Below are positions 1-64,000 of a DNA stretch of 64,000 bases, piece by piece (position 1 is the first letter of the stretch; the number at the start of each line of letters is the position of its first letter). Source of the DNA: Planktosalinus lacus. GTDB taxonomy: Bacteria; Bacteroidota; Bacteroidia; Flavobacteriales; Flavobacteriaceae. The notes beneath the pieces were generated by a model. That model did no database searches. It was given only the letters and a program-made list of their open reading frames with translations, and had not been told where the DNA came from. The stretch covers positions 124,001 to 188,000 of the forward strand of contig NZ_BMGK01000003.1 of the NCBI RefSeq assembly GCF_014640155.1, read 5' to 3'. The position numbers were made by a program, and so were the translations under genes.

Positions 1-881
1 CCGGAATGTCACTCAAAACACACAAACGCACATTAACCGATGGCGATATCGTCAATTTTGCCAATCTGACCTGGGATCATTTTTATGCCCACACAGATAT
101 CACTTCGCTCGACGGAAGTATCTTTGAACAACGCACCGCCCACGGTTATTTTATCATTTCCGCAGCTGCGGGCTTGTTTGTCTATCCCAACAAAGGTCCG
201 GTAGCGGCTAATTATGGATTGGAAGACATTCGTTTTCTACGGCCTCTGTATCACAATGACACCATATATGTGCGGTTGACGTGCAAACAAAAGGTAGATC
301 GCGACCAGAAAGGAAAAGAGCATCCTTCAGGAATTGTAAAGTGGTATGTCGAGGTATTTGACACCGAAGACGAAATGGCAGCCTTTGCGACTATATTGAC
401 AATGGTTCAGAAAAAGCAGACGACTTTCGTCGAAATGACTTCAGAAAGCATACCGTTTTACCTAAGCAAACTTTCAGAAAATACCAAGCCAAACTGGGGA
501 ATGATGACGCCACAACATATGGTGGAACATTTGGAATTCACTTATCGTATTGCCTCCGGCGAAATGCAAAATTTTGATATCGCAACACCCGAAGAATATC
601 TGGAAAAAACCCAGGAAACCCTTTGGAACTATAAACCGATGCCAAAGGATTTTCAAATGCCCTTGATGCAAAAAGGCAAATTGGAACCGCTGGAGCACCC
701 TGATTTGGATACCGCAAAACAGAAAATGCTGGAAGCCCGTGAGGAGTATATCGAGTTTTTTAAAGAAAACCCCGATACGCTCAACAAAAATGCCGTGTTT
801 GGATATTTAAATCGTTATGAATGGTATTTGTTGGAAAGGAAACACCTTAACCACCACTTCAATCAATTTGGTTTAATTTAA
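1..881 (+). CDS. paaZ: PaaZ C-terminal part (MaoC hydratase domain plus DUF1569-like tail), cut at left edge
   Basis: PaaZ is the bifunctional oxepin-CoA hydrolase/aldehyde dehydrogenase of phenylacetyl-CoA degradation. Only its C-terminal part lies in the window: the frame is open through base 3, so the ATG at base 6 is probably an internal Met. The first ~135 residues are a MaoC-type hotdog domain. Motifs such as TDGDIVNFANLTWDHFYAH and AHGYFIISAAAGLFV match the enoyl-CoA hydratase half of PaaZ. About 150 further residues follow (WGMMTPQHMVEHLEF, then HLNHHFNQFG near the C-terminus). These look like a DinB/DUF1569-type four-helix domain with potential metal-binding histidines, which E. coli PaaZ lacks. 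The enoyl-CoA hydratase and paaY genes follow closely in the same direction, consistent with a paa operon. The aldehyde dehydrogenase half would lie to the left and cannot be seen. Confidence 0.85.
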   Translation, partial: GMSLKTHKRTLTDGDIVNFANLTWDHFYAHTDITSLDGSIFEQRTAHGYFIISAAAGLFVYPNKGPVAANYGLEDIRFLRPLYHNDTIYVRLTCKQKVDRDQKGKEHPSGIVKWYVEVFDTEDEMAAFATILTMVQKKQTTFVEMTSESIPFYLSKLSENTKPNWGMMTPQHMVEHLEFTYRIASGEMQNFDIATPEEYLEKTQETLWNYKPMPKDFQMPLMQKGKLEPLEHPDLDTAKQKMLEAREEYIEFFKENPDTLNKNAVFGYLNRYEWYLLERKHLNHHFNQFGLI

Positions 882-894
882 ATTTAATTACAGA

Positions 895-1650
895 ATGTCT
901 GAACAACCTTACGTAAAACAACAAATCAACAACCATATCGCCACGATAGAATTTTTCCATCCGGCGCATAACAGCTTGCCGGGTGATTTGCTGGCTCAAC
1001 TGGCCGAAACAATTACCAAGGCCGGTCAAAACGATGAAGTGAAAGTCATCATAATGCAAAGCGGTGGTGACCGCACTTTTTGTGCAGGTGCCAGCTTTAC
1101 AGAACTCATTTCCATCAATGATGATAAAACCGGTGAAATCTTTTTCAGTGGCTTTGCCAATGTGATTAATGCGATGCGCAAGTGTCCTAAATTTATTATC
1201 GGCCGCATTCAAGGTAAAACTGTTGGTGGAGGTGTTGGCCTAGCTTCGGCAGTAGATTATTGTATGGCTACTAAATATGCTTCCATCAAGCTCAGCGAAC
1301 TTAATATAGGTATTGGGCCGTTTGTTGTAGGTCCTGCGGTGGAGCGCAAACTCGACCTCAGCGGATTTTCACAAATCGCCATTGATGCCAATTCTTTTTA
1401 CGATGCTGAATGGGCACGAAATAAAGGGCTTTATATGAAGGTATTTGAAGATGTGGAAAGTCTGGATGAAGCTGTTCAGGCTTTCGCCGAAAACCTTTGC
1501 ACTTACAACCCAGAAGCCATGACAGAAATGAAAAAAGTCTTCTGGGCCGGTACTGAAAACTGGGATGAATTACTGAAAGAACGGGCGAAGATTAGTGGGA
1601 GATTGGTCTTGAGTGCGTTTACTAAGAAGAAGTTGGAGAGTTATAAGTAG
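895..1650 (+). CDS. enoyl-CoA hydratase/isomerase family protein
   Basis: A 251-residue crotonase-fold protein. The oxyanion-hole segment reads DRTFCAGASFTEL (about residues 58-70), and the second glycine-rich segment IQGKTVGGGVGLASAVD (about 103-119) is typical of the family. Length is normal for the superfamily. It starts 13 bases after the paaZ stop and precedes paaY, so it probably acts on an enoyl-CoA intermediate of phenylacetate breakdown (PaaF- or PaaG-like). Sequence alone does not decide between hydratase and isomerase, and a methylglutaconyl-CoA hydratase-like role in branched-chain amino acid breakdown is also possible given the 2-oxoacid dehydrogenase genes downstream. The ATG at 895 is the only well placed start. 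Confidence 0.85.
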   Translation: MSEQPYVKQQINNHIATIEFFHPAHNSLPGDLLAQLAETITKAGQNDEVKVIIMQSGGDRTFCAGASFTELISINDDKTGEIFFSGFANVINAMRKCPKFIIGRIQGKTVGGGVGLASAVDYCMATKYASIKLSELNIGIGPFVVGPAVERKLDLSGFSQIAIDANSFYDAEWARNKGLYMKVFEDVESLDEAVQAFAENLCTYNPEAMTEMKKVFWAGTENWDELLKERAKISGRLVLSAFTKKKLESYK

Positions 1651-1674
1651 ATTTAATCAAATTTAATACAGAGC

Positions 1675-1692
1675 TTCCCGCCTTTGCGGGAA
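1675..1692. repeat. GC-rich hairpin between enoyl-CoA hydratase gene and paaY
   Basis: Perfect 7-bp inverted repeat TTCCCGC / GCGGGAA around a 4-base loop (CTTT), in the 50-base gap between two co-directional genes. There is no following T-run (AATTGGGCTT follows), so it is not a good intrinsic terminator. It resembles the short dispersed GC-rich hairpins seen in flavobacterial genomes. It could be a processing or stability element in the operon mRNA. Confidence 0.6.
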
Positions 1693-1700
1693 TTGGGCTT

Positions 1701-2306
1701 ATGATTTATAGTTTCAAAGGACATATTCCCGTAATTCACGAAAGCAGCTTCGTGCATCCATTAGCAGCTGTCACCGGCAATGTGATTATTGGTGAAAACT
1801 GCTATATCGGACCGGGGGCTGCCATTCGCGGTGACTGGGGCGAGATAGTTCTGGAAGATGGCGTCAATGTTCAGGAAAACTGTACGGTGCATATGTTTCC
1901 GGGAAAATCGATTGTGTTGAGGGAAAGTGCACACATTGGTCACGGAGCAATCATCCATGGCGCCAACATTGGCCGAAATGTTTTGGTGGGAATGAACACC
2001 GTGATTATGGACGATGCCAAAATTGGTGACGAAAGCATTATCGGTGCGATGGCATTTGTTAAAGCGAAAACAATCATCCCGCCAAGAAGTTTGGTGGTGG
2101 GGAACCCGGCAAAAGTGATCAAAGAAGTCAGCGATGATATGATAGCCTGGAAAACCGCAGGAACACGGTTGTATCAACAACTTCCGGCAGATTGTCACGA
2201 GAGTCTACGGGAAGTGGAGCCGTTGCGTGAAATTCCGGAAAATCGCCCGAAGCAAGAGGATTTCTATAAGACACTGGAGGAATATAGAAAAGGGAATAAA
2301 GAATAA
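1701..2306 (+). CDS. paaY: PaaY-like hexapeptide-repeat protein (gamma-carbonic anhydrase fold thioesterase)
   Basis: A 201-residue left-handed beta-helix protein. The N-terminal half carries successive hexapeptide repeats (VTGNVIIGENCYIGPGAAIRG, then VNVQENCTVHMF, SAHIGHGAIIHGANIGRNVLVGM). His residues in CTVHMF and HIGHGAIIHG match the metal-binding triad of the gamma-carbonic anhydrase family. PaaY proteins are reported as thioesterases that clear dead-end CoA esters formed in the phenylacetate pathway. Its place between an enoyl-CoA hydratase and paaZ supports PaaY over a generic gamma-carbonic anhydrase. The C-terminal tail (LREVEPLREIPENRPKQ) is PaaY-like. A GC-rich hairpin precedes the ATG. 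Confidence 0.9.
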   Translation: MIYSFKGHIPVIHESSFVHPLAAVTGNVIIGENCYIGPGAAIRGDWGEIVLEDGVNVQENCTVHMFPGKSIVLRESAHIGHGAIIHGANIGRNVLVGMNTVIMDDAKIGDESIIGAMAFVKAKTIIPPRSLVVGNPAKVIKEVSDDMIAWKTAGTRLYQQLPADCHESLREVEPLREIPENRPKQEDFYKTLEEYRKGNKE

Positions 2307-2334
2307 AGAATAAAGAAAATAGAATATAGAATAG
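2294..2334. repeat. AT-rich simple repeat of GAATAAA/GAATATA units
   Basis: The gap between paaY and the E2 gene consists of degenerate tandem units of 5-7 bases (GAATAAA, GAATATA, GAATAGA). It overlaps the last codons of paaY and runs to within 3 bases of the next ATG. Such purine-rich repeats are common between flavobacterial genes. It may be slippage-prone and also supply the A-rich ribosome-binding region used in Bacteroidota instead of a strong Shine-Dalgarno. Confidence 0.6.
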
Positions 2335-2336
2335 AG

Positions 2337-3635
2337 ATGTCACAGACAGAATTTAAATTGCCCAGAATGGGAGAAAGCATCACCGAAGGCACCATCATCA
2401 ACTGGATGGTTCAGCCCGGTGATTCGTTTGAAGAAGGCGATATCATCGTTGAAGTGGGGACTGATAAGGTCGATAACGAAGTGCCGGCTCCTTTTTCGGG
2501 AACGCTCATCGAAACCAAATACAACGCCAAAGATGTCGTAAAAATCGGGGAGGTGATAGCTATACTGAAGGCTTCTGAAGGTGCCTCAAAAAAAGACGTT
2601 AAAAATAACATAGAAGAAGAGATAAAAACAGCTCCAACAGCAAAGAAAGCTAGTAAAGTTGTTCCAAAACAGTCTGGGGCAGTTTCATCTACTTATCAAG
2701 TGCCGGTGAATCGCACGAACAAATTTTATTCCCCTTTGGTTGCAAAAATCGCCCGCGAGCATCACATTAGTTATGAAGAGTTGGCGCGCATTCCAGCAAC
2801 AGGCAAAGACGGGCGCATACAAAAAAGCGATGTGTTCAAATACATTGAAGAAGGTCGCCCCGCGCAGTTTGCACAGCCTGTGGCTGAGGCGGGTTACAGC
2901 ATTCCACAATTAAACCTGGACAAAGGCAAAGGAAAAATCGTGGAAATGGACCGTATGCGCCAAATGATTGCTGACCATATGGTCTATAGCAAGCATACTT
3001 CGCCGCACGTTACTGCTTATATAGAAGCGGATTTGACCAATATGGTGAACTGGCGGAATGCAAATAAGGAGAGTTTTCAGAAAAAACATGGAGAGAAAAT
3101 GACCTTTACACCGCTGTTTGTAGAAGCTGTCGCGAAAGCAGTAAAAGACTTCCCGATGATCAATGTTTCGGTGGATGGTACTTATATTATTGTAAAGGAA
3201 AATATAAACATTGGTATGGCAACCGCATTGCCAAGCGGTAACCTGATTGTTCCGGTGGTTCGTGATGCAGATAAAAAGGATTTACTGAACCTTGCAAAAG
3301 AAATAAACGAACTGGCAGAAAAAGCTCGCACCAATAAACTAAAAGCAGACGACACCAAAGGCAGTTCCTTTACCATAAGTAATGTGGGTACCTTTGGTAG
3401 TTTAATGGGCACACCCATTATCAATCAGCCGGAAGCAGCTATTCTCGCAACGGGTATTATTAAAAAACGCGCTGAGGTAATTGAAAAACCCGAAGGCGAT
3501 ACCATTGAAATCCGTCAAATGATGTATTTGTCACTGTCTTTTGACCACCGTATTGTCGATGGATTTTTAGGAGGTAGTTTTTTAAGGAGAATTGCAGATT
3601 ATTTTGAGGATTTTGATATAAACAGAAAAATATAA
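2337..3635 (+). CDS. 2-oxoacid dehydrogenase complex, dihydrolipoamide acyltransferase (E2)
   Basis: A 432-residue E2 subunit with the standard order of parts. One biotinyl/lipoyl domain covers residues ~1-78, with the lipoylated lysine K44 in VGTDKVDNEV. A flexible linker and a peripheral subunit-binding domain follow at ~130-172 (FYSPLVAKIAREH...GKDGRIQKSDV). The catalytic acyltransferase domain contains the active-site motif FDHRIVDG (H404, D408). The adjacent fused E1 gene, 87 bases downstream, makes a branched-chain 2-oxoacid dehydrogenase the most likely complex. The single lipoyl domain and VGTDKVD sequence also fit branched-chain rather than pyruvate E2; the pyruvate E2 lies at 49195. 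No E3 gene is present nearby. Confidence 0.9.
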   Translation: MSQTEFKLPRMGESITEGTIINWMVQPGDSFEEGDIIVEVGTDKVDNEVPAPFSGTLIETKYNAKDVVKIGEVIAILKASEGASKKDVKNNIEEEIKTAPTAKKASKVVPKQSGAVSSTYQVPVNRTNKFYSPLVAKIAREHHISYEELARIPATGKDGRIQKSDVFKYIEEGRPAQFAQPVAEAGYSIPQLNLDKGKGKIVEMDRMRQMIADHMVYSKHTSPHVTAYIEADLTNMVNWRNANKESFQKKHGEKMTFTPLFVEAVAKAVKDFPMINVSVDGTYIIVKENINIGMATALPSGNLIVPVVRDADKKDLLNLAKEINELAEKARTNKLKADDTKGSSFTISNVGTFGSLMGTPIINQPEAAILATGIIKKRAEVIEKPEGDTIEIRQMMYLSLSFDHRIVDGFLGGSFLRRIADYFEDFDINRKI

Positions 3636-3640
3636 TTGTT

Positions 3641-3705
3641 TCTCGCAAAGCCGCAAAGCCGCAAAGCCGCAGAGTCATACTTAGCGTCTTGGTGCCTTAG
3701 CGAGA
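3641..3705. repeat. palindromic REP-like element with three 8-bp tandem units
   Basis: The E2-E1 gap contains (GCAAAGCC)x3 at 3645-3668. It is bounded by perfect terminal arms TCTCGC (3641-3646) and GCGAGA (3700-3705). The inner right arm (CTTAGCGTCTTGGTGCCTTAGCGAGA) is an imperfect reverse complement of the left one. This matches the general form of the CGCAAAG...CTTAGCG elements dispersed in Bacteroidota intergenic regions. Because it is readable in frame with E1, it creates a false 29-codon extension of that gene. Confidence 0.65.
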
Positions 3706-3722
3706 GAAAAAATAAAATTAAA

Positions 3723-5786
3723 ATGACCCATAATATTTCCAAGGAAGTTTTCAAAAAAGCATTCAAAAACGTCTGCACCGCAAAAGCGATGGCGGAGTTG
3801 TATGAAGAAAACTTCAAAGTCGTTTCCAAGTATGTACACGCTACTTCGCGTGGACACGAAGTCATTCAAACCGCTTTAGGAATGCAACTCCTGCCTCAGG
3901 ATTATGCATATCCTTATTATCGTGATGACTCTATGTTACTGAGTTTTGGGTGTACGCCAAAAGATTTGATGTTACAGCTTTTAGCTAAAAAAGACGACCC
4001 TTTTTCCGGCGGAAGGACTTATTATTCCCATCCCAGTTTACGGGATGACGACAAACCCAAAGTGCCACATCAAAGTAGTGCCACCGGAATGCAGGCGATA
4101 CCTGCCACTGGTGCCGCAATGGGCTTTTGGTATAAAGAGTCAGAAAAAATTACTGATGGGTCGCTGAGCGGAGCCGAAGCGCCGATTGTGGTTTGCTCCC
4201 TGGGCGACGCCTCAGTTACCGAAGGAGAGATCGCTGAAGCCTTTCAAATGGCAGCATTAAAGCAGTTGCCCATTTTATATTTGATACAGGATAATGGTTG
4301 GGATATTTCGGCAAATGCTGCAGAAACCCGTGCTCAGGATGCATTTGAATATGCTAAAGGTTTCCACGGTCTAGAAGCCATTTCAATTGACGGAACAGAT
4401 TTTATTGAAAGTTATACCGAAGTACAAAAAGTCATAAAAACCATAAGAAAAGAACGTCGGCCTTTTTTGGTACATGCTAAAGTACCATTGTTGAATCACC
4501 ATACTTCGGGCGTTCGGATGGAATGGTATCGTGATGATTTGGAGGAGGCACGTTCACGTGATCCTTATCCGAAGATTAGAAAACAATTATTAGACAATGG
4601 GTTTACTGAAAATGAGCTGAAAGAGATTGAGACTTCCGCCTCCGCGGAGGTTAGGAAGGACTATGAAGATGCCCTAAAAGCCGAAGATCCAAAACCCGAA
4701 GATTTATTCACACACGATTTTGCCCCAACACCAATCACCGAAGAAACCGGAACCCGCAGCCCGAAAGGTGCTGAAAAAGTGGTAATGGTAGATTGTGCCC
4801 TTTTCGGTATTGAGGAGTTAATGAAAAAGCACAAAGAATGTTTGCTCTACGGTCAGGATGTAGGCGGACGTTTGGGCGGCGTGTTTCGCGAAGCGGCAAC
4901 TTTGGCGCAAAAATTTGGCGATAACCGCGTGTTTAATACACCCATTCAAGAAGCTTTTATTGTTGGATCAACAGTTGGAATGAGTGCCGTGGGACTAAAA
5001 CCCATCGTTGAGGTACAGTTTGCTGACTATATCTGGCCGGGACTGAATCAACTGTTTACTGAAGTGAGCCGAAGCTGTTATTTATCAAACGGCAAATGGC
5101 CGGTTTCTATGATATTGCGGGTTCCGATTGGTGCTTACGGAAGTGGCGGGCCTTATCATTCCTCTTCGGTGGAAAGTATTGTGACCAACATTCGCGGAAT
5201 TAAAATCGCCTATCCAAGTAATGGAGCCGATTTAAAAGGATTAATAAAAGCAGCCTATTATGACCCTAATCCGGTGGTGATTTTGGAACATAAGGGATTA
5301 TATTGGAGTAAAGTTCCGGGAACAAAGGGAGCTACTTCAGTAGAACCGGCAGAAGATTATGTGTTGCCTTTCGGGAAAGCGTGGTTGTTACAGGAAATCT
5401 GGAAACAGGAAGATGTGGAAACCGCTACTATCGTTTCATACGGTATGGGAGTTCATTGGGCAATGAACGCAACACAAGGCCTGCGTGACCGCGTTGAGGT
5501 CGTCGACTTGAGAACTCTGCACCCGCTGGATGAAGAAACGATAATGAAATCTGTCAAGAAAACTGGAAAATGTTTAGTGGTGACTGAAGAACCTTCAAAC
5601 AATAGTTTTGCTAGGGCACTTTCCGGAAAGATTCAGGAGGAGTGTTTTCAGTTTATTGATGCCCCGGTGATGACGATAGGTTCAGAAAATATGCCTGCGA
5701 TTCCATTGAACTCCACTTTGGAACAAACCATGATTCCGAGTACGGAAAAAGTTAGAGTAAAACTAGAAGAGCTGTTAGAATATTAA
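3723..5786 (+). CDS. 2-oxoacid dehydrogenase E1, fused alpha and beta subunits
   Basis: A 687-residue thiamine-diphosphate enzyme with alpha and beta halves in one chain. Residues ~1-320 are the alpha half. The ThDP/Mg motif begins GDASVTEGEIAEAF and ends QDNGWDIS. The beta half starts near residue 345 (VVMVDCALFGIEELMKKH, LYGQDVGGRLGGVF, NTPIQEAFIVGSTVGMS) and ends with a transketolase C-domain (YGMGVHWAMNA, VVDLRTLHPLDEETI). It decarboxylates a branched-chain 2-oxoacid and acylates the lipoyl group of the E2 encoded just upstream. I placed the start at the ATG at 3723. An in-frame start at 3636 would translate the intergenic repeat and add 29 residues without similarity to the family. Confidence 0.9.
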   Translation: MTHNISKEVFKKAFKNVCTAKAMAELYEENFKVVSKYVHATSRGHEVIQTALGMQLLPQDYAYPYYRDDSMLLSFGCTPKDLMLQLLAKKDDPFSGGRTYYSHPSLRDDDKPKVPHQSSATGMQAIPATGAAMGFWYKESEKITDGSLSGAEAPIVVCSLGDASVTEGEIAEAFQMAALKQLPILYLIQDNGWDISANAAETRAQDAFEYAKGFHGLEAISIDGTDFIESYTEVQKVIKTIRKERRPFLVHAKVPLLNHHTSGVRMEWYRDDLEEARSRDPYPKIRKQLLDNGFTENELKEIETSASAEVRKDYEDALKAEDPKPEDLFTHDFAPTPITEETGTRSPKGAEKVVMVDCALFGIEELMKKHKECLLYGQDVGGRLGGVFREAATLAQKFGDNRVFNTPIQEAFIVGSTVGMSAVGLKPIVEVQFADYIWPGLNQLFTEVSRSCYLSNGKWPVSMILRVPIGAYGSGGPYHSSSVESIVTNIRGIKIAYPSNGADLKGLIKAAYYDPNPVVILEHKGLYWSKVPGTKGATSVEPAEDYVLPFGKAWLLQEIWKQEDVETATIVSYGMGVHWAMNATQGLRDRVEVVDLRTLHPLDEETIMKSVKKTGKCLVVTEEPSNNSFARALSGKIQEECFQFIDAPVMTIGSENMPAIPLNSTLEQTMIPSTEKVRVKLEELLEY
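4639..4650. repeat. 12-bp GC palindrome inside the E1 linker
   Basis: CCTCCGCGGAGG is a perfect palindrome flanked by CTTCCG. It lies inside the fused E1 coding region at the poorly conserved linker between the alpha and beta halves, where the protein reads ETSASAEVRKD. Its position in a tolerant part of the protein and its likeness to the intergenic hairpin at 1675 suggest insertion of a small dispersed hairpin repeat. Confidence 0.5.
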
Positions 5787-5829
5787 TTAAATTAACTTTT
5801 TTAAGAACATTCAAAAAAAGACTTCCATT

Positions 5830-5917
5830 AAATGATTTTTTGATTTTAAAAACACAGCTATTTTTATTTAAAACAATTCTAAATAATTATATTTGCACTT
5901 CAAATCAAAAATCATTT
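5830..5917 (+). promoter_or_regulatory. promoter and inverted repeat upstream of the iron ABC operon
   Basis: A Bacteroidota -7 element TATATTTG lies at 5888-5895, 25 bases before the chosen ATG at 5921. It is bracketed by an inverted repeat: AAATGATTTTTTGATTT at 5830-5846 and AAATCAAAAATCATTT at 5902-5917. The arms are perfect except for one extra T. The right arm covers the predicted transcription start and 5' leader, a position suited to a repressor. An iron-dependent regulator is plausible from context but unproven. Confidence 0.6.
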
Positions 5918-5920
5918 ATA

Positions 5921-6973
5921 ATGACAAAGCATATTTTAATTGTGCTAATGGCACTCGTTTTGTTTTCATGTAAAAATGAAACAAAAAATGAAGACAATTC
6001 GCAGGAATCAAAAGAAATTTCTCAAGAAATCAATGTTTATACCCACAGACATTATGAAGCAGATCAGGAGCTTTTTAAACGTTTTGAAGAACAAACCGGA
6101 ATTAAAGTAAACGTGATTAATGCCAGTGCTGATGAGTTGATTCAAAAAATGACTTTAGAAGGCGATAAATCGCCTGCAGATGTTTTAATTACGGTTGATG
6201 CTGGAAGATTGCATCGTGCTAAAACGTCTGGTTTACTGCAACCAATATCTTCAATGATTTTAGATTCTATCATTCCCTCACATTTAATGGATACTGATAA
6301 AAACTGGTTTGCATTGACAAAAAGAGCTCGTGTAATTGCATATGCAAAGGATCGTATTAAACCTGAGGATTTATCTACTTACCAAGACTTGACGGATGTC
6401 AAATGGAATAATAAAATACTTATTCGATCTTCTAGTAATATTTATAACCAATCTCTTTTAGCCTCAATAATCGCAAATGAAGGCGAAGAAAAAGCCAAAC
6501 AATGGGCTGAAAGTTTAGTAGCCAATATGGCACGTTCACCAAAAGGAAATGATCGTGATCAAGTGAAGGCAGTTGCAGCCGGTGAAGGCGATTTGGCAAT
6601 TGTAAACACCTACTATATTGGAATGCTAACCAACTCTGAAAATCCCGAAGAACGAAAAGTTGCAGAATCCATAGGTATTTTTTTTCCAAACCAGGAAACA
6701 ACCGGAACTCACGTGAATGTAAGTGGAGCAGGAGTTGCAAAATATGCTCCAAATAAAGATAATGCTGTTAAATTTATCGAGTTTTTAGTTTCAGAGGAAG
6801 CACAGGAGGTGTTTGCTTTATCTAATTTTGAATATCCGGTGAACTCCAACGTGAAAGTTTCAGAAACCCTTAAAAAATGGGGTTCTTTTACAGAAGACAA
6901 ATTAAACCTTTCCCTTTTAGGGGAAAATAATAAAAAAGCAGTAATCTTATTTGATGAAGCAGGCTGGAAGTAG
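5921..6973 (+). CDS. fbpA: ferric iron ABC transporter substrate-binding lipoprotein
   Basis: A 350-residue extracellular solute-binding protein of the FbpA/FutA/AfuA type. It starts with a lipoprotein signal peptide (IVLMALVLFSC, lipidated Cys at residue 17). The mature domain opens with NVYTHRHYEADQELFKRFEEQTGIKV, characteristic of Fe(III)-binding proteins. Family features further on include ADVLITVDAGRLHRAK and the hinge/ligand segment around VNTYYIGML, where tyrosines usually coordinate iron. It overlaps the permease gene by 20 bases and is followed by the ATPase, giving a complete importer. I prefer the ATG at 5921 over an in-frame ATG at 5840 because the former directly starts the signal peptide and follows the promoter. 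Confidence 0.88.
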   Translation: MTKHILIVLMALVLFSCKNETKNEDNSQESKEISQEINVYTHRHYEADQELFKRFEEQTGIKVNVINASADELIQKMTLEGDKSPADVLITVDAGRLHRAKTSGLLQPISSMILDSIIPSHLMDTDKNWFALTKRARVIAYAKDRIKPEDLSTYQDLTDVKWNNKILIRSSSNIYNQSLLASIIANEGEEKAKQWAESLVANMARSPKGNDRDQVKAVAAGEGDLAIVNTYYIGMLTNSENPEERKVAESIGIFFPNQETTGTHVNVSGAGVAKYAPNKDNAVKFIEFLVSEEAQEVFALSNFEYPVNSNVKVSETLKKWGSFTEDKLNLSLLGENNKKAVILFDEAGWK

Positions 6974-8618
6974 TGATATTTTTTCCATAAAAAACAAGCT
7001 GTTTCGTTTAAAACGTGATAGTAATAGGTGGTCAATCATCACGCTTTGTGTCGTGTTTTTGATTGCTCTGCCTGTTCTTACTATTGCGTTTAAGCTTTTT
7101 AACGGACCTGGAGAATCTTGGACACATATTGTCAAAAATTTATTGGGAGATTATGTCTCCAATTCCTTTTATCTGTTGGTAGTTTGTAGTTTTTTGGTTT
7201 TTGTTTTTGGAGTTACTACAGCGTGGTTGGTGGCGCGTTATGAGTTTCCTTTTCGTAAACAGCTGGAGTGGTTGTTAATTTTACCTTTGGCAATCCCTTC
7301 CTATATAGTTGCTTATGCCTATGCCGGTGTTTTTGATTATGGGGGGAGCCTGGAAGTCATACAACGGTTTTTTGGAATGGAGTTTACCAGGGTGGACGTT
7401 ATGAATCGTTTTGGATTAGCATTTGTTCTTAGTATTTCACTGTTCCCCTATGTTTATGTAAGTACCCGTGCTTTTTTCCTAAACCAGGCAAATAATTTAT
7501 TGGAAGCCTCCAGGATGTTGGGGGTGGGAGAGATTCGCACCTTTTTTAAGCTTATTTTACCCCTTGCAAGACCAGCTATAGTTGCCGGATTGATTTTGGT
7601 TTTAATGGAAGTTTTGAACGATTATGGAGCGGCACAATATTTTGGAGTCAATACTTTTACTACAGGAATTTTTAGATCGTGGTTTTCACTCGAAGAGCCT
7701 GAAACAGCCATTTATCTGTCTGCATTGTTGCTTCTATTAGTATTCTCAATAATACTATTTGAAAAATGGCAACGACGAAAAATGCAATATTCAAGCGGAA
7801 AAACAAATAACCAGTCTATTTATAGAAAAATCACTAACAAACGGAAGCAATTTTTAATCTTTTGCATTGTAATCACACCTGTGCTATTCGGGTTTTTTAT
7901 CCCTGTAGCTCAGTTGATTTATTGGGCAGTGCTTACATATAGTTCAGTGTTTCACTATGAGTTTTTATTGCTTTCGGTGCAAACCTTTAGTATCGCTTTT
8001 ATTACCGCAGCAGTAACTGTGATACTCGCTACCTTATTAATTTTTTCTTCCCGATGGAACCGAATAGGCTTTATTAAAAACCTATCTAAACTAGGGGTGT
8101 TGGGGTATGCTATTCCCGGTGCTGTTGTAGCAATTGGAATTATGATTCCTACATTAGCCATTGACCGATGGCTGATGGACTTAATCGAGAAAATATCCGG
8201 ACAAAGTTTTGGTTTTATCATTCACGGAACTTTATTTGCTTTGGTATATGCTTATGCTGTGAGGTTTTTGGCTGTGGCTTATAACCCCATTGAGTCGACA
8301 ACCCTGAAAGTGAGTAACGCCATTCCTGATGCTTCTAAAACTTTAGGGGTAGGTAATTTTAAAACCTTTTTCAAAATTGAATATCCATTAATTAAAACCG
8401 GAATGCTAAGTGCATTTATATTGGTATTTGTAGATGTTTTAAAAGAGTTGCCACTTACCTTAATTTTAAAGCCTTTTCAGGTAAATACACTAGCGGTTAA
8501 GGCTTTTGAGTATGCCAGCGATGAACGCGTGATGGAGGCGGCTATTCCGTCCTTATTTATTATCTTTACGGCAGCTATTCCGGTGGTGTTTTTGAATAAA
8601 TTATTAGTCTCAAAATAA
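6954..8618 (+). CDS. fbpB: ferric iron ABC transporter permease, two fused TM domains
   Basis: A 554-residue polytopic membrane protein with two copies of the binding-protein-dependent permease domain. Each has an EAA-type loop that docks to the ATPase: EASRMLGVGEIRTFFKLILP near residue 180 and DASKTLGVGNFKTFFKIEYP near residue 460. Two permease halves in one chain is the rule for FbpB/SfuB-type iron transporters. The ATG at 6954 overlaps the end of fbpA by 20 bases, indicating translational coupling. A TTG one codon upstream is a weaker alternative. It forms the membrane channel for ferric iron delivered by the lipoprotein at 5921. Confidence 0.9.
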   Translation: MKQAGSSDIFSIKNKLFRLKRDSNRWSIITLCVVFLIALPVLTIAFKLFNGPGESWTHIVKNLLGDYVSNSFYLLVVCSFLVFVFGVTTAWLVARYEFPFRKQLEWLLILPLAIPSYIVAYAYAGVFDYGGSLEVIQRFFGMEFTRVDVMNRFGLAFVLSISLFPYVYVSTRAFFLNQANNLLEASRMLGVGEIRTFFKLILPLARPAIVAGLILVLMEVLNDYGAAQYFGVNTFTTGIFRSWFSLEEPETAIYLSALLLLLVFSIILFEKWQRRKMQYSSGKTNNQSIYRKITNKRKQFLIFCIVITPVLFGFFIPVAQLIYWAVLTYSSVFHYEFLLLSVQTFSIAFITAAVTVILATLLIFSSRWNRIGFIKNLSKLGVLGYAIPGAVVAIGIMIPTLAIDRWLMDLIEKISGQSFGFIIHGTLFALVYAYAVRFLAVAYNPIESTTLKVSNAIPDASKTLGVGNFKTFFKIEYPLIKTGMLSAFILVFVDVLKELPLTLILKPFQVNTLAVKAFEYASDERVMEAAIPSLFIIFTAAIPVVFLNKLLVSK

Positions 8619-8620
8619 AA

Positions 8621-9607
8621 ATGTTAAAAATAGAATCCCTTTCCAAAAGTTATGACAAAGGAAAGTCCTTTGCTTTAAGAGACGTTAGTTTTCAGCTGGG
8701 CGAAGGCGATGTTTTTGCCATTGTTGGAGAAAGCGGAAGTGGTAAGACAACCTTAATACGTCTTATAGCCGGATTGGAAACCCCTGATACCGGAACAATT
8801 GAAATTAACGAGAAACTGGTTTCCTCTATTAAAAAAAATGTGGCAGCTGAAAAGCGCAATATTGGTTTTGTCTTTCAGGAGTATGCACTTTTTCCACATT
8901 TAAAACTTGAAGAAAACATTTTGTACGGTATTTCTAAATTAAAAAATAAAAAGCAACGTGCAAAAGAAGTACTGGAATTGGTGGGCTTATCAGAAATGAA
9001 AGACCGTTATCCACATCAGCTTTCAGGGGGACAGCAACAACGCGTAGCACTGGCAAGGGCATTGGCCCCAAACCCTTCACTGCTCATACTTGATGAGCCT
9101 TTCAGTAACCTGGATGCAATGCTGCGAGCACAATTGCGCAATGAAATTTTTAGAATAATCAAACAAAGCGGGGTGACTGCAATTTTTGTAACCCACGATA
9201 CACAAGATGCACTAGCCGTAGCCGATGAAATCCTAATTTTGCAAAACGGTAAATTGGTACAAAAAGATGCAGCGGCCAATTTATATACAAAACCAAGTTC
9301 TGTTTATGTAGCTTCGTTGTTTGGAAATACAATTCAGTTGAGTAAGGAACTACAATCGGCATTTGAATGCCCGTTAAAAACAGATTGTTGCCACGCGATT
9401 CGCAATGAAAATATTGCTATTAATGACGAATGTGATTATGTGACCAATGCCACGGTCCTCAAAAAGACATTTTTGGGTTCTGGCACTCAACTTTTGATTA
9501 AACTCGACAATGGTGAGCACTTAACGGTGGTCACAAAGCATACTCATATTGATGAGCGAATTACCATAGGTTTTAATTCCAAAGACGTTTTAGAATTTAA
9601 AGAATAA
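8621..9607 (+). CDS. fbpC: ferric iron ABC transporter ATP-binding protein
   Basis: A 328-residue ABC ATPase. It has Walker A GESGSGKTT at residues 36-44, a Q-loop (FVFQEYALFPH), signature LSGGQQQRVALARAL near residue 134, Walker B LLILDEPFSNLDA and the H-loop VTHDTQDA. The ~100-residue C-terminal extension is typical of FbpC/PotA-like ATPases and probably carries a regulatory TOBE-like fold. It starts 2 bases after the permease stop, so the three genes form one transcription unit ending at the terminator at 9609. It powers ferric iron uptake at the inner membrane. Confidence 0.92.
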   Translation: MLKIESLSKSYDKGKSFALRDVSFQLGEGDVFAIVGESGSGKTTLIRLIAGLETPDTGTIEINEKLVSSIKKNVAAEKRNIGFVFQEYALFPHLKLEENILYGISKLKNKKQRAKEVLELVGLSEMKDRYPHQLSGGQQQRVALARALAPNPSLLILDEPFSNLDAMLRAQLRNEIFRIIKQSGVTAIFVTHDTQDALAVADEILILQNGKLVQKDAAANLYTKPSSVYVASLFGNTIQLSKELQSAFECPLKTDCCHAIRNENIAINDECDYVTNATVLKKTFLGSGTQLLIKLDNGEHLTVVTKHTHIDERITIGFNSKDVLEFKE

Positions 9608-9608
9608 A

Positions 9609-9646
9609 AAAATCCTTCCCAAGGTGTTTTATTGGAAAGGATTTGA
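9609..9646. terminator. bidirectional terminator between fbpC and DUF4136 gene
   Basis: Near-perfect 13-bp stem: AAATCCTTCCCAA (9610-9622) pairs with TTGGAAAGGATTT (9632-9644) with one mismatch. The 9-base loop is GGTGTTTTA. An A-run lies to the left and T-rich sequence to the right, so it can serve the plus-strand iron operon and the convergent minus-strand gene. Confidence 0.8.
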
Positions 9647-9667
9647 ATTCTATGATACTTTAATTAT

Positions 9668-10192
9668 TTAATTTATTTCCGGCGGATATTTTTCTAATAT
9701 TTTTTGCACAATTTCTTTAATAATGGCCTCTTTTTGCTCCATATTGGATGCAATGGGTGCTGTACCGATACCTTGCCAAATCAATTCATTTGTTTTAGCA
9801 TCTATTATGTCTATGTGTAAAGAACCTTCGGTGGTTTTGGAAACTGTAGTGCCTCCCCAGGGATGACCCCAGCCCCATCCCCAGTAACCACCCCAGCCGT
9901 AATGGTTTTGATAAACATCAACACGTTCTTTGGCTTTGGTGAAAAAACTAATCAATAAATCGGGGGATTCAGATTTTTGGAGACCTTTTTTACTTAGTTC
10001 AGCATCTAATGCTCTTAAAATTCTTCTTTTGTCTAAATCAGAAATCTCAGCTTTATCAATTCCAGGCTTGAAGAATGCATAAGAATTATAGTTGCTAAAA
10101 TTAACTGTCGTGTCATAATCTGAAGCCACTTTAACGCTGCTGCAAGAAGCAAAAAGTAAAAGGGCAAAAACGGAGATAAATAGTGTTTTCAT
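9668..10192 (-). CDS. DUF4136-type lipoprotein
   Basis: A 174-residue predicted lipoprotein (ISVFALLLFASC, lipidated Cys17) in the DUF4136 style. It opens with VKVASDYDTTVNFSNYNSYAFF, followed by a helical segment and a terminal domain reading GSLHIDIIDAKTNELIWQG. A Gly/Trp/Tyr-rich insert (HYGWGGYWGWGWGHPWGG, about residues 98-115) sits in the middle, as in many members. The function is unknown; the family is envelope-associated. The start chosen is the ATG at 10192, which begins the signal peptide. A TTG at 10231 would add 13 unrelated residues. It is convergent with the iron operon and lies downstream of hutU on the same strand. Confidence 0.8.
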   Translation of the reverse strand: MKTLFISVFALLLFASCSSVKVASDYDTTVNFSNYNSYAFFKPGIDKAEISDLDKRRILRALDAELSKKGLQKSESPDLLISFFTKAKERVDVYQNHYGWGGYWGWGWGHPWGGTTVSKTTEGSLHIDIIDAKTNELIWQGIGTAPIASNMEQKEAIIKEIVQKILEKYPPEIN

Positions 10193-10242
10193 TTTGAGAT
10201 ATATTTGAGCGTTCGGCTTATCCTGACGCAATTGTTTTTTAG

Positions 10243-12261
10243 TTAAAATAAACTTTCGTCTACTATATTAGGTAGTGTTACTTTCAATTCTGGGTTTTGT
10301 TTCATGGCGCGTTTTATTGCAAAAACAGCTTCGTCATTTCTAGCCCAGCTTCTGCGGGCAATTCCATTGTTGACATCCCAGAAAAGCATCGAGTTTAATC
10401 GTCTTTCTGCCTCCTTAGAACCATCAAGAACCATACCAAATCCACCATTAATCACCTCTCCCCAGCCCACGCCACCGCCATTATGAATGCTTACCCAAGT
10501 GGCACCTCTGAAACTATCGCCAATCACATTGTGAATGGCCATGTCTGCTGTAAAACGACTTCCGTCATAGATGTTTGAAGTCTCACGGTAAGGCGAGTCT
10601 GTACCCGAAACATCGTGGTGATCACGCCCCAGGATTACAGGTCCAATTTCGCCTTTAGCGATGGCGTTGTTGAATGCTTCGGCAATTTTGATGCGTCCTT
10701 CACTGTCTGCATAAAGAATTCTTGCCTGTGAACCCACAACGAGCTTGTTGTGCTGTGCGCCTTTAATCCAGGTAATATTATCCTGTATTTGTTGGCGTAT
10801 TTCTTCAGGAGAATTTTTAATCAACTCCTCTAAAACCTCACAGGCAATGGCATCCGTTTTTGCCAAATCTTCCGCTTTGCCCGAAGCGCAAACCCAACGG
10901 AACGGCCCAAAACCATAATCAAAACACATCGGTCCCATAATGTCCTGAACATAAGAGGAGTATTTAAACTCACGAGGTTTCAGTGGGTCTTGATTTTCAG
11001 TATTCATCACATCTGCACCGGCACGGGAGGCTTCCAGTAAAAAGGCATTTCCGTAATCAAAAAAGTAAGTGCCTTTGGCAGTGTGTTTATTGATAGCTGC
11101 GGCCTGACGACGCAAACTCTCCTGGACTTTAGCTTTGAACAAATCGGGTTGATTTGCCATCATCTCGTTAGACTCTTCATAAGAAAGTCCGGCAGGGTAA
11201 TAACCTCCGGCCCAGGGATTGTGTAGCGAAGTTTGATCACTTCCTAAATCAATTTGAATATTTTCATTATCAAAAGATTCCCAAACGTCAACCACGTTTC
11301 CGTCATAGGCTATCGAGACAGTTTCTTCTTTCGCTTTCGCTTCTTTTACACGTTGTACCAGTAGATCCAAATCTGAAATTACTTCATCTACCCAGCCCTG
11401 TGAATGGCGTGTGTGAATGGCTTTTGGGTTGACTTCAGCACATACCGTGATACAGCCGGCAATATTACCTGCCTTTGGTTGTGCGCCGCTCATTCCGCCC
11501 AAGCCGGAAGTTACAAACAAACCACCTTTGGGTGACTTTTTAATCTTTCGGAATCCATTTAAAACGGTAATGGTTGTCCCATGAACAATGCCTTGTGGGC
11601 CGATGTACATATAACTTCCGGCGGTCATTTGGCCATATTGTGAAACGCCCAGTGCATTCATCTTTTCCCAGTCATCGGGTTTTGAATAATTGGGGATGAC
11701 CATCCCATTTGTCACCACAACGCGCGGTGCTTCTTTATGGGAAGGGAACAATCCCATTGGGTGACCGCTGTACATGACTAGAGTTTGTTCATCGGTCATT
11801 TGGGCAAGGTATTGCATCGTTAACAGATATTGTGCCCAGTTTTGGAAAACGGCACCATTTCCACCATAGGTGATGAGTTCGTGAGGGTGTTGCGCCACGG
11901 CATCATCCAGATTGTTTTGAATCATTAGCATAATCGCCTTTGCCTGCACGCTTTTTCCGGGATAATCCGAAATGGGTCGTGCAACTATTTTATAGTCGGG
12001 GCGAAAACGGTACATATAAATGCGGCCATATTTTTCAAGTTCTTGTTTGAATTCGGGTAGGAGGGAGGCGTGGTGTTTGGGTTCAAAATAGCGCAAGGCA
12101 TTCCGTAAAGCAAGCTTTTTTTCATATTCAGAAAGAATCTCCTTACGTTTTGGTGCGTGGTTTATGGAAGAATCAAAAGATTTTGGAGTAGGTAATTCGG
12201 AGGGGATTCCAGCTAAAACTACTTTTTTAAAATCTATATCTGTGTGTGTGGTGTGGTTCAT
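10243..12261 (-). CDS. hutU: urocanate hydratase
   Basis: A 672-residue urocanase, which converts urocanate to 4-imidazolone-5-propionate in histidine degradation using tightly bound NAD+. Family features include GRIYMYRFRPDY, TYGGNGAVFQNWAQY, TSGLGGMSGAQPKA, the NAD-region FDYGNAFLLEASRAGAD and GVGWGEVINGGFGMVLDG. It is ~110 residues longer than the usual proteobacterial enzyme, which fits the long Bacteroidota form. The start at 12261 (MNHTTHTD) has good context; an in-frame TTG at 12294 would overlap the promoter. No hutH, hutI or hutG lies next to it, so the pathway genes are split in this genome. Confidence 0.93.
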   Translation of the reverse strand: MNHTTHTDIDFKKVVLAGIPSELPTPKSFDSSINHAPKRKEILSEYEKKLALRNALRYFEPKHHASLLPEFKQELEKYGRIYMYRFRPDYKIVARPISDYPGKSVQAKAIMLMIQNNLDDAVAQHPHELITYGGNGAVFQNWAQYLLTMQYLAQMTDEQTLVMYSGHPMGLFPSHKEAPRVVVTNGMVIPNYSKPDDWEKMNALGVSQYGQMTAGSYMYIGPQGIVHGTTITVLNGFRKIKKSPKGGLFVTSGLGGMSGAQPKAGNIAGCITVCAEVNPKAIHTRHSQGWVDEVISDLDLLVQRVKEAKAKEETVSIAYDGNVVDVWESFDNENIQIDLGSDQTSLHNPWAGGYYPAGLSYEESNEMMANQPDLFKAKVQESLRRQAAAINKHTAKGTYFFDYGNAFLLEASRAGADVMNTENQDPLKPREFKYSSYVQDIMGPMCFDYGFGPFRWVCASGKAEDLAKTDAIACEVLEELIKNSPEEIRQQIQDNITWIKGAQHNKLVVGSQARILYADSEGRIKIAEAFNNAIAKGEIGPVILGRDHHDVSGTDSPYRETSNIYDGSRFTADMAIHNVIGDSFRGATWVSIHNGGGVGWGEVINGGFGMVLDGSKEAERRLNSMLFWDVNNGIARRSWARNDEAVFAIKRAMKQNPELKVTLPNIVDESLF

Positions 12262-12291
12262 GTAATTTAAACTTAATGGATACTTCTGAAA

Positions 12292-12299
12292 CAAAGTTA
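12292..12299 (-). promoter_or_regulatory. -7 promoter element for hutU
   Basis: On the minus strand this reads TAACTTTG, an exact match to the Bacteroidota -7 consensus TAnnTTTG, about 30 bases before the hutU ATG. I see no convincing -33 TTG at the usual spacing. Confidence 0.5.
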
Positions 12300-12392
12300 C
12301 GAAAAATAGGTGGTGAAGGAGTTGGCTTTTTCACGAATTTGCTGTTGTGTTTTCTCGAAAAAGTGTATCTTAAAACCGAAAAAAAACACCCT

Positions 12393-13010
12393 ATGAACCA
12401 AAATAAAATTCTTATTTTATTTGCGCATCCTTTGTTTGAAAAATCACAGGCTCACAAGGAGATGGTGAAAAATATACCTGACTCTCCAAACATTACTTTT
12501 CACGATTTGTATGAACTTTATCCGGAGTTCAATGTTGATATTGAACACGAACAAGCCTTGTTGAATGAGCATGATATAATTATCTGGCAACACCCCATGT
12601 ATTGGTACAGTTGTCCGCCATTAATCAAGCAGTGGATTGATATGGTTCTAGAGTACAAATGGGCTTATGGCTCTGAAGGAAATGCACTTGTTGGAAAGAT
12701 GGTTTTTCAGGTATTGACAACCGGTGGAAAAAAAGAAAACTATTGTACGACAGGTCGGGATCGATTTACAATTTACGAATTGTTGGAGCCGTTTAATCAG
12801 ACAGCAAAAGTGTGTAAAATGAATTATTTGCCTCCTTTTGTAATACACGGGACATTCAGTATGCAAGATGCAGATTATAAAAAAGCAGGTAAATCTTATG
12901 GAGAATTACTCAAGTTTTTACTGGAACATAAAATTGAACCAATGGAGTTTAAAGAGTTACTATATATGAATGATTGGTTGGACCAAAAATCTACAGAAAA
13001 TGGAAACTAG
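12393..13010 (+). CDS. KefF/KefG-like NAD(P)H quinone oxidoreductase
   Basis: A 205-residue flavodoxin-fold protein of the NQO1/KefF family. It opens ILILFAHPLFEKSQAHKEM and contains the substrate/FMN-region motifs IIWQHPMYWYSCPPLIKQWID and VLTTGGKKENY. KefF proteins are soluble flavin oxidoreductases that bind and activate Kef potassium efflux systems. The Kef-type antiporter gene starts inside this one (11-base overlap), which strongly supports an ancillary-subunit role. The ATG at 12393 is chosen because it immediately precedes the first beta-strand; upstream in-frame sequence is the hutU promoter region. Free quinone reductase activity is also possible. Confidence 0.88.
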   Translation: MNQNKILILFAHPLFEKSQAHKEMVKNIPDSPNITFHDLYELYPEFNVDIEHEQALLNEHDIIIWQHPMYWYSCPPLIKQWIDMVLEYKWAYGSEGNALVGKMVFQVLTTGGKKENYCTTGRDRFTIYELLEPFNQTAKVCKMNYLPPFVIHGTFSMQDADYKKAGKSYGELLKFLLEHKIEPMEFKELLYMNDWLDQKSTENGN

Positions 13011-14883
13011 TTTTTTTCTACAGGCAATAATTTATTTAACCGCTGCAGTGGTTTTTGTACCCATCGCTAAAAAAGTGGGATTGAGCTCCATTTTAGGTTA
13101 TCTATTTGCCGGAATAATCATAGGCCCATCTTTATTAGGACTAATAGGTCAAAAGGGTGAAGACATTATGCACTTTGCAGAGTTTGGTGTTGTGATGATG
13201 CTGTTTTTGATTGGCCTTGAACTTGACCCTTATAAGTTTTGGAAAATGCGAAAATTCATTGCCGGAATGGGTTCGATTCAAGTGATTGGTACAGCTATTA
13301 TTTTGTTTTTTGGACTTCAATTAGTGCTAGATTGGAATTGGCAAATTTCTTTAACAGTTGCTTTGGCACTGACACTTTCATCGACTGCCATTGTATTGCA
13401 AACTCTTAAAGAAAAGGGAACCAATAACACTTCTGTTGGAAGGTCTTCATTTGCTGTATTGTTGTATCAGGATATTGCGGTAATACCTATTTTGGCAGTA
13501 ATACCACTTATGGTATCTGAAGTTTCAGGAAGTGAGTTAAAAGAAATAACACCCTCACTAATATCAGATTTTCCGGCCTGGCTGCAAACACTTGTGGTTA
13601 TTGGCGCTATTTCATCAATTTATTTTTTAGGAAAATATTTGATAGTTCCCTTATTGCGAATTGTTGCTAAAACCAGGCTTCAGGAATTGTTTACTGCTTC
13701 AGCTTTGCTGGTGGTCTTTGCAGTTTCTTATTTAATGCAATTGGTTGGATTGAGTCCGGCACTAGGTGCCTTTATGGCTGGTGTTGTGTTAGCAAACTCC
13801 GAATTTCGCCATGAACTCGAAGGCGATATTGCACCTTTTAAAGGCTTACTTTTAGGCTTGTTTTTTATTGGTGTGGGGGCATCAATTGATTTTATGTTAA
13901 TTATTGAAAGGCCCATTTTTATTTTGGTATTTGTACTTGCTTTGACAGTAGTGAAATTCCTGGTTCTTTTTGGTGTAGGAGCCATCTACAAGAAAAATTT
14001 AGACCAAAACCTACAGTTTTCAATTGGATTGAGTCAAGCAGGAGAGTTTGGTTTTGTAATTATGGGTTTTGCAATGGGATTATCTATTGTTCCCAATGAA
14101 CTCTCAAATCAAATTCTGGCAATAATTGCTTTGACGATGCTTTTAACCCCTTTTCTAAATGTGTTGAATGAAAAATACATCATTCCTAATGTAGGTACCA
14201 AAAGAGAAGAAAAAGAGGAGGAGGTAGAAATTCCTGAACAAAATGAAGTAATCATTGCCGGGTTTGGACATTTTGGAAGTACCATAGGTCGTTTGTTGCG
14301 TGCCAATAAAATTGATGTAACCATCCTCGATCACGATGCAGACAGGGTAGAAGTGCTTAGAAAACTGGGCTTTAAAGTTTATTATGGTGATGCTACACGG
14401 CTCGAATTACTGAAAGCTGCCGGAGCAGATGAAGCCAAATTATTTATTGCCGCCATTGATAACCCGGCCATAAATTTAAATCTGGTGGAATTGTTACAAA
14501 AACATTTTCCTCATCTAAAAGTATTGGCGCGCGCCAGAAACCGAAATGACGCCTATGAATTGATTGATCATGGAGTAAAAAACTTTTACAGAGAAACATT
14601 GTATACAGCGGTTCATCTTGGGGTGGATGCCCTCGTAGAACTTGGTTTTAGAAAATATACTGCAACCCGACAAGGGCAGCAATTTATAAAATATGACCAG
14701 GAAACCACACGGACCTTAGCTAAAAAGCGTCACGATAAAATGGCTTATATGGTAACCGTTCAGGAAGAAGTGGAAATGCAAGAAGATTTATTACGAAGAG
14801 ATTTATTTGCTCAGTTTGAAGGCAATGACCACTCTTGGGACAGTGAGTTCCTAAAAAAAGAAAATCCCCAGGTAAGAGAATAA
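13000..14883 (+). CDS. Kef-type (CPA2) K+/H+ antiporter with TrkA-N domain
   Basis: A 627-residue membrane protein. The first ~390 residues form 11-13 TM segments of the CPA2 exchanger fold (SSILGYLFAGIIIGPSLLG, TLSSTAIVLQTL, LGAFMAGVVLANSEFRHE). From ~415 a Rossmann-type TrkA-N/RCK domain follows (VIIAGFGHFGSTIGRLLRAN, then ILDHDADRVEVLRKLGFKVYYGDATR). This is the layout of KefB/KefC, glutathione-gated potassium efflux proteins that acidify the cytoplasm during electrophile stress. Whether glutathione is the ligand here is unknown, as many Bacteroidota lack it. The gene overlaps its KefF-like partner by 11 bases, and its stop lies 3 bases from the convergent DUF5522 gene. Confidence 0.9.
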   Translation: METSFFLQAIIYLTAAVVFVPIAKKVGLSSILGYLFAGIIIGPSLLGLIGQKGEDIMHFAEFGVVMMLFLIGLELDPYKFWKMRKFIAGMGSIQVIGTAIILFFGLQLVLDWNWQISLTVALALTLSSTAIVLQTLKEKGTNNTSVGRSSFAVLLYQDIAVIPILAVIPLMVSEVSGSELKEITPSLISDFPAWLQTLVVIGAISSIYFLGKYLIVPLLRIVAKTRLQELFTASALLVVFAVSYLMQLVGLSPALGAFMAGVVLANSEFRHELEGDIAPFKGLLLGLFFIGVGASIDFMLIIERPIFILVFVLALTVVKFLVLFGVGAIYKKNLDQNLQFSIGLSQAGEFGFVIMGFAMGLSIVPNELSNQILAIIALTMLLTPFLNVLNEKYIIPNVGTKREEKEEEVEIPEQNEVIIAGFGHFGSTIGRLLRANKIDVTILDHDADRVEVLRKLGFKVYYGDATRLELLKAAGADEAKLFIAAIDNPAINLNLVELLQKHFPHLKVLARARNRNDAYELIDHGVKNFYRETLYTAVHLGVDALVELGFRKYTATRQGQQFIKYDQETTRTLAKKRHDKMAYMVTVQEEVEMQEDLLRRDLFAQFEGNDHSWDSEFLKKENPQVRE

Positions 14884-14886
14884 TTG

Positions 14887-15123
14887 CTATTGCTTACTAT
14901 TTGTTTTTTTGTCATATCCATAAGGACAATGTCTGCAGCCACTCTGGCAACAATAGCCGCGTTTTAAATGGTATTGTTCAGTAAAGCATTTGTAGCCTTC
15001 CGGAGTTAGGTAATAGTCGCCGTCACCCAAGAGCTTGGGTTTATTTTCTTCTGAAGACGCTTTTTTATTATTTTCGTCTTTTGAGGCTGTGTCTTTTGAG
15101 TTCTTTTTGCTGAAAACATTCAC
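14887..15123 (-). CDS. DUF5522 small cysteine-rich protein
   Basis: A 78-residue protein. The C-terminal half contains the family signature YYLTPEGYKCFTEQYHLKRG followed by YCCQSGCRHCPYGYDK. The C-C-x2-C-x2-C arrangement suggests metal binding (zinc or Fe-S). The N-terminal ~35 residues are Lys/Ser/Asp-rich and probably disordered. No function is known. It is convergent with the Kef antiporter gene (3-base gap), and the gene downstream of its promoter side is the secreted protein at 15163. Confidence 0.8.
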   Translation of the reverse strand: MNVFSKKNSKDTASKDENNKKASSEENKPKLLGDGDYYLTPEGYKCFTEQYHLKRGYCCQSGCRHCPYGYDKKTNSKQ

Positions 15124-15162
15124 GTTGCAAAAATACTAAAACCAAAAAGAAAAAAATGAAAT

Positions 15163-15909
15163 TTAATCAAGTATAGTAAGTACTCTATGTGAACTATCAG
15201 GAAGACTGCTAACTGCACAATAGTGAGCTTGTGGGTCAATCCCACCAATATTCCATTGAATTTTTAAAGTTGTTGATGTTCCTGGGGTTACAATAACAGG
15301 AAACATATTAATACTTGAATTCCAGGAAACAGTTAATGATACATTCTGACCTTGACCTCTATCAGTATCGGTGCTTAATGTGTTAGTGCCAGCCACAATA
15401 CTATTACCTGCAGTTTCATTTACAAGTCTAAAGTCTATATATGAATTCCTTGAGGCAATACTAGCGTGACCGGCAGCACTAAAGGTAACATAAACAACAG
15501 GATGAACAGGGGTGAATGTAATAGTTATATCATCAAAATCAGTAAAACCGGTATTTTGGTTTTTTATCGCATCGGTAGTGCCAATAACCGATTGTATATT
15601 GCCGCCATAGACAGCTTGATTAGAGAGGGTTGACCATTGAGTGCCCGTCCAATAATAAAACCCGGGCGCTACATCATTTATAGTCGCAGTGTTAAATACT
15701 AATAACCCGGTTTCAGGAGTAGGTGCTGTAATTGGTAGCTGGTTAGTTGTTTCGATCAATTCAACTCTGGGTATTAAAACACCACTATTGGAGCTGTTGA
15801 TATCTAATATTGAACCAGGGGCAGGACTAGTAGTACCTATACCCACTTGAGCAAAGGCATTAAAAAAGGAATATAGTAAAATTATACCAAAAAGGATGTT
15901 TTTTGACAT
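15163..15909 (-). CDS. secreted hypothetical protein with flavobacterial 'QVGIGTTSP' N-terminus
   Basis: A 248-residue protein with a signal peptide (FGIILLYSFFNAFA, cleavage before QVG). The mature start QVGIGTTSPAPGSILDINSS is a widespread signature of flavobacterial exported proteins, as is the linker TGLLVFNT...APGFYYWTGTQW. The remainder is rich in Ser/Thr/Asn and predicted beta strands, like a C1q/TNF-like or tail-fibre-like fold, but I do not recognise a named domain. There is no T9SS C-terminal sorting domain. Role unknown, probably extracellular. The start at 15909 directly precedes the signal peptide. Confidence 0.75.
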   Translation of the reverse strand: MSKNILFGIILLYSFFNAFAQVGIGTTSPAPGSILDINSSNSGVLIPRVELIETTNQLPITAPTPETGLLVFNTATINDVAPGFYYWTGTQWSTLSNQAVYGGNIQSVIGTTDAIKNQNTGFTDFDDITITFTPVHPVVYVTFSAAGHASIASRNSYIDFRLVNETAGNSIVAGTNTLSTDTDRGQGQNVSLTVSWNSSINMFPVIVTPGTSTTLKIQWNIGGIDPQAHYCAVSSLPDSSHRVLTILD

Positions 15910-16297
15910 GGGTTTGTGAGGTTATGATAAGGTATGGTAAATAAATAAAAAAAGAATTTAAAAAACGAGTAATAATTAAAAATTTTAATCAGTCTCTGCT
16001 TTGTATTTTCTTTTCAAAAAAATACTTTGATAACTTATTAAAAAAGTGAAGAATAGTGTCTTTTAGATGTAGATATAAATTAAAAAAACCATCGTAGTTT
16101 TGTAAAAATCGGCAGACAGCCTGACAGATACTTTTACGATGGTTATTTAATATTTTAAAACATTAAACAAATTAGGTTTTGTTTAATAATGTAAAATTAA
16201 GAAGATTAAATTAAATAACGTCAATAGTTAAATATATTCGATTAAATGAAAAAAAATGTAAGAAAAAGATTATTAAAACTAGTTTTTAATATTTAAA
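15910..16297. other. 388-bp intergenic region with a long inverted repeat
   Basis: This divergent gap is very AT-rich and contains no credible gene. It holds a 10-bp perfect inverted repeat, AACCATCGTA (16087-16096) and TACGATGGTT (16135-16144). The repeat is extended after one mismatch by AAA/TTT pairs to about 14 bp, with a 38-base loop. A -7-like TAGTTTTG lies at 16095-16102 inside the left arm. It may be an operator, a leader structure for the desulfhydrase gene or a small RNA. Confidence 0.5.
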
Positions 16298-17206
16298 ATG
16301 ATATTGGGAAAGAATAATAATACAAAAATTGAAATCACGTCTTTACAAAATATGGAATTTTATATCAAACGTGAAGATCAAATCCACCCGTTTGTATCTG
16401 GAAACAAGTACAGAAAATTAAAATACAACCTGCTGGAAGCTAAAAACAAACAAAAAACCACTTTACTAACATTTGGAGGTGCATTTTCCAATCATATAGC
16501 TGCAACTGCTGCTGCGGGAAATGAATTTAATTTTAAAACAATTGGTGTTATAAGAGGGGAAGAGCTAGTAGATAAAGTAGTTGAAAACCCCACACTTGCT
16601 TTTGCGAAAGCAAATGGAATGCAATTACATTTTATTTCAAGGGGTCAATACAATCAAAAAGAATTACAACCGTTTATAAAACAATTGAGAAACCAGTTTG
16701 GAGACTTTTATTTGGTGCCTGAAGGCGGCACCAATCCTTTGGCAATAAAAGGGTGTGAAGAAATTTTGACAAAAGAAGACGCTTTTTTTGACTATATCTG
16801 TGTGCCTGTTGGAACAGGAGGAACTATGGCCGGGTTAATTAACAGCTCATTACCACATCAGAGAATTATCGGTTTTTCGGCTTTAAAAGGTGATTTTTTA
16901 GAAAAAAAAATCAGTCAAATTACCTCAAAATCAAATTGGGAAATTACAGATCAGTTTAGTTTTGGAGGGTATGCTAAAGTTGATGAAACGCTTATTAATT
17001 TTATGAATAACTTTAAAAGTAGCAATAACATTCCACTTGATCCTCTATACACCGGGAAGATGGTTTTTGGAATTTTTGAGCTGGCAAAGACCGGTTTTTT
17101 TTCAAAAAATTCCCGTATTTTAGCCATTCATACCGGAGGTCTGCAAGGTATTCAAGGTATGAATTTACAACTGAAAAAAAGAAATTTACCTCTTATAGAA
17201 ATTTAA
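16298..17206 (+). CDS. PLP-dependent D-cysteine desulfhydrase/ACC deaminase family protein
   Basis: A 302-residue fold-type II PLP enzyme. The Schiff-base lysine is probably K37 in SGNKYRKLKYN. Other family motifs are LLTFGGAFSNHIAATAAAG, YLVPEGGTNPLAIKGC, the phosphate-binding PVGTGGTMAGL and the C-terminal IHTGGLQGIQGM. Members either desulfurate D-cysteine to pyruvate, H2S and ammonia or deaminate 1-aminocyclopropane-1-carboxylate. Active-site residues cannot be assigned by eye, so the exact substrate stays open; desulfhydrase activity is more usual in Bacteroidota. It is followed after 1 base by the glucosaminidase gene and then hemL, in apparent operon spacing. Confidence 0.85.
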   Translation: MILGKNNNTKIEITSLQNMEFYIKREDQIHPFVSGNKYRKLKYNLLEAKNKQKTTLLTFGGAFSNHIAATAAAGNEFNFKTIGVIRGEELVDKVVENPTLAFAKANGMQLHFISRGQYNQKELQPFIKQLRNQFGDFYLVPEGGTNPLAIKGCEEILTKEDAFFDYICVPVGTGGTMAGLINSSLPHQRIIGFSALKGDFLEKKISQITSKSNWEITDQFSFGGYAKVDETLINFMNNFKSSNNIPLDPLYTGKMVFGIFELAKTGFFSKNSRILAIHTGGLQGIQGMNLQLKKRNLPLIEI

Positions 17207-17207
17207 T

Positions 17208-18047
17208 ATGCGTCTTACCTATATTTTTCTGATTTTAATATCTCTTTCATTTCTCACTTCTTGTGGTTCTAAAAAACGTGCTGCAAAAAAAATACCTGCA
17301 AAACGAGAAATTATAAAACCCATTGAAAAAGAAACACCAAAAGTTGTAAACAACATTGAAGAAACTACTCCTGTCACAGTTATAAAAGAGCCACCTGCAA
17401 ATGCCAGTTATGAGGAAACTGTAATGACCTATGTGGAAAACTATAAGCACATTGCAAAAACTGAAATGTTGTTATATGGTATCCCTGCAAGTATAAAAAT
17501 TGCGCAGGGAATATTAGAGTCTGGAGCAGGAAGAGGTGAGCTTTCAAGAAGGTCTAATAACCATTTTGGCATCAAATGTCATACCGGTTGGACTGGTGAA
17601 AGTGTTCGTCATGATGATGATGAATTACAAGAGTGCTTTAGAAAATATAACGACCCAAAATATTCTTTCAGAGACCATTCGTTATTTTTAACAGGAAGGA
17701 GCAGGTATTCAGATTTGTTTAAACTTAAAAAAGATGATTACAAAAGCTGGGCAAAAGGTCTTCGAAAAGCAGGCTATGCAACAGACCCAAGATATCCTGA
17801 TAAATTAATAAATATTATAGAACGCTATGAATTGTATAAAATTGACCAAGAAGTTTTAGGCAATGAAGCAAATATAGCAAACCCTGACACCTCAAAAGTC
17901 AATATCTATACTGTCAGAAAAGGCGATACGCTTTATTCAATCGGTCGAAGATTTAATATTCCTGTTGAAACATTAAAACAATTCAATGGTCTTTTGACTA
18001 ATGATATTAGTGTAGGTCAGGTATTATACTTACATCCTAAAAAATAA
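17208..18047 (+). CDS. lipoprotein N-acetylglucosaminidase with LysM domain
   Basis: A 279-residue peptidoglycan hydrolase. It has a lipoprotein signal ([11 protein letters not shown], Cys19) and a Lys/Pro/Glu-rich linker to ~residue 65. The glucosaminidase (GH73-like) domain spans ~75-215, containing [19 protein letters not shown] with the likely catalytic Glu, then [20 protein letters not shown]. One LysM repeat closes the protein ([19 protein letters not shown]...GQVLYLHP). It probably trims glycan strands from the periplasmic face of the outer membrane. It lies between the PLP desulfhydrase (1-base gap) and hemL (8-base gap), all on the plus strand. Confidence 0.9.
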
Positions 18048-18055
18048 TTTCAAAA

Positions 18056-19345
18056 ATGATTTATAAAAGAAGTAGTGCTTTATTTTCTGAAGCAGAAAAA
18101 GTTATACCCGGAGGAGTCAATTCCCCTGTTAGGGCATTTAAAGCAGTGGGTGGCACACCTATATTTGTTGAAAAAGCCAAAGGGGCTTATTTGTATGATG
18201 CAGATGGAAACCAGTTGATTGATTATATAAATTCCTGGGGTCCTATGATTTTAGGTCATGCCTTTACTCCTGTAGTTCAAGCTGTAATTGAAAAAGCAAA
18301 ATTAGGTACTTCATATGGAATGCCAACCGAAGTTGAAACCAAAATAGCACAACTTGCAGTATCAATGGTTCCAAATATTGATAAAATTAGATTTGTCAAT
18401 AGCGGAACAGAAGCATGTATGAGTGCTGTACGTTTAGCAAGAGGATTCACAGGAAAAGATAAAATCATCAAATTTGCAGGTTGCTACCACGGCCATAGTG
18501 ATTCATTTTTGATTCAGGCAGGAAGTGGTGCAGTTACATTTGGTTCACCAAACAGTCCAGGAGTTACTATTGGAACAGCAAAAGATACTCTACTGGCACA
18601 ATTCAATAATCTTGAAAGTGTAGAACAACTTGTGAAAGCAAATGAAAATGAAATTGCATGTATCATTGTTGAGCCTGTCCCAGGAAATATGGGCTGCATT
18701 CCACCAAATAAAGGATTTTTAGAAGGCTTGAGAACATTGTGTGATGAAAATGGAGTATTATTGATTTTTGATGAAGTGATGACCGGTTTTCGTTTAGCTA
18801 AGGGAGGTGCTCAAGAACGATTAGAAGTCAATGCTGATATTGTATGCTTTGGTAAAGTTATTGGAGGTGGTTTACCCGTTGGAGCATTTGCCTCACGCAA
18901 TGAAATCATGAAATTTTTAGCTCCCGAAGGACCTGTTTATCAAGCAGGCACTTTGAGCGGAAACCCGCTTGCAATGGCTGCTGGGTTAGCTATGCTTACA
19001 GAATTGGATGAAAATCCATCAATCTTTGAGTCGTTGGATGAAAAAACGGCTTACCTTCATAAAGGGCTGAGTAAAGTTTTTGAAAGCAATCAAATTGTTC
19101 ATACCATTAATAGAATTGGGTCGATGATATCTGTGCATTTTTCTGAAGAGAATGTAGTAGATTTTGAATCTGCAGCTCTAGGAAACAATGAAAACTTCAA
19201 ACAATTTTTTCACGGGATGCTTCAAGAAGGTGTTTATATAGCTCCAAGTTCTTTTGAAACCTGGTTTTTGACTGACGCATTGACTTATAAAGACCTCGAT
19301 TTTACCATTGCAGCTTGTGAACGGGTAGTTCAAAAAATGAAATAA
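18056..19345 (+). CDS. hemL: glutamate-1-semialdehyde 2,1-aminomutase
   Basis: A 429-residue class III PLP aminotransferase family enzyme that makes 5-aminolevulinate from glutamate-1-semialdehyde, the C5 route to heme. Diagnostic motifs are [19 protein letters not shown] near the N-terminus, [25 protein letters not shown], the PLP-Asp segment [11 protein letters not shown], and [14 protein letters not shown] with the Schiff-base lysine. Length and start match the family. The gene ends 31 bases before a strong bidirectional terminator. It is the last gene of the 16298-19345 group. Confidence 0.96.
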
Positions 19346-19376
19346 CTCTTAATGTTTTCAAAAAGTTATAAATAAA

Positions 19377-19401
19377 AAAAGCCGGATAAAATCCGGCTTT
19401 T
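19377..19401. terminator. bidirectional terminator after hemL
   Basis: Perfect 11-bp stem AAAAGCCGGAT / ATCCGGCTTTT (19377-19387 and 19391-19401) with a 3-base AAA loop, A-tract on the left and T-tract on the right. It serves both hemL and the convergent gene at 19421. Confidence 0.9.
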
Positions 19402-19420
19402 AAATTATGTATGAGAAATA

Positions 19421-19753
19421 TTACTTCTCAATAGTTGCTTTATATTTTTGATATTGTTCTGCTGTTAATGTCGCTTTGAGCTCCTTTTCAAATGTTGCAT
19501 CAATCTCTTTTTTTGCAGCTAAAACGCTGGCATTGTTAAGATCTTTACCGGCAACTTGTTTGTCATATGCTGCTTCTTTTTTCACAAAAACCCTAAAAAG
19601 TGCTCTTTGTTGCTCACCGTTTAGATTAAGCGTTTCTGTAATTTCAGCCACTTTCATTTTGGCTGTATCTTCCGGGCGTTGTTGAGCAAGTGCATCTTGA
19701 GACGAAAAACCTATTGCTAACATAAACACCATTAAGGTTAAGAATTTTTTCAT
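19421..19753 (-). CDS. small exported Spy/CpxP-like hypothetical protein
   Basis: A 110-residue exported protein with signal peptide (LTLMVFMLAIGFSSQDALA, cleavage before QQRPED). The mature part is almost all helical. It has a pattern of NLNGEQQRALFRVF followed by a second ATLTAEQYQKYKATIEK element, resembling the LTxxQ repeats of Spy/CpxP periplasmic chaperones. The family is suggested by pattern only. It resembles the neighbouring gene at 19876, so the pair may be diverged paralogues. A perfect 8+3+8 palindrome lies 14 bases upstream of its ATG. Confidence 0.7.
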   Translation of the reverse strand: MKKFLTLMVFMLAIGFSSQDALAQQRPEDTAKMKVAEITETLNLNGEQQRALFRVFVKKEAAYDKQVAGKDLNNASVLAAKKEIDATFEKELKATLTAEQYQKYKATIEK

Positions 19754-19767
19754 TTTGATTTGTTTTA

Positions 19768-19786
19768 ATTTTAGTTTGACTAAAAT
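19768..19786. promoter_or_regulatory. operator-like palindrome upstream of the gene at 19421
   Basis: ATTTTAGT-TTG-ACTAAAAT is a perfect 8-bp inverted repeat around a 3-base centre, 14 bases before the ATG at 19753 on the minus strand. No T-run or GC-rich stem is present, so a protein-binding site is more likely than a terminator. Confidence 0.45.
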
Positions 19787-19813
19787 AGTTATTTATTACT
19801 TTCTAACCAATAA

Positions 19814-19859
19814 TTAAGCCAAAAATAGATTCAAATGTGAACAACAATTTTTGGCTTAA
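19814..19859 (-). terminator. probable terminator of the gene at 19876
   Basis: Perfect 13-bp inverted repeat TTAAGCCAAAAAT (19814-19826) / ATTTTTGGCTTAA (19847-19859) with a 20-base loop, 17 bases past the stop of the minus-strand gene at 19876. It is AT-rich and followed on the minus strand by TTATT. The long loop leaves some doubt about efficiency. Confidence 0.55.
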
Positions 19860-19875
19860 CAAAGTAAAGTGGAAT

Positions 19876-20304
19876 TTACTGTTTTTTATTACGATTAAAT
19901 GAGGACTTATTTTTTTTACCTCTTTTCATATTTTCTTTCCATGCATTGTATTGACTTTCTGTAAGAATGGTTTTCATTTTATCCTGATAGTCTTTACGCA
20001 TTTCCAATCTGGCATTGGTTTTTTGGTAATACCCCGTTTGCTCAGAGTTCTTTTGGAATTTCGCACTTTTTTCAGCACGTTCGTTGGCCATTTCCAAATG
20101 GAGTTTTTTTATTTCTTCTTGTTGTGCCGCTGTTAAATCAAGGTGTAAAGCAAGACGTTTTGTTTTTAAATCAGCTCTTTGTTGAGGAGTGAAGTCTTGT
20201 TTCTCTTGCTTCATTTTCTGCTGCATTTCTTGTTTTCTTTCTCTATCTTGGCTAAATCCTGCAGTTGTTGCAAGTACTAAAGCAATAATCAATAATTTTT
20301 TCAT
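19876..20304 (-). CDS. exported Spy/CpxP-like protein, Lys/Gln-rich
   Basis: A 142-residue exported protein with signal peptide (LLIIALVLATTAGFS, cleavage before QDRER). The mature chain is highly charged and helical (ERKQEMQQKMKQEKQD). It contains an LTxxQ-type motif (HLDLTAAQQEEIKKLHLEM) and a second similar element (TILTESQYNAWKENM), as in Spy/CpxP envelope chaperones. The C-terminus is very basic (MKRGKKNKSSFNRNKKQ). It is probably a periplasmic stress or chaperone protein, inferred from pattern only. No envelope-stress regulator gene is nearby. Confidence 0.7.
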   Translation of the reverse strand: MKKLLIIALVLATTAGFSQDRERKQEMQQKMKQEKQDFTPQQRADLKTKRLALHLDLTAAQQEEIKKLHLEMANERAEKSAKFQKNSEQTGYYQKTNARLEMRKDYQDKMKTILTESQYNAWKENMKRGKKNKSSFNRNKKQ

Positions 20305-20390
20305 TTTTAAATATTTTAAGAGTGTTTACTTATTTGACATAGAAAAGTTGTATTGGTTTAACTCATAGTGCAATTTTATGATATATTTAT

Positions 20391-20424
20391 AATAAAAAAG
20401 AGAACCCTTATAAGGATCCTCTTT
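20391..20424 (-). terminator. terminator of lysS
   Basis: Two-part stem: AAAGAG (20397-20402) pairs with CTCTTT (20419-20424), and the inner CCTTATAAGG (20406-20415) is self-complementary. On the minus strand it is followed by TTTTTTATT, giving the U-run of an intrinsic terminator 30 bases past the lysS stop. Confidence 0.7.
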
Positions 20425-20454
20425 CAATTTCAAGATGAGATGTGTTATTTTTGA

Positions 20455-22140
20455 TTAATTTATTTCTACAAACAGACCTTCATTGTTTTTTTCAACTTTA
20501 GCCACTTTTTTTGAAGTAAGGCCTTTGATGGCTTTATCCCATTTCTTGTTTGAGAGTTCTGTTTGAATTTTAAGCTCTTCTAAATCCATTTTTTGGTTGG
20601 GTTTCAGAATTGAAAGCACCAGTTTTTCATCTTCAGAAAGTTCTATTTTTCGTTCAGGTTTCATTTGTGGGAAGAATAGTACTTCTTGTATTGACGGATT
20701 GTTTGTTAAAAACATCACGAGTCTGTCCATTCCAATTCCGAGACCCGAGGTAGGAGGCATCCCATATTCCAATGCTCTCACAAAATCTTTATCAATAAAC
20801 ATGGCTTCATCGTCTCCTTTTTCGCTTAAGCTTAGTTGCTCTTCAAATCGTTGTAACTGATCGATGGGGTCATTCAACTCTGTATATGCGTTGGCGATTT
20901 CTTTGCCGCATACCATTAATTCAAATCGTTCAGTAAGTTCCGGATTGTCACGGTGTTCTTTACAAAGCGGACTCATTTCTTTTGGGTAGTCTGTAATGAA
21001 TGTAGGCTGAATGAAATTACCTTCACACTTTTCACCGAAAATTTCATCAATAATTTTACCTTTCCCCATGGTTTTATCAACCTTAACTCCCATTTTGATT
21101 GCAGCCCCACGAAGCTCTTCTTCAGTTTTACCACTAATGTCAAAACCGGTGAAGTTTTTGATTGCATCGGTCATTGAGACCCTTGGATAGGGTGCTTTAA
21201 AATCAATTTCGTGTGAGGTATATGTAGCTTTTGTTGTTCCGTTTACTGCTATGGCACAATATTCAAGCAATTGTTCGGTAAAATCCATCATCCAGTTGTA
21301 GTCTTTGTATGCTACATAGATTTCCATGGCAGTAAATTCAGGATTGTGGGTGCGATCCATGCCTTCATTTCTAAAGTTTTTAGAAAATTCATAGACACCG
21401 TCAAAACCTCCAACTATGAGCCTTTTTAGATACAACTCGTTGGCAATTCTCAAATAAAGTGGAATGTCAAGTGCATTGTGGTGAGTTACAAAAGGTTTTG
21501 CCGCTGCACCACCGGGGATGGGTTGCAAAATAGGTGTCTCAACTTCAAAATAGTTACGTTCGTTGAAAAAGGTACGCATGGCGTTAAAGAGCTTAGTGCG
21601 TTTAACGAATACGTCCTTTACGTACGGATTAACAACCAAATCGGCATAACGTTGGCGGTAACGCATTTCTGGGTCGTTAAACTCATCGTAAGTATTGCCT
21701 TCACTATCGGTTTTTGGAAGGGGCAAGGGTTTTAACGATTTGCTCAATAAAGTGAATTTTTTAACCATCACGGTTTTTTCCCCAACCTGAGTATTGAATA
21801 GCTCTCCTTCAATACCTATAAAATCACCAATGTCTAATAGTTTTTTATAAACCTCGTTGTAGAGTGTTTTGTCATCACCCGTGCAAATTTCGTCTCGGTT
21901 GAAATACACTTGAATGCGTCCTTCAGAATCTTGAAGTTCTGCAAAAGATGCCTTACCCTGGATGCGTCTTGACATAAGCCTTCCGGCTATAATTACCTTT
22001 TTACCTTCTTCAAAGTTTTGTTTTATTTTTTTAGAAGTATTATTTACCGGAAATAATGCAGCCGGATAAGGGTTGATGTTCATCGCTCTCAACTGAGTGA
22101 GTTTTTCTCTGCGTACTAATTCTTGTTCTGAAAGTTGCAT
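20455..22140 (-). CDS. lysS: lysyl-tRNA synthetase (class II)
   Basis: A 561-residue LysRS that charges tRNA-Lys. An OB-fold anticodon-binding domain covers ~50-160 (VIIAGRLMSRRIQGKASFAEL). The class II catalytic core follows, with motif 2 in FRNEGMDRTHNPEFTAMEIY and motif 3 in GLGIGMDRLVMFLTN. It is ~60 residues longer than E. coli LysS. After motif 3 and FFPQMKPE comes an extra segment starting KIELSEDEKLVLSILKPNQK and ending with a winged-helix-like pattern, an extension known in Bacteroidota enzymes. The ATG at 22140 is unambiguous. A TATCTTTG -7 element lies 24 bases upstream and a terminator follows. Confidence 0.97.
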   Translation of the reverse strand: MQLSEQELVRREKLTQLRAMNINPYPAALFPVNNTSKKIKQNFEEGKKVIIAGRLMSRRIQGKASFAELQDSEGRIQVYFNRDEICTGDDKTLYNEVYKKLLDIGDFIGIEGELFNTQVGEKTVMVKKFTLLSKSLKPLPLPKTDSEGNTYDEFNDPEMRYRQRYADLVVNPYVKDVFVKRTKLFNAMRTFFNERNYFEVETPILQPIPGGAAAKPFVTHHNALDIPLYLRIANELYLKRLIVGGFDGVYEFSKNFRNEGMDRTHNPEFTAMEIYVAYKDYNWMMDFTEQLLEYCAIAVNGTTKATYTSHEIDFKAPYPRVSMTDAIKNFTGFDISGKTEEELRGAAIKMGVKVDKTMGKGKIIDEIFGEKCEGNFIQPTFITDYPKEMSPLCKEHRDNPELTERFELMVCGKEIANAYTELNDPIDQLQRFEEQLSLSEKGDDEAMFIDKDFVRALEYGMPPTSGLGIGMDRLVMFLTNNPSIQEVLFFPQMKPERKIELSEDEKLVLSILKPNQKMDLEELKIQTELSNKKWDKAIKGLTSKKVAKVEKNNEGLFVEIN

Positions 22141-22163
22141 GTTTAATTCTAATTTTGAAGGGG

Positions 22164-22171
22164 CAAAGATA
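22164..22171 (-). promoter_or_regulatory. -7 promoter element for lysS
   Basis: Reads TATCTTTG on the minus strand (TAnnTTTG consensus), ending 24 bases before the lysS ATG. No exact -33 TTG at 19-21 bp was found. Confidence 0.55.
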
Positions 22172-22284
22172 CGTTTTTGTTAAAAATATTTGTAACATTT
22201 AGCACGTTAAGTATTCTTATAATCAGTTATAAATTCTATTTTTGAAAGAGGCTTAGCTCTAATTTTTTTAATTTTTTATAAACA

Positions 22285-22443
22285 ATGAGTATTTGGAGAG
22301 TTATTTTAGCTATTATATTTCCACCATTATCAGTGATAGATAAAGGTTGTGGTTCAATTATAATTGTATTAATTCTCACTTTTTTGGGATGGATTCCCGG
22401 TGTTATCGCCGCGTTAATTATCTTGAATAACCCTAAAAATTAA
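22285..22443 (+). CDS. Pmp3/YqaE family small membrane protein
   Basis: A 52-codon gene starting at ATG 22285 and ending TAA 22441-22443. The protein opens MSIWRVILAIIFPPLSVIDK and has two hydrophobic helices joined by GCG, with LGWIPGVIAALIIL in the second. The FPPL-x(n)-GC-x(n)-GWIPGxIxA pattern is that of the Pmp3/YqaE proteolipid family (UPF0057), small membrane proteins linked to membrane potential and salt or cold stress. It ends 4 bases before the next gene's ATG and probably shares its transcript. Family members are normally 50-60 residues, so this is full length. Confidence 0.88.
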   Translation: MSIWRVILAIIFPPLSVIDKGCGSIIIVLILTFLGWIPGVIAALIILNNPKN

Positions 22444-22447
22444 TTTC

Positions 22448-23191
22448 ATGAAACTGTACTTTTCTATAAGTTTAATACTACTATTGTTTGTTTTTGCTTC
22501 GTGTGAATTTTCAGAGACAATGGTTTTACAAAACAATGGCAGTGGAACGATGACCATAAAAATGGATGCCTCAGATGTTATAAAAATGGTATCTACAATG
22601 AAAGAGGAGGGCGAAAATATTAAATCTGAAGATAAACTGGACACGACTTTTTATTTTAAAGAGTTTTTGGCTCAAAATAAAGACAGCATAAGACAACTTT
22701 CTGAAGAACAACAACAAAAACTACAAAAACTAGAACCTTATGGAATTCACATAAAAATGGATGCAGAGGAAGGAATATTAAACTATGATGTATTTCTTGA
22801 GTTTAATTCTATCACTGAAGCAAACAATATGTTTGATGTTTTTAATCAGATTGGAAAAACAGGTGTGAATACTTCGTCTGAAGCAAACACTTCTCTTTCA
22901 CAGAAAAGTATAAAAGTGACTTATAGTTTTGAAAATTTTGTTTTCAAAAGAGATGCTTACATTGCAGATAAAGAGTTGTACCAACAGGAAATGGATAGTT
23001 TGAAAAACATAGAAATGATGCTGAGTGGCTCACATTATAAACTCAATTATACCTTTCCTTCAAAAATTAAATCCACCACCCAACCTGATGCTAACTTAAG
23101 TCAGGACAGAAAAACCTTGTTTTATCAGGTTGAGTACCTCGACTTCCTTAAAAATCCTGACTTGATGGATATTGAAGTCGTTTTAGAATAG
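22448..23191 (+). CDS. uncharacterised lipoprotein
   Basis: A 247-residue predicted lipoprotein (SLILLLFVFASC, lipid Cys19). The mature protein starts EFSETMVLQNNGSGTMTIKMD. It has a duplicated-looking alpha/beta pattern in which the segment GIHIKMDAEEGILNYDVFLEF echoes the N-terminal part. Residues ~80-95 are Gln/Glu-rich (LSEEQQQKLQKLEPYG). It could belong to the group of LppM-like or DUF-type lipoproteins, but I cannot name a family. The Pmp3-like gene sits directly upstream (4-base gap) and lipB downstream has its own promoter. Confidence 0.7.
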   Translation: MKLYFSISLILLLFVFASCEFSETMVLQNNGSGTMTIKMDASDVIKMVSTMKEEGENIKSEDKLDTTFYFKEFLAQNKDSIRQLSEEQQQKLQKLEPYGIHIKMDAEEGILNYDVFLEFNSITEANNMFDVFNQIGKTGVNTSSEANTSLSQKSIKVTYSFENFVFKRDAYIADKELYQQEMDSLKNIEMMLSGSHYKLNYTFPSKIKSTTQPDANLSQDRKTLFYQVEYLDFLKNPDLMDIEVVLE

Positions 23192-23227
23192 TGATTGACT
23201 TTTTAAGACTAAAATTATTTTTAAATC

Positions 23228-23260
23228 TTTGACTTAAGTTTTAAATGTGCAGTAACTTTG
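23228..23260 (+). promoter_or_regulatory. consensus promoter of lipB
   Basis: TTTG at 23228-23231 and TAACTTTG at 23253-23260, separated by 21 bases: a full match to the Bacteroidota -33/-7 promoter. The -7 box ends only 4 bases before the lipB ATG at 23265, so transcription should start at or within a base or two of the start codon. Confidence 0.7.
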
Positions 23261-23264
23261 TGCG

Positions 23265-23963
23265 ATGAACAAAAAAGTAATCTTAAAGAATTTAGGACTC
23301 AAAGATTATAAAGAAACCTGGGACTTTCAGGAAACTCTTTTTCAATCTATAATTAGCATAAAAAGCAATAACCGAAATCAAAACACAACGTTAGATACAC
23401 CAAATCATTTACTTTTTGTAGAACATCCCCATGTATATACACTTGGAAAAAGTGGTGATCTCAGCAATTTATTGATTTCAGAAAAACAACTGGCAGAAAA
23501 ACAAGCTACTTTTTATAGAATAAACCGTGGAGGTGATATAACATATCACGGTCCGGGTCAGATTGTTGGCTATCCGATATTAGATTTAGAAAACTTTTTT
23601 TCAGACATTCATAAATACCTTCGGTTATTGGAAGAAGTGATTATACTTACATTAAAAGAATATGGAATTAACTCTGAACGCTCTCCTGGCCAAACGGGTG
23701 TTTGGCTAGATTCAGGAACCCCTTTTGCGCGAAAAATTTGTGCTTTGGGAGTGCGCACCAGCAGATGGGTTACAATGCATGGGTTTGCATTCAATGTAAA
23801 TGCAGATTTAGGCTACTTTGATCACATCATTCCCTGTGGTATAAAGGAAAAAGCAGTTACTTCACTAAATGTGGAATTGGGTGTGAAAGAAGTCTCTCAA
23901 GTAGAAGTTAGGGAAAAAATCTTGAAACATTTCGCTGCACTTTTTGGTGCTGAACTGATTTAA
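23265..23963 (+). CDS. lipB: lipoyl(octanoyl) transferase
   Basis: A 232-residue LipB, which moves octanoate from acyl carrier protein to lipoyl domains, the first step of lipoate synthesis. Family motifs are LLFVEHPHVYTLGKSGD, RGGDITYHGPGQIVGYPI and KICALGVRTSRWVTMHGFAFN, which includes the catalytic Cys-Lys region, followed by FDHIIPCGI. Lipoyl domains needing this modification are encoded at 2337 and 49195. The promoter abuts the start codon, suggesting a leaderless mRNA. Convergent with the large lipoprotein gene at 23985. Confidence 0.95.
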   Translation: MNKKVILKNLGLKDYKETWDFQETLFQSIISIKSNNRNQNTTLDTPNHLLFVEHPHVYTLGKSGDLSNLLISEKQLAEKQATFYRINRGGDITYHGPGQIVGYPILDLENFFSDIHKYLRLLEEVIILTLKEYGINSERSPGQTGVWLDSGTPFARKICALGVRTSRWVTMHGFAFNVNADLGYFDHIIPCGIKEKAVTSLNVELGVKEVSQVEVREKILKHFAALFGAELI

Positions 23964-23984
23964 AGTGATAATTCGGTTGAAGCT

Positions 23985-26453
23985 TTAGTTAATTTCATAA
24001 AGAACAACTTCTTTGGCGCCACCTTTTACAACACCGTTTGGTTTGCCATTATTGGTTGCATCTGCCATTTCCATAATCGAGGTTCCATATATCGGAAAAT
24101 TATTCAGCAGTTCGCCAAGAGAATTAAAAGCATAGCTCCTTTGTTGTTGTAAATCGGTAATTGTAACTAAAATACGGCGGTTGCTAACCGAAATTTTAGG
24201 TGCAGTATACAACCCAAAGGGGAGTTCTATTTTTTGATTGTTGATACGTAAAATGTTGTCGTCAAGAGTAACTTTCGTATTTCCAATAATTTCCCAAAAC
24301 ACATTTTTTGAAACTGAACTGATGTTCTGTTTTGAAACTTTTCCATTTTGATCAATACTAATTTTTTCATCATTGGTATTGAGTATCACAAACTCATTGT
24401 TTTCTGTATAAATTTGATTTTCGCTAAAATCAAACTTTTGAGAAACATTAATTCTAGGTTGACCCGTGCGATGGAGTATGTTTATGGTTCCATTTTCTTC
24501 AGCAATAATGATATAATCTTTGTTTAAAATGCGAATGTGTTTTGGAGGAAGTAGAATTGGTGAATTGGCTTTTTTAAAAATAAATCCTTTTACAGATTTT
24601 CCTTTGTTGTCATACATAAAAATTTCCTCACCCTGAATGATTATAAACCGATAATTTCTATTGTTGTCATAATCAAAAACAGACAGAGGTTGCGTAATAT
24701 CATCTTTGAATTTCATTGGAAACGGACTGACAGCCCTTCCGTTTCTGTCAAGAATATAAAATGTGTTTTTTGTTGTAAAAGCAAGTTGTGTTTTTCCGTT
24801 TTTCAAAAGGTCAACTTCCTGAATATCGCCGATAATTTCGCTGTCAAGTTGTTTTGACCAAAGCACCTTGCCAGTTGATGAAATTAAGTATAACTCATTG
24901 GCCACATCTTGCACCACGACATCTTTACCTTTTGTGATATGATTGTTGAAAAATTGAGGTCTACTCAAGAGCTCATTTTCCAAGTTGATAGCAAATAATT
25001 GTGAAACTCCAGTTCCGCGGCTTTGGTTTTGGGTTTCTTTGATGACACCGTTAAAATGTGCAAAATGACTGTCATAGACAAATTGAAAGGCAGCCATTCT
25101 GTGACTTCCAAATTTTAATTGTTGAATTTTTTCTTTAGAATTTCCTGATGCCCAATCTGCAAAAGTGTTTTTGAAATTTGGAAGTAGTGCCACAATTAAT
25201 ATTGAACTTTCACTACTCATATGTTGCATATGTTCCTTGTAATAAGGAAGGTTGCCCACCGTTGTTTCATTAAAATATTCGGTGATTATTTTTTCCAAAG
25301 TGGCTTGTTCTTCAGCAAAAATAAAATAGTCATCCAGTTGTGCTGATAAAAGAGGAGTGGTAGTAATTAATGGCGAAAAATTGTTTTTAAAAACAGCAGA
25401 ATCGCTTATTTTGTGAATAGGAATGTCTCTATAAACGGCTATTTCTTCTAGAAGAGGATTTAAAAAATCCTTTGTGACAGAACCGTCAATGGCGTGCATC
25501 GCAACTACCTTTTCATCTTCAATTGAGATGACTCCAATTTCGTTTAACGAGCTAAAAAGAGGTCTATGGTTAGCAATTGTATCTGTGGTGTTATGAAAAG
25601 CAGCCAGATTATTTTTTAAAATATCAAAGTCATCATAAGTGACAGAAATAAACCCTGATGCTGAGGACGGAGTCACCATGGCTAAGAGGTTTCGTTGTGG
25701 TCGAGTCCCTTTAAAAACATTCAATAACTGAGGAAGTGTATCTTGTGCAATAGCAATGCCATTTAATTTTAATTGACCGGGTTGAATCTCAGAATCAAAT
25801 GCAATCCAGTCTGCAATGTGTGGCAATTGATCAATTTTTGGAAAACTGCTTTTAAGTGTTTTTTGAATCAATCTACCATTGACCATCACAGAAAAATCAC
25901 TTGCACCTAGGGTGTTGTAAATTGTTTCAAAACCATTATCAGGGTTAGTTTTTGGTTGTTTGTGTTTTTTTATTATACGCTCAATAATTTCTTGCGAACT
26001 GCCAGCAATAAAAACACTGTCTAAAGTTGTAGTGTAAATTATTTTAGAATCAAGAGTAACTCGCTGCAATTTTATTTCATTATAAGCTAGCGTCTCAACA
26101 ATTTTATTTTGAGCAGAATCTAAGTTGAATAGCTCTGGGTGCTCTCTTGTGATAAGTGTAAGGTGATGTGTGCTGTCATTTTCTGTTTTCACACTTATCA
26201 AGACTTCAGAAATGGGATGAAGGTATTTTGAAAACTCAAGGTTTTCACCAAAATAGTTATAAGCTGGATGCGAAGTAAATTGAGATAAAAAACCGTTGTT
26301 TTTTATATCCGAAGTGAGGGTTGAAAAGTTGGTGCTTTTTAAAATTAAAGCAGATTCCTCCGGAACGAAATCTGTTAAGATCCCTGTTTTTGATTTTTCT
26401 GTATTACAACTTACTATTGAAAGAATGAGTAATAGAGCCACAAAATATTTCAT
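23985..26453 (-). CDS. large uncharacterised lipoprotein with beta-propeller-like C-terminus
   Basis: An 822-residue predicted lipoprotein (VALLLILSIVSC, lipid Cys16). The N-terminal ~480 residues contain no domain I recognise, with repeated LxS/T-rich strands. After FAINLENELLSRPQFF the C-terminal ~330 residues look like a WD40/PQQ-type beta-propeller: successive units such as NELYLISSTGKVLWSKQL, NTFYILDRNGRAVSPFPM, EEIFMYDNKGKSVKGF and GTINILHRTGQPRINVS. No function can be assigned. The start at 26453 begins the signal peptide; seven further codons upstream are unlikely. A TATATTTG -7 box lies 18 bases upstream. The gene is preceded on the same strand by rnhB. Confidence 0.75.
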   Translation of the reverse strand: MKYFVALLLILSIVSCNTEKSKTGILTDFVPEESALILKSTNFSTLTSDIKNNGFLSQFTSHPAYNYFGENLEFSKYLHPISEVLISVKTENDSTHHLTLITREHPELFNLDSAQNKIVETLAYNEIKLQRVTLDSKIIYTTTLDSVFIAGSSQEIIERIIKKHKQPKTNPDNGFETIYNTLGASDFSVMVNGRLIQKTLKSSFPKIDQLPHIADWIAFDSEIQPGQLKLNGIAIAQDTLPQLLNVFKGTRPQRNLLAMVTPSSASGFISVTYDDFDILKNNLAAFHNTTDTIANHRPLFSSLNEIGVISIEDEKVVAMHAIDGSVTKDFLNPLLEEIAVYRDIPIHKISDSAVFKNNFSPLITTTPLLSAQLDDYFIFAEEQATLEKIITEYFNETTVGNLPYYKEHMQHMSSESSILIVALLPNFKNTFADWASGNSKEKIQQLKFGSHRMAAFQFVYDSHFAHFNGVIKETQNQSRGTGVSQLFAINLENELLSRPQFFNNHITKGKDVVVQDVANELYLISSTGKVLWSKQLDSEIIGDIQEVDLLKNGKTQLAFTTKNTFYILDRNGRAVSPFPMKFKDDITQPLSVFDYDNNRNYRFIIIQGEEIFMYDNKGKSVKGFIFKKANSPILLPPKHIRILNKDYIIIAEENGTINILHRTGQPRINVSQKFDFSENQIYTENNEFVILNTNDEKISIDQNGKVSKQNISSVSKNVFWEIIGNTKVTLDDNILRINNQKIELPFGLYTAPKISVSNRRILVTITDLQQQRSYAFNSLGELLNNFPIYGTSIMEMADATNNGKPNGVVKGGAKEVVLYEIN

Positions 26454-26471
26454 GCACAAATGTCTTTGTTG

Positions 26472-26479
26472 CAAATATA
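26472..26479 (-). promoter_or_regulatory. -7 promoter element of the large lipoprotein gene
   Basis: Reads TATATTTG on the minus strand, an exact TAnnTTTG, 18 bases before the ATG at 26453. No clear -33 element. Confidence 0.5.
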
Positions 26480-26526
26480 TGGATATGGCTTGAGAGATAA
26501 ATTTAATTATAAAAACAATTCAACTA

Positions 26527-27126
26527 TTAAAAATTTATTTTTAGCTGCTCTGGCAATAATTTAAAACTCTTTCTATGATATTTTGTGATGCCATATTTTT
26601 TAATGGCCTCACGGTGTTCAAGGGTGGGATAGCCTTTGTTTTTTTTCCAGTTATACATCGGGAATTCTTCATGAATTTTATCCATAAAAGCATCGCGGTA
26701 AGTTTTAGCAAGTACAGAAGCAGCAGCTATGTGAAGAAATTTTGCATCTCCTTTAATAACACATTGATGTGGAATTCCTTGAAATGAATTAAATTTATTT
26801 CCGTCAACAGCAATGAATTCAGGAATTGGATTTAATTGTTTGATTGAACGATGCATTGCTGTGATTGATGCTTGTAAAATATTTATTTTATCAATTTCAT
26901 CCATCATCACGTGTGAATGAGCAAAAGCTATGGCTTTTTCTTCAACAAGTTGTTTGAGTTGATTGCGTTTTATAAGGCTTAATTGTTTACTGTCATTCAA
27001 AATCTCGTTAACAAAACTATTGGGTAAGATTACAGCTGCTGCGGTTACAGGGCCTGCAAGACAGCCTCTTCCGGCTTCATCAGTGCCACATTCTATTTTT
27101 TCCTTATGAAGCTTTAATTGTAACAT
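26527..27126 (-). CDS. rnhB: ribonuclease HII
   Basis: A 199-residue RNase HII that removes ribonucleotides from RNA-DNA hybrids. The active site starts with D16-E17 in [19 protein letters not shown]. Further acidic residues lie in AVDGNKF and the C-terminal [16 protein letters not shown] region. Length is typical. It is transcribed divergently from the porin gene at 27203, across a 76-bp gap. The large lipoprotein gene follows downstream with its own promoter, so the two need not be an operon. Confidence 0.95.
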
Positions 27127-27162
27127 TTAAAAATTAAAAGTACGGTTTTGCGTTAAAATAAA

Positions 27163-27170
27163 TAACTTTG
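27163..27170 (+). promoter_or_regulatory. -7 promoter element of the porin gene
   Basis: TAACTTTG matches TAnnTTTG and lies 32 bases before the ATG at 27203. A TTTTG at 27146-27150 is too close (12 bases) to be a standard -33 element. Confidence 0.5.
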
Positions 27171-27202
27171 TGAACTGAAACTTTGTCAACGTAACTTTTC
27201 TA

Positions 27203-29167
27203 ATGAAAAAAACACTGGTGTTTTTATTACTTTTTCTGAGTACGACTGTGCTTTTTTCGCAAGATAGAGACCAACCCTTCATTCAACAACAAACTGATCC
27301 CACTAATATGGGTAACGATGGTCGTCCAAATATGGCAGATACCAACGTGAATTTTGAAGGAGAAAAACCCTCAATTTCTGAATACAAAATCATTTCTCAT
27401 GAACGCGACACTACTTTTGTAGACACAACCTTGAGTATTTATAAAGCATATAAATTCAATTATTTAAGGCAAGATGATTATGAGTTAATGCCTTTTGCCA
27501 ATGTGGGGCAACCATACAATACGCTTGCTTATAATTTTAATGACATACGATTAAAGCCACGCCTTGGAGCTAGAGCTAGACATTTTAATTATATGGAAAT
27601 TAAAGATATTGATTACTTTCACGTTCCTACTCCGCTTACAGAGCTCTATTTCAAAACGGCTTTTGAACAAGGACAACAGCTGGATGCCTTTTTTACAATC
27701 AATACCTCAGAGCAATTTAATTTTTCAGTTGCTTATAAAGGTTTGCGATCGCTCGGTAATTATCAAAACTCTCTAACCAGCACCGGAAACTTTCGCTTTA
27801 CAACAAACTACAGAACTAAAAATTATCGTTATAACCTGCGGGTACACATAGTTTTTCAGGACTTGCTTAACAATGAAAATGGCGGTTTAAAACCAGACTT
27901 TATTCCATTTTTTATGAACGATGAAGCCGATTTTAATGATCGCGGACGACTAGAAGTGAATTTTGAAGATGCTGAAAATATACTGAAAGGAAAACGCTTT
28001 CACCTTGAACATGATTTTACACTGATTGATTATAAAGATTCTTTAGCATACACTTCGCTTAAATTGGGTAATCTGGTAAGTTTTGAAGACAAGTTTTATG
28101 AATATACACAGGAAAACCCTTTTGAAGAATTTGGTCCGTCTTATGCGTTACAAAATCTGAAAGACCGGGTTACCCTTGAAGAGTTTTACTCACGTATTTT
28201 TGCCGATTTCAGCAACAATCTTTTAGGAAAATTGAATGTTTTTATAGGCTACACAGATTTTAATTATGGGTATGACCGGGTTTTATTTTTAAATGAGGAA
28301 ACGATTACAAACCGAATTTTAGGCAACATTGTTGAAGCGGGCGCATCCTATCAAAAAGAGTATCGTGGGTTTGAGTTGTTTGGTAAAGCAGCCTTGAACA
28401 TAGCAGGCGAATTTGAAGGAAATTACATCCTTGGCCAGGCTTCTTATGAACTTGATGAACACAATAAAGCCAAAGCCACTGTTCATATTAATTCTGTCGC
28501 CCCAAATTTTAACTTCCAGTTATATCAGAGTGATTATGTAAATTACAACTGGCAAACAAATTTTAAGAACATTAAAACCCAGCATCTTCAGTTTGATTTG
28601 GAATCAAAGATGTTGTTCAATACCACAGTGAGCTATACAGGAATTGATGATTACACCTATTTTTCGCAAACGGCAACAGATACCACCACAACACCATTTC
28701 AATATGATGGGAGAGTGAATTACCTTAAAGTTGAAGCCTCCCGTCAAATTGATTTCGGTAATTTTTCGTTGAATGCTCGGGTTACTTACCAGAATATTCT
28801 CGACGGGCAAGATGTATTTAAAGCTCCTGAAATTCTGGGTAGAGCGAGTATTTATTATTCTAATCGGTTTTTTAAGAATGCATTGTTTTTACAAACCGGT
28901 TTCACCGGAAAATATTTTACTTCTTATGAAATGAATGCATATGACCCCGTTTTAGGTGAATTTTATGTTCAAAATGATCAGGAATTTGGTGATTTCCCTA
29001 TGTTGGATTTCTTTGTAAATGCCAAAATAAGCCAGACTAGAATTTATATAAAATGGGAACATTTTAATGCTTTGTTTGCTTCTCAAAACAACTATTTCTC
29101 TGCACCGGGACATCCTTATCGTGATTGGAAAATCAGGTTTGGGCTGGTTTGGAACTTCTTTATGTAG
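27203..29167 (+). CDS. putative outer-membrane porin (Porin_10-like)
   Basis: A 654-residue outer membrane protein. The signal peptide (VFLLLFLSTTVLFS) is followed by QDRDQPFIQQQTDPTN. The body consists of alternating short beta strands with aromatic girdles (FNYLRQDDYELMPFANVGQPYNTL, LYFKTAFEQGQQLDAFFTIN). The C-terminus ends in WKIRFGLVWNFFM with a terminal aromatic, as in beta-barrels. The layout resembles the putative porin family common in Flavobacteria next to rnhB. Substrate unknown. It has a TAACTTTG promoter box upstream and is convergent with the acyl-CoA dehydrogenase gene. Confidence 0.8.
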   Translation: MKKTLVFLLLFLSTTVLFSQDRDQPFIQQQTDPTNMGNDGRPNMADTNVNFEGEKPSISEYKIISHERDTTFVDTTLSIYKAYKFNYLRQDDYELMPFANVGQPYNTLAYNFNDIRLKPRLGARARHFNYMEIKDIDYFHVPTPLTELYFKTAFEQGQQLDAFFTINTSEQFNFSVAYKGLRSLGNYQNSLTSTGNFRFTTNYRTKNYRYNLRVHIVFQDLLNNENGGLKPDFIPFFMNDEADFNDRGRLEVNFEDAENILKGKRFHLEHDFTLIDYKDSLAYTSLKLGNLVSFEDKFYEYTQENPFEEFGPSYALQNLKDRVTLEEFYSRIFADFSNNLLGKLNVFIGYTDFNYGYDRVLFLNEETITNRILGNIVEAGASYQKEYRGFELFGKAALNIAGEFEGNYILGQASYELDEHNKAKATVHINSVAPNFNFQLYQSDYVNYNWQTNFKNIKTQHLQFDLESKMLFNTTVSYTGIDDYTYFSQTATDTTTTPFQYDGRVNYLKVEASRQIDFGNFSLNARVTYQNILDGQDVFKAPEILGRASIYYSNRFFKNALFLQTGFTGKYFTSYEMNAYDPVLGEFYVQNDQEFGDFPMLDFFVNAKISQTRIYIKWEHFNALFASQNNYFSAPGHPYRDWKIRFGLVWNFFM

Positions 29168-29252
29168 CCTGAAAAGCCCCAAGTAAAAAATCACCAATTT
29201 CCAAGTTTTAGTTATGGAAATCGGCGCTTAAAATTTTTTTAAATACCAAAAT

Positions 29253-30395
29253 TTAATCCCTCAAAAGTCCTCTCGAAATCACAATTTTTTGGATTTCACT
29301 GGTGCCTTCATAGATTTGTGTGATTTTGGCATCACGCATTAGGCGCTCCACGTGATATTCTTTTACATACCCGTTTCCACCATGTACTTGAACGGCTTCC
29401 ACACTCACTTTCATGGCCACCTCAGAAGCTTTTAATTTTGCCATGGCACCACTCATATCATAGTTGAGCCCTTGATCTTTTTCCCAGGCAGCTTTCATAA
29501 CCAGGTGTCTGGCACATTCAATTTCAACAAGCATATCAGCTAGTTTAAAAGCGATGGCCTGGTGATTGCAGATTTCAGTGCCAAATGCTTTTCTGATTTT
29601 TGAATAGTCACGGGCAAGATCATACGCTCCGCCGGCAATACCTAAAGCCTGCGCTGCAATACCAATTCGTCCTCCGGAAAGTGTTTTCATAGCAAATTTA
29701 AACCCAAAGCCATCTTCGCCAATGCGGTTTTCCTTAGGAACTTTTACATCGTTGAAGTTCAATGTGTGGGTGTCGCTTCCGCGAATACCCAACTTGTCCT
29801 CTTTTGGACCCACTTCAAATCCTTCCCATCCTTTTTCAACGATAAAAGCATTGATACCTCTGTGGCCTTTTTCTCTGTCAGTTTGAGCGATAACAAGATA
29901 ATAATCGGCATTTCCGCCATTGGTAATCCAGTTTTTTGTTCCGTTTAGAATATAATGGTCTCCATTGTCAATTGCAGTTGTTTTTTGTGAAGTGGCGTCA
30001 CTTCCAGCTTCAGGCTCAGAAAGACAAAAGGCTCCTAGTTTTTGCCCAGATGCCAGAGGTACTAAATATTTTTGTTTTTGCTCTTCAGTACCAAAAGCAT
30101 AAAGTCCATAACAAACCAGAGAGTTATTAACAGACATCACCACAGAAGCTGAAGCATCAATTTTTGAAATTTCTTCCATTGCTAAAACATAGGCAATAGT
30201 ATCCATGCCACTTCCACCATATTCTGGTGGCACCATCATTCCCATTAAGCCCAGATCACCCATTTTTTTGATTTGCTCAGCAGGGAATTCTTGTTTATTA
30301 TCGCGTTCAATTACGCCGGGAAGTAGTTCGTTTTTTGCAAAATCACGCGCCGCATCGCGTATCATGATATGTTCTTCAGTCAAATTGAAATCCAT
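29253..30395 (-). CDS. acyl-CoA dehydrogenase
   Basis: A 380-residue FAD enzyme of the short/medium-chain acyl-CoA dehydrogenase family. It contains GLMGMMVPPEYGGSGMD, the FAD/substrate signature GAFCLSEPEAGSDATS with NGTKNWITNGG, and the C-terminal RDAKITQIYEGTSEIQ, where the Glu of YEGT is the catalytic base. It performs the first oxidation of acyl-CoA beta-oxidation or of a branched-chain acyl-CoA. The length and YEGTSEIQ ending suit a short-chain or isovaleryl/isobutyryl-type enzyme. The start at 30395 (MDFNLTEEH) is typical; an in-frame TTG or CTG extension to 30431 would run into the -7 box. Confidence 0.92.
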   Translation of the reverse strand: MDFNLTEEHIMIRDAARDFAKNELLPGVIERDNKQEFPAEQIKKMGDLGLMGMMVPPEYGGSGMDTIAYVLAMEEISKIDASASVVMSVNNSLVCYGLYAFGTEEQKQKYLVPLASGQKLGAFCLSEPEAGSDATSQKTTAIDNGDHYILNGTKNWITNGGNADYYLVIAQTDREKGHRGINAFIVEKGWEGFEVGPKEDKLGIRGSDTHTLNFNDVKVPKENRIGEDGFGFKFAMKTLSGGRIGIAAQALGIAGGAYDLARDYSKIRKAFGTEICNHQAIAFKLADMLVEIECARHLVMKAAWEKDQGLNYDMSGAMAKLKASEVAMKVSVEAVQVHGGNGYVKEYHVERLMRDAKITQIYEGTSEIQKIVISRGLLRD

Positions 30396-30430
30396 AGTGT
30401 GGTGTTTAAGTAAATTTTTTAAAAGGTGCA

Positions 30431-30461
30431 CAAAGATACTTTTTTAGGACCATTTTTTCAA
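30431..30461 (-). promoter_or_regulatory. consensus promoter of the acyl-CoA dehydrogenase gene
   Basis: On the minus strand TTG (30461-30459), 20-bp spacer, TATCTTTG (30438-30431): a full Bacteroidota -33/-7 match. Predicted leader about 30 bases. It lies in the 89-bp divergent gap shared with anmK. Confidence 0.7.
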
Positions 30462-30484
30462 TTATTCACGTTAATTTTACCGAA

Positions 30485-31555
30485 ATGAAGATTGAATGCT
30501 ACAAGGTTATCGGTTTGATGAGCGGCACATCGCTTGATGGGGTTGATTTAGCCTATATCACTTTCGAAAAAAAGGAGTCGTGGTCATATACAATTCATAA
30601 TGCGACAACAGTTCCTTATTCTGAAAAGTGGAAAACACGATTGCAGCAAGCCATTCATCTTCCTGAAAATGAATTGAACGCTTTGAATGAGGATTTTACT
30701 GCTTATTTATCAGAAGTAATCCAACGGTTTTTGAATAAAATAGCTGAAATTCCCGGTTATCAAGGAATTGATTTTATAAGTTCACACGGCCATACTGTTT
30801 TGCATCAACCTGAAAAGGGAATTACCTTGCAAATAGGAAATATACCAAAACTGGCAATATTAACACAACAGACTATAATTTGTGACTTTAGAGTTCAAGA
30901 TGTGTTGCTGGGCGGACAAGGAGCACCATTGGTTCCTGTTGGTGATCAATTACTTTTCCAAGAATATGATTACTGCCTTAACATGGGCGGATTTGCGAAT
31001 GTTTCTTTTAAAGAAAATAAGCATAGAATTGCCTTTGATATATGCCCTGTGAACATTGTTTTGAATATGCTGGCAGAACGTTTGGGCGTTCCATTTGATG
31101 AAGGAGGCAAGCTGGCAGAAAAGGGAATCTTGATACCCGGGCTATTGCAAAAACTTAATGCCTTAGAGTTTTACAAGCTTTCGCCTCCAAAGTCCCTGGG
31201 TTTGGAATGGGTGCAAACACATATTTTTCCCCTTTTGGAAAAAATCAATGAACGCACAGAAGACATCTTGCATACATTTACTGAACACATCGCCATCCAA
31301 CTGGCAAATATATTCATCCAAAATGCATCAGTGCTGGTAACCGGTGGTGGCGCTTATAATTCTTACCTCTTGAGGAGGCTTAAAAGCCACAAAAATCTGA
31401 ATCTAATTCTCCCTTCAAAAGAAGTAATTGAATATAAGGAAGCCCTGGTTTTCGGCTTGTTAGGTGTCTTGAAATTGCGTGGTGAAATTAATTGTTTGGC
31501 AAGTGTAACGGGAGCTAAAAGTGACCATTCATCGGGGGTTATTTTTCAAGTTTGA
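30485..31555 (+). CDS. anmK: anhydro-N-acetylmuramic acid kinase
   Basis: A 356-residue sugar kinase that hydrolyses and phosphorylates 1,6-anhydro-MurNAc during peptidoglycan recycling. The hallmark GLMSGTSLDGVDLAY is at residues 10-24. FISSHGHTVLHQPEKG, ICDFRVQDVLLGGQGAPLVP (catalytic Asp region), NMGGFANVS and LVTGGGAYNSYLL follow in the expected order. Length is normal for the family. It is transcribed divergently from the acyl-CoA dehydrogenase gene; gdh downstream appears to have its own promoter. Confidence 0.95.
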   Translation: MKIECYKVIGLMSGTSLDGVDLAYITFEKKESWSYTIHNATTVPYSEKWKTRLQQAIHLPENELNALNEDFTAYLSEVIQRFLNKIAEIPGYQGIDFISSHGHTVLHQPEKGITLQIGNIPKLAILTQQTIICDFRVQDVLLGGQGAPLVPVGDQLLFQEYDYCLNMGGFANVSFKENKHRIAFDICPVNIVLNMLAERLGVPFDEGGKLAEKGILIPGLLQKLNALEFYKLSPPKSLGLEWVQTHIFPLLEKINERTEDILHTFTEHIAIQLANIFIQNASVLVTGGGAYNSYLLRRLKSHKNLNLILPSKEVIEYKEALVFGLLGVLKLRGEINCLASVTGAKSDHSSGVIFQV

Positions 31556-31604
31556 AAAAGCTGTTTATTTCTTTTCCTAAGCACCCTAAACCATAATAAG
31601 TTTA

Positions 31605-31612
31605 TATATTTG
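31605..31612 (+). promoter_or_regulatory. -7 promoter element of the glutamate dehydrogenase gene
   Basis: TATATTTG, exact TAnnTTTG, 47 bases before the gdh ATG. No clear -33 TTG at standard spacing. Confidence 0.5.
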
Positions 31613-31659
31613 TGATGCGAAATTAATATGTAATCAAAAGACTTTATATAATTTTTTAA

Positions 31660-32886
31660 ATGAAAGAATTACTTCAAAAATTTGAAAATAAAGAACCCGA
31701 AATTGTTTTTCACTGGAATGATCCCGAAACTGAAGCTGAAGGCTGGACTGTTATCAACTCATTAAGAGGAGGTGCTGCCGGTGGAGGAACTCGTATGCGC
31801 GTGGGATTGGATCAAAATGAAGTGCTATCGCTGGCAAAAACAATGGAAGTAAAGTTTACTGTTTCTGGTCCGCCAATAGGCGGGGCAAAATCAGGTATCA
31901 ACTTTGATCCAAACGATCCAAGAAAAAAAGGAGTTCTTGAAAGATGGTATAATGCGGTTTCTCCACTTTTAAAAGCCTACTATGGTACCGGTGGTGATTT
32001 GAATGTTGATGAAATTCACGAGGTTATCCCCATTACTGAAAATTGTGGTGTATGGCATCCACAGGAAGGAGTTTTTTCAGGTCATTTTCAACCCACAGAA
32101 GCAGATAAAATCAACCGAATTGGCCAATTGAGACAAGGTGTGATCAAAGTTTTGGAAAACGATCATTACTCTCCTGATGTTACAAGAAAATATACAGTCG
32201 CCGATATGATTACCGGTTATGGCGTTGCAGAAGCTGCACGCCATTTTTATGATATTTATGGTGGAAACGTAAAAGGTAAACGCGCCATCGTTCAGGGTTT
32301 TGGGAATGTTGGTTCAGCAGCAGCTTTTTATTTAGCACAAATGGGAGCCAAAATTGTTGGTATTATTGATAGAGTTGGAGGAGTCATTAATGAAGATGGG
32401 TTTACTTTTGAAGAAATCAAACAACTCTTTCTTAATAAGGATGGAAATACGTTGGTTTCAAACAACATGATTCCGTTTGATGAAATTAATGATAGATTAT
32501 GGAATCTTCAGGCTGAAATTTTTGCTCCTTGTGCGGCGTCAAGATTGGTGACTCAAGATCAAATAGACACAATGATTTCTTCAGGTCTGGAAGTGATTTC
32601 AAGTGGTGCCAATGTACCATTTGCCGATAAAGAAATTTTCTTTGGATCCATTATGGAAGCAACCGATTCAAAAGTGAGTCTAATACCTGACTTTATTGCA
32701 AACTGTGGAATGGCACGTGTATTTGCATATTTTATGGAACGACGTGTTCAAATGACTGATGAAGCTATTTTTAATGATACTTCAATGACGATAAAAAATG
32801 CAATTCAAAATACATTTGACAATAACAGCAAAAAAACCGGAATCAGCAGAACTGCTTTTGAGATTGCTTTAAAACAACTTATTTAA
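31660..32886 (+). CDS. Glu/Leu/Phe/Val dehydrogenase family protein (probable glutamate dehydrogenase)
   Basis: A 408-residue amino acid dehydrogenase. The dimerisation/substrate domain holds RGGAAGGGTRMRVG and PPIGGAKSGINFDPND with the catalytic lysine. The Rossmann NAD(P)-binding domain contains VQGFGNVGSAAAFYLAQMG and a conserved ending segment PDFIANCGMARVFAYF. It interconverts an amino acid (glutamate most likely) and its 2-oxoacid. The exact substrate is not certain from sequence alone, since leucine dehydrogenases share the same fold. It is followed by exbB-exbD-tonB. This gene order is common in flavobacteria, although the enzymes are unrelated in function. Confidence 0.85.
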   Translation: MKELLQKFENKEPEIVFHWNDPETEAEGWTVINSLRGGAAGGGTRMRVGLDQNEVLSLAKTMEVKFTVSGPPIGGAKSGINFDPNDPRKKGVLERWYNAVSPLLKAYYGTGGDLNVDEIHEVIPITENCGVWHPQEGVFSGHFQPTEADKINRIGQLRQGVIKVLENDHYSPDVTRKYTVADMITGYGVAEAARHFYDIYGGNVKGKRAIVQGFGNVGSAAAFYLAQMGAKIVGIIDRVGGVINEDGFTFEEIKQLFLNKDGNTLVSNNMIPFDEINDRLWNLQAEIFAPCAASRLVTQDQIDTMISSGLEVISSGANVPFADKEIFFGSIMEATDSKVSLIPDFIANCGMARVFAYFMERRVQMTDEAIFNDTSMTIKNAIQNTFDNNSKKTGISRTAFEIALKQLI

Positions 32887-32941
32887 AACAACTTACAATT
32901 TTGCACTTCAATATTCGTTTATATTTAACAAAAACACACTT

Positions 32942-33643
32942 ATGCTAACAACTCTTTTACAAGAAGGCGCAGATGAAAACCTTCAGGAACTCGACCCGGA
33001 ATCGGTTGAAAAAACCCTATCTGTTTTTGAATTAATTATGAATGGTGGCCCCGGAGCAATGATTATTATTGCTATATTATTTGTGCTCCTCTTTGTAGCT
33101 GTATATATTTATTTCGAAAGGATTTTTGCAATTAAAGCGGCTTCAAAAATTGATAAGAATTTTATGAACCAAATCAGGGAGCAAGTAGCCTCCGGAAATT
33201 TGCAAGGAGCAAAAATTCTTTGTGCTCAAAATAACTCACCGGTTGCTCGTTTAACTGCAAAAGGAATTTCAAGAATTGGGAATCCTCTAGAAGATATCAA
33301 CACAGCCATAGAAAATGCCGGGCGACTTGAAGTTTACAAGCTTGAGAAAAATGTGAGTGTCTTGGCAACCATCTCAGGAGCTGCCCCAATGATTGGGTTT
33401 CTGGGAACGGTAATTGGTATGGTTTTGGCATTTCACCAATTGGCAACAAGTAGTGGTCAAGCCGAAATGGGCCAGCTGGCAGAAGGTATTTATACAGCGA
33501 TGACTACCACGGTTGCAGGTTTAATTGTCGGAATTATTGCATACATGGCATACAATCACGTTGTTGTGAGAACTGACAAAGTTGTACACTCAATGGAATC
33601 CAGTGCAGTAGAATTCCTGGACTTACTTAACGAGCCCTCATAA
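32942..33643 (+). CDS. exbB: MotA/TolQ/ExbB proton channel family protein
   Basis: A 233-residue inner-membrane protein with three predicted TM helices at ~residues 38-58 (AMIIIAILFVLLFVAVYIYF), ~140-165 and ~180-200. The family core is ISGAAPMIGFLGTVIGMVLAF and GIYTAMTTTVAGLIVGIIAYMAYN, the proton-channel helices. It works with ExbD and TonB to transmit proton-motive force to outer-membrane receptors. exbD begins 1 base after its stop, followed by tonB, so the three are one operon. Confidence 0.92.
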   Translation: MLTTLLQEGADENLQELDPESVEKTLSVFELIMNGGPGAMIIIAILFVLLFVAVYIYFERIFAIKAASKIDKNFMNQIREQVASGNLQGAKILCAQNNSPVARLTAKGISRIGNPLEDINTAIENAGRLEVYKLEKNVSVLATISGAAPMIGFLGTVIGMVLAFHQLATSSGQAEMGQLAEGIYTAMTTTVAGLIVGIIAYMAYNHVVVRTDKVVHSMESSAVEFLDLLNEPS

Positions 33644-33644
33644 A

Positions 33645-34037
33645 ATGAAATTACGCGGAAGAAATAAAATAGATGCTACATTTAGTATGAGTTCGATGAC
33701 AGACATCGTCTTCCTGTTGTTGGTGTTTTTCTTATTAACATCACCGGCTATCACTCCAGATGCCCTTGACTTATTATTACCTACAGCAAAAGGTAAAACA
33801 ACCCATCAACAAAATCTTTCTGTGAGCATCACTAAAGATTTAGACTATTATGTCAACAAAGATCGGGTTGGTGAACGTGCTGTTGAAAATGCAATCAAAA
33901 CAGCCTTGCAAGGTCAATCTGATCCCACTATTATTTTAAGAGCAGAAGAAGGAGTGCCCATTCAACACGCTGTTAAAATCATGGATATTGCAAACCGAAA
34001 CAGATATAAAATTGTTTTAGCTGTAAAGCCAAACTAA
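33645..34037 (+). CDS. exbD: biopolymer transport protein ExbD/TolR
   Basis: A 130-residue ExbD/TolR protein: a short cytosolic N-terminus, one TM helix (SSMTDIVFLLLVFFLLTSPA, residues ~16-35) carrying the conserved Asp required for proton movement, and a periplasmic domain with RAEEGVPIQHAVKIMDIANRN. It is the energising partner of the ExbB encoded 1 base upstream, and the TonB-like gene begins 12 bases downstream. Confidence 0.92.
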   Translation: MKLRGRNKIDATFSMSSMTDIVFLLLVFFLLTSPAITPDALDLLLPTAKGKTTHQQNLSVSITKDLDYYVNKDRVGERAVENAIKTALQGQSDPTIILRAEEGVPIQHAVKIMDIANRNRYKIVLAVKPN

Positions 34038-34049
34038 AAATTAAATATT

Positions 34050-34862
34050 TTGAGTCTTTTAAAAACCAAAGAAGAGCGGAAAAGTTTCACGATTACAGTG
34101 GTAATTCACGTGGTGATACTTATTTTATTGTTTCTTTTTGGCTTGAAATATTTTGACCCGCCAATTGAACAAGGTATTGCAGTAAATTTTGGCACAACCG
34201 ATTTTGGAAGTGGTGAAAACCAACCTGTGGAACAAGTACAGACATCACCCTCACAAACACAACAACAAACAGAATCAACCCCAGAGCCTGTTGTAGAGGA
34301 AGAAGTGGTAACGCAGGAAATTGAAGAAGCACCCGTGATTCAAAAGGAAGAAGAGCCAAATCCTGTTACCACTCCGGTAAAAGAAGTGCCTAAGGAAGAA
34401 GTTAAAGTCGACCCTAAACCCGACCAGTCTACAACTGATGCACTTTCGAGTATCCTGAATGCCCCTAAACAAGAAGGAACAGATCAAAGTGGCGAAGGTA
34501 ACGATACACAAGCAGGGGATAAAGGCAACCCCGATGGTGACCCCAATGCAAGTAATTACTACGGGATAGGTAAAGGACTGGATGGTGATGGAAACTACCT
34601 GCTTGGTGGAAGAAAAGCATTGGTTAAGAAAGTTATAGTTCAAGACTGTAATCAGGAAGGAATTGTTGTAGTTGATATTGATGTGGACAGAGAGGGCAAT
34701 GTTGTTAAAGCAATTCCCGGAGTGAGGGGAACTACAAATAATTCAAAATGTCTATTAGACCCAGCGCGTCAGGCCGCCTTGCAAACTAAATTCAATAGTG
34801 ATCCAAAAGCACCTGCTCGTCAATTGGGTAGAATAATTTATCGGTTTTCTTTGTCTGAATAA
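34050..34862 (+). CDS. tonB: TonB-like energy transducer, TTG start
   Basis: A 270-residue protein with one N-terminal TM helix (~14-34, FTITVVIHVVILILLFLFG) and a long Glu/Pro/Val/Gln-rich periplasmic linker (~55-150: EEEVVTQEIEEAPVIQKEEE). A Gly/Asp/Asn-rich stretch leads into a C-terminal TonB-like domain (VVVDIDVDREGNVVKAIPG ... LGRIIYRFSLSE). It transfers energy from ExbBD to outer-membrane receptors. The first possible codon after the exbD stop is TTG at 34050; no ATG lies near it, so TTG initiation is inferred. A Cys-containing segment (NNSKCLLDPARQAAL) is typical of flavobacterial members. Confidence 0.85.
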   Translation: MSLLKTKEERKSFTITVVIHVVILILLFLFGLKYFDPPIEQGIAVNFGTTDFGSGENQPVEQVQTSPSQTQQQTESTPEPVVEEEVVTQEIEEAPVIQKEEEPNPVTTPVKEVPKEEVKVDPKPDQSTTDALSSILNAPKQEGTDQSGEGNDTQAGDKGNPDGDPNASNYYGIGKGLDGDGNYLLGGRKALVKKVIVQDCNQEGIVVVDIDVDREGNVVKAIPGVRGTTNNSKCLLDPARQAALQTKFNSDPKAPARQLGRIIYRFSLSE

Positions 34863-34916
34863 ATTTTTATCCTTCCCTTTTTAAATTAAGTATCTTTATA
34901 GCTTAAAATTGAAGCT

Positions 34917-37403
34917 ATGTTCAGAGTATTTCTATTGACTTTTCTTTTGATTTCATTTGCAGGGTGTAATTTTTCAGAATCCAATGAAGAAACCCCCATT
35001 CGTAAAAAGTTGCCAAAAGACATTTTATTTATGCAACGAGCTTTCCCGTTAGACCATATAAAACAGGGGGCTTATGAGGAAGCAAAACTTTGGAGAAATC
35101 AAAAGATTTCAAATAAAAATTTAAACCCATCATGGGAATTTTCGGGACCAGAAAATATTGGTGGTAGAATTACAGATATAGAAGTTGCTCCGGATAATCA
35201 GGATACTTACTATGTGGGTGCAGCAAGTGGAGGTATTTTCAAAACAACTGATGCAGGTGACAATTGGATACCAATTTTTGATGACCAGCCTTTTCTATCA
35301 ATAGGAGATATCGAACTTTCTCAAAACAACCCTGAGTTGGTTTGGGCAGGAACCGGAGAACCCAATGCAGGAGGAGGCTCTCTGGCTTACGATGGTGATG
35401 GAGTTTACAAAAGTACCGATGGGGGCTTAAGCTGGGAAAATAAAGGTCTTAACGAAGTGGGCAGCATTGGAAAAGTGAAAATGGATCCCAACAATGACAA
35501 TAGGGTTTATGTTGCAGCTATGGGGGCACTTTTCAGAAAGGATACAAACAGAGGAGTTTACAGAACAACAAATGGAGGAGAGGATTGGGAACAGGTTTTG
35601 TTTGTTAGCGATTCCACAGGGGTCATTGATATGACGATACACCCCACAAATGGTGACATAGTTTATGCGACAAGTTGGGAAAGAACAAGACGGCCAAATG
35701 ACAGACAGTATGGTGGTGAAACTTCACGAATTTACAAAACTACAGATGGAGGAGATAATTGGACAATCCTAACAAATGGTTTGCCCGTTTCACCTTCCCA
35801 AAAAGGACGTATAAGTATTGATATTTCAAAATCAAATCCAAATGTGCTCTATGCCATGTATGCTGATGCCGTTGGGAATGTTCAGGGAGTTTACAAAACA
35901 ATTAATGGTGGGGATTCCTGGACAGCCGTAAATTCTAATCAATTAATTAATGTTGGTTTTCACTGGTGGTTTGAAGGTATTTTTGTAGACCCGTCAGATG
36001 AAGATATTATTTACTATTTGGGTCTGAATGTTCAAAAGTCTACAAATGGTGGAACAAGTTGGTTCAATTCATTTTCCAATGTTCACGTCGATCAACACGC
36101 ATTAGCATTCAATCCTTCATTGCCCGGACAGGTATTATTAGGAAACGATGGTGGATTTTATAAAAGTAATAACGATGGGGTCTCTTCTGTTAAAGACCTT
36201 ACTTTACCTATCACACAATTTTATCGTTTTCACGTTGATTTTCAAAACCCCAACAAAATTTATGGTGGTGCACAAGATAACAGTACAATGAGAACTACAA
36301 CAGGAGGATTAAATGACTGGGCAATCATTACAGGTGGTGATGGGTTTCAACCTTTGGTTGACCCAACAAATACCAATGTCATCTATGCTTTATCACAATA
36401 TGGTAATTTGATGAAATCTGTTAATAATGGAACTAGTTTTTCAGGAGTAACTTCAGGAATTTCAGGAGCAGATAGAAAAAACTGGGACACTCCCATTGCA
36501 TTAGACCCGGCAGACTCACAAACACTTTATTATGGTGCAAACCGACTTTATAAGTCTGTAAATGCAGCTGTAAGCTGGACATCCATCAGTCCGGATTTAT
36601 CAAACGGACCACACCAGGGAAATCTGGTTTATGGAACCATAATTTCAATAAGTGTTTCTCCACTGGATAGTCAAAAAATAGTTGTTGGTACAGATGACGG
36701 TAATGTGTGGATTACTCAAAATGGAGGAACAGAATGGACAAAAGTTTCTGATGATTTGCCTAACAGATGGGTGACAAAAGTACTCACAGACAGAGAAGAT
36801 GTAGATTCATTTTATGTTACCTTTTCGGGGTATCGGTATGGTGAAAATAATGGTCATGTTTACAAAACTTCAGATAATGGAGCAACCTGGACAAATATTT
36901 CAGGAGATTTACCGGATATGCCAGTAAATTCGATTGCTAAAGACATTTATGGTAACCTATTTCTGGCCACAGATATTGGAGTTTTGGCTTCAGCAGATGA
37001 GGGTGTAAACTGGGACATTCTTGGAGATAATTTACCATCTGTTGTTGTGACAGATATACACCTTCACGAGCCTACAGAAACACTGTATGCAGCTACATAC
37101 GGAAGGTCAAGCTATAAAATGAATATATCTGGTGATATTTTAAGAGTTCAATCACAAAACCAAGATTTTAATGTGAAACTTTTTCCAAATCCCACTAAGG
37201 ATAATTTGAATATTAAGCTTGACAATCGTTTTCAAAATATTAAAATTTTTATAGTTGACAATTTGGGTCGAACTGTGAAAACTAAAAATTTCAAAAACAT
37301 TCAGAGTATAAGTCTAGATATGAGTGCCTTATCTAAAGCAACCTATTTAATTAAAATAGTTGCAGATCAAAATGAAATTACCAAAAAAGTAATCGTTTAT
37401 TAA
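34917..37403 (+). CDS. sortilin/BNR-repeat beta-propeller lipoprotein with T9SS C-terminal sorting domain
   Basis: An 828-residue exported protein. The signal sequence ends LLISFAGC, a lipobox with Cys17. The body from ~70 to ~740 is made of BNR/sortilin-type units with the recurring GGIFKTTDAGDNWIP and GVYKSTDGGLSWEN patterns, giving a beta-propeller typical of VPS10-like or glycosidase-like binding proteins. The last ~75 residues start VKLFPNPTKDNLNIKL and end ITKKVIVY, a type A T9SS C-terminal sorting signal. It should therefore be exported by the system whose parts (PorU, PorV) are encoded at 42346-47339. The lipobox together with a sorting domain is unusual. The gene separates tonB from folC. 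Confidence 0.85.
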   Translation: MFRVFLLTFLLISFAGCNFSESNEETPIRKKLPKDILFMQRAFPLDHIKQGAYEEAKLWRNQKISNKNLNPSWEFSGPENIGGRITDIEVAPDNQDTYYVGAASGGIFKTTDAGDNWIPIFDDQPFLSIGDIELSQNNPELVWAGTGEPNAGGGSLAYDGDGVYKSTDGGLSWENKGLNEVGSIGKVKMDPNNDNRVYVAAMGALFRKDTNRGVYRTTNGGEDWEQVLFVSDSTGVIDMTIHPTNGDIVYATSWERTRRPNDRQYGGETSRIYKTTDGGDNWTILTNGLPVSPSQKGRISIDISKSNPNVLYAMYADAVGNVQGVYKTINGGDSWTAVNSNQLINVGFHWWFEGIFVDPSDEDIIYYLGLNVQKSTNGGTSWFNSFSNVHVDQHALAFNPSLPGQVLLGNDGGFYKSNNDGVSSVKDLTLPITQFYRFHVDFQNPNKIYGGAQDNSTMRTTTGGLNDWAIITGGDGFQPLVDPTNTNVIYALSQYGNLMKSVNNGTSFSGVTSGISGADRKNWDTPIALDPADSQTLYYGANRLYKSVNAAVSWTSISPDLSNGPHQGNLVYGTIISISVSPLDSQKIVVGTDDGNVWITQNGGTEWTKVSDDLPNRWVTKVLTDREDVDSFYVTFSGYRYGENNGHVYKTSDNGATWTNISGDLPDMPVNSIAKDIYGNLFLATDIGVLASADEGVNWDILGDNLPSVVVTDIHLHEPTETLYAATYGRSSYKMNISGDILRVQSQNQDFNVKLFPNPTKDNLNIKLDNRFQNIKIFIVDNLGRTVKTKNFKNIQSISLDMSALSKATYLIKIVADQNEITKKVIVY

Positions 37404-37442
37404 AATCTACTGCTTATTAACTATCAGGAAACTTTAAATTGG

Positions 37443-38636
37443 TTGTTTGCCCAATTGCCTATGTATCAGCGTGTGGGAGGTATCGCTTATAAAAAAGATT
37501 TGAGCAATACCATTTTACTTGCAAACCATTTAGGAAAGCCACACCACAACTTTAAAAGCATTCACATAGCCGGAACTAACGGAAAAGGTTCAGTAAGTCA
37601 TATGCTGGCTTCAGTTTTACAGGAAGCCGGTTATACAGTCGGTCTGTATACTTCCCCTCATCTAAAAGACTTCAGAGAGCGAATTAAAATTAATGGAAAG
37701 ATGATTCCTAAAAAAAAGGTGTCTTCGTTCATTGCTGAGCACAAAAGATTTTTTGAAGAACATTCACTTTCATTTTTTGAAATGACAGTTGGCCTTGCAT
37801 TCGAGTTTTTTAGTGAAGAAAAAGTTGATGTGGCCGTTGTGGAGGTAGGTATGGGTGGACGACTTGACAGTACTAATATAATCACTCCTTTGTTGTCGGT
37901 CATTACAAATATCGGTAAAGATCACACCGCTTTTTTAGGAACTACTTATGCTGAAATTGCAACAGAAAAAGGGGGAATTATTAAACCAGGAATTCCTGTT
38001 GTTGTTGGAGAAGTAATTCCGGAAACGAAAACCATCTTTGAAAGTATTTCAAAAAATAACAATGCAGAACTTTATTATGCAGAAAGCGTTCAAACTAAAG
38101 AATACTTGTCCGACTTAAAAGGGAATTATCAAATTAAAAATAAAAAAACAGTAGTCGCATCTTTAGGTGTTTTAAAACAAAAAAAAATATTTAATATTTC
38201 TGAGAAACACATAAAAAAGGGACTGTTAAATGTTGTAAAAAATACCGGCCTTTTGGGAAGGTGGCAGGAGTTAAGAAATAAACCAAAGGTTATTTGTGAC
38301 ACGGCACATAATAAAGAAGGGTTGAGTTTTGTGTTGAATCAAATTACAGAGCAAAAATTTAATAAGCTACACATTGTACTGGGCGTTGTTTCAGATAAAG
38401 ACATCTCCAATATTCTTCCACTTTTTCCTAAGGAGGCAAGTTATTATTTCTGTAAACCTGAAATCCCCAGAGGACTTGATGCAGGGCAATTGAGAAATGA
38501 AGCCCAAAAGTTTGGTTTAAAGGGAAAAATATATAATTCTGTAAAAGAAGCTTTTGAAAATGCATTGGAAAATGCTTCTACTGATGATTTAATCTTTATT
38601 GGCGGGAGCACTTTTGTGGTTGCAGAAATAATTTAA
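37443..38636 (+). CDS. folC: bifunctional folylpolyglutamate synthase/dihydrofolate synthase, non-ATG start
   Basis: A FolC/Mur-ligase family enzyme adding glutamate to dihydropteroate/folates. The P-loop IAGTNGKGSVSHMLASVL lies near residue 43. VDVAVVEVGMGGRLDSTNII, NIGKDHTAFLGTT and the C-domain LGVVSDKDISNILPLF follow. The frame is open upstream to the previous stop at 37401. The nine codons before the TTG at 37443 encode NYQETLNWL, which matches the conserved FolC N-terminus (NYQETLDWMF type). True initiation is therefore probably at ATT 37416, directly before NYQETLNWL. I keep 37443 as the conservative coordinate. Confidence 0.88.
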   Translation: MFAQLPMYQRVGGIAYKKDLSNTILLANHLGKPHHNFKSIHIAGTNGKGSVSHMLASVLQEAGYTVGLYTSPHLKDFRERIKINGKMIPKKKVSSFIAEHKRFFEEHSLSFFEMTVGLAFEFFSEEKVDVAVVEVGMGGRLDSTNIITPLLSVITNIGKDHTAFLGTTYAEIATEKGGIIKPGIPVVVGEVIPETKTIFESISKNNNAELYYAESVQTKEYLSDLKGNYQIKNKKTVVASLGVLKQKKIFNISEKHIKKGLLNVVKNTGLLGRWQELRNKPKVICDTAHNKEGLSFVLNQITEQKFNKLHIVLGVVSDKDISNILPLFPKEASYYFCKPEIPRGLDAGQLRNEAQKFGLKGKIYNSVKEAFENALENASTDDLIFIGGSTFVVAEII

Positions 38637-38653
38637 TATTTTTTAAAAATATG

Positions 38654-38684
38654 TTGTGCGAATTAAAAAAGTGGTCTATATTTG
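38654..38684 (+). promoter_or_regulatory. consensus promoter of the first tRNA-Val gene
   Basis: TTG at 38654-38656, 20-bp spacer, TATATTTG at 38677-38684: complete Bacteroidota -33/-7 match, about 20 bases before the mature tRNA 5' end at 38705. Confidence 0.75.
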
Positions 38685-38704
38685 CAACCGCTTAAACAAA
38701 GAGC

Positions 38705-38779
38705 GGGCGCGTAGCTCAGTTGGTTCAGAGCACTTGGTTTACACCCAAGGGGTCAGGGGTTCGAATCCCTTCGCGCCCA
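38705..38779 (+). tRNA. tRNA-Val (anticodon TAC)
   Basis: A 75-base cloverleaf. The acceptor stem GGGCGCG pairs with CGCGCCC, the D-arm is GCTCAGTTGGTTCAGAGC, the anticodon stem-loop CTTGG-TTTACAC-CCAAG has anticodon TAC, and the T-arm contains GGTTCGAATCC. Discriminator base A; the 3' CCA is not encoded (CAA follows). A consensus promoter precedes it and an intrinsic terminator follows at 38788. Confidence 0.96.
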
Positions 38780-38787
38780 CAACAAGT

Positions 38788-38820
38788 AAAAACCCGATTG
38801 TGAAAACATTCGGGTTTTTT
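38788..38820 (+). terminator. terminator after the first tRNA-Val
   Basis: Perfect 10-bp stem AAAAACCCGA / TCGGGTTTTT (38788-38797 and 38810-38819), loop TTGTGAAAACAT, and T-run 38814-38820. It lies between the two tRNA genes, implying separate transcription or read-through for the second. Confidence 0.85.
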
Positions 38821-38900
38821 ATTAACTTTAAAATTGAACGAAAACTGTGGAGAGCTATTTGTGAGTTCAAGATAAAAGTATATATTTATTTATTGAAAAA

Positions 38901-38975
38901 GGGTCATTAACTCAGTTGGTTCAGAGTGTTACCTTGACAGGGTAGAAGTCACTGGTTCGAATCCAGTATGACCCA
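38901..38975 (+). tRNA. tRNA-Val (anticodon GAC)
   Basis: A 75-base cloverleaf. The acceptor GGGTCAT pairs with ATGACCC and the D-arm is CTCAGTTGGTTCAGAG. The anticodon stem-loop TTACC-TTGACAG-GGTAG (with a G-T pair) has anticodon GAC, and the T-arm has GGTTCGAATCC. Discriminator A; CCA not encoded. I see no strong promoter in the 80-base gap after the first terminator. A terminator follows at 38986. Confidence 0.95.
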
Positions 38976-38985
38976 CATTAAGCAG

Positions 38986-39013
38986 AAAATCTATGTGTGA
39001 GCATAGATTTTTT
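38986..39013 (+). terminator. terminator after the second tRNA-Val
   Basis: Perfect 10-bp stem AAAATCTATG / CATAGATTTT (38986-38995 and 39002-39011), loop TGTGAG, followed by TTT. It closes the tRNA transcript 10 bases after the mature end. Confidence 0.8.
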
Positions 39014-39014
39014 T

Positions 39015-39124
39015 ATTCCCGTAAAACTGAAACGCTAGTTTCAAGTTTGGAGGGAATAAAAAAAGGATGCACGCCAGTGCATAGATTTTGTATTTACCTG
39101 CGAGGGTTTAAACTGGATTTCACC
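39015..39124. other. non-coding stretch with three small hairpins between tRNA-Val and murF
   Basis: Three separate inverted repeats stand here. ATTCCC (39015-39020)/GGGAAT (39052-39057) encloses TGAAAC-GCTA-GTTTCA (39028-39043). ATGCAC-GCCA-GTGCAT lies at 39067-39082. AGGGT (39103-39107)/ACCCT (39122-39126) touches the murF stop. No gene is visible. One of them may terminate murF on the minus strand, but none has a clear U-run in that direction. Confidence 0.45.
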
Positions 39125-40405
39125 CTATAGGTATTCCAAAACCCGTTCCAGAGCCATTCCCCGTGATCCTTTTAAAAGAATGTGAGCGTTGTTAATTGGA
39201 TTTTGTTTTAAAAACTCTTTCAAGCTCTCAAAACTTTCAAACCTTAAAGTATGTGGGCTAGTTGTTTTCGAAAAGTTTTTTCCCGTTAAGTAAACAGCCT
39301 TGAAGTTTAACTGTTCAATCAAATCAACAATGTTTTGGTGTTCAGCTTCAGAATCATTTCCCAATTCAAACATATCACCTAAAATAAGAATTTTATTGTT
39401 TGATTTCAAGGTGTGAAATGTTTCGATAGCGGCTTTTAAACTTGTAGGGTTTGCATTATAGGCATCTAAAATAATTTTATTAGAACCTTTAGAAATTAAT
39501 TGAGAGCGGTTATTTTCGGGGATGTAACCTTCAATTCCCTGCTTGATTGACTGTAATGGAATTTTAAAATAATGACCTATTGCAACAGCAGCACAAATAT
39601 TTGAAAAATTATAGTTGCCAATGAGGCTGGTTGATATTTCAGTATTTGAAAAATTAATTCTCACAAAAGGGTCAGTCTCTAACAATTCTATTTCAACATC
39701 ACTTTTTGAGTCTAGCACGCCAAATGAGAATTGTTTAATATCCTTGGTTTTTTCAATTTGGGTTTTGTCTTCCCTGTTTACGAAAACAAACTTTTCATTG
39801 CTTCTTAAGTAATCATACAATTCACTTTTTCCTTTTATAACACCTTCCAAACTTCCAAAACCTTCAAGATGGGCTTTGCCAAAATTTGTAATATACCCAA
39901 AATCGGGTTGTGCTATTTTACACAATTGAGCAATTTCCCCCTGATGATTAGCGCCCATTTCAACAATACCAAATTCAGTGGATTTATCCATAGATAACAG
40001 CGTTAGCGGGACACCAATATGGTTGTTTAGGTTTCCTGAAGTAGCTATAACGTTGAATTTTTGTTTCAATACAGCATTAATAAGCTCTTTGGTTGTAGTC
40101 TTTCCGTTACTTCCGGTTAGAGCAATAATGGGTATAGCTAAATTGCTTCTATGAAAATTTGCTAGCTTTTGAAGTGTAACAAGAACATCATTGACTAAGA
40201 TTGTTTTTCCATTTAGGACATGAAAATCTTCATTGTCAATAACTGAATAACTCGCTCCTAATCTGATTGCTTCTTCAGCATAACTGTTACCGTCAAAATT
40301 ATCTCCTTTTAGAGCAAAAAAGAGATTGTTTTTCTGAATTTTTCGAGTGTCAGTGCTTATTCCTGAAGACTTTAAATAAAGGGAATGAAGTTGATTAATA
40401 GTCAT
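39125..40405 (-). CDS. murF: UDP-N-acetylmuramoyl-tripeptide--D-alanyl-D-alanine ligase
   Basis: A 426-residue Mur ligase that adds D-Ala-D-Ala to UDP-MurNAc-tripeptide, the last cytosolic peptidoglycan precursor step. It has the N-terminal STDTRKIQKNNLFFALKGDNFDGNSY, the ATP loop ALTGSNGKTTTKELI, GIVEMGANHQGEIAQL and the C-domain LDAYNANPTSLKAAIE and LGDMFELGNDSEAEH. All are MurF signatures. It lies downstream of gldJ on the same strand, as in other flavobacteria. A terminator sits between the two genes, so read-through or a separate promoter is needed. Confidence 0.95.
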   Translation of the reverse strand: MTINQLHSLYLKSSGISTDTRKIQKNNLFFALKGDNFDGNSYAEEAIRLGASYSVIDNEDFHVLNGKTILVNDVLVTLQKLANFHRSNLAIPIIALTGSNGKTTTKELINAVLKQKFNVIATSGNLNNHIGVPLTLLSMDKSTEFGIVEMGANHQGEIAQLCKIAQPDFGYITNFGKAHLEGFGSLEGVIKGKSELYDYLRSNEKFVFVNREDKTQIEKTKDIKQFSFGVLDSKSDVEIELLETDPFVRINFSNTEISTSLIGNYNFSNICAAVAIGHYFKIPLQSIKQGIEGYIPENNRSQLISKGSNKIILDAYNANPTSLKAAIETFHTLKSNNKILILGDMFELGNDSEAEHQNIVDLIEQLNFKAVYLTGKNFSKTTSPHTLRFESFESLKEFLKQNPINNAHILLKGSRGMALERVLEYL

Positions 40406-40416
40406 AAAATAAAGGT

Positions 40417-40443
40417 AAAAAAAAGCCCCGAATTACGGGGCTG
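40417..40443 (-). terminator. terminator of gldJ
   Basis: Perfect 7-bp GC stem AGCCCCG (40424-40430)/CGGGGCT (40436-40442) with loop AATTA. On the minus strand it is followed by TTTTTTTACC. It lies 24 bases after the gldJ stop and 12 bases before the murF ATG. Confidence 0.85.
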
Positions 40444-40465
40444 TTATCTTTATATTTTTAAGATT

Positions 40466-42136
40466 TTAATTTCTTGCACTTTTTCCTTTTTTAGATTTAG
40501 AACCAACGCGTGACATTGCGTTTCTAAACCCAATATAGTCTGTTGCCATATCTTGTGGGAAGTAGCGACGTTGTGCTGGGTCTAACCAGTAATTTCTATC
40601 TCTCCAGGAACCTCCTTTAAAAACTCTAACTTCATCATTGATCAATGTAGTTCTGGTATTTTCTTGGTCATACTGTCTTTCAAGACCTTCTTCACCTGAT
40701 TCTACACTGTGTTTTGGTGAGTTGTACATCAATCTGGTAGATGATTCATCCTCTTCTAATTCTTCATTGAAAGCCTGAAAGTTTCTTGTTGAACGCTTGT
40801 CACCATCTCTATAGTTTCTGTTATCACTTTGCGAAAATTGGGTTCTTAGATAGGTTTCATTGTCATCAACAGGGACTTGTAAAATTTCTCCCGGAAGGTT
40901 TCTGGCTAGGATTTTACCGTTGCTTAAAGTGTCGTACACAATGGATTCAGTTGTGACCAATTCAATTTTACCGTCCTCACCAATGGAGTTTTTGGTATAA
41001 ACATTCCCTCTAAAATAGTTAAAGTCGTTAAACTGATCGTCAACGATTGGTCTGTAAACATCGGCCACCCATTCGGCAACGTTACCAGCCATATCATATA
41101 AACCAAAATCATTAGGATCAAATGATTTTACAGGAGCAGTAATATCTGCACCATCATCACTCCATCCTGCTATACCACCATAATCACCATCGCCTTGTTT
41201 GAAGTTTGCCATTTGGTCACCACGGGTTTTTCTGTCACCGGAGCGAGTGTACTGACCATCCCAGGGATATTTTTTCTTTCCCCGGTAAACATTATAACTT
41301 CTTAAACTTCCTAAACCTAGAGCAGCATATTCCCATTCAGCTTCTGTGGGTAGTCTGTAATCGGGAAGAAGCAAACCATCAGTAAGCTGTACAAAAAGGT
41401 GTGTACTATCTCTGTCTACAAGTCTTTCAGAAGTTTTACCTCCTTGGGTAATTTCCATATTACCACCATAAGCTTCTGTTGGTGAATTTAAATAGGTTTG
41501 TGTGTTGAAAGTTGTTGAAGCATCAACATCTGTGAGTCGCGCACCTCTTTTAGTGTAACCTTCACTTTCAAGAATTAATTCATTTACTCTATCGGTTCTC
41601 CATTTTGAAAATTCAACCGCTTGAATCCAACTTACTCCAACTACAGGATAATCTCCATAAGCAGGGTGTCTTAGGTAATTGTTGGTCATTGTTTCATTGA
41701 AACCTAAACGATTTCTCCAAACCAAAGTATCAGGAAGTGCTCCTTGATAAATTAATTTATAATTTTCGTTTTCTGGTGGATATACTTTTTTGGTCCAATC
41801 AAGGTATTCAAGATACATCAGGTTTGTAACTTCTGTTTCATCCATATAAAATGACTGAACGTGTTGTTGAGTAGGTGTGTTGTTCCAATCACGCATAGGG
41901 TCATCTTGAACTTTACCCATCGTAAATGTACCTCCTTCAACAAAAACAAGCCCTGGACCGGTTTCTTGCTCTTTGGCTTTGGGGTTGTATTGAAATCCAC
42001 CGTCTTTGTCATTTAAATTCCAACCGGTGGCTCTGGAGCTACTTTTGTAGTCTCTGGATTTGTTACAACTGAAAAACACAGTGCTGAAAGCAGCTACTAT
42101 AAGTAAATTTATTACTGTTGTTTTTTGCATATTCAT
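40466..42136 (-). CDS. gldJ: gliding motility/T9SS lipoprotein GldJ
   Basis: A 556-residue lipoprotein (IVAAFSTVFFSC, lipid Cys24) of the formylglycine-generating-enzyme/SUMF1-like fold used by GldJ and GldK. It contains FVEGGTFTMGKVQDDPMRDWNN, FYMDETEVTNLMYLEYLDWT, YPVVGVSWIQAVEFSKWR, RLPTEAEWEYAALGL, GNVAEWVADVYRP and the terminal VFKGGSWRDRNYWLDPAQRR. GldJ is an outer-membrane lipoprotein needed for gliding and type IX secretion in Flavobacterium johnsoniae. Linkage to murF and divergent porU distinguishes it from GldK. The second in-frame ATG (42130) is an equally plausible start. Confidence 0.93.
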   Translation of the reverse strand: MNMQKTTVINLLIVAAFSTVFFSCNKSRDYKSSSRATGWNLNDKDGGFQYNPKAKEQETGPGLVFVEGGTFTMGKVQDDPMRDWNNTPTQQHVQSFYMDETEVTNLMYLEYLDWTKKVYPPENENYKLIYQGALPDTLVWRNRLGFNETMTNNYLRHPAYGDYPVVGVSWIQAVEFSKWRTDRVNELILESEGYTKRGARLTDVDASTTFNTQTYLNSPTEAYGGNMEITQGGKTSERLVDRDSTHLFVQLTDGLLLPDYRLPTEAEWEYAALGLGSLRSYNVYRGKKKYPWDGQYTRSGDRKTRGDQMANFKQGDGDYGGIAGWSDDGADITAPVKSFDPNDFGLYDMAGNVAEWVADVYRPIVDDQFNDFNYFRGNVYTKNSIGEDGKIELVTTESIVYDTLSNGKILARNLPGEILQVPVDDNETYLRTQFSQSDNRNYRDGDKRSTRNFQAFNEELEEDESSTRLMYNSPKHSVESGEEGLERQYDQENTRTTLINDEVRVFKGGSWRDRNYWLDPAQRRYFPQDMATDYIGFRNAMSRVGSKSKKGKSARN

Positions 42137-42210
42137 GGCTTCAATTAAGAAAAAAATTGGGTTCGCAATATAGTAATTAACGATAAAATTTCAATAATAT
42201 TTTAATATTT

Positions 42211-42249
42211 AAATATAGCAGCCCTTTTTGTCTGCTAAAGCCTATATTT
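42211..42249. promoter_or_regulatory. nested inverted repeat in the gldJ-porU divergent gap
   Basis: AAATATAG (42211-42218) pairs with CTATATTT (42242-42249). An overlapping inner repeat TAGCAG (42216-42221) pairs with CTGCTA (42232-42237) around CCCTTTTTGT. It lies in the 209-bp gap between the divergent T9SS genes gldJ and porU and could be an operator or a leader structure. I found no exact TAnnTTTG for either gene here. Confidence 0.4.
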
Positions 42250-42345
42250 AACGCATATTTTTAATATTATTATTCAGATGTAAGTTTTTTTATTTTCAGG
42301 AATAAAAATAATAATAAGTGCTTTAATATATCGTTAACTTATGTG

Positions 42346-45300
42346 ATGATGAAGAAAATTCTTTTTTTACTTTCTATAGTAGCCTTTTCAAGTTTGTATT
42401 CTCAATCCAGGCAAATAACCCTCGATTGGGGTGATTCAAAGGGACAAAAACAATCTTCTGTTATTGACAATTCATTAAATTTCAATGTCACAAAGAATGA
42501 ATATATAACTCATTGGAAAGATGACGGTTTTGCAACACCCGGATCTTTGGTGATTTCCAACATTAAATATCAAACGATTTCTAAAAATAAGTTGTCAGAT
42601 TTAGATGTTCAGTCAATTCCAAACTCAATTAATCAAAGAATTTCAAGTAATAAAGCAAGAAATGAAATTTTTACCACCTTATCAATAACTCCGGTTATCA
42701 ATCAAAATGGCGTTTACAGAAAGGTCGTTTCTTTTGATGTTGCTTATTCCAAAAATAATGCTCAGCAGTTAAACAGAAGTAGTTCAGTAACAAACTCCAT
42801 TTTAAACACTGGACAATGGTTTAAATTTAAAATTGATCAAGCCGGAATTTATAAAATTGACAGAGACTTCTTAAACAGTCTGGGGATGGATGTAAATAAC
42901 ATTGACCCAAGAAAATTAAAAATAGTTGGAAATGGTGGAAACATGCTTCCTTTAAGTAATAGTGAAAATGTTGACTTTGAACTTAAGCAAAATGCAATAC
43001 AAGTAGTTGGAGAAGAAGATGGAAGTTTTGATTCAAATGATTACATATTGTTTTATGGCGAAAACAACCAGTTGAATGAAGACAGCAATACACATATCAA
43101 TATCTATGAAAATGATGCTTATTATTTCATAACAGCCGATGGCGAAAACGGAAATCGAGTGTTGCCTTATAATGAACCTGCCGGTGAACCTTCTACAACC
43201 ATCACGCGCTTTAACGACTATCAATATTTTGAACAAGACGAAATCAACCCGCCATTAGTGGGAAGAAGATGGTTTAGCAACCGATTTGATATCGAAAACG
43301 AACAAGATTTTGAATTTAATTTTCCCAATATCGTAGTTGGTGAACCCATGGAAATTAAAGTTTATACGATCGCTACATCAGAGGTGACCACATCAATGGA
43401 TGTAGAAGTAAATGATCAACTTCAGGATACATTTAATTTTGGAACATTAAGCAACACTGTTTTAGCGTCAAGCAGGTTGTTTTCAGGAAATGTAAATGCA
43501 CCATCTGAAACCATTAAAGTAACTTTAAAATATAACAACGCAGGGAACCCCCAAAGCAACGCATTTCTTGATTTTATAAGCATCAATGCATTGAGACAGC
43601 TTTCAGGAACAGAAGGACAACTTCCTTTTAGATATGATGCAGCAGCGACGCTTTCAGGAATAGGGGAATACCAAATTTCAAATGCTTCACAATTTTCTCA
43701 GGTTTGGGAGGTGACAAACACCTCACAAATCACATCAGTTTCAAACCAAGACAATGCCCAAACCTTTAGCTTTAAAGCACAGATGGGGCAAATAAGAAAC
43801 TATATCGCAGTTCACAACACTGCATTTTTCACTCCCACTCGTGTAAATAATTCGGTTGTCCAAAATCAAAATTTAAAAGGGACAATTTTTCAAAATGAAC
43901 AAGGTGCTTTTCAGGATATTGATTATTTAATTATCACACCTCCTTTTCTGTTACAGCCTGCTTTGAAGCTGGCCAATCATCATCGAACCAGAAATGGATA
44001 TTCTGTTAAAGTTGTGACAACTGATAAAATTTACAACGAATTTAGCACCGGTAAACAAGACATTGCTGCTATCAGAAATTTAATAAAATATGTCTATGAC
44101 AATGCTTCAAATGAAACAAATCGATTGAAGTATGTGGGTCTTTTTGGAGATACTTCGGTAGATTATAAAAATAGATTGAACGGAAACAATAATATTTTAC
44201 CAACCTATCACGATTCAGAATTTGGTTCAATTTCAGCATCAAATACATATATGTCTGATGATTTTTATGGTATGATGGATGAAAATGAAGGCAATATGAA
44301 CAGTAATGAAAAGCTCGACGTAGCAGTGGGTAGAATCATTGCAGACAATGTTACCCAGGCCAATGATTTGGTGAATAAAATCATCAATTATGAGTCTGCT
44401 GTTGCGTTTGGGAACTGGAGAAATAATTTCGTGCTTGTTTCAGATGATGCAGATACAAATTCAGATTCAAATTTGCAGTTTAGACTGGACTCACTTGGAA
44501 ATGCAATTTCAGCAAATAGACCCAATGTGAATGTTATAAAAATTCACAGTGATTCATACCAACAAGAAACAGCTTCTGGTGGAAACCGTTATCCAAAAGT
44601 AAATGAGGCTATTGAAAATGTCATTGATGTTGGTACATTGGTTTTAAATTATTTTGGTCACGGGGGTGAAGACGGGTTGGCTAGTGAGCGTGTCATCACA
44701 AAAGAAAGTGTTCAAAATCTTCAAAACCGAAACCGCTATCCGCTTTTTGTCACAGTAACTTGCGAATTCACAAGATTTGATAATCCATTAAGACCAACAG
44801 CCGGAGAATTCACATATTTAAACAAAGAAGGCGGTGCGATTGCCTTAATTTCTACAACACGACAAATAGGAGTTGGTTTAGGAACAGATTTTAATCAAAA
44901 ACTGGGTGAATATCTCTACGCTTATTTTTTAGAAGAATTTATTCCACCTGCAGAGGCCTTGAGAAGAGCTAAAAATGATATTTCAAATGGAAACAGACGT
45001 GTGATATTTTATATTGGAGACCCTGCAATGCAACTGGCATTTCCAAAAAAAGAAGTACGTTTAACAACCATTAACGGAAACCCCCTTCGGCAAGCAACAG
45101 ATACCTTGAAAGCACTTAGCAGAATAAAAATGGGTGGGGAAGTTGTTGACTCAAACGGAAATTTACTTTCTGATTATAACGGAACACTTGAAGCGAAAGT
45201 TTTTGATAAGAGACTTCAAAGACAAACATTGGGCAATGATGGGGTGACTGACTCTAATGGAGATTTAATTATCATGGAGTTCAACACCTTGGGTGAAGGT

Positions 45301-46149
45301 ATCTTCAATGGTCAGGCATCCATTGAAAACGGAACCTTTGAATTTGAATTTGTGGTGCCCAGAGATATTGCAATTCCGGTAGGAAATGGAAGAGTAAGTC
45401 TTTATGCTAAAAGAGATGGAGAGCTCGAAAACCAAACCGGTTCAACAGAAAACATTCTCGTGGGAGGAATCAATGAAAATGCACCCGATGACAATCAAGG
45501 ACCACTCATACAGCTTTTTATGAATGATGAAAGTTTTGTAAATGGTGGAACAACAAATGATTCACCCATTCTTATAGCAAAATTGCAAGATGAAAACGGG
45601 ATAAATACAGCTAGCGGAATTGGACACGACATAACAGCAATCATTGATGGAGATGAAGCAAATCCTTATATTTTAAACGACTATTATCAGTCTGAAGTTG
45701 ATAATTATACTGAAGGTACATTAAGTTATAGATTGAGAAATCTTGAAGAAGGCCTTCACACCCTCACACTAAAAGCCTGGGACGTTTACAACAACTCCTC
45801 TACCGCCGAAATTCAATTTGTAGTGGCAGGGAGTAATGATTTAAAAATCGAACGGGTACTAAATTATCCAAACCCATTTGTAAATTATACCGAGTTTTGG
45901 TTTAATCATAATCGTCCTTTTGAACCTCTTGAAGTGCAGGTACAAGTATTTACAGTTACCGGAAAAGTCGTTTGGTCAAGAAATCAAATTGTCAATACAG
46001 AGGGTTTTCTTTCCAGAGAAATCACTTGGGATGGCACTGATGATTTTGGTGATAAAATTGGAAAAGGGGTGTATGTATATAAGTTAACGGTAAAATCTAC
46101 GTTAACCAATAAGAAAGTTGAAAAATTTGAAAAATTAGTTATCCTATAA
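42346..46149 (+). CDS. porU: type IX secretion system sortase PorU
   Basis: A ~1268-residue exported C25-family (gingipain-like) protein that cleaves the C-terminal sorting domain of T9SS cargo at the cell surface. The signal peptide is FLLSIVAFSSLYS, then QSRQITLDWGDS. The catalytic pair is His772 in LNYFGHGGEDGLASE and Cys806 in FVTVTCEFTRFDNPLR. Upstream parts include the family PFLLQPALKLANHHRTRNGY and YVGLFGDTSVDYKN. The C-terminal ~90 residues (NYPNPFVNYTEFWF ... IGKGVYVYKLTVKS) form an Ig/FlgD-like domain. The start codon is ATG 42346 (or 42349), preceded by a GTG. It is divergent from gldJ and is followed by porV. Confidence 0.95.
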   Translation: MMKKILFLLSIVAFSSLYSQSRQITLDWGDSKGQKQSSVIDNSLNFNVTKNEYITHWKDDGFATPGSLVISNIKYQTISKNKLSDLDVQSIPNSINQRISSNKARNEIFTTLSITPVINQNGVYRKVVSFDVAYSKNNAQQLNRSSSVTNSILNTGQWFKFKIDQAGIYKIDRDFLNSLGMDVNNIDPRKLKIVGNGGNMLPLSNSENVDFELKQNAIQVVGEEDGSFDSNDYILFYGENNQLNEDSNTHINIYENDAYYFITADGENGNRVLPYNEPAGEPSTTITRFNDYQYFEQDEINPPLVGRRWFSNRFDIENEQDFEFNFPNIVVGEPMEIKVYTIATSEVTTSMDVEVNDQLQDTFNFGTLSNTVLASSRLFSGNVNAPSETIKVTLKYNNAGNPQSNAFLDFISINALRQLSGTEGQLPFRYDAAATLSGIGEYQISNASQFSQVWEVTNTSQITSVSNQDNAQTFSFKAQMGQIRNYIAVHNTAFFTPTRVNNSVVQNQNLKGTIFQNEQGAFQDIDYLIITPPFLLQPALKLANHHRTRNGYSVKVVTTDKIYNEFSTGKQDIAAIRNLIKYVYDNASNETNRLKYVGLFGDTSVDYKNRLNGNNNILPTYHDSEFGSISASNTYMSDDFYGMMDENEGNMNSNEKLDVAVGRIIADNVTQANDLVNKIINYESAVAFGNWRNNFVLVSDDADTNSDSNLQFRLDSLGNAISANRPNVNVIKIHSDSYQQETASGGNRYPKVNEAIENVIDVGTLVLNYFGHGGEDGLASERVITKESVQNLQNRNRYPLFVTVTCEFTRFDNPLRPTAGEFTYLNKEGGAIALISTTRQIGVGLGTDFNQKLGEYLYAYFLEEFIPPAEALRRAKNDISNGNRRVIFYIGDPAMQLAFPKKEVRLTTINGNPLRQATDTLKALSRIKMGGEVVDSNGNLLSDYNGTLEAKVFDKRLQRQTLGNDGVTDSNGDLIIMEFNTLGEGIFNGQASIENGTFEFEFVVPRDIAIPVGNGRVSLYAKRDGELENQTGSTENILVGGINENAPDDNQGPLIQLFMNDESFVNGGTTNDSPILIAKLQDENGINTASGIGHDITAIIDGDEANPYILNDYYQSEVDNYTEGTLSYRLRNLEEGLHTLTLKAWDVYNNSSTAEIQFVVAGSNDLKIERVLNYPNPFVNYTEFWFNHNRPFEPLEVQVQVFTVTGKVVWSRNQIVNTEGFLSREITWDGTDDFGDKIGKGVYVYKLTVKSTLTNKKVEKFEKLVIL

Positions 46150-46159
46150 AAATTAAATA

Positions 46160-46167
46160 TATATTTG
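46160..46167 (+). promoter_or_regulatory. -7 promoter element of porV
   Basis: TATATTTG, exact TAnnTTTG, 17 bases before the porV ATG. It suggests that porV can be transcribed separately from porU. Confidence 0.5.
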
Positions 46168-46184
46168 TCCAAAATTTGAAATTT

Positions 46185-47339
46185 ATGAAGCGAATACTGA
46201 TACCAGTTATACTATGTTTAATAGTATTTAAAGTAAATGCCCAAGAAGAACAAGAGCCCAGAAGAGTAATAACAACCGCAGTCCCATTTGTGTTAATTGC
46301 TGCAGATGCACGTGCTGCCGGAATGGGTGATATGGGTGTAGGAACCTCTGTAGATGGTTTTTCTCAACAATGGAACCCGGCAAAATATGCCTTTTCCACT
46401 TACAAGCAAGGTGTTGGTGTAACATATACACCCTATTTAAGTAAACTTGTAAACGATATCTTCTTAGGAAATTTAACTTACTTTAATCGACTCAATGAAC
46501 GTAGTGCAGTAGCTGCAAGTTTCAGATATTTTAGTTTAGGAGATATTGAATTGAGAGAAACCGCAGATCAGGAACCTCTTATACAAAGTCCCAACGAATT
46601 AACGCTTGATGTTTCATACTCACTACGATTAAGTGATCGTTTCTCTATGGCGGTTGCCGGCAGATACTTAAGATCAGATTTAAAATTGCAAGTGGCCGAT
46701 GAAGACGCTACAGCAGGAAGTTCTTTTGCAGTTGATATTGCTGGTTATTATCAGAGTGAAGAATTAACGTTCAACGAATTTGACGGTAGATGGAGAATGG
46801 GATTTAATTTCTCCAATTTGGGACCAAAAATAAAATATGACGATGTGGGCCAGGAAAACTTTTTACCCACAAATCTGGCACTGGGTGGTGGATTTGATTT
46901 TATCTTAGATGCCTTTAACAGAGTAGGTGTAACTGCCGAAGTTAATAAACTATTAGTTCCAACTCCTCCAGTGAGAGATGAAGATGGTAACGTGATAAGA
47001 GGACAAGACGACGATGTGACTTTCTTTAAAGGAGTGTTTCAATCATTTGGTGATGCCCCTGATGGGTTTAGCGAGGAATTGAAAGAATTTACCTGGGCAT
47101 TAGGTGCTGAATATTCTTACCAGGATTCTTTTTTCTTAAGAACAGGATACTTTAATGAAAGTGAAGAAAAAGGTTCAAGAAAATTCCTTTCATTAGGAGC
47201 AGGATTTAAATACACATCCATTAATATAGATGTTTCTTATTTGTTTTCAACATCAAACGTAAGAAGTCCATTAGAAGGTACATTGCGATTTGGATTGACA
47301 TTTAACTTTGGAGATAGTGATTATTATGTCGAATACTAA
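46185..47339 (+). CDS. porV: type IX secretion outer-membrane protein PorV (LptO)
   Basis: A 384-residue FadL-like beta-barrel. The signal peptide (LIPVILCLIVFKVNA) is followed by QEEQEPRRVITTAVPF and the PorV signature AADARAAGMGDMGVGTSVD with QQWNPAKYAF. The C-terminus is a run of beta strands ending LRFGLTFNFGDSDYYVEY. PorV carries T9SS cargo from the Sov translocon to the PorU sortase. It follows porU after 35 bases. I chose ATG 46185; an in-frame TTG at 46176 would add three residues. A terminator follows. Confidence 0.95.
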   Translation: MKRILIPVILCLIVFKVNAQEEQEPRRVITTAVPFVLIAADARAAGMGDMGVGTSVDGFSQQWNPAKYAFSTYKQGVGVTYTPYLSKLVNDIFLGNLTYFNRLNERSAVAASFRYFSLGDIELRETADQEPLIQSPNELTLDVSYSLRLSDRFSMAVAGRYLRSDLKLQVADEDATAGSSFAVDIAGYYQSEELTFNEFDGRWRMGFNFSNLGPKIKYDDVGQENFLPTNLALGGGFDFILDAFNRVGVTAEVNKLLVPTPPVRDEDGNVIRGQDDDVTFFKGVFQSFGDAPDGFSEELKEFTWALGAEYSYQDSFFLRTGYFNESEEKGSRKFLSLGAGFKYTSINIDVSYLFSTSNVRSPLEGTLRFGLTFNFGDSDYYVEY

Positions 47340-47359
47340 TAATCTTAAAATTTAAATAG

Positions 47360-47394
47360 AATCCCGATTGCATTTTGCAAATCGGGATTTTTTT
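47360..47394 (+). terminator. terminator after porV
   Basis: 10-bp stem AATCCCGATT (47360-47369)/AATCGGGATT (47380-47389) with loop GCATTTTGCA, followed by a run of Ts. Strong intrinsic terminator separating the porU-porV unit from cdd. Confidence 0.9.
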
Positions 47395-47444
47395 TCCTCA
47401 AAAATGAAATAATGTACTAGAGAACCCACCAAAATTTAAGCCAT

Positions 47445-47930
47445 ATGAAACAGTTGGAGATACAAACTAAGCTCACTATTTACAACTCAAAAGAAGCGCT
47501 TTCTGAAACTACTCGCTCCTTGTTTTTAGAAGCAGAAAAAGCCAGGGAACGAGCCTATGCTCCATATTCACACTTTAGAGTCGGAGCGGCTTTGTTGCTT
47601 GATAATGGTGAAGTTATAACCGGGAATAACCAAGAAAACGCTGCATACCCATCAGGGTTGTGTGCTGAGCGCGTTGCTGTATTTTATGCAAATGCACAAT
47701 ACCCTCAAAATAAAATTATTCAATTGGTAGTTACTGCACGTTCCGAAAAACAAGAAATAAAAGAGCCTATTTCTCCCTGTGGCTCCTGCAGGCAAGCAAT
47801 TGCCGAATATGAAATAAAACAGAACCAACCCATTGAAATTTACTTTATGGGAGAAACCGGAAATATTTATAAAACAGATTCCATCAAAGAGTTGCTCCCG
47901 TTATTGTTTGATAAAAAACATCTTGATTAA
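47445..47930 (+). CDS. cdd: cytidine deaminase
   Basis: A 161-residue zinc enzyme that deaminates cytidine/deoxycytidine to uridine forms in pyrimidine salvage. The zinc/catalytic motifs are NAAYPSGLCAERVAVF (C-A-E, with catalytic Glu) and SPCGSCRQAIAEYE (P-C-x2-C). YAPYSHFRVGAALLLDNGEV precedes them. Size is typical of the homotetrameric class. It stands alone between the terminator of porV and the 259-bp gap before pdhA; this neighbourhood is conserved in Flavobacteriaceae. Confidence 0.95.
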   Translation: MKQLEIQTKLTIYNSKEALSETTRSLFLEAEKARERAYAPYSHFRVGAALLLDNGEVITGNNQENAAYPSGLCAERVAVFYANAQYPQNKIIQLVVTARSEKQEIKEPISPCGSCRQAIAEYEIKQNQPIEIYFMGETGNIYKTDSIKELLPLLFDKKHLD

Positions 47931-48026
47931 TAGCACAATCACGCTCAAAATTCAAAATCTCCTTTCAGAATTTAACTTTCAGTTATTTTTAAGTATGAGT
48001 ACTTTTTTTATTACTAACTAAAGTAG

Positions 48027-48034
48027 TATTTTTG
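48027..48034 (+). promoter_or_regulatory. -7 promoter element upstream of pdhA
   Basis: TATTTTTG (TAnnTTTG) 155 bases before the pdhA ATG, implying a leader of about 150 bases. That leader is AT-rich. I see only a weak hairpin in it (GAAAA/TTTTC near 48152-48171) and no recognisable riboswitch. Confidence 0.45.
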
Positions 48035-48189
48035 CCTTCCGGTGTTTTTGTGAAATACTTCAATAAATTTTGTTGACGAACAGCTAAATGAATCGTTGTG
48101 TTTCAAATTAGGATATTGTGCAATCAATATTTATATTTTAAAATTTAACTAAGAAAATTAACTAAAGTTTTCTATATAGATTCAGACAA

Positions 48190-49191
48190 ATGAAAAAAAT
48201 CACAAAGAAAACCTACCTGAATTGGTATGAAGAAATGCTCTTCTGGCGCAAGTTTGAAGACAAGTTGGCACAAGTATATATACAACAAAAAGTGAGAGGT
48301 TTTCTTCACTTATACAATGGTCAGGAAGCCATTCTTGCCGGTTCATTGCACGCGATGGATTTGACCAAAGACAAGATGATTACTGCATATAGAAACCACG
48401 TGCAACCCATAGGTATGGGAGTAGACCCAAAACGAGTTATGGCTGAACTATATGGAAAAGCAACCGGAACTTCTCAAGGCCTTGGTGGTTCGATGCATAT
48501 TTTCTCTAAGGAACACCGCTTCTATGGCGGACACGGTATTGTGGGAGGACAAATACCTCTGGGTGCCGGTCTGGCGTTTGCCGATCAATATTTCAAAAGG
48601 GATGCCGTTACATTGACCTTCCTTGGAGATGGAGCTGCAAGACAAGGTTCACTTCACGAAACACTTAATATGGCTATGCTTTGGAAACTACCGGTTGTAT
48701 TCTGTGTAGAAAACAATGGCTATGCAATGGGAACGTCAGTTGCCAGAACCGCAAACCACGTTGAAATCTGGAAACTCGGTCTGGGCTATGATATGCCTTG
48801 TGGGGCTGTTGACGCCATGAACCCTGTTAAAGTTGCTGAAGCAATGGATGAAGCAATAAAAAGAGCCAGAAAAGGAGAAGGACCTTCATTTTTAGAATTG
48901 AAAACATATCGCTACCGTGGTCATTCAATGAGTGATGCACAACTCTACAGAACTAAAGAAGAAGTAGAGGAGTATATGAAAATTGACCCTATAACACAAG
49001 TTCTGGATGTGATTCAAAAGAAAAAGTATGCGACCAATGAAGAAATTAAAGCCATCGATAAAAGAGTAAAAGAACGGGTGGCAGAATGTGAAAAATTTGC
49101 AGAAGAATCACCATTTCCTGAAAATAACATCATGTATGATACGGTATATGAACAAGAGGATTATCCGTTTTTAGCACATAAACCTGAATAA
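48190..49191 (+). CDS. pdhA: pyruvate dehydrogenase E1 component, alpha subunit
   Basis: A 333-residue ThDP-dependent E1-alpha. Family landmarks are FLHLYNGQEAILAGSLHAMD, MAELYGKATGTSQGLGGSMH, the ThDP/Mg motif starting GDGAARQGSLHETLNM and ending VENNGYAMGTS, and the phosphorylation-loop-like YRYRGHSMSDAQLYR. It decarboxylates pyruvate with the beta subunit, which is not encoded in this window. The E2 gene starts 3 bases downstream, so pdhA-pdhC form an operon. A long leader and the -7 box at 48027 precede it. Confidence 0.94.
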   Translation: MKKITKKTYLNWYEEMLFWRKFEDKLAQVYIQQKVRGFLHLYNGQEAILAGSLHAMDLTKDKMITAYRNHVQPIGMGVDPKRVMAELYGKATGTSQGLGGSMHIFSKEHRFYGGHGIVGGQIPLGAGLAFADQYFKRDAVTLTFLGDGAARQGSLHETLNMAMLWKLPVVFCVENNGYAMGTSVARTANHVEIWKLGLGYDMPCGAVDAMNPVKVAEAMDEAIKRARKGEGPSFLELKTYRYRGHSMSDAQLYRTKEEVEEYMKIDPITQVLDVIQKKKYATNEEIKAIDKRVKERVAECEKFAEESPFPENNIMYDTVYEQEDYPFLAHKPE

Positions 49192-49194
49192 ATT

Positions 49195-50865
49195 ATGGCA
49201 GAATTAATCAACATGCCACGACTCAGCGACACCATGGAAGAAGGTGTGGTTGCAAAATGGTTAAAAAAAGTAGGAGATAAAGTTTCAGAAGGCGATATCC
49301 TCGCCGAAATTGAAACCGACAAAGCCACCATGGAATTTGAATCCTTCTATGAAGGAACATTGCTCCACATTGGCCTGGATGAAGGAGAAACAGCTCCTGT
49401 TGATACCCTTTTGGCCATCATTGGCGAAAAGGATGAAGATATTTCTGACTTAATTAAAGGAAAAGAAAAAGATTCAGATAAAAAAGAGGAGAAAGATTCC
49501 GGTAAAGAAAAATCTGATAAAAAAGATTCAGATGCTAAAGAAGAAAAATCTGAAACTGATGAAGAATCAGATGATGATTCAAAAGAAAACGAATCAAGTT
49601 CAAATACAGATATTCCTGAAGATGTTGAAGTCATCACTATGCCACGCTTAAGCGATACCATGACCGAAGGAACTGTCGCAACCTGGCTCAAAAAAGAAGG
49701 GGATGAGGTTTCAGAAGGTGATATTCTAGCCGAAATCGAAACCGATAAAGCCACTATGGAGTTTGAGTCTTTTTACACCGGCACATTACTGAAAATTGGA
49801 ATTGGCGAAGGAGAATCTGCTCCGGTTGATTCTATTTTAGCTATTTTGGGGCCAAAAGGTACTGATGTTTCAGAATTAATGGAAAATCTGAAAATTTCAG
49901 AAGGTAAAAAGCAAACTACCACAAAACCCTCAGAAGAAAAAACAGAAGCAAAAGCCCCTGAACAATCCGAATCAAAATCCTCAGAATCAAAACAAGTTTC
50001 AACACAAACTTCAAGTTCAGGAGGAAGAATATTTGCATCTCCTTTGGCCAAAAAAATGGCTGAGGAAAAAGGCATCAACCTTTCCCAAGTAAACGGAAGT
50101 GGAGAAAATGGGCGCATTGTAAAAAAAGATATTGAAAACTACCAGCCTGGAGCCGGTTCACAATCATATACACCTGTGGGTGAGGAGCAGTTTGAAGAAG
50201 TGAAGAACTCCCAAATGCGCAAAACCATAGCCAAGCGTTTGGGTGAATCAAAATTTACTGCACCACATTATTACCTTACCATTGATCTCGACATGGACAA
50301 CGCCATCGCTTCGAGAGCGGCAATAAACGAGATGAACGAAGGAAAAATATCATTCAATGATATGATAGTAAAAGCCAGCGCCATGGCTTTGAGGAAGCAC
50401 CCAAGAGTAAACTCACAATGGAAAGGAGACACCACAATGATAGCCAAGCATATCCATATAGGAGTTGCTGTAGCAGTTGATGAAGGCTTGGTGGTACCCG
50501 TTCTAAAATTTGCAGACCAGATGAGCTTTTCTCAAATAGGTATCAATGTTAAGGAACTTGCGGTAAAAGCCCGGGATAAAAAACTAAAACCCGAAGAAAT
50601 GGAAGGAAGCACGTTCACCGTTTCAAATTTAGGTATGTTTGGGATTAGAGAGTTTACATCCATTATTAACCAACCAAACTCAGCTATTCTGTCAGTAGGA
50701 GCCATTGTTCAAAAGCCTGTTGTAAAAAATGGTCAAATTGCTGTTGGAAATGTAATGACCGTAACACTCGCCTGTGATCATAGAACAGTTGACGGCGCTA
50801 CAGGCTCGGCCTATTTACAAACATTAAAACAATTTATAGAAAATCCGGTGACCATGTTTGTGTAA
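49195..50865 (+). CDS. pdhC: pyruvate dehydrogenase complex dihydrolipoamide acetyltransferase (E2)
   Basis: A 556-residue E2 with two lipoyl domains. Lipoyl domain 1 covers residues ~1-80 (K43 in EIETDKATMEFE). A Lys/Asp/Glu/Ser-rich linker covers ~85-140. Lipoyl domain 2 covers ~143-225, with the same EIETDKATMEFESFY motif. A second linker (KQTTTKPSEEKTEAKAPEQ) leads to the peripheral subunit-binding domain (FASPLAKKMAEEKGINLSQV) and the acetyltransferase core ending with CDHRTVDGATGS. It transfers acetyl to CoA and links E1 to E3. The lipoyl lysines depend on LipB (23265). A strong terminator follows at 50886. Confidence 0.95.
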   Translation: MAELINMPRLSDTMEEGVVAKWLKKVGDKVSEGDILAEIETDKATMEFESFYEGTLLHIGLDEGETAPVDTLLAIIGEKDEDISDLIKGKEKDSDKKEEKDSGKEKSDKKDSDAKEEKSETDEESDDDSKENESSSNTDIPEDVEVITMPRLSDTMTEGTVATWLKKEGDEVSEGDILAEIETDKATMEFESFYTGTLLKIGIGEGESAPVDSILAILGPKGTDVSELMENLKISEGKKQTTTKPSEEKTEAKAPEQSESKSSESKQVSTQTSSSGGRIFASPLAKKMAEEKGINLSQVNGSGENGRIVKKDIENYQPGAGSQSYTPVGEEQFEEVKNSQMRKTIAKRLGESKFTAPHYYLTIDLDMDNAIASRAAINEMNEGKISFNDMIVKASAMALRKHPRVNSQWKGDTTMIAKHIHIGVAVAVDEGLVVPVLKFADQMSFSQIGINVKELAVKARDKKLKPEEMEGSTFTVSNLGMFGIREFTSIINQPNSAILSVGAIVQKPVVKNGQIAVGNVMTVTLACDHRTVDGATGSAYLQTLKQFIENPVTMFV

Positions 50866-50885
50866 CAAAATGTATTTTAACATTA

Positions 50886-50926
50886 AAATCCCGTATATAA
50901 TTAAGTTATTAACGGGATTTTTTTAT
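50886..50926 (+). terminator. terminator after pdhC
   Basis: 9-bp stem AAATCCCGT (50886-50894)/ACGGGATTT (50912-50920) with AT-rich loop, followed by TTTTATTTTT. It lies 20 bases past the pdhC stop. Confidence 0.85.
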
Positions 50927-50948
50927 TTTTAAGCGTAATTAAAACTTA

Positions 50949-51668
50949 ATGGATAAACTAAATAGCGAGATGGCCAAAACTGCTGCTAAAAGAAATATAA
51001 TCATAACAGGTACCAGTCGAGGAATTGGTTTTGAAATGGTTCAACAATTCGCAGAAGAAGGGCATAATGTTCTTTCGCTTTCGCGAAATGAAGTCCCATG
51101 CAAAAACTTACATTTAGAAAATGTTATGTCACTTTCTTGCGACCTTTCAAAGCAAGAACAAATTAAAGATGCAGTTACTTTTGTGAAAAACAACTGGACT
51201 CATGTAGATGCGTTGATTAATAATTCCGGCCTCATAGTGAATAAACCATTTGAAAGCCTTTCATCAAATGACTTTTTAGATGTCTATCAAGTGAATGTTT
51301 TTGGCTTAGCTGCCATTACTCAAGCAATTCTTCCCTTTATGCAAAAAGACGGTCACGTTGTGAACATCAGCAGTATGGGTGGGATACAGGGAAGTATGAA
51401 ATTCCCCGGATTGGCTGCCTACAGTTCTGCTAAGGGTGCAGTGATAACACTCACTGAATTATTGGCTGAAGAGTATAAAGAAACAGGACCTTCGTTCAAT
51501 GCCTTGGCATTGGGAGCCGTCCAAACTGAAATGCTTGAAGAAGCGTTCCCCGGTTATAAAGCACCACTCACAGCCCCTCAAATGGCAGAGTATATCAAAA
51601 CTTTTGTGCTCACCGGACATCAGTTTTATAACGGAAAAATATTGCAAGTTTCAAGTAGTACACCATAA
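50949..51668 (+). CDS. SDR family NAD(P)-dependent oxidoreductase
   Basis: A 239-residue short-chain dehydrogenase. The cofactor loop is ITGTSRGIGFEM (TGxxxGIG). NNSG follows, then the Ser-Tyr-Lys catalytic set: Ser in NISSMGG and Tyr/Lys in LAAYSSAKGA. The substrate cannot be inferred. The ATG at 50949 is the first start; a second ATG seven codons later (50970) is possible and would begin closer to the Rossmann strand. The stop codon is directly followed by the ATG of the SprT-like gene, so the two are probably co-translated. Confidence 0.88.
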   Translation: MDKLNSEMAKTAAKRNIIITGTSRGIGFEMVQQFAEEGHNVLSLSRNEVPCKNLHLENVMSLSCDLSKQEQIKDAVTFVKNNWTHVDALINNSGLIVNKPFESLSSNDFLDVYQVNVFGLAAITQAILPFMQKDGHVVNISSMGGIQGSMKFPGLAAYSSAKGAVITLTELLAEEYKETGPSFNALALGAVQTEMLEEAFPGYKAPLTAPQMAEYIKTFVLTGHQFYNGKILQVSSSTP

Positions 51669-52274
51669 ATGACCGAAATCCTTTCCAACTATATACCCGC
51701 ACAAGCAGTTCAACCAACTTTTGAACTGATTAAAAAAAACAATGTGTATCTACAGATTGTCAACCAAAGGGTTACCAGACATGGAGATTACAGAAGACTT
51801 ACAAATGGGCAACATAAAATTACAGTAAACGCCACTTCAAATAAATACAGGTTTTTTATAACCTTAATCCACGAAATTGCCCACCTTGAAGCATTTGAGA
51901 CGTACGGAAGAAATATCAAACCTCACGGTCAGGAGTGGAAGCATACTTTCCAAAGATTAATGTTGCCGTTTATACATCCGGCAATTTTTCCTCAAAAACT
52001 TTTGCCTCTTGTGGCTAAACACTTCAAAAACCCAAAGGCAAGCAGCGATACTGATGCCAAGCTCGCTTTGGCACTCAAATATTACGACCCTGCCAACGAT
52101 AAAAATTATATCTTTGAAATTCCTGAAGGTTCGTTGTTTAAAATGTATAACGGAAGGGTTTTTAAAAAAGGCGCCAAACGGGTCAAACGCTTTGAAGGTA
52201 TTGAACTGGAATCAGGGAGAATGTATTTGTTCAATCCAAATGCAGAGGTGGAATTGCTTACTGAAAAAGGCTAA
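51669..52274 (+). CDS. SprT-like zinc metalloprotease domain protein
   Basis: A 201-residue SprT/SPRTN-like protein. The zinc site HEIAH is in FITLIHEIAHLEAFETYG with the third ligand in the following GQEWKHTF segment. The C-terminal half contains repeated lysine-rich strands (YNGRVFKKGAKRVKRFEGIEL) that resemble the zinc-ribbon-less beta tail of bacterial SprT proteins. Its substrate is unknown; SprT-fold proteases in eukaryotes cut DNA-protein crosslinks. It abuts the SDR gene (0 bases) and is followed by manC after 27 bases. Confidence 0.85.
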   Translation: MTEILSNYIPAQAVQPTFELIKKNNVYLQIVNQRVTRHGDYRRLTNGQHKITVNATSNKYRFFITLIHEIAHLEAFETYGRNIKPHGQEWKHTFQRLMLPFIHPAIFPQKLLPLVAKHFKNPKASSDTDAKLALALKYYDPANDKNYIFEIPEGSLFKMYNGRVFKKGAKRVKRFEGIELESGRMYLFNPNAEVELLTEKG

Positions 52275-52301
52275 AAAAGATATTAACTAATCTATTGGGA
52301 T

Positions 52302-53369
52302 TTGAAAAACAAAAACTATTATGCAGTACTAATGGCAGGTGGAATCGGTTCAAGGTTCTGGCCCGTGAGTACTGAGGAATTTCCGAAACAATTTCACGAT
52401 TTGTTGGGCAGTGGTGACACACTCATTCAAAAAACTTTTAAAAGGCTGAGTGCCATTGTACCCAATCAAAATATACTCATTCTCACCAACGAGCGCTACA
52501 AAAACCTAGTGTTAAAGCAACTCCCGGAAGTCAAAGAAGACCAATTGATCCTGGAGCCGGCAATGCGCAATACAGCGCCGTGTATTTTACTTTCTGCTTT
52601 AAAAATCCAAAAGCAAAACCCCAATGCCGTCATGATGGTAGCTCCCAGCGACCACTGGATTGAAGATGAGAACGCTTTTAATGAAAACATTTCCACCGCT
52701 TTTGAAAACTGTAGCAAAAATAACGTGTTAATGACCTTGGGCATACAACCCACATTCCCGAATACTGGTTATGGGTATATTGAATTTGAAAAGACACCTG
52801 AGGAAATAAAAAAAGTACTTCGGTTTACTGAAAAACCGGATTATAGTACTGCAAAAACATTTTTAGCCGCCGGCAACTTTATGTGGAATGCCGGAATTTT
52901 TGTTTGGAGCGTAAAAAGCATTGTCAGTTCTTTTGAAAAATTTGCACCACAAATGCACCAATTGTTTCAGTCTGGCATCAGTAACTACAATACTTCAGAA
53001 GAGGAAACATTTATCAAAGAAAAGTATCCTTCAGCAGAAAACATATCTATAGATTATGCCATATTGGAGAAAGCAGAAAATGTGTATATGCTCCCGGCGA
53101 CATTTGATTGGAACGATCTTGGAACATGGGGCTCCCTTTATGATAAACTCCCCAAAGATGAACAAAACAACGTGACAGTAGGTGCAAATGCACTATTCTT
53201 AGAATCAAAAAATAATATTATCCACACTGAAAAAGACAAACAAGTCGTGCTAAGTAATTTAATGGATTATATTATCGTAGATAATGGAAAAACACTTATT
53301 ATTGTACCGAAAGAAAAAGAACAAGAAATTAAGCAAATGCGCGAAATTGCCTTGAAAAAGTTCAATTAA
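52302..53369 (+). CDS. manC: mannose-1-phosphate guanylyltransferase, TTG start
   Basis: A 355-residue nucleotidyltransferase making GDP-mannose from mannose-1-phosphate and GTP for polysaccharide synthesis. The pyrophosphorylase signature LMAGGIGSRFWPVSTEEFPK is near the N-terminus. ILEPAMRNTAPCILL, MMVAPSDHWIED and FTEKPDYSTAKTFLAAGNFMWNAGIF follow, as in ManC/GMP enzymes. It is single-domain (no PMI part). The only start upstream of the signature is TTG at 52302, reading MKNKNYYAVLMAGG. That fits family N-termini, so TTG initiation is inferred. Confidence 0.92.
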   Translation: MKNKNYYAVLMAGGIGSRFWPVSTEEFPKQFHDLLGSGDTLIQKTFKRLSAIVPNQNILILTNERYKNLVLKQLPEVKEDQLILEPAMRNTAPCILLSALKIQKQNPNAVMMVAPSDHWIEDENAFNENISTAFENCSKNNVLMTLGIQPTFPNTGYGYIEFEKTPEEIKKVLRFTEKPDYSTAKTFLAAGNFMWNAGIFVWSVKSIVSSFEKFAPQMHQLFQSGISNYNTSEEETFIKEKYPSAENISIDYAILEKAENVYMLPATFDWNDLGTWGSLYDKLPKDEQNNVTVGANALFLESKNNIIHTEKDKQVVLSNLMDYIIVDNGKTLIIVPKEKEQEIKQMREIALKKFN

Positions 53370-53381
53370 TTGGATGAAACT

Positions 53382-54782
53382 ATGGATACAAGCGAAACCA
53401 ATTCTACAGAAAAATTAAAGAATAACGCCAAAGGTACCTTTGAAGGCATTCAAATATTTCTTTCAGAATTGCTGGATATACGCCATGATACTGATAAAGA
53501 GGAAACTGTAGAAACCATAAAGAAAGAAATTTCATTCAAAGGGCACAATGCCTGGATTTTGATTTTTTCTGTTTTTGTGGCATCCATTGGATTGAATGTA
53601 AGTAGCACTGCTGTTGTAATTGGTGCGATGTTAATTTCTCCTCTAATGGGACCAATTGTGGGGGTTGGACTTTCTGTGGCGATTAACGATGTTGATACTT
53701 TAAAACGCTCCCTTGTAAACCTTGGAGTAATGATTGGCTTGAGTATTCTAACAGCCTATTTATACTTTTTGCTTTCACCCCTAACAAAATTAACACCGGA
53801 ACTGGAAGCCAGAACCTATCCCACGATACTGGACGTATTGATCGCTATTTTTGGTGGTTTGGCATTGATTGTTGCAAAAACCAAAAAAGGAACCATTGCC
53901 AGTGTCATCTTTGGTGTGGCAATTGCCACTGCCTTGATGCCACCATTATGTACTGCAGGATATGGACTTGCAGTAGGAAATTTTGAATATTTTGGGGGGG
54001 CATTTTACCTCTTTACCATCAATTCGATTTTTATTGCCTTGTCTGCTTTTGTTGTATCTAAACTGTTAGGGTTTCCATTGGTAAAATACGCCAATTCAAA
54101 GCGCCGTAAAAGAATAGCACAAATTGCCACAGCAATTGCTGTGATTGTAATGATTCCAAGCACCTTACTGTTTTGGAAACTTTTGCAGCAAGAGATTTTC
54201 TCAAGCAATGTAGATAATTTTATTACGGAAAACATAGTTTATGAAGATTCATACTTATTTCGTTATGATAGTAATTATGACAATAAAACAATCACGGTTT
54301 ATTTGGGAGGTGAAGCTGTACCTGAGCCAGTTATCAATACCTGGCAAACAAAACTTTTAAACGATAAGGATTTTAAAGATGTAAGCCTTGAAATTAGACA
54401 AACAAAAGATGATACCGAGTTTTCTTCAACAAACTATGTGACACTTTCTGAGATGTTTTCTAAAAACCTTGAAACTCTGGAGGCCCGGGAAACAAAAATC
54501 AAAACTTTGGAAAACCAAATAAATAACCTTACAACAGGCGATATTCCCTTTGAAGAATTGATTAAGGAAATTAAAATTAACTACGAAGATTTAAGTTCAA
54601 TATCATTTTCAAATACCTTGGTTTCCAATTTTCAGGAAATTGATACGATTCCGGTATTTACGGTTTCTTGGAATAGAAATGTTTCAAGACAACTTAAAAA
54701 TACCAACAATGAAAAAATAAAAAATTGGTTGGAATTCAAGTTGAATAAATCAAATATTGAAATCAGGGAACAAAACGATTAA
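53382..54782 (+). CDS. DUF389 family membrane protein
   Basis: A 466-residue protein. The cytosolic N-terminus (~60 residues) is followed by about six TM segments carrying the DUF389 core: SVFVASIGLNVSSTAVVIGAMLISPLMGPIVGVGLS, then IFGGLALIVAKTKKGTIASVIFGVAIATALMPPLCTAGYG. The C-terminal ~190 residues are soluble, with a coiled-coil-like stretch (LETLEARETKIKTLENQINN). The function of DUF389 proteins is unknown; they may be transporters. ATG 53382 is preferred to a TTG at 53370 that touches the manC stop. It is convergent with the MlaF-like gene, with a 1-base gap. Confidence 0.85.
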   Translation: MDTSETNSTEKLKNNAKGTFEGIQIFLSELLDIRHDTDKEETVETIKKEISFKGHNAWILIFSVFVASIGLNVSSTAVVIGAMLISPLMGPIVGVGLSVAINDVDTLKRSLVNLGVMIGLSILTAYLYFLLSPLTKLTPELEARTYPTILDVLIAIFGGLALIVAKTKKGTIASVIFGVAIATALMPPLCTAGYGLAVGNFEYFGGAFYLFTINSIFIALSAFVVSKLLGFPLVKYANSKRRKRIAQIATAIAVIVMIPSTLLFWKLLQQEIFSSNVDNFITENIVYEDSYLFRYDSNYDNKTITVYLGGEAVPEPVINTWQTKLLNDKDFKDVSLEIRQTKDDTEFSSTNYVTLSEMFSKNLETLEARETKIKTLENQINNLTTGDIPFEELIKEIKINYEDLSSISFSNTLVSNFQEIDTIPVFTVSWNRNVSRQLKNTNNEKIKNWLEFKLNKSNIEIREQND

Positions 54783-54783
54783 A

Positions 54784-55551
54784 CTATTTTGATTCATTTT
54801 GCTGGGCGTCTCTAATTTTTTTAAACAAATCTGATGAATATACAAAGTCAGTAACAGCTTCATTGTCAGTTTTAAATATTTTGGTTTTATCTCCGCTCCA
54901 CATCAATTTACCATCTTTTAGAAAAATTATTGTTTCCCCAATTTCCATCACTGAATTCATATCGTGTGTGTTCACCACAGTAGTGATATCATACTCTTGG
55001 GTTATTTCCTGAATTAGGTTGTCAATCACAGTAGCTGTTCTCGGGTCAAGCCCCGAATTGGGTTCGTCACAAAATAAATATTTTGGGTTGTTTACAATTG
55101 CCCTTGCTATCGCTACACGCTTTTGCATCCCACCTGAAATTTCAGCAGGTAATTTTTTGTTGACGTTCACTAAGTTTACCCTTTTTAAAACCTCATTGAC
55201 CCTGTCAAGCATTTCAGGCTTACTTTTTTTGCTGAACATCAAAAGAGGAAACATAACGTTTTCTTCAATATTCATAGAATCAAACAAGGCTCCACCCTGA
55301 AAAAGCATGCCCATTTGCTTTCTCAATTCACTTTTCTCGTCTTTGTCCATATCCTGAATCGCAGTGCCTTCATAAATAATCTCTCCGGAATCCGGCTCAA
55401 ATAGGCCAAGCAAACACTTCATAAAAACTGTTTTACCACTCCCACTTTGACCAATAATAATATTGGTTTTTCCTTTTTCAAAAGTGGTTGAAATACCTTT
55501 TAAAACCTCTTCGTCTCCAAAACTTTTGTGTATGTCTATAACTTTAATCAT
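54784..55551 (-). CDS. MlaF-like ABC transporter ATP-binding protein
   Basis: A 255-residue ABC ATPase of the MlaF/Ttg2A type. It has Walker A IGQSGSGKT near residue 33, the Q-loop GMLFQGGALFDSM, the signature ISGGMQKRVAIARAIV, Walker B FCDEPNSGLDPRT and an H-loop VVNTHDM. The ISGGMQKR signature and GGALFDS are characteristic of phospholipid/MCE-linked transporters. It overlaps the permease gene by 1 base (TAATG), so they form one unit. No MCE (MlaD-like) substrate-binding gene is adjacent. Its likely role is lipid transport between membranes. Confidence 0.9.
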   Translation of the reverse strand: MIKVIDIHKSFGDEEVLKGISTTFEKGKTNIIIGQSGSGKTVFMKCLLGLFEPDSGEIIYEGTAIQDMDKDEKSELRKQMGMLFQGGALFDSMNIEENVMFPLLMFSKKSKPEMLDRVNEVLKRVNLVNVNKKLPAEISGGMQKRVAIARAIVNNPKYLFCDEPNSGLDPRTATVIDNLIQEITQEYDITTVVNTHDMNSVMEIGETIIFLKDGKLMWSGDKTKIFKTDNEAVTDFVYSSDLFKKIRDAQQNESK

Positions 55552-56288
55552 TAACCTAAAAGCATTTGAGTGATTATAAAATTAGCAAGAATGATCAAGA
55601 CACTTGTCCAGACAAACGAATTGGTACTTGCTTTTCCAACTTCCAGAGCACCACCGGTCATATAATAACCTTGCCAGGAAGGTACTGTCGCCAAGATTAT
55701 TGCGAATACAAAAGTTTTTATAAAAGCATAGACAATGTGAAAAGGCACAAAGTCTTCCTGAAGACCTAATGCAAAATCTGAAGCACTGCTATACCCCCCT
55801 TGAACAGCTGCAATCCAACCGCCAAATATTCCCATAGTCATAGAAATAATGATGATAAAAGGATAAAACAATAAAGCAATTATTTTTGGGAAAACGAGAT
55901 AATTCAAAGAGTTGATTCCCATAACTTCCAATGCATCTATTTGTTCAGTAACACGCATAGAACCAATGCTTGAAGTAATAAATGAACCCACCTTTCCGGC
56001 CATTATGATTGAGATAAAAGTGGGGGCAAACTCTAGCAACACAGATTGTCTTGTTGCAAAACCAATCAAACTTTTTGGAACCAAAGGGTTGTCCATGTTA
56101 AGCGCAGTTTGAATAGCAATTACACTCCCCACAAAAAATGAGATAAACACAACAATGCCCAATGAATTGACTATTAAGTCATTAATCTCTTTAAAAATCA
56201 GGTTTTTTAATACAGATGTCTTGGTAGGTCTGATAAATACCTGTTTCAACATTATAAAATAAGACCCAATATCTCTTAAATACTTCAT
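55551..56288 (-). CDS. MlaE-like permease
   Basis: A 245-residue membrane protein of the MlaE family with 5-6 TM segments. The family core is SIIMAGKVGSFITSSIGSMRVTEQIDALEVMGINSLNYLVFPKI, with FISFFVGSVIAIQTAL before it and IFGGWIAAVQGGY after. It forms the inner-membrane channel of an MCE-type lipid transporter with the ATPase encoded immediately downstream. It is transcribed away from the pafA gene across a 181-bp divergent gap. No MCE lipoprotein or periplasmic MlaC gene is present. Confidence 0.92.
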   Translation of the reverse strand: MKYLRDIGSYFIMLKQVFIRPTKTSVLKNLIFKEINDLIVNSLGIVVFISFFVGSVIAIQTALNMDNPLVPKSLIGFATRQSVLLEFAPTFISIIMAGKVGSFITSSIGSMRVTEQIDALEVMGINSLNYLVFPKIIALLFYPFIIIISMTMGIFGGWIAAVQGGYSSASDFALGLQEDFVPFHIVYAFIKTFVFAIILATVPSWQGYYMTGGALEVGKASTNSFVWTSVLIILANFIITQMLLG

Positions 56289-56443
56289 AAATTCATCCTA
56301 TAATAACAGGAAATATACAATCTACCCCGGAATTAAAAACATTTTTTATCAAAAACTAGTTACTCAATTTATTATTGCTAAAGTAACAAAAATTATCGGT
56401 CAGGATTTAACTATTAAGTAAACTTTAGTTCAAACCTGCTTTG

Positions 56444-56451
56444 TACTTTTG
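56444..56451 (+). promoter_or_regulatory. -7 promoter element of pafA
   Basis: TACTTTTG matches TAnnTTTG and lies 18 bases before the chosen ATG. No exact -33 element and no obvious direct-repeat Pho box are visible in the 181-bp gap. Confidence 0.55.
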
Positions 56452-56469
56452 TGGGAGAAAATTTTAATA

Positions 56470-58131
56470 ATGAACAATCTTTTTTTCGCTTTTTTATGCA
56501 CCCTTGTATTTTCTAACTTTTGTTTTTCACAAAACAATTCAGCTATATCTTCAGACAATGAGTCCTTATCAAATCCAAAACTTGTAGTAGGAATCGTAGT
56601 TGACCAAATGCGCTATGATTACCTTACACGATTTTATGACCGCTATGGAGAAGGGGGTTTTAAACGCTTGTTGAATGAAGGGTTTGAATTTAAAAACAAT
56701 CACTTCAATTACATTCCCACTTATACCGGACCCGGTCACGCTTCAGTATATACCGGAACATATCCCGCAATTCATGGGATAATTGCAAACGATTGGTATG
56801 ACAAAGAAATCAAACAAAGTGTTTACTGTGCTCAGGACGATGATGTCAATCCTGTAGGCACAACTCATAACGCCGGAAAAATGTCACCCCACCGGATGAA
56901 AACCACTTCCATCACAGATCAATTGCGACTTCATACACAACAAAAATCAAGAGTTATCGGAATCTCAATAAAAGACCGTGGTGCCATATTGCCCGCAGGC
57001 CACAGTGGTACTGCTTACTGGTTTCACGGCAAAAAAGAAGGAAACTGGATTTCAAGCTCATTTTATATGAAAAGCCTCCCGGCTTGGGTGCAGCATTTCA
57101 ATACATCAAGCATAGCGGAAAGCTATTTGAATGATACCTGGAACACCTTATATCCCTTAGAAACTTATACTGAAAGCGGACCCGACTTATCTCCTTATGA
57201 AGACAAATTCAAAGGGGTGGAGAATTCGGTTTTCCCCTATGATCTTAAATCTTTAGCCCTTGATAACGGAAATTTTGATATCATAAAAGAAACCCCTTTT
57301 GGCAATAACATTACCACTGATTTTGCAATGGCAGCTATCGATGGTGAACAATTAGGAAAAAACAACATCACAGACTTTCTTGCCATCAGTTATTCCAGTC
57401 CTGATTATATTGGGCATACATTTGGTCCCAATGCAGTGGAGGTTCAGGACAATTACCTGAGATTGGATCTTGAAATAGAGCGGTTACTTAAATTTTTAGA
57501 TATGGAAGTCGGAAAAAATAATTACCTGATCTTTTTGACGGCAGATCACGGGGCTGTTCACAATCCCAATTATTTACAGTCACAAAACATCCCGGCTGGG
57601 TTTTTTAATCGGTCTGATCTTGAAACCCAACTCAAAGAGTTCTCTGTCTATACTTTTTCTGTTGATCTCATTGAAAAAATTCAAAGCAATCAGGTTTTTT
57701 TAAATAAAGAAGCCTTGAAAACAAAAAACTTAAAATCGGAAGACGTTCAACAAACACTGGCAGATTTTATCCTGACTTATCCTCAAATAGATAAAGTATT
57801 TACAAGAAAAAATCTCGAGGGAAATACTTATAACCGTGATACAGGTTATTTAGTCCAAAATGGTTTTAACCAAAAACGCAGCGGTGATCTGGTTTTTGTT
57901 TTGGACCCGGCCGTGATATCCACATGGTATGAAAATGGAGGGACCACACACGGCAGCGGTTTTACCTATGACACCCACGTGCCACTTATTTTTTTTGGAA
58001 ACGGCATCAAAAAAGGACACACCTATCAAAAATCTGAAATCACTGATATTACACCCACACTTTCGGCACTTTTGGGTATCGCAAGACCCAATGGTTCTAC
58101 TGGCAGGGTGTTGACGGAGTTGTTTGAGTAA
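56470..58131 (+). CDS. pafA: PafA-like alkaline phosphatase
   Basis: A 553-residue exported phosphomonoesterase of the alkaline phosphatase superfamily. The signal peptide (FFAFLCTLVFSNFCFS) is followed by LVVGIVVDQMRYDYLTR (first metal Asp). The catalytic Thr86 lies in YTGPGHASVYTG. K168 and R170 in SIKDRGAI match the Lys/Arg pair that binds phosphate in Elizabethkingia PafA. Further metal ligands are in SYSSPDYIGHTFGP, LTADHGAVHNP and TTHGSGFTYDTHVPLIFF. It probably releases phosphate from organic esters and is not inhibited by Pi, as in characterised PafA. ATG 56470 begins the signal peptide; the earlier ATG-like start at 56449 lies within the -7 box. Confidence 0.9.
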   Translation: MNNLFFAFLCTLVFSNFCFSQNNSAISSDNESLSNPKLVVGIVVDQMRYDYLTRFYDRYGEGGFKRLLNEGFEFKNNHFNYIPTYTGPGHASVYTGTYPAIHGIIANDWYDKEIKQSVYCAQDDDVNPVGTTHNAGKMSPHRMKTTSITDQLRLHTQQKSRVIGISIKDRGAILPAGHSGTAYWFHGKKEGNWISSSFYMKSLPAWVQHFNTSSIAESYLNDTWNTLYPLETYTESGPDLSPYEDKFKGVENSVFPYDLKSLALDNGNFDIIKETPFGNNITTDFAMAAIDGEQLGKNNITDFLAISYSSPDYIGHTFGPNAVEVQDNYLRLDLEIERLLKFLDMEVGKNNYLIFLTADHGAVHNPNYLQSQNIPAGFFNRSDLETQLKEFSVYTFSVDLIEKIQSNQVFLNKEALKTKNLKSEDVQQTLADFILTYPQIDKVFTRKNLEGNTYNRDTGYLVQNGFNQKRSGDLVFVLDPAVISTWYENGGTTHGSGFTYDTHVPLIFFGNGIKKGHTYQKSEITDITPTLSALLGIARPNGSTGRVLTELFE

Positions 58132-58153
58132 GTTTATAATTTTATCAAACCTA

Positions 58154-59017
58154 TTAAATAAACTTATGCTTGATTTTTTCCCAACGCAATTTACGTATGA
58201 ATGAGCCTTCATCTTTTGAAACAAGAAATTGAGAAGTGTTTTTTTTCGCTTTAAAATAACCATTAAGATAATCAAGTGTTAAAAATGGTTTTCCCTTTTT
58301 TAAAGCCAGCTTGAGAGAAGCAATTGTCGTTAACCAAAATCCATAACGCATTCGATAAAACGCTTCACCTTGTTTGTAGCGGGCGGTTTTATCATAGGTT
58401 TTTCCGGTGGGCTTTAAGTGTTTTACCAAAAGTGAAGCTTCCGTAATCACTTCCCAACCGTGAAATTGAGCCAAAAGCTCATCGGCCGTGTCCCATCCCA
58501 TGGCAGGCTTTAACCCGCCAATGTCTTTAAAACACGCTTTTCGATAAGCTTTTAGTGCCCCGCGAACATGGTCTTTGTTGGTGAGGTTTTCTATCTCCCA
58601 ACTACCGTTTTTATTAATAGTACAAAACCCTCCCGCCATACCGCACTTGGGATTGTTTGTAAAAATTTCAGCTATTTTTGCTAAATAATTTTCAGGAAAA
58701 ATCAGGTCGGCATCAAACTTACAGATAATGTCATAATCATCGTCTAAGGTTTCAAACCCTTTGTAAAAAGCATGGATGACTTTGCTTCCTGGAAGGTGTT
58801 TATCTTGAGAAGTGATATTCACTAATTGTATAAAAGGAAACTTCTTAGTACAACGAGATATTACTTCCGAAGTAGCGTCTGTGGAATGGTCATCCACAAC
58901 TACAATTTTCTTCGGAAGCAGTGTCTGGTTGGCTAAAGACATCAAAGTCTCCTGAATGTACTCGGCTTCGTTATGTGCCGGAATGACAATATAAAATTTC
59001 AATTCAGAAAGGTTCAA
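58154..59017 (-). CDS. glycosyltransferase family 2 protein
   Basis: A 287-residue GT-A enzyme. The nucleotide-sugar domain has FYIVIPAHNEAEYIQETLMS, IVVVDDHSTDATSEVISRC, the DXD-like CKFDADLIFPENYL and a downstream acceptor motif GWDTADELLAQFHGWEV. The C-terminal ~90 residues are basic. Substrates are unknown. The first codon is apparently TTG at 59017 with a GGAAGGAAC just upstream; no ATG exists near the conserved FYIVIPAHNE. It is convergent with pafA (22-base gap), and the duplicated lipoprotein gene lies directly upstream on the same strand. Confidence 0.88.
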   Translation of the reverse strand: MNLSELKFYIVIPAHNEAEYIQETLMSLANQTLLPKKIVVVDDHSTDATSEVISRCTKKFPFIQLVNITSQDKHLPGSKVIHAFYKGFETLDDDYDIICKFDADLIFPENYLAKIAEIFTNNPKCGMAGGFCTINKNGSWEIENLTNKDHVRGALKAYRKACFKDIGGLKPAMGWDTADELLAQFHGWEVITEASLLVKHLKPTGKTYDKTARYKQGEAFYRMRYGFWLTTIASLKLALKKGKPFLTLDYLNGYFKAKKNTSQFLVSKDEGSFIRKLRWEKIKHKFI

Positions 59018-59044
59018 AAGTTCCTTCCAAAATTACGTATAATT

Positions 59045-59971
59045 TTAATTGCAACTCACATTGGGATTCCAGTCATAAAAAATACCACTGGGGTTTTCTG
59101 TTTCGGTCCAAACATGCAACGCCCAGATTTCAAGTTGTTCGTTTTGATGAAATTGCTGATTGAACAACAGGGGCGGTTCAGCATCGGCGGGATGAATTGC
59201 ATAAGGCACAATGTATTCTACCCCTAAAAATTCCATTTCGTCATTCTCATCAGGATTAAAAAGAAGCACTTGGGGTTCCAGATGATTCACGCGACCATCC
59301 ATATATTCCAATCGGGCAAAGTGATGACCCATTCCGCCTTCAGAGGGATGCTCCACACAGCCTGACAAATCTGTATCCCATCCGGCGTTTGTAGCAGTGT
59401 TAAAATCAACGTAGGCTGCAGTTTCTGTCCGTACCTGGTTGATGAGGTAGTTGATCCAGTTATCACAACTTACAGTGGGGTTAAAGTCTTCAAAGATGCC
59501 GTTGGCGTTTTCTTTTTCAGTCCAAACGTGCAGTGCCCAAATACCCAACTCCTGGTTAGCATGAAATTCTTGATAAAATAAAACCGGAGGCTCTTCATCG
59601 GCAGGTAAAATTTCAAAGGGAACGATATACTCAACTCCCAGAAACTCCATTTCTTCATTTTCATTCATTGCATACAGCAAAACTTGTGGTTCAAGATGAT
59701 TGACCCTTCCATCCATATATTCTAAACGGGCGTAGTGATGCCCCATACCACCGGCAGTAGGGTGTTCCACACAGCCTGACAGATCTGTATCCCAACCGGC
59801 ATTCATCGCAGTGTTGATGTTGTTAAACGATGAAGTAGTGCTTTTTACTTCCTGTATCATTTGTGCTATATGCTCTTCTTCAGAAAGTTGAGGCGCGCTG
59901 TCATCATCATTTGAACAGGAATTAAAAATAAATAAGATTGTTAATAAACTTAATAATTTCAAATTTTTCAT
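59045..59971 (-). CDS. lipoprotein made of two tandem copies of an uncharacterised domain
   Basis: A 308-residue predicted lipoprotein (LTILFIFNSC, lipid Cys19). The acidic residues after the lipid Cys (SNDDDS) are like the surface-export signal of flavobacterial lipoproteins. The mature protein is two copies of one ~138-residue domain (about 33-169 and 170-307). Each carries NAGWDTDLSGCVEHP, GGMGHH, ARLEYMDGRVNHLEPQVLL, EMEFLGVEYIVP, IWALHVWTE and a terminal NPxVSC. Each domain has paired Cys (67/169 and 205/307) and a GHH motif that could bind a metal. I do not know a named family. The adjacent gene is a diheme cytochrome c. ATG 59971 begins the signal peptide. Confidence 0.8.
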   Translation of the reverse strand: MKNLKLLSLLTILFIFNSCSNDDDSAPQLSEEEHIAQMIQEVKSTTSSFNNINTAMNAGWDTDLSGCVEHPTAGGMGHHYARLEYMDGRVNHLEPQVLLYAMNENEEMEFLGVEYIVPFEILPADEEPPVLFYQEFHANQELGIWALHVWTEKENANGIFEDFNPTVSCDNWINYLINQVRTETAAYVDFNTATNAGWDTDLSGCVEHPSEGGMGHHFARLEYMDGRVNHLEPQVLLFNPDENDEMEFLGVEYIVPYAIHPADAEPPLLFNQQFHQNEQLEIWALHVWTETENPSGIFYDWNPNVSCN

Positions 59972-60002
59972 AATTGTTTGTTTTCGTTCAGTATTGGTTC
60001 TT

Positions 60003-60980
60003 TTAGTTTGTTGCCGGTGTAAATCGCTCCACAACATTTTCATAAGGCTCCAGTGTTTTTAAATAGTCATAAATAGCACTGATATCTTCGGTCTTCATAT
60101 CTGCATACATTGCCCAAGGCATTAAAGTCTGGAATTCACCGGGTTTTACATCGGGAATCACATAGGTGGAATCTTCATATTTTTTAAATAAATGGATGAA
60201 ATCTGTACGGCTGAGGTTTTTGATGCCCGTTTCATGAGGCGTGAGGTTAGGTGTTCTAAGAACACTGCCATCGGGAAACTGAAATTTTCGTCCACCACCA
60301 CCTAAAGGACCTGTAAATTTTCCTTTTTCAAATTGGGTATGACACTCGGCACAGGCCGCTGCGGTAAACATATATTTGCCATAGGCAACACGATCTGTTT
60401 TTGGAGGTTTGGTTGAAAGTTCTGCTTCTTTGGGAAGGGTTCTTAAAATGAAATTAAAAGGAAAGTCTGCTTCCGATTTTGGGTGATTACTCTCCACGGG
60501 TTCCAATGTTCGTAAAAATGCAATCACAGCCTTTATATCTTCAGGGTCAAGTTTACCAAAATTGTGATAGGGCATCACGGGAAAAATAGGCTCACCATCG
60601 CGTTTTACTCCTGTAGTAATCAGCCTGAAGAGTTCACCATCTGTCCAGTCACCAATACCATGGGGAGTTATATTTGATGAAACAAACTTTCCGGGGAAAC
60701 CCATGGATTGGTCGAAAATATCTCCACCCACAAATTCGGTTCCGGGTGTGGGCGGACCTGAAAACTTTGAGAAATCACGTTCAGAATGGCAGTCGGCACA
60801 CATCATCACATGATATGCCAGATATTTGCCGCGCTCTATATTTTCAACAGAAGCCTCGACTTCAATATAAGGCGCATCGCTTACATTGGGAAGAGCAAAA
60901 CGGACAAAGAGTACCGCAATGAGGAGAAGAACCCCTATAGTGCAAAGAAGATACCCTGCAATTTTTAATGTTTTTTTCAT
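60003..60980 (-). CDS. membrane-anchored diheme cytochrome c
   Basis: A 325-residue protein with one N-terminal TM helix (residues ~6-30, IAGYLLCTIGVLLLIAVLFV) and a periplasmic domain. Two CxxCH heme sites are CADCH at 61-65 and CAECH at 210-214, each with a downstream Met-containing segment (PVMPYHNFGKLDPEDIKAVI and LMPWAMYADMKTEDISAIYDY). This arrangement resembles the diheme electron-carrier subunits of alcohol/aldehyde dehydrogenase-type complexes. No dehydrogenase subunit is adjacent, and its redox partner is unknown. The lipoprotein gene lies 31 bases downstream; the AraC gene lies 105 bases upstream. A CATCTTTG sequence (61011-61004), one mismatch from TAnnTTTG, lies 24 bases before the ATG. 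Confidence 0.88.
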   Translation of the reverse strand: MKKTLKIAGYLLCTIGVLLLIAVLFVRFALPNVSDAPYIEVEASVENIERGKYLAYHVMMCADCHSERDFSKFSGPPTPGTEFVGGDIFDQSMGFPGKFVSSNITPHGIGDWTDGELFRLITTGVKRDGEPIFPVMPYHNFGKLDPEDIKAVIAFLRTLEPVESNHPKSEADFPFNFILRTLPKEAELSTKPPKTDRVAYGKYMFTAAACAECHTQFEKGKFTGPLGGGGRKFQFPDGSVLRTPNLTPHETGIKNLSRTDFIHLFKKYEDSTYVIPDVKPGEFQTLMPWAMYADMKTEDISAIYDYLKTLEPYENVVERFTPATN

Positions 60981-61085
60981 TGTAATGGGTTATTATGGTT
61001 ATACAAAGATGAAGGTATAAACACTGTTTTTCCATACAAAAAAGGCAGTATCCCATATAAAAAATGGAAAATGAGGGGCTTTTAT

Positions 61086-61883
61086 TTATACTATGCGGAA
61101 ATCGCTAGGAGCTATTCCCGTGCTTTTTTTAAAAAAGTTACTAAAGTGAAAGGGTTCATTGAACCCTAAGTAAAGTGCTATTTCTTTGATGCTTCTGTCA
61201 GTAAATTTTAAATCGCGACGGGCATGCATCAATAATTGTTCTTTAATGAGATGTTTTGCTGTGACACCCATTACATTTTTGACATGTTGATTGAGATATT
61301 TTGATGAAATATGCATTGCATCTGCATAGTCACTTACCTTATGCCATTTGTGGTAATGTTTTGAAACCAGGTTTTTATATGTCAAAACTGTATTGAGTTC
61401 GTGTGAGTTTTGATCTTTATTGGGATTGATATTGCACTTGCTGTCACAATAAATCAAAATTGTTCTTAGGAGAGAAAACATCCCGTTTTCTTTATTTGGA
61501 ATATTTGAGCCTGACATTTCATCAATCATTTCAAACATAGCCTGAACCCGCAAACCAATTTTTGGACTTAAAACAATTTTTGGTATTTGACCCATTGCAT
61601 AATAGATCATAGCGTCTTTAATAATCAAGGGTTCAAAACCCAGTAAATCGAAATAGTCTTTGCTAAATTCCAATACCCAGCCACACATATTATGTTGACA
61701 ATGGAGTTCAATATTTTTCTCTGGGATTGTAAATATGATTAGGTTTGGATAGCCGGAAATATCTTCACCATCAATTTTCACTTTATCCAAACCTTCAGAA
61801 AACCAAAATACCCTGTACACCTCATTAGAGGTTTTAAAGTTGATATCTTTTGTTAGTCTTTTTATATTTAAAATTCCTTTCAT
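61086..61883 (-). CDS. AraC family transcriptional regulator
   Basis: A 265-residue regulator. The N-terminal ~160 residues form a cupin-like sensing domain (VYRVFWFSEGLDKVKIDG, HCQHNMCGWVLEFSKDYFDLL). The C-terminal ~100 residues carry the double helix-turn-helix: VSDYADAMHISSKYLNQHVKNVMG and SIKEIALYLGFNEPFHFSNFFKKSTGIAPSDFR. The ligand is unknown. It precedes the cytochrome/lipoprotein pair on the same strand (105-base gap), so these are likely targets, but autoregulation alone is also possible. Confidence 0.92.
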   Translation of the reverse strand: MKGILNIKRLTKDINFKTSNEVYRVFWFSEGLDKVKIDGEDISGYPNLIIFTIPEKNIELHCQHNMCGWVLEFSKDYFDLLGFEPLIIKDAMIYYAMGQIPKIVLSPKIGLRVQAMFEMIDEMSGSNIPNKENGMFSLLRTILIYCDSKCNINPNKDQNSHELNTVLTYKNLVSKHYHKWHKVSDYADAMHISSKYLNQHVKNVMGVTAKHLIKEQLLMHARRDLKFTDRSIKEIALYLGFNEPFHFSNFFKKSTGIAPSDFRIV

Positions 61884-61923
61884 CTCAGCAATTACAGCTA
61901 GGTTTAAGTAAAGCGTTTGAGAT

Positions 61924-62112
61924 TTAAAGATATAATAAATTATTTAAAATTGAAACAGTAAGGACTGAAGGACAGAAAGTTAATAATCTCTTAAAGGCAT
62001 AAACCAAATAAAATCTCGGTGTAAAGAGCCTGAATAACGGGCGAACACCTATTTTCTTAACAGGGTCTGTGAAGGTGGTGGTTTGTTTTATTTCCCAACC
62101 CGTTTTTTCCAA
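61924..62112 (-). pseudogene. possible gene remnant in a 273-bp gap
   Basis: A 62-codon open frame reads GWEIKQTTTFTDPVKKIGV near its start and TPRFYLVYAFKRLLTF later, then ends within AT-rich sequence. The first half looks like the C-terminal end of a methyltransferase-type protein, but no N-terminal part remains upstream, and the frame begins in mid-domain. It may be a decayed 3' end next to the FkbM gene or a chance frame. I see no promoter for it. Confidence 0.25.
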
Positions 62113-62156
62113 AAGCCAATCAAATTACCAGGGTTCAAAAGGGTGAAAGTAACATC

Positions 62157-63083
62157 TCAAATTTTATCGATGACAAATTCTGAAATATAATGCTCTTTGT
62201 TTTTGGGTACAAAAAAGCAGTTTCTTATACCATCGTCTTTTGTTCTTTGGATGGTATTCACCTTTACCAAACCGTTTATGTTTTTTGACACTTTATGATT
62301 GTAAAAACTATAATCTAATTTCTTGAAAAAATTTTCTAATTTGTATTCTGTTGTGTTGAAAAGTGTTTCACAGATAACTATAGGTGTAAATTTTTTAATT
62401 TGTTCAAAGCCGGAGCTGAGAATATCTTCTTCTGTTCCTTCAGTGTCAATTTTTATTAAGTCAATGGTAGTTATATTTTGTTGCTTTATAAAGTAGCTTA
62501 AGGTTACACTATCTGTTTTATAGGAGATGAAATTCCTTGACGTTGTTTTGGTTCCTATATTATTTTCCCCAGATAATGTGTGTTTTAAATAAGGGTATTT
62601 ATTGCTTTGGACTTCAAAAAATTCAATTTCACCTTTTTTTGATGAAATAGCTAATTTATGAGCATTGATTGCATTTTCAAAATTATTGAGGAAGATATTT
62701 TTCATTAAATAGGCAAAAGCACCATTTGCTGGCTCGATAGCATAAACTTTAATATTGATATTAGATTTTGTAGCAAGAAGAGAATAAAAACCAATGTTCG
62801 CCCCGATATCAATAAAACTGGAGATTTTTTTGGATAGTTTTTCAAAAATTTCTGAGTATTCAAAACCTTTATATCCTTTCCAAAAAAGTACTTGTGTTAG
62901 ATAGCTAGTAGGGTTAGTCGAAATTTTTATAATGCCGGAATCTGTCTTACATTTCATTGTACCAGATGGTGGTATTTTTATACTATCGGGGAGGAGTCTT
63001 TTAAATGCTACATTTATGTTCCTAATACAGTAATTTATGTGGCTTTGATAAATTATTCTGTAGAATAGTGTTTGAAAACTCAT
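62157..63083 (-). CDS. FkbM family methyltransferase
   Basis: A 308-residue SAM-dependent methyltransferase of the FkbM type. Motif I is in FIDIGANIGFYSLLATKSN (about residue 95). VYAIEPANGAFAYLMKNIFLNN and the Asp-containing TIDLIKIDTEGTEEDILSSGF follow, the latter typical of FkbM. It methylates an unknown hydroxyl, often on a sugar or polysaccharide. The ATG at 63083 is clear. It lies 26 bases downstream of the KAS III-like gene on the same strand and may be co-transcribed with it, as part of a locus continuing beyond the right edge. Confidence 0.88.
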   Translation of the reverse strand: MSFQTLFYRIIYQSHINYCIRNINVAFKRLLPDSIKIPPSGTMKCKTDSGIIKISTNPTSYLTQVLFWKGYKGFEYSEIFEKLSKKISSFIDIGANIGFYSLLATKSNINIKVYAIEPANGAFAYLMKNIFLNNFENAINAHKLAISSKKGEIEFFEVQSNKYPYLKHTLSGENNIGTKTTSRNFISYKTDSVTLSYFIKQQNITTIDLIKIDTEGTEEDILSSGFEQIKKFTPIVICETLFNTTEYKLENFFKKLDYSFYNHKVSKNINGLVKVNTIQRTKDDGIRNCFFVPKNKEHYISEFVIDKI

Positions 63084-63109
63084 TTAAAGGATTTGTAAAA
63101 GAAGGAATA

Positions 63110-64000
63110 TTAGAATTGGTACACTACTGCATTGATGTTCATGCCTGCTCCAACACTTGCGAAAATGACATGATCTCCTGTTTTTACCTCGTGATTGCTC
63201 ATTTTTTTTCGGGAAACCAAATCCAATAGGGTTGGTATGGTAGCCACGCTGCTGTTGCCCAATTCGCCAATGCTCATAGGCATGATATCTTTAGGCATTT
63301 CCATGTCATAAAGTTTGTAAAACCTCTGGCATATAGCTTCATCCATCTTTTCATTGGCTTGATGGATAAATATTTTTTTGATGTCAGATATAGAAACACC
63401 GCTTTTATCTAAACAGCTTTTCATTGCTAAAGGAACATTGGTCAAGGCAAAATTATAGACTTTTCTTCCATACATTTTTATGTATCTTATTTTGTCACTT
63501 TCTTGCTTTTGGTTGCTTCGGTCAAAATAGATGAAGTGCGCTTCATCCCTGGTATGTGTGACTGTTTCATGGGAAATTATACCACCAGATTCTTTTTTCT
63601 TTTGTAAAATGACAGCACCGGCTCCATCACTGTAAATCATAGAATCTCTATCATGCTGATCGATCACTCTTGATAATGCCTCAGCACCAATGATTAAACA
63701 TGTTTCAGCTATTCCGGCTTTAATAAATGCATTGGCTTGAATTACTCCTTCCAGCCAACCCGGGCAACCAAAAAGCACATCATATCCAACACATCGAGGA
63801 TTTTCTATCTGTAGTAAATGCTTTACCCTTGAAGCCAAACTGGGCACAGTGTCACTTTGATTGCTCAAATGTTTAACGTCTCCATAATTGTGTGCTACAA
63901 TTATATAATTTATGGTTTCAGGATTAATTCCTGAATGAGCAATTGCTTTTTCTGCAGCAAAAAAAGCAATGTCTGAAGTGACGAGATTTTTTTCAATGTA
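63110..64000 (-). CDS. 3-oxoacyl-ACP synthase III (FabH/KAS III)-like protein, cut at right edge
   Basis: The frame is open from the right edge (residues ...FFAAEKAIAHSGINPETINY) to the stop at 63110, so the N-terminus is missing and the internal TTG at 63868 is not a start. The visible ~296 residues hold the thiolase-fold core. The catalytic Cys is in YDVLFGCPGWLEG, the His in KIFIHQANEKMD and the Asn in IGELGNSSVATIPTLL. These match KAS III. The Cys context (GCPGW) and AHNYGDVKHL differ from housekeeping FabH, so it may serve a specialised lipid, polyene or secondary-metabolite pathway. An FkbM methyltransferase gene follows. Confidence 0.88.
   Translation of the reverse strand, partial: YIEKNLVTSDIAFFAAEKAIAHSGINPETINYIIVAHNYGDVKHLSNQSDTVPSLASRVKHLLQIENPRCVGYDVLFGCPGWLEGVIQANAFIKAGIAETCLIIGAEALSRVIDQHDRDSMIYSDGAGAVILQKKKESGGIISHETVTHTRDEAHFIYFDRSNQKQESDKIRYIKMYGRKVYNFALTNVPLAMKSCLDKSGVSISDIKKIFIHQANEKMDEAICQRFYKLYDMEMPKDIMPMSIGELGNSSVATIPTLLDLVSRKKMSNHEVKTGDHVIFASVGAGMNINAVVYQF

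Follow-up and report, generated by a model that had tools for sequence, protein, structure and literature searches.

An unnamed domain, present twice in a lipoprotein of Planktosalinus lacus, beside genes for a diheme cytochrome c and an AraC-family regulator

Three neighbouring genes of Planktosalinus lacus, coding for a lipoprotein, a diheme cytochrome c and an AraC-family regulator, raise the question of whether they form a dedicated electron-transfer module, as an earlier note on this DNA had proposed, or whether the cytochrome is one partner of the lipoprotein among several. The window, i.e. the whole stretch of DNA that was analysed, comprises 64,000 nucleotides, and all positions given here refer to it.

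58154..59017, minus strand: family-2 glycosyltransferase, downstream of the lipoprotein gene (possible read-through)
59045..59971, minus strand: lipoprotein of 308 aa in which an unnamed domain occurs twice in tandem
59048..59464, minus strand: domain copy B, residues 170-308, modelled with AlphaFold2
59114..59116, minus strand: His117 of copy B (kept in 117/119 domain copies)
59216..59218, minus strand: Glu83 of copy B (117/119)
59321..59323, minus strand: His48 of copy B, one residue of the putative His/Glu/His site (116/119)
59465..59884, minus strand: domain copy A, residues 30-169
59915..59971, minus strand: lipoprotein signal peptide ending in Cys19, then SNDDD
60003..60980, minus strand: diheme cytochrome c of 325 aa, putatively membrane-anchored
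61086..61883, minus strand: AraC-family regulator of 265 aa

The genes and their products

All three genes were open on the minus strand, with gaps of 105 nt between the regulator and the cytochrome and of 31 nt between the cytochrome and the lipoprotein. The open reading frame of the lipoprotein spans 59045-60043, its likeliest start being the ATG at 59971. The gap to the co-directional glycosyltransferase gene is 27 nt, so the transcript may extend one gene further; among the listed relatives of the locus, no such gene was noticed nearby. The DNA of the locus is single-copy in the genome, and promoter and terminator matches were no commoner than in shuffles.

The regulator matched HTH_18 (E 1.6e-21, 76.8 bits, cut-off 33.6), which places it in the AraC/XylS family by its C-terminal helix-turn-helix. 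The cytochrome matched Pfam Cytochrom_C (PF00034; E 1e-11, 46.4 bits, cut-off 21.3), as expected of a c-type cytochrome; its hydrophobic N-terminus makes it look anchored in the inner membrane, and no other called gene of at least 100 aa in the window was flagged for CXXCH. Cytochrome subunits of fructose, glucose, aldehyde and alcohol dehydrogenases carry three hemes, and it is these subunits (e.g. 7w2j chain C) that a phmmer search found related to the window cytochrome (E 7.2e-29). In contrast to them, the window protein has two CXXCH motifs, and no extracytoplasmic dehydrogenase or dehydrogenase subunit was recognised alongside it, either in the Pfam scan of seven genes at 56-64 kb or by eye in the rest of the window. 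The gene identities and the shared direction were as the earlier note had described them and, within this scope, so was the lack of a dehydrogenase.

The signal peptide of the lipoprotein is of the lipoprotein type, and its Cys is followed by polar and acidic residues (C-SNDDDS), the pattern expected of a surface lipoprotein; the consensus motifs for surface export (LES) given in the accessible part of PMC5080379 are SDDDD and SDDFE. Surface-export-like signals were also tallied in members of the domain family (those of L069, L071 and L083 being assigned by eye), and the Bacteroidota members are, judging by these motifs, probably lipoproteins on the cell surface. A surface-export-like signal on the lipoprotein together with an apparent inner-membrane anchor on the cytochrome makes direct electron transfer between the two doubtful.

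The domain family and its conserved residues

The two copies of the domain are 70% identical, which bears out the two-copy architecture claimed before. The domain, of about 135 residues, spans Bacteroidota, Actinobacteria, Chloroflexi and haloarchaea. It was present in 24/397 genomes of the same family, a count that includes the genome itself and one very remote match (G282, locus L064, E 5.7e-4), and in 0/4 other genomes of the same genus; the GTDB set yielded 97 confirmed stretches, the best 80 of which were kept. A further match (G026, E 6.5e-4, residues 1-45), one of 3/60, covered the signal peptide only and was not counted as a relative. Ten proteins besides the window's, among 101 recognised domain proteins (window included), have two copies, one of the ten ending at a contig end, and the domain was duplicated in tandem, or its copies corrected, on more than one occasion.

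No Pfam or NCBIfam model was matched over its cut-off, no sequence relative was found in the PDB, and the literature search found no paper on this domain. A significant match to a known non-redox family, which the earlier note had named as evidence against its proposal, did not emerge from any of these searches: Pfam and NCBIfam matches with E of 1 or less (DNA_pol_B_thumb, ETRAMP, PUD, BSAP5b and others) covered the signal peptide or short stretches and lay far under their cut-offs, and the sole match of the PDB profile search was a chitin deacetylase at E 1.1; all of these were discarded.

Three residues, His48, Glu83 and His117, are near-invariant across the 119 domain copies. They were lost jointly in two paralogues at locus L063, and a haloarchaeal member (L008) has Pro in place of His48. 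Since the same two His and one Glu are kept across very different microbes, the domain is probably a small extracellular metal- or ligand-binding protein, and I infer that the three residues may sit together and bind a metal. The paired Cys, which the earlier note had put forward for metal binding or disulfide chemistry, are kept in 94/119 and 93/119 copies, i.e. less well than these three residues, so a structural disulfide (putatively C36-C138 in most members) is likelier.

The AlphaFold2 model of copy B was confident (mean pLDDT 96.8). Foldseek comparison with the PDB and with viral models gave no match at E 0.001, which is not proof of a new fold. In the fold comparison, a row for cytochrome P460 (Z 2.1) was considered and not used.

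Exchangeable partners and the readings they favour

In 14 of the 24 closest domain loci (Bacteroidota and Balneolota; the fragments L104 and L126 are outside the 24), the gene directly upstream of the domain gene, on its strand, codes for a relative of the diheme cytochrome, so the objection that adjacency might not be conserved in relatives fails. The gap was under 100 nt in 12 of the 14 loci, five aligned cytochromes from these loci were 49-66% identical to that of the window, and the order AraC-cytochrome-domain was repeated in Algoriphagus (L072). From the side of the cytochrome, the domain gene was absent beside 27/29 opened cytochrome relatives (flanks of roughly 1.5 kb or less on each side), including L175, which has an AraC gene and a cytochrome gene. 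L180 is apparently the same sequence as L079 (by protein), which leaves L179 as the only further cytochrome-domain case.

Across 109 loci, in which related loci are not independent, the same-strand partners within 3 kb were the diheme cytochrome (14), a cupin (15), an SCO4226-like protein (11), an AraC relative (5) and a single-heme cytochrome (3). L039 (which coincides with L080) and L126 (for which the domain gene was not recovered) were left out of these counts, and L061 was additionally left out of the list of same-strand neighbours. Comparing the 400 genes at most two places from the domain with the 824 further out gave 14 v 0 for the diheme cytochrome, 15 v 0 for cupin, 11 v 1 for SCO4226-like, 5 v 0 for AraC and 3 v 0 for the single-heme cytochrome; the cupin and SCO4226 models were derived from the neighbours themselves, which makes the enrichment of these two partly circular. 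In 67/109 loci no scored partner was found within 3 kb (some contigs end early), so many domain copies may act without partners.

The SCO4226-like protein (PF14026/DUF4242), of a nickel-binding family, is a recurrent neighbour and not a homologue of the domain (profile p 0.3). SCO4226 binds nickel (PMC4186839) and, in Streptomyces, is reported to be down-regulated under oxidative stress and PhoRP-controlled (PMC4991794), so a simple oxidative-stress role is not favoured. Pfam scanning covered 78 of 93 same-strand neighbours within 250 nt, plus two others, with 15 left out. GMC oxidoreductase was matched in 2/39 scanned neighbours from other phyla, both in Wenzhouxiangella, on the same strand and within 250 nt (L091 and, by 87% identity, L102), and no metal transporter was among the 25 most frequent neighbour families in each of two neighbour scans. 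One plasmid copy of the domain sits amid hydroxyacid, aromatic-acid and TRAP-transport genes.

The reading that I prefer, tentatively and at less than even confidence when taken as a whole, is that this unnamed and widespread family is exported from the cytoplasm and consists of small proteins that bind a metal or a ligand through His/Glu/His. They would belong to an inducible unit for stress or catabolism, in which the cytochrome is one of several partners that can replace each other. Each domain would be a small alpha+beta protein, held in most members by the disulfide, in which the two His and the Glu (with Trp119) would form one site for a metal ion and/or a small molecule; this site would probably perform or support redox chemistry or detoxification outside the cytoplasm. 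I infer further that the lipoprotein gene is induced by a small-molecule or stress signal, here via AraC, and it would be co-expressed with a lineage-dependent accessory, namely the diheme cytochrome c here, or a cupin or SCO4226-like protein. In Bacteroidota, the cytochrome in the inner membrane would take part in the same response without touching the lipoprotein, which is probably on the surface.

Alternatively, the domain may be a non-redox surface protein that binds a carbohydrate or another ligand and is induced along with genes for catabolism or stress, with the conserved residues as a binding or structural site. Tandem duplication of small domains is common in binding proteins, and its repeated occurrence here (or that of copy correction), the surface-export-like signals and the gene surroundings of the plasmid copy are all consistent with such a role; the recurrent cytochrome, cupin and SCO4226-like partners and the His and Glu motifs apparently common to DUF1264 (see below) argue against it and make it somewhat unlikely. 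The dedicated module, in which the domain, as oxidant of a substrate or as electron carrier, passes electrons straight to the cytochrome, did not hold up well and is now quite improbable: the conserved upstream cytochrome, its dehydrogenase-subunit relatives and the GMC oxidoreductase neighbours speak for it, but other domain copies partner a cupin or an SCO4226-like protein, mostly with no such cytochrome near, nearly all opened cytochrome relatives lack the domain gene in their flanks, and the surface-export-like signal fits poorly with the apparent membrane anchor. Storage, delivery or sensing of a transition metal (Ni, Cu or Fe) outside the cytoplasm on behalf of the partners is quite improbable as well, since just three near-invariant ligand-type residues exist besides the Cys pair and metal transporters are missing from the 25 most frequent neighbour families of either scan, even though the His/Glu/His conservation, the SCO4226-like and cupin neighbours and the azurin neighbours of TTHB210-like genes (see below) point towards metal. 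Finally, a juxtaposition of the three genes by chance, or a mobile cassette whose genes are not functionally coupled, fits the sporadic spread in genus and family, but is very improbable given the close cytochrome-domain order kept despite the divergence of the cytochromes, and its extension to AraC in Algoriphagus.

Possible distant kin and what they would imply

In a profile alignment with DUF1264 (PF06884), HHY and GVEYIIS of that family lay over His48 and Glu83 of the domain, while its WHTW lay over His117-x-Trp119 only in a lenient alignment. The hhalign comparison with four DUF1264 sequences gave p 0.0016, with 0/100 column shuffles scoring as high and the last motif aligned in lenient mode only; HMMER gave 10.1 bits at best, with 1/2000 letter shuffles as high. 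DUF1264 sequences were absent from 119 class genomes, 26 locus genomes and 149 genomes of the phylum of a Nocardioides locus, and were then found in 5/299 genomes, four being used and the fifth being split into two pieces. The window protein gave no DUF1264 match at E up to 1 and thus fell short of the curated Pfam cut-off; among 69 domain members the best E was 0.053 (2/69 matched, far under the cut-off), and a second Pfam scan of 10 chosen members gave none. Unlike the domain, DUF1264 has a long insertion ahead of the last motif. The profile alignments suggest a weak, distant kinship of the domain with DUF1264.

TTHB210 of Thermus thermophilus (PDB 3vg8; PF18197, DUF5602) was the top, weak fold match for both domain models, with Z 3.8 (81 residues, rmsd 4.0) and Z 3.6 (82 residues, rmsd 4.2); Z under 8 may reflect a mere common arrangement, and in one list the next row (2.8) was within 1. 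PF18197 was not among the matches of the 69 domain members at E up to 0.1, and so stayed short of its Pfam cut-off. The sequence-profile score was equalled by 2/60 column shuffles in the short form and 1/60 in the long DUF5602 form, so kinship by sequence was rejected and TTHB210 was kept only as a fold lead. In the weak alignment, it is without the domain's first His and Glu. TTHB210, which I take to be a homodecamer under sigma-E control, adjoins sigma-factor and anti-sigma genes, and its relatives lay directly before a plastocyanin/azurin gene in 3/4 opened alphaproteobacterial plasmid loci. A TTHB210-like profile (A4) that matched 2/200 genomes and a weak Deinococcus match were not used, and the accessible part of a copper-signalling review (PMC10141476) held nothing pertinent.

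A wider and unlikely proposal makes the domain a large branch, so far without a name, of a superfamily of small His/Glu/His metal proteins to which DUF1264, of plants and bacteria, and TTHB210 would also belong. Bacteria would combine the domain with redox or metal partners that can be swapped (the diheme cytochrome, a cupin, a nickel-binding protein or an azurin), and it would act as an enzyme of defence or catabolism, inducible and located outside the cytoplasm.

The domain thus occurs in organisms as distant as Flavobacteria and haloarchaea, has three residues that hardly vary and look functional, and yet is without a name; its conserved link to the cytochrome, together with the cupin and SCO4226-like swaps, opens its function to direct testing. 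If the weak kinship with DUF1264 and TTHB210 were true, a single biochemical experiment would throw light on three families that lack an explanation, including one tied to plant oil bodies through the oil-body-associated proteins (OBAP), which are presumably the DUF1264 proteins of plants; and if the superfamily reading were true, it would provide the first biochemical clue to these plant oil-body proteins.

Three genes and an unnamed domain

The earlier observation of a lipoprotein, a diheme cytochrome c and an AraC regulator lying together stands, and their DNA is single-copy in the genome:

61086-61883, minus strand: AraC regulator (Pfam HTH_18, 1.6e-21)
60003-60980, minus strand: diheme cytochrome c (Pfam Cytochrom_C, 1e-11)
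59045-60043, minus strand: lipoprotein ORF, likeliest start the ATG at 59971

Gaps of 105 nt (AraC/cytochrome) and 31 nt (cytochrome/lipoprotein) separate the genes, and a glycosyltransferase gene follows 27 nt after the lipoprotein gene. The AraC protein's top NCBIfam match, HpaA, a regulator of hydroxyphenylacetate catabolism, was far under cut-off (92.7 versus 274.65 bits). The lipoprotein signal peptide ends in Cys19, followed by SNDDD, and the two domain copies (A and B) are 70% identical to each other.

The lipoprotein matched nothing over cut-off in Pfam or NCBIfam, 69 aligned domain members matched neither at E < 0.04, and the PDB held no sequence relatives at E < 1. The profile search with the domain for a known non-redox family, suggested by the earlier note, likewise returned none over cut-off (Pfam, NCBIfam). 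Judged by sequence, this is a domain family without a name. Among 397 genomes from the window's family, 24 have the domain (own genome counted), and none of four other genomes of the genus has it. The best 80 of 97 confirmed stretches in the GTDB genome set were retained and span, by record titles, Bacteroidota, Balneolota, Ignavibacteriota, Pseudomonadota, Gemmatimonadota, Chloroflexota, Actinobacteria and Acidobacteria. Five plasmid records (Gemmatirosa, two rhizobial genera, two haloarchaea) carry the domain; none of ten candidate stretches on viral contigs was confirmed, and one phage record held a 26% identical match. A Limimaricola plasmid copy (L204:5929-6510) lies amid 2-hydroxyacid dehydrogenase, fumarylacetoacetate hydrolase, TRAP transporter and 4-hydroxybenzoate genes. 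Many of the members inspected have an N-terminal signal peptide, lipobox or twin-arginine motif (judged by eye).

Pro64 is invariant in the 119 domain copies compared (109 proteins). Glu83, His117, Trp119 and Asn124 each occur in 117 of them and His48 in 116; Cys36 is found in 94 and Cys138 in 93 (26 gaps at this last position). The only copies lacking Glu83 and His117 are two adjoining paralogues (L063:7999-8577 and 8852-9565, minus strand), a natural dead-site pair likewise without His48; this joint loss suggests that the three residues form one shared site. Besides this pair, His48 is missing only from one haloarchaeal protein (L008).

The AlphaFold2 single-domain model (69 sequences; mean pLDDT 96.8, pTM 0.90) has helices at the N-terminus and a mainly beta part after them. 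Its listed secondary-structure elements place His48, Glu83 and His117 on three separate strands, and the residues may meet in space. The two-domain model reached a pLDDT of 90.0 and a pTM of 0.70.

Tandem copies occur in the window (59048-59917) and in L066, L068, L070, L072, L078 and L082-L085. In a tree built from 14 single copies and the 20 copies of ten tandem proteins (own counted), A and B were not separated: seven changes were needed, the same as in shuffles, three of them forced by well-supported branches. The two L066 copies are mutual nearest relatives (99/96), and several A and B copies of Balneolaceae cluster by position with moderate support. Duplication, or homogenisation of copies, thus happened more than once.

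Partners of the domain gene

Tabulating neighbours, as the earlier note had asked, bore out the recurrence of the cytochrome: 14 of the 24 closest loci (L065-L087, L119) have, immediately upstream of the domain gene and in the same direction, a gene for a cytochrome closely related to the window's (phmmer 3.9e-58 to 1.8e-155; L068 and L070 cytochromes are fragments at a contig end). These loci belong to Parapedobacter, Saprospirales, Flavobacteriales/Cryomorphaceae, Algoriphagus hitonicola and Balneolota; Algoriphagus has the full AraC-cytochrome-domain order, and L078 has a doubtful 63-aa ORF between the two genes. By eye, the cytochrome gene is preceded by a kinase-like gene and a response regulator in L065, L069, L071, L073, L074 and L087 (kinase cut off in the last), and several Balneolota have a divergent sigma-factor-like gene.

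Within 3 kb and on the same strand, 109 loci (window excluded) had a diheme cytochrome 14 times, a cupin 15, an SCO4226-like gene 11, an AraC relative 5 and a single-heme cytochrome 3 times, and 67 had none of these scored partners; related loci are non-independent in these counts. Comparing 400 genes at most two places from the domain with 824 further out gave 14 v 0 for diheme cytochrome, 5 v 0 for AraC (both queried with the window's own proteins), 18 v 5 for any CXXCH, and 15 v 0 for cupin and 11 v 1 for SCO4226-like, the last two partly circular since their models derive from neighbours. A Pfam scan of 78 of 93 listed neighbours and two more agreed: Cytochrom_C in 16, Cupin_2 in 14 and SCO4226-like in 2 of 41 neighbours from mostly Bacteroidota/Balneolota loci, and SCO4226-like in 5 and a GMC oxidoreductase domain in 2 of 39 from other loci. 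In Flavobacteriaceae (L040-L042, L045-L048, L050), the domain gene, usually accompanied by a cupin gene, is divergent from a ~950-aa gene; L051 has a similar gene on the same strand, the likely source of 7TM sensor histidine kinase and response-regulator Pfam matches.

A dedicated domain-cytochrome pair is disfavoured because the cytochrome family is common: it occurs in 53 of 247 Bacteroidota genomes (own counted) at E 1e-50 or better, and among the best 29 of 54 other matches opened, two (L179 and L180, the latter apparently the same locus as L079) had a domain gene in the flank. L175 carries AraC and a diheme cytochrome 66% identical to the window's, without an adjoining domain gene.

Location also speaks against lipoprotein-cytochrome contact in Bacteroidota. 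All ten cytochrome-paired domain proteins there (own counted; eight automated, L069 and L071 by eye) have at least two acidic residues within five after the lipid Cys, a stretch resembling SDDDD and SDDFE, which are surface export signals (PMC5080379), whereas the window cytochrome, by inspection, has a hydrophobic N-terminal anchor without lipobox. The argument does not extend to Balneolota, since the five cytochrome-paired proteins there have none or one such residue (four automated, L083 by eye).

Distant kinship

DUF1264 matched two of 69 members in Pfam (E 0.053). With four DUF1264 proteins (matches were found in 5 of 299 genomes), hhalign against the domain profile gave p 0.0016; HHY and GVEYIIS align with His48 and Glu83, and WHTW falls over His117 and Trp119 in a lenient alignment. 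The alignment scored 26.2, higher than any of 100 column shuffles (best 22.5), and control profiles (cupin, SCO4226-like, reversed) gave p 0.3-0.47. HMMER gave the four DUF1264 sequences 10.1, 9.9, 9.3 and 5.5 bits, and one of 2000 letter shuffles reached 10.1. Together these tests suggest, and do not prove, distant kinship.

For TTHB210, a Thermus protein (PDB 3vg8; DUF5602), the resemblance in fold is weak: Foldseek found no match at E 0.001, and a structure aligner ranked TTHB210 first for both models, with Z 3.8 over 81 residues at rmsd 4.0 for one (runner-up at 2.4) and Z 3.6 over 82 residues at rmsd 4.2 for the other (runner-up at 2.8, a formal tie). Profile scores were reached by 2 of 60 shuffles for TTHB210-like proteins and by 1 of 60 for long DUF5602 proteins. 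TTHB210-like plasmid genes directly precede a plastocyanin/azurin gene in Microvirga, Mesorhizobium and Roseibium (L146, L147, L149); a fourth, in Thioclava, has none directly after it.

Proposed reading: a small protein in an inducible unit

Partners and TTHB210 kin point to metal or redox chemistry, given the cupins, the azurin-linked TTHB210 relatives and SCO4226, reported to bind nickel (PMC4186839). A plain oxidative-stress role is disfavoured because SCO4226 is reported to be down-regulated under oxidative stress in Streptomyces (PMC4991794). The earlier note had envisaged a small extracytoplasmic electron-transfer module; the adjacency proved conserved (14/24 closest loci), but the partner is exchangeable, which argues against a fixed electron-transfer pair. 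The lipoprotein domain is thus best read as a small extracytoplasmic His/Glu/His protein that would act in an inducible unit.
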